Below are positions 1 to 7,661 of a DNA stretch of 7,661 nt, one piece after another; position 1 is the stretch's first letter, and each line of letters begins with the position of its first letter. The position numbers and the translations under genes were made by a program. The DNA lies in assembly GCA_903904545.1 (NCBI GenBank), contig CAIVDB010000116.1:1-7661 (forward strand), written 5' to 3'. Below the pieces are notes generated by a model, which was not told the origin of the DNA, did no database searches, and was given only the letters and a program-made list of their open reading frames with translations. Source of the stretch: an uncultured bacterium (GTDB lineage: Bacteria; Patescibacteria; JAEDAM01; Absconditabacterales; Absconditicoccaceae).

Positions 1-593
1 AAAATATCTTTATTTTTGATAACAAGGACAAAAAGACCAAAAGAAAGGAGGAGATTTACTAAAGAAGATGAAAATGTCCCATAAGAAGTAGATTCATAGA
101 AACCACTAGGGATAAGGGTGATAATAAGAGAAAGCAAAGAAAGTCCGCACCCAAATACTGTCAACATAGGGAACCAAATTTTTCTTCTAATACTCGCTAT
201 TCCCATCAAAAGGGAAAGAATACTCCATGCGAAAGCAACAAGAATATACAACAAAACACGAATACCTACAATTACACCGAAACTAAAAACAAAAGGGATC
301 CCAGTAAGTTGGACCAAGAAAGAAAAGACTCCAATAAGACCACTAATAACAAATACCCATCATAAAACGAGAAAAATTTTGGTAATCATAGGTCTAATTT
401 TAGAAATAATATCAACCACAAAAGAGGAAGCTAATATACTTTTGACAAGTGAAAATGATAAAAACCATTCTAAATAACTATATTTCATAAGCTTATGCAT
501 CCAGACATCGATTTTCATTTCCCAAAGATCCATATTATTTTCATCAAACATTTTTTTTGCCATACGGACATATTTTTCTTTTTGTTCTTTCAT
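1..593 (-). CDS. Multi-pass membrane protein of unknown function (C-terminus cut by window edge)
   Basis: I do not recognise the family. The start is the ATG at 591-593 and the frame stays open to the left edge (about 197 residues), provided the TGA at 360-362 is read as glycine; with the standard code it would end after 77 residues. Residues 1-45 are charged and contain several K, E, D and W residues, typical of a cytosolic N-terminal segment. After this come about four strongly hydrophobic stretches rich in L, I, V, F, G and S, separated by short loops with R or K (for example an IRRK loop about two thirds along). The last residues seen are hydrophobic followed by KNKDI, so the true C-terminus is probably close. 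A good promoter lies just upstream (626-653), so it may be transcribed independently of acetate kinase, which lies 176 bases upstream on the same strand. The opposite-strand frame over this region is low-complexity and looks like a shadow. Confidence 0.7.
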
Positions 594-625
594 TAAAAAT
601 ATATTTAGTGAGTAAAATTAGTATG

Positions 626-653
626 CTTATACAAATTGCTAGGCGTATTTCAA
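626..653 (-). promoter_or_regulatory. Probable sigma-70-type promoter of the membrane-protein gene
   Basis: On the minus strand there is TTGAAA (648-653), a 16-base spacer and TATAAG (626-631), matching 4/6 and 5/6 of the consensus boxes. Transcription would begin near 619, about 26 bases before the ATG. It is the best promoter match in the window, but no experimental support is available. Confidence 0.45.
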
Positions 654-668
654 GCAGTGAATGGTTGA

Positions 669-697
669 GTTAAGAACTAATAGTGAATAACTAATAG
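669..697. repeat. Degenerate 7-base tandem array (left arm)
   Basis: The cores TTAA, CTAA, TGAA and CTAA begin at 670, 677, 684 and 691, exactly seven bases apart. The unit is roughly ACTAATA. It is inverted relative to the array at 753-780, and the ten bases 671-680 are the exact reverse complement of 763-772. The two arms bracket the palindrome at 698-717. Confidence 0.6.
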
Positions 698-717
698 CCT
701 GCCTGCCGGTAGGTAGG
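698..717. repeat. GC-rich loopless palindrome, possible interspersed repeat
   Basis: CCTGCCTGCCGGTAGGTAGG folds back on itself completely if G-U pairs are allowed (two of ten pairs). It stands out as very GC-rich in an AT-rich intergenic stretch. No T-run follows it on the minus strand, so it is not a classical terminator for acetate kinase. On the plus strand a run of six T follows eight bases later, but no plus-strand gene ends here. I recall similar palindromes scattered in other candidate-phyla genomes, but this is from memory. Confidence 0.5.
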
Positions 718-752
718 TGTAGGAGTTTTTTATACAAAATATTCATTCTTCG

Positions 753-780
753 CTTTTAGTTTTTAGTTCTTAGTTTTTAA
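753..780. repeat. Degenerate 7-base tandem array overlapping the ackA stop codon
   Basis: The cores TTAG, TTAG, TTAG and TTAA begin at 756, 763, 770 and 777, exactly seven bases apart. Read on the minus strand the unit is CTAAAAA-like. The acetate kinase stop codon (770-772) and its last codons lie inside the array. Because seven is not a multiple of three, successive units place TAA in different reading frames. Confidence 0.6.
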
Positions 781-1963
781 CTAGAAAAGCCGTCTCTTCT
801 GCAATCATCAATTCTTCATTTGTAGGGATTACATAGATATGTACTTTGGAATCGGCCGTAGTAATGCAGCGTTCTTCTTTTATGCCAATATTTTTCTCTG
901 GGTCTAAAGTAGATCCAAGTCGAGCCAATCTTTGTAAAAGAATCTCTCTTACGGGCTCTGATCTTTCCATCACCCCTGCAGTCAAGACAATTGCATCTAC
1001 CCCGTTCATCAACGCAACATAAGCGCCAATATGCTGGACTAAACTATCAATATACATATCCAAAGTAATAGTGCATCTCTCATCCCCTGCTCTCCATCCA
1101 GCCAAGATATCTCTCAAGTCACTTGATTTTTCAGATACACCAAAAAGCCCAGATTTTTTATTAAGTAAAACTTCCATTGCTTCAGGACTAATTCATTCTT
1201 TTTTCATCAATAATGTAATTACTCCTGGATCAATATCTCCTGATCTTGTACCCATCATCAAGCCTCCCAAGGGAGTCATTCCCATAGACGTCTCCATCAC
1301 TTTCCCATCTTGGATAGCAGCCAAACTTGCTCCATTTCCTATATGACACGTGATAACTTTTGTTTCCTTATCAGAACGTTTGAAGAGTTCTACTCGTTTT
1401 CTATATACATATTCATGGGATGTACCGTGAAATCCATATCTTCTCACTCTATATTTCTCATAATATTCATAAGGAATTGGATACAAATAATGAGCGGGAC
1501 TCATCGTCTGATGAAAGGCTGTATCAAAGACAGCTACTTGAGGAATTTGGGGAGCTAAAGCAGTACATACAGTCATGCCAGCAAGATTTGCAGGATTATG
1601 CAAAGGCGCCAAGTCAATACATTCACGCACACGTTGAACCACTTCATCCGTAATAATCACTGCTTGCTGAAAGTATTCTCCCCCATGAACAACTCTGTGT
1701 CCTATTGCTCAGAGATCGTCTAAAGAAGAAAGTATCTGAAGTTCAGGTCACGTTAGAGTTGCAAACATCAGATGAACAGCATCTTCATGGTTAGCGAGAT
1801 GTTGATCGACATGATAGGATTGTCCTTGAAATGAATAATCAAAAAAAGATCACTCCATACCAATCTTTTCCATAATACCTTTACATCGAACCTCCGTAGT
1901 AACCATATCGAAGACTTGGAATTTCAAAGACGAGCTTCATAAATTAAGTACCAAAATTTTCAT
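770..1963 (-). CDS. ackA: Acetate kinase
   Basis: Catalyses acetate + ATP <-> acetyl phosphate + ADP in the cytosol. It usually acts with phosphotransacetylase to make ATP, but no pta gene is visible nearby. The length, 397 residues, is normal for the family. It is continuous only if five TGA codons (1193-1195, 1709-1711, 1748-1750, 1850-1852, 1937-1939) are read as glycine; the last gives the N-x-GSSS motif at residues 7-12. Also visible are GHRVVHGG (88-95), RRYGFHGTSH with the catalytic His near 179, HIGNGASLAA, a GGLMMGTRSGDIDPG loop and TNEEL near the C-terminus. Three CGA codons (residues 26, 190, 348) probably encode Trp. One oddity is VMER where the family normally has IGEN after TAG; its Arg codon is AGA, so recoding does not explain it. 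The start is the ATG before KILVLN, with no Shine-Dalgarno sequence. Confidence 0.96.
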
Positions 1964-2001
1964 GAGTAATTACAAAAAGAAGAATAAAATACATAAAAAA
2001 G

Positions 2002-2029
2002 AGTGTAGGTATTTCCGATAGTTTTTCAA
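2002..2029 (-). promoter_or_regulatory. Possible ackA promoter
   Basis: The minus strand reads TTGAAA (2024-2029), 16 bases, then TACACT (2002-2007), each box matching 4/6 of consensus. The distance to the ackA ATG is about 39 bases. It lies in the 167-base divergent gap with metG. Weak by sequence alone. Confidence 0.3.
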
Positions 2030-2069
2030 TTACAAAAACGAAAAAGAACGAGAAACTTGCTTTTTATAC

Positions 2070-2098
2070 TTGAAAAGTAAATAACAAATCACTAGGAT
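2070..2098 (+). promoter_or_regulatory. Possible metG promoter
   Basis: TTGAAA (2070-2075), a 17-base spacer, then TAGGAT (2093-2098), 4/6 matches in each box. The initiation point would be about 25 bases before the metG ATG. A TATACT at 2065-2070 is an alternative -10 box but has no -35 partner. Confidence 0.3.
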
Positions 2099-2130
2099 AG
2101 AGCTCTATTTATCACGAACCAAAACGCGAC

Positions 2131-3693
2131 ATGAATAAGAAATTCTACATTACTACAGCGATCGCATACACCAATGCAAAACCTCATGCTGGACATGCAC
2201 TTGAAATCATCCAAGCAGATGCACTTGCAAGATTTTACAGATTTTTGGGGTATGATGTAACATTCCAGACAGGTACCGATGACCATGGGATGAAAAATCG
2301 AAACTCTGCAAAAGAAGCAAATATGGATGTCAAAACATTCGTAGATATGAATTCTCAGGCATTTACTGATATGTACAAACAATTGTCTATTTCTTATGAT
2401 ACTTTTATCCAAACCTCTGATCAAGAGATCCATTATCCATGAGCACAATTGATGTGGAATAAATTAGTCGAAGCAGGAGATATTTATAAAAAATCATATA
2501 AAGGACTCTATTGTATAGGATGTGAAGCGCTGAAACTAGAAAAAGATTTAGTCGACGGTAAATGTCCTGACCATGCCACAAGTACATTACAGGAAATAGA
2601 AGAAGAAAATTATTTTTTTAAATTATCCAAATATAGAGACGAAGTAAGTAGACTCATCGAGACAAATGAATACAAGATAGAACCAGAAGTAAGAAAAAAT
2701 GAAATTCTTGAATTCCTCAAAAAAGCTGAAGATGTGAGTTTCTCCAGACAAAAAGCAAAAATGCCATGGGGAATCCCTGTACCCGGAGACGACGAACATG
2801 TGATGTATGTCCGATGTGATGCCCTTACTAATTATCTTACAGGACAAGGATTTGGAAGGAATGATGAATGGCAAAAAGTCTGGCCAGCAGATATTCATGT
2901 CATAGGAAAAGATATTTTGAGGTTTCACGCTGCCTTCTGGCCAGCAATGTTGATCTCTGCGAAATTAACACTTCCTAAGACATTATTAGCTCATGGTCAT
3001 CTCACACTCAATGGATCCAAGATGAGTAAATCTACAGGAAATGTACTCGATCCAGAAGAAGTTATAACAAAATACGGAAGAGATCCTTTTGTTTTCAATC
3101 TTTTATACGATGTCTCACTCAATGCTGATGGGGATTTTTCACCAGAAAGATTAGGAAATATCTACAATAGTATGCTTATTGGAGGACGAGGAAATTTGGT
3201 AAATAGAGTTGTTAGCCTTTGTAGTAAATATGGAATCACCCAAGGGAAGACAGATGAAACAAGACTCCAAGAACGAAATATTACAGATCCAGAAGTTGCT
3301 TTCGATAAGCGATATACAAGTATAGAGTCTAAATATCTCACAACATTTGCTATCCAAACATATTTACAAGATCGATATAAACTTGTCCAAAGAGCAAATG
3401 AATACATCACCAAATCCGAACCACGAAAAAAATACAAAGATGAATCTACAAAACAAGAAGCGATTGAAGATCTTCAATTTCTTCTCTATATTGTAAAAAA
3501 CTTAGCAATAGTATCTGCTCCCTTCCTCGTAGAATGATTTGAAAAAATCAAGACGATTCTGGGAATGCCAGAGCTCCAAGCTATCGACACTAGTAAGAAC
3601 TTGACAGATGATAGCATCAAAACAGCACTTGATATGAAAGAATTTACAGTAAACATAACTCCAGAAATCATCTATCAAAAAATCGAAGAATAA
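2131..3693 (+). CDS. metG: Methionyl-tRNA synthetase
   Basis: Charges tRNA(Met) with methionine using ATP. Class I signatures are visible: HAGH (residues 19-22, the HIGH motif) in an N-terminal Rossmann fold, and KMSKS (297-301). A zinc knuckle is formed by C128, C131, C145 and H148 (CxxC...CPxH). An anticodon-binding helical domain follows. The total is 520 residues with no C-terminal EMAP-type tRNA-binding domain, so this is the short form. TGA at 2440-2442 (residue 104) and 3535-3537 (residue 469) must be read through as glycine; the first lies in a segment where relatives have Gly before the AQLMW-like helix. Seven CGA codons occur (residues 57, 228, 353, 382, 394, 415, 432). Residue 228 is the Trp of the family's YVWxDAL motif, lining the methionine pocket, and residue 432 is the Trp of the C-domain P-W motif, so CGA probably means Trp. 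The TAA stop is followed by the hairpin at 3706. Confidence 0.97.
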
Positions 3694-3705
3694 TTTTTAG
3701 ATAAG

Positions 3706-3787
3706 AAAAAAATATCAAGAAAGAGCTTACTTGTTGTAAGGAACGGTTTAAAACCGTTCCCTACGAAGCTGACTTGATATTTTTTTT
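3706..3787. terminator. Bidirectional nested hairpin terminator with embedded palindrome
   Basis: A 14-bp perfect outer stem pairs 3706-3719 (seven A then TATCAAG) with 3773-3786. It ends in poly-A on one side and poly-T on the other, so it can act on both strands. Inside it, AGCTT (3724-3728) pairs with AAGCT (3766-3770). At the centre, GGAACGGTTT (3740-3749) pairs with AAACCGTTCC (3751-3760), with further near-pairing of the flanking bases. It lies between the convergent ends of metG and the small acidic gene, whose stop codon (3786-3788) overlaps it. The central palindrome resembles an interspersed repeat rather than a plain terminator. Confidence 0.75.
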
Positions 3788-3995
3788 ATTCTTCTCCTTT
3801 TTGAATTTCCAAAATTCCATCGAAAGCTTGAAGTACTTCCTCCATAAATTCAGGATCTTTATCGAGTCCTTCTTCTTTGATCAGCTCCATGACTCGATTT
3901 TTCTTCTGCTCTGCAGCTCTCATTTTCTCAATCTCCTCAGCATCTACTACCGCCATATCAAGGTCTTCTTCTAGGACAAAATCATCATCAGCCAT
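3786..3995 (-). CDS. Small acidic protein of unknown function
   Basis: A 69-residue protein that I do not recognise. The start ATG (3993-3995) is followed by a very acidic stretch (MADDDFVLEEDLDM). A predicted charged helix, about residues 20-45, carries E, K, R and Q. The C-terminal part contains KEEGLDKDPEFMEEV and ends KGEE. There are no Cys residues, signal peptide or membrane segment. A CGA codon at residue 34 would be Trp under the recoding proposed here. It lies 59 bases downstream of S-adenosylhomocysteinase on the same strand, with only a seven-base repeat array between, so the two are probably co-transcribed and end at the shared hairpin. Support for it being a real gene comes from its position, the terminator placed exactly at its stop, and non-random acidic composition. 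Its role cannot be inferred. Confidence 0.7.
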   Translation of the reverse strand: MADDDFVLEEDLDMAVVDAEEIEKMRAAEQKKNRVMELIKEEGLDKDPEFMEEVLQAFDGILEIQKGEE

Positions 3996-4022
3996 CAGTA
4001 CACACTAAAGAAATAAAACTCA

Positions 4023-4057
4023 TTCACTAAACATTAAACATTACGCATTAAAAATTA
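4023..4057. repeat. 7-base tandem array overlapping the ahcY stop codon
   Basis: ACTA at 4026 and ATTA at 4033, 4040, 4047 and 4054 are exactly seven bases apart, five units in all, with a unit near ACATTAA on the plus strand (TTAATGT on the minus). The ahcY stop codon (TAA at 4055-4057) is part of the terminal unit. The array fills most of the gap before the small acidic gene. Confidence 0.65.
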
Positions 4058-5362
4058 ATAACGATAATGTTCAGCCTTATACGGACCGTCAACCGATACG
4101 CCAATATAGTCAGCCTGTTCTTTTGTGAGAGTTTCTAGATGAGCACCAATTTTTTCTAGATGCAATCTTGCAACTTTTTCATCAAGATGCTTAGGCAACA
4201 TATAGACTTTATTTTCATAATTTTCTGAACGGAGTCGTAATTCAAGTTGAGCAAGTGTCTGATTGGTAAATGAACTCGACATCACAAATGAAGGATGCCC
4301 TGTTGCACATCCAAGGTTAATCAATCTTCCTTCAGCTAAGATGATGACGTCCTTTCCATTGATTGTGTATTTGTCTACTTGAGGCTTGATAGTAATCTTA
4401 GTATTTCCGTAATTGGTATTCAATCGTGCCATATCGATCTCATTATCAAAATGTCCAATATTACAGACCACTGCCTTATCTTTCATGACCATAAAATGTT
4501 CACCTCTCACGATATCTAGATTTCCTGTCGCAGTCACGATGATATCTGCTTGAGGAACCGCTTCTTGCATAGTCAAAACTTCATATCCTTCCATCGCAGC
4601 TTGTAAGGCACAGATTGGATCTATTTCGGTCACAAGGACTCTCATATGAGCATTTTTCAATGCTTCTGCAGAACCTTTTCCTACATCACCAAATCCAGCA
4701 ACAAGACCAACTTTCCCTGCGAGCATCAAATCAGTCGCTCTTCTAATTCCATCAACTAATGATTCTCTACATCCATATTTATTATCAAATTTTGATTTCG
4801 TTACAGAATCATTTACATTGATCGCTGGCAAAGGCAATGTTCCAGCCTTCATTCTTTCGTACAATCTGTGTACTCCTGTTGTCGTTTCTTCTGATACTCA
4901 TTTGATTCCAGCAACTAATTGAGGATACTGGTCCAAAACCATATTGGTCAAATCACCTCCATCGTCCAAAATCATATTGAGCGGTTCTTTGTTTGGTCCA
5001 AAAAACAATGTTTGTTCGATACATCGATTAAATTCTTCTTCATTCATTCCCTTCCATGCATAGACTGGTACTCCTGCTGCCGCAATCGCAGCCGCTGCAT
5101 GATCTTGGGTAGAGAAAATATTACAGCTTGACCACTGAACTTGAGCTCCTAGAGTAACCAAAGTCTCGATCAATACTGCTGTCTGGATAGTCATATGGAG
5201 ACATCCTGCAATCCTTGCTCCTGCAAGCGGTTGAGTAGGCCCATACTCTTTTCTCAATGCCATCAAACCTGGCATTTCGGCTTCAGCAAGGTCGATTTCC
5301 TTCCTTCCTCGTTCAGCCAAGCTAATATCTTTGACCTTGTATGCACCTTCTTTAAAATCCAT
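4055..5362 (-). CDS. ahcY: S-adenosylhomocysteinase (adenosylhomocysteine hydrolase)
   Basis: Splits S-adenosylhomocysteine into homocysteine and adenosine using tightly bound NAD, relieving product inhibition of methyltransferases. The 435 residues are close to the compact animal form. Visible motifs include [13 protein letters not shown] (catalytic His near 56), [45 protein letters not shown] (catalytic Lys and Asp), the NAD loop [16 protein letters not shown] and a C-terminal HYRY. The TGA at 4898-4900 (residue 155) falls on the conserved Gly before VSEETTTG. All four CGA codons (residues 18, 113, 313, 376) lie where the family, including the human enzyme, has Trp: xWGRK, xWCIEQT, WLN and ELW. 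Conserved Arg residues use AGA, AGG or CGT. I chose the ATG at 5360-5362; an in-frame ATG at 5422 would add 20 hydrophobic residues that the family lacks. A 7-base array overlaps the stop. Confidence 0.97.
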
Positions 5363-5598
5363 TTTCTTCAATAAAAAAAATAAAATCGGATGAAATATAC
5401 GAAAAGGCAAAGAAATTGCCACACAAAAAAGGATCTACAACACTATACAATCACAAGAAAATATATATAATATTGACTAGATATATTCTCATCCATTTTG
5501 GGAAACAAGAGAACGCTTGCCGTTGAAAAAAAGAAGTAAATACATAGAAAGACAAAACCTATCAAAGAAATGAATTTTATTACATAGCAAAAAAACCA
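5363..5598. promoter_or_regulatory. Divergent intergenic region between ahcY and trxB
   Basis: This 236-base AT-rich gap must hold the promoters of both divergent genes. On the minus strand TATAGT (5442-5447) is a plausible -10 box for ahcY, with no convincing -35. On the plus strand a perfect TATAAT (5466-5471) could serve trxB, leaving a leader of about 120 bases, again without a good -35. A five-pair hairpin (GGCAA at 5406-5410, TTGCC at 5416-5420) lies in the ahcY leader. I recognise no riboswitch, including the S-adenosylhomocysteine type, and no gene. Confidence 0.4.
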
Positions 5599-6537
5599 AT
5601 GGAAAACGTAGTGATTATAGGATCAGGACCAGCAGGTCATACCGCGGCTATCTATACCGCGAGAGCTAATCTCAAGCCTTTGATGTTCGAAGGATTTATG
5701 GCAGGAGGTATCGCTGCAGGGGGACAACTAACTACCACGACCGTTGTCGAAAATTTCCCAGGATTCCCGACTGGGATCGACGGATATGAACTCATGAGTA
5801 ATATGAGACAACAAAGCATCAATTCTTGAACAAGGATAGAGACCAAAACGGTGGACCGTGTAGACCTCAGTCAGCGTCCTTTCAAAGTCTATGTAGGAGA
5901 AGACGTAATAGAAACACAGTCACTTATCCTGGCTACGGGAGCTACTGCCAAACGTCTCGGCATACCAGGAGAAAAAACTTTCTGGCAGAAAGGAATCTCG
6001 GCTTGTGCTATCTGTGACGGAGGACTTCCTATGTTTAGAGGCAAACCTATCGTCGTCATCGGTGGAGGTGATGTAGCAGCTGAAGAGGCTTTACATCTTA
6101 CTCACTTTGCATCACACGTTACCCTGCTCGTCAGAAGAGATGTATTGAGAGCATCCAAAGCCATGCAAGAGAAATTGATGAATAATGAAAAGGTTACCAT
6201 CATGCGATATACCGAAGCCGTCGAAGCATTGGGAGATCAATTCCTCACAGAACTCAAAGTCATCAATAATCAAACCCAAGAGACGCAAGTCCTTGAAGTA
6301 GCAGGACTCTTCTACGCAATTGGGCACACTCCAAACACTGCCTTCTTAGAAAATCAAGTAGCTACTGATGAAACAGGGTATATTCTGACCACTCCTGGCA
6401 CTGCAAAGACAAATATCGAAGGCGTCTTCGCTGCAGGCGATGTACAAGATAGAAAATATAGACAAGCAATTACGTCTGCCGGTAGTGGATGTATGGCAGC
6501 ATTAGAAGCAGAAGCGTATTTAAGCGAAAATAAATAG
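5599..6537 (+). CDS. trxB: Thioredoxin reductase (NADPH)
   Basis: An FAD flavoenzyme that passes electrons from NADPH to thioredoxin, encoded here just downstream. The 312 residues are typical of the low-molecular-weight bacterial type. The N-terminal FAD loop is GSGPAG (about 8-13). The redox pair is C136 and C139 in CAICDG. The NADPH loop is GGGDVA, followed by [10 protein letters not shown], the pattern expected for NADPH rather than NADH. The second FAD motif [10 protein letters not shown] lies near the end. The TGA at 5827-5829 (residue 77) must be glycine, where relatives commonly have a Gly in the F-G-x segment; with the standard code the gene would break into two. CGA at 6205-6207 (residue 203) sits where many relatives have the W of a VxWNT-like strand. 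The start ATG lies three residues before VVIIGSG and has no Shine-Dalgarno. The TAG stop (6535-6537) opens a seven-base repeat array. Confidence 0.96.
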
Positions 6538-6576
6538 AAGATCTTAGACGGGAGATGTTGGATCTTAGATTTAGTT
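6535..6576. repeat. Degenerate 7-base array left of the four-helix-bundle gene
   Basis: Consecutive heptamers beginning at 6535 (TAGAAGA), 6542 (TCTTAGA), 6549, 6556, 6563 (TCTTAGA) and 6570 keep an AGA/GGA-type ending for five units before decaying. The orientation is opposite to the array at 6946-7015: GATCTTAGA (6540-6548, 6561-6569) is the exact reverse complement of 6995-7003. It includes the trxB stop codon. Confidence 0.6.
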
Positions 6577-6591
6577 ACTAAGTAAACAAGA

Positions 6592-6957
6592 ATGGAAACC
6601 AATTATCAAAAGTTAAGTGTTCGACAAAAGGCAATGGACTTGACTCAAGAGATTTATTTCATTACAGAAAGGTTCCCAGGCAAAGAAATATATGGCATCA
6701 TCGCGCAAATGAGAAGGAGTGCAATATCTATTCCCTCAAACATTGCAGAAGGAAATGAAAGAAATACCAAGAAAGAACATATAAACTTCTTATTTATCGC
6801 AAAATGATCTACAGCAGAACTAGAAACACAAATAATATTATCTCAAAGACTGTGATTTATGAATAGACAAGAAGAACAAAACCTTTTGGAAAGAATAAGT
6901 GAGATTCTAAGAATGTTATCTGGCCTCATCTCTTCACTTAAAAAGTCTAACATCTAA
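6592..6957 (+). CDS. Four-helix-bundle protein, 23S rRNA intervening-sequence (S23) family
   Basis: A small cytosolic helical protein (121 residues) of the family first noticed inside 23S rRNA intervening sequences and related to the Avd accessory proteins of diversity-generating retroelements. Its molecular function is unsettled. The family pattern is clear: YQKLSV-x-QKAM at the N-terminus, MRRSAISIPSNIAEG in the middle, and the ELETQ helix. TGA at 6805-6807 (residue 72, the AKGS turn) and 6853-6855 (residue 88, the LG turn) both fall on conserved glycines; with the standard code only 71 residues would remain. CGA at 6622-6624 (residue 11) replaces the nearly invariant Trp of the VWQKA motif, supporting CGA as Trp. 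The gene separates trxB from trxA on the same strand. Its last codons and TAA stop are the first units of a seven-base repeat array, and an inverted array lies just upstream, suggesting a mobile or domesticated cassette. No rRNA sequence is nearby. Confidence 0.92.
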
Positions 6958-7015
6958 AATCTGAGGTCTAAAGTAAAAAATCTAAAATCTAAGCTCTAAG
7001 ATCTAATATCTATAA
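6946..7015. repeat. 7-base tandem array, ten units, right of the four-helix-bundle gene
   Basis: Ten successive heptamers from 6946: TCTAACA, TCTAAAA, TCTGAGG, TCTAAAG, TAAAAAA, TCTAAAA, TCTAAGC, TCTAAGA, TCTAATA, TCTATAA. The consensus is TCTAAAA with perfect seven-base phasing. It starts inside the last four codons of the four-helix-bundle gene and supplies its stop. Its last unit forms most of a TATAAT box at 7011-7016. This is the longest and clearest of the window's arrays. Confidence 0.8.
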
Positions 7016-7016
7016 T
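7011..7016 (+). promoter_or_regulatory. Possible -10 box for trxA at the edge of the repeat array
   Basis: A perfect TATAAT lies 41 bases before the trxA ATG, made from the last heptamer plus the next base. There is no good -35 (TCTAAG at 6988-6993 with a 17-base spacer). If used, trxA could be transcribed separately from the upstream genes. Confidence 0.3.
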
Positions 7017-7057
7017 CCCCTTCCCCCAATTCTTTTACTTTCTTACAATAACACACC

Positions 7058-7414
7058 ATGTCACTTATTCACATTGAAGGTCCTGAACATTTCGAGAAAG
7101 AAATAACTCAATTCGACGGACTTTGTATCGTAGATTTCTGGGCTGAACGATGTGGTCCATGTAGAATGCTCGGACCTATTATGGAAGAACTTGCAACGAT
7201 GTACGAAGGGAAACCTATCCGCATTGCCAAAGTCAATGTCGATGAAAATCCAGAACTCGCAGCACAATTCAACGTCTCCTCTATCCCTGTAGTATTCTTC
7301 CTTCAAGGAGAAAAAACAAGAGAAACGATCGTTGGAGTAAATCCTAAGACTGTCTACCAAGAAAGAATCGATGCATTCCTAGCTCAGCCAAGAGAAGAAA
7401 AAGCTGGAGAGTAG
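7058..7414 (+). CDS. trxA: Thioredoxin
   Basis: A small dithiol carrier that reduces disulfides in cytosolic proteins and is itself reduced by thioredoxin reductase (trxB, about 520 bases upstream on the same strand). The 118 residues are slightly longer than the usual 105-110 because of a charged tail ending EEKAGE. The fold markers are present: IVDFWAE with the buried Asp and W28 (TGG), the active site CGPC at C32-C35, KVNVDENPELA, and the cis-Pro in SSIPVVFF. The residue just before CGPC, nearly always Trp, is encoded here by CGA (7148-7150, residue 31), one of the clearest signs that CGA is read as Trp. Read literally as Arg it would give an RCGPC site that would be very unusual. The start ATG has no Shine-Dalgarno, and the gene ends at a strong terminator. 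Confidence 0.97.
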   Translation: MSLIHIEGPEHFEKEITQFDGLCIVDFWAERCGPCRMLGPIMEELATMYEGKPIRIAKVNVDENPELAAQFNVSSIPVVFFLQGEKTRETIVGVNPKTVYQERIDAFLAQPREEKAGE

Positions 7415-7432
7415 AAAATATTTCAAGTAATC

Positions 7433-7465
7433 AAAAAAGCTGGAGAAATAATCGCCAGCTTTTTT
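7433..7465. terminator. Bidirectional intrinsic terminator between trxA and the right-edge gene
   Basis: A perfect 11-bp stem pairs AAAAAAGCTGG (7433-7443) with CCAGCTTTTTT (7455-7465) around an 11-base loop. With poly-A and poly-T arms it can act on both strands. It lies between trxA and the minus-strand reading frame, whose TAA stop is at 7467-7469. A second copy of 13 bases of the left arm occurs at 7398-7410, inside the end of trxA. Confidence 0.8.
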
Positions 7466-7466
7466 A

Positions 7467-7661
7467 TTATAGCAAATTAATTATTCATTTTCCCAAGACC
7501 CTTGTAGTAAGAGTCCTAAAGGAAAAGTAATTAAATGACCCATTATTTGATACTTTATATACAAAGTATTGCTTATACTTTTTATAAAGAGATTTAAATC
7601 GCTTTTCTTTAATAAGAACAAGCACCGGGATTCCATTATATTTTGCATAGGAGATAGCTTT
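7467..7661 (-). CDS. C-terminal fragment of an unknown protein (runs off the right edge)
   Basis: From the right edge a frame of 64 codons runs leftward to a TAA at 7467-7469, provided the TGA at 7485-7487 is read as glycine (the standard code would end it six residues earlier). The visible part reads AISYAKYNGIPVLVLIKEK, then a lysine- and tyrosine-rich segment, then a more mixed tail ending GIINLL. A CGA at 7599-7601 would be Trp between KEK and FKSLYKKY. The A-x-x-x-G-I-P-V-L-V-L strand-like segment recalls Rossmann-like nucleotide-processing folds, but I would not assign a family from 64 residues. Its stop sits just beside the shared bidirectional terminator, which argues that it is a real gene. 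Confidence 0.55.

Follow-up and report, generated by a model that had tools for sequence, protein, structure and literature searches.

Tryptophan predicted at the CGA codons of an Absconditabacterales contig, and new tryptophan codons that appear to outnumber TGG in several related genomes

Reassignment of the arginine codons CGA and CGG to tryptophan has been predicted with Codetta in Absconditabacteria (SR1) (Shulgina and Eddy, eLife 2021, PMC8629427). In the sections of that paper available here, CGA stands below 37 per 10,000 codons and CGG, in all but one species, below 7; the CGA/CGG changes are likened to earlier stages of reassignment, with a more advanced species in GCA_002791215.1 (CGA 30, CGG 24, UGG 35), the genomic GC of the CGA/CGG clades is 0.26–0.38, and it is stated that a code can be established only by experiment. 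The same sections describe a CGG-to-tryptophan change in Anaerococcus and in uncultivated Bacilli, which likewise moves a CGN arginine codon to tryptophan at low GC; there, however, only CGG is affected and CGA is presumed to remain arginine through tRNA-ICG, whereas CGA would be the main new codon in the DNA studied here. A later treatment of Absconditabacterales (Nucleic Acids Res 2026, PMC13092985) deals, in the text available, with neither codon-usage stage, nor TrpRS, nor the present lineage, and the available portion of PMC10746230 mentions neither CGA, CGG nor arginine. Since it was already predicted for the clade in 2021, the code itself is not new.

The window, i.e. the whole stretch of 7,661 nucleotides that was analysed (contig CAIVDB010000116.1, assembly GCA_903904545.1), has in common with the Absconditabacteria code, as described in the available text of PMC8629427, the clade, the codon, the predicted new amino acid and UGA as glycine, together with low GC, arginine mostly written AGA and, in the relatives considered here, Trp-type tRNA-UCG and tRNA-CCG. 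Its GC of 0.369 (a contig figure, from which the genome may differ) falls within the published low range. Over nine open reading frames, 19 in-frame CGA codons and no CGG were counted, as an earlier note on this DNA had reported; the sites reach from 920 to 7601, and not only from 2812 to 7150 as that note had it. Arginine would be written with AGA, AGG, CGT and CGC (55, 9, 11 and 2 codons in the window, respectively), the earlier note having named the first three and missed CGC. In six genes of the window, CGA, TGG and CGG occur at 89, 53 and 0 per 10,000 codons, against fewer than 37 for CGA in the available text of PMC8629427, although these rates are not strictly comparable, as the paper counts Pfam-aligned codons and we count few genes or, in partial genomes, reading frames of at least 150 amino acids. 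TGA is in frame 13 times; at eight of these sites, 93 of 160 relative codons encode glycine, so that UGA is predicted to be glycine in the window, as it is in Absconditabacteria, with which the contig groups. A search for tRNA genes in the window returned none.

Most of the CGA sites lie in genes of known families. In trxA (thioredoxin; 7058..7414, forward strand; PF00085), codon 31 (7148–7150) is the Trp position of the WCGPC active site: tryptophan stands there in all five solved chains among the matches listed, and the column holds CGA in 8 and TGG in 6 of 14 relatives. The four CGA codons of ahcY (S-adenosylhomocysteine hydrolase; 4055..5362, reverse strand, with the ATG at 5362; TIGR00936), namely 18 (5309–5311), 113 (5024–5026), 313 (4424–4426) and 376 (4235–4237), all align with tryptophan in four of four solved chains among the matches listed, and a fragment from one relative (G006) has TGG at site 18. 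The four-helix-bundle/23S rRNA intervening-sequence protein (6592..6957, forward; PF05635, TIGR02436) carries CGA at codon 11 (6622–6624), aligned with a tryptophan of 2gsc, the sole chain found. In metG (methionyl-tRNA synthetase; 2131..3693, forward; TIGR00398), CGA occurs at codons 57 (2299), 228 (2812), 353 (3187), 382 (3274), 394 (3310), 415 (3373) and 432 (3424). Sites 228 and 432 are tryptophan in five of five solved chains each among the matches listed, and relatives mostly have TGG, CGA or CGG at 228, 353, 415 and 432. The case of trxB (thioredoxin reductase; 5599..6537, forward; TIGR01292) is more mixed, codon 203 (6205–6207) facing CGA 14 times, TGG 7 times and tyrosine twice in 23 relatives, but W, Y, Y and F across the four solved chains among the matches listed.

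These nine sites are those at which the earlier note had placed tryptophan. All nine stood, with the qualification just given for trxB, but they were an undercount, as metG 57, 353 and 415 and ackA 348 had been omitted. At these four additional sites, tryptophan is predicted within the clade only: in the solved chains among the matches listed, metG 57 is Leu, Gln or Ala, 353 is Leu or Ile and 415 is Ile, and ackA 348 is Phe or Gly, while relatives show TGG or CGA at metG 57 in 8 of 25 cases and, at ackA 348, TGG 15 times, CGA once, Y twice and S once (19 relatives). The rechecked and confirmed positions of the CGA codons of ackA (acetate kinase; 770..1963, reverse; Pfam PF00871) are 26 (1886–1888), 190 (1394–1396) and 348 (920–922). 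Four sites do not point to tryptophan on the alignments: metG 382 and 394, whose columns are variable among relatives, and ackA 26 and 190, where relatives have V 7, L 6, I 2, N 2, M 1 and E 1, and L 10, A 6, I 2 and CGA 1, respectively, and where the four solved chains among the matches listed have Leu and Ala. The last two sites belong to reading frames on the reverse strand for which Pfam and TIGR family searches gave no match, a small orphan (3786..3995; codon 34, 3894–3896) and a partial one (7467..7661; codon 21 of the open fragment, 7599–7601).

Comparison with relatives bears directly on whether CGA simply remains arginine, as under NCBI table 25, with the tryptophan matches due to chance or misalignment. 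Table 25, labelled SR1 and Gracilibacteria, alters TGA only, and the database proteins P0005 and P0021 have R at several CGA columns, as expected if CGA was translated as arginine. A separate NCBI table for a CGA/CGG-tryptophan code may since exist. Yet for 12 window CGA sites, up to 24 relatives supplied 253 codons for comparison (TGG 79, CGA 69, CGG 3), not one of which was AGA, AGG, CGT or CGC. TGG was found in some relative at 8 of these 12 sites versus 29 of 1322 other sites (it was absent from relatives at the remaining four, ackA 26 and 190 among them), and none of 100,000 random site draws reached the TGG count of the CGA sites. In a control of 35 AGA sites, 719 relative codons comprised 460 for arginine, one TGG and no CGA.

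The conserved columns of 24 clade genomes, in a duplicate-free tally, speak the same way. CGA fell on W 118 times, on Y 22, on F 6 and never on R (n = 146); CGG fell on W in 31 of 34 cases, with one each on R, Q and Y. Conserved arginine columns held no CGA and one CGG in the clade genomes, and those of the window comprised AGA 8, AGG 1, non-arginine 2 and CGA 0. The excess of CGA on tyrosine columns (22/146 versus 6/310 for TGG) is in large part owing to one ValS column, which reads CGA 13, TGG 1, CGG 1, Y 2, F 1 and H 1 in relatives. Among outgroups, CGA fell on R twice in G039, four times in G054, six in G060 and seven in G112 (the last two with one K each) and never in G053, according to an earlier tally in which some genomes were counted twice, the IleS search having returned the ValS locus in several cases. 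Codon exchange among the reading frames of five genomes and the window also contradicts an arginine reading: of 786 alignments of CGA, 222 were with TGG, 73 with CGG and 290 with CGA (the last counted from both sides), whereas AGA, aligned 4014 times, met arginine codons 2870 times, CGA 7 times, CGG 3 times and TGG never. An unchanged table 25 meaning of CGA is thus exceedingly improbable.

On the side of the decoding machinery, all 24 clade genomes have a tRNA-UCG whose features (G73 and the lack of A20) are of Trp type; 13 of these genomes had been chosen because their tRNA-UCG had looked Trp-like, while among the other 11 that of G003 and short matches in G009 and G011 had been seen previously. 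The tRNA-CCG was Trp-like in all 20 clade cases parsed, and among 11 further genomes parsed beside these 24, 10 have an Arg-type tRNA-UCG and one has neither type. One TrpRS above the cut-off was found in 23 of 24 clade genomes and two in G022. Comparison of the clade TrpRS with four outgroups gave 23 alignment columns in which a residue common to at least 85% of the 24 clade sequences is missing from the outgroups; none of these columns was tied to anticodon recognition. As for the origin of the tRNA-UCG, its best match among G003 tRNAs was at 68% (Gln-CTG), with nothing prominent. These results lend support to the earlier note's proposal of a Trp-charged tRNA with a UCG anticodon, and the 35 tRNAs found in pieces of G003 (an incomplete set) include none with an ACG anticodon, which fits the absence of an inosine tRNA-Arg that the note had suggested.

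Other routes to the same pattern have to be considered. CGA could be ambiguous, mostly tryptophan with a minor arginine share, if a tRNA-Arg competes with the Trp-type tRNA-UCG or if ArgRS charges the latter in part. Indeed, 9 of the 786 CGA alignments are with arginine codons, and G003 keeps a tRNA-GCG that on visual inspection looks Arg-type (A73, and an A following the GG of the D-loop). Such pairings, at about 1%, could however stem from alignment noise (TGG itself pairs with arginine codons in 3 of 919 alignments), and an arginine fraction should be costly at the thioredoxin WCGPC motif, where the window and 8 of 14 relatives have CGA; ambiguity is therefore highly unlikely. In plant organelles, C-to-U editing turns CGG into UGG, and RNA editing that restores Trp codons would account for CGG on the Trp columns of relatives. 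But C-to-U change of CGA would yield UGA, here glycine or stop, so that editing cannot explain CGA, and Trp-type tRNA-UCG genes are present in relatives; the probability left to editing is next to negligible.

Because CGA often stands where relatives have TGG, it is predicted (probability roughly 0.96) to be read as tryptophan rather than arginine, by a tRNA that carries the anticodon UCG and probably receives its amino acid from the cell's TrpRS. Homologous columns, codon exchange and the Trp-type tRNA-UCG of relatives are concordant in supporting this sequence-based prediction. The genome of the window organism would hold the Trp-type tRNAs of its relatives, TrpRS would charge both tRNA-UCG and tRNA-CCG, and the ribosome would insert tryptophan at CGA. 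Both transitions on the path from TGG through CGG to CGA would be silent once the new code is in force, and at low GC CGA would be preferred over CGG; together, these would explain the many CGA codons and the lack of CGG in the window.

The clade named in the earlier note agrees with the placement obtained here from one gene, metG (the order standing under taxid 221235), in which the contig groups with proteins named SR1 or Absconditabacterales. In the MetG tree, the window joins G024, P0004 and P0005 (100/100), within a weakly supported nine-row fork (84/57) that includes three proteins named Candidatus Absconditabacterales and a 30-row fork (99/99) to which the only protein with the name candidate division SR1 also belongs; the standard-code rows used fall outside this larger fork. 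The ackA and trxB genes are nearest to clade genomes other than those nearest by metG. G018 and G023 have their MetG outside the clade in this tree; in G018, CGA falls on Trp columns in 12 of 12 cases, and its TrpRS matches SR1- or Absconditabacterales-named proteins at 58–61% and one Gracilibacteria protein at 58%, among 120 matches listed.

What appears to be new is that the new Trp codons outnumber TGG in several related genomes. CGA and CGG together exceed TGG in four of five relatives (G003, G006, G007 and G008; 245–400 kb sampled), whereas G024, the nearest genome by metG, has 233 CGA versus 1008 TGG. It seems fairly probable that the window lineage is past the early stage, with CGA as its main Trp codon, that CGG about equals CGA in G003, and that the clade is graded from G016 through G024 to genomes relying on CGA/CGG. 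If so, the series would run from G016, where UGG is almost the only Trp codon, through G024, where it still predominates, to genomes in which CGA/CGG are in the majority, CGG would have been lost to AT pressure in the window lineage, and the stepwise takeover of a sense codon would be visible, with a single TrpRS accepting CCA, UCG and CCG anticodons. Translation of clade proteins under table 25 would place arginine at Trp sites, that of the thioredoxin active site among them, and annotation, searches and structure models would consequently be wrong at those residues. Lineages in which CGA about equals UGG would offer the best material for confirmation by peptides and for the study of sense-codon takeover.

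Nine ORFs were counted in the window (GC 0.369). Six are family-assigned genes (ackA, metG, ahcY, trxB, trxA and the gene of a four-helix-bundle, or 23S rRNA intervening-sequence, protein); the other three, small or partial, matched no family. Together, they contain 11 CGT, 2 CGC, 55 AGA, 9 AGG, 16 TGG and 13 TGA codons, along with the 19 in-frame CGA and the complete lack of CGG reported in an earlier note, whose CGA positions were also right once codons were counted and coordinates rechecked. The four-helix-bundle gene (6592-6957) is located between trxB and trxA; in the related genomes G008 and G003, only approximately 110 bases separate the matches to these two genes, leaving no room for it.

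The observation that in-frame CGA codons of the window fall on tryptophan positions is confirmed by solved proteins, even though queries were translated by table 25 (Arg at CGA), which biases the comparison against a Trp reading. Among the best one to five chains per protein, Trp was aligned to all four ahcY sites (4/4 chains shown), to trxA 31 and to metG 228 and 432 (5/5 chains shown each), and to residue 11 of the four-helix-bundle protein in the single chain found. The claim made for trxB 203 held in part, one chain having Trp and the others Tyr, Tyr and Phe. Further CGA sites are neutral or against this reading in the solved chains shown: metG 353 faces Leu or Ile, metG 415 Ile, metG 57 Leu, Gln or Ala, and, in four chains, ackA 26 Leu, ackA 190 Ala and ackA 348 Phe or Gly.

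Twelve CGA sites of metG, ackA, trxB and trxA were compared with up to 24 related genomes, reached via metG relatives of the window (per-site counts for metG also take in G068, a genome outside the clade). The 253 relative codons included 79 TGG, 69 CGA and 3 CGG, none being AGA, AGG, CGT or CGC; Leu, Val and Phe were the commonest among the remainder. Of the 719 relative codons at 35 AGA sites, 460 encoded Arg, one was TGG and none was CGA. TGG occurred in at least one relative at 8 of the 12 CGA sites versus 29 of 1322 other sites; when 12 sites were drawn at random 100,000 times, no draw reached either this number of sites or the number of TGG codons. Within the clade, metG 353, metG 415 and ackA 348, all absent from the earlier list of Trp positions, are mostly TGG, CGA or CGG; metG 382, metG 394, ackA 26 and ackA 190 are not. 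Site 18 of ahcY is TGG in a fragment from G006, a clade genome.

The same assignment emerged from six-gene loci (IleS, ValS, MetG, AckA, TrxB, TrpS) of the 24 genomes and additional pieces of G003, with reference columns kept where three or more alignments to standard-code genomes existed and no fewer than 75% of them showed the conserved residue. Conserved columns under CGA were Trp 118 times, Tyr 22, Phe 6 and Arg 0, and those under CGG Trp 31, Arg, Gln and Tyr once each; TGG fell on Trp in 294/310 cases and AGA on Arg in 459/525. Conserved Arg columns held no CGA and one CGG in the clade, whereas outgroups place CGA on Arg columns. The Tyr excess is largely owing to one ValS column (in the clade, CGA 13, TGG 1, CGG 1, Tyr 2, Phe 1, His 1). 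Five genomes, sampled at 245-400 kb each, supplied ORFs of at least 150 aa and the window ORFs of at least 110 aa, and codon exchanges were tallied in 254 aligned pairs of these. CGA, aligned 786 times, faced TGG 222 times, CGG 73, CGA itself 290 (each CGA-CGA pair entering twice) and the remaining Arg codons 9; AGA, aligned 4014 times, faced Arg 2870 times, CGA 7, CGG 3 and TGG 0. As for CGC, the small numbers available in the 24 genomes give 11 conserved Gln versus 8 Arg columns among 24, though in the ORF pairs its partners are mostly Arg (134/229).

By published criteria for Trp-type tRNAs (G73 and no A20; PMC8629427), tRNA-UCG is Trp-like in all 24 clade genomes (26 genes), 13 of which were listed on account of this tRNA and eleven as metG or trxA relatives. 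The 11 genomes parsed outside the clade came from 30 loci returned by a search with matches in 124/145 genomes, and 10 of them have an Arg-like tRNA-UCG; loci of G051, G107 and G136 were excluded, as ARAGORN called no tRNA-UCG there. The remaining one, in G068 (C6:52834-52863), carries A73 and U20 and is of neither type; this genome has almost no CGA (0 per 10,000 in six-gene loci, one codon in another count). For tRNA-CCG, searched in 25 genomes, all 20 parsed genes are Trp-like, that of G029 with poor acceptor-stem pairing; nothing matched in G006 or G068, and what matched in G004, G022 and G160 was taken, by its matched letters, for other tRNAs. One TrpRS exceeds the family cut-off in 23/24 clade genomes and two do in G022. 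We infer that the clade enzyme charges tRNAs with CCA, UCG and CCG anticodons. GCG, CCT, TCG and CCG tRNAs are present in the G003 pieces, and no ACG tRNA was found among their 35 tRNAs, an incomplete set also missing TCT. In these pieces, a tRNA-like gene adjoining tRNA-Thr (C17:5789-5860), called Leu(taa) by ARAGORN, lacks the length needed for a long variable arm, and its anticodon loop is unusual.

In the MetG tree, the window groups with clade genome G024 and the database proteins P0004 and P0005 (support 100/100); the next fork (84/57) adds three sequences labelled Candidatus Absconditabacterales, and one labelled candidate division SR1 also lies within a 30-row fork (99/99). The database MetG proteins P0005 and P0021, from relatives, show R where their neighbours show W (MYVRCDAL versus MYVWCDAL in P0004), as expected from CGA or CGG translated as Arg. 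The core claim is known, since a Trp meaning of CGA and CGG in Absconditabacteria was predicted in PMC8629427, in line with the earlier note, and PMC13092985 restates this for Absconditabacterales.

The stage of the takeover appears to differ. In PMC8629427, no species reaches 37 CGA per 10,000, and the CGA/CGG cases are likened to earlier reassignment stages, one species being more advanced; a literature search found no later work on this stage. The six family-assigned window genes, admittedly few, have more CGA than TGG (17 versus 10, without CGG, among 1903 codons), suggesting a stage past that published there for most species, although rates were counted differently. Counts of CGA, CGG and TGG in the long ORFs of incomplete genomes are 560, 63 and 521 in G008, 292, 263 and 367 in G003, 371, 134 and 389 in G006, 324, 48 and 342 in G007, and 233, 40 and 1008 in G024. 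Read as Trp, CGA and CGG together exceed TGG in four of these five genomes and CGA alone in one; G016 is at the opposite extreme (CGA 9, TGG 178 per 10,000 in six-gene loci). The path TGG to CGG to CGA would require two transitions, neither of which alters the protein under the new code, with AT pressure then favouring CGA. Two identical tRNA-UCG genes 288 bases apart in G006 (C8:11130 and 11418) and two in G002 (C68 and C177) may be linked to heavier CGA use.

Among the genomes searched, the nearest matches of window proteins are G024 for MetG (70%), G008 for AckA (74%) and G025 for TrxB (77%), and metG may have been transferred between lineages. As ahcY (4055-5362) was found in only one of 24 clade genomes, as two G006 fragments (84% over 69 residues, 70% over 27), its distribution suggests acquisition from elsewhere; outgroup G053 has a 41% match. 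Four of the six Trp sites of the window ahcY are CGA.

Overall, the interpretation that CGA is read as Trp is supported. The window represents a further lineage of a code already predicted for Absconditabacteria, apparently one with an advanced shift to CGA.
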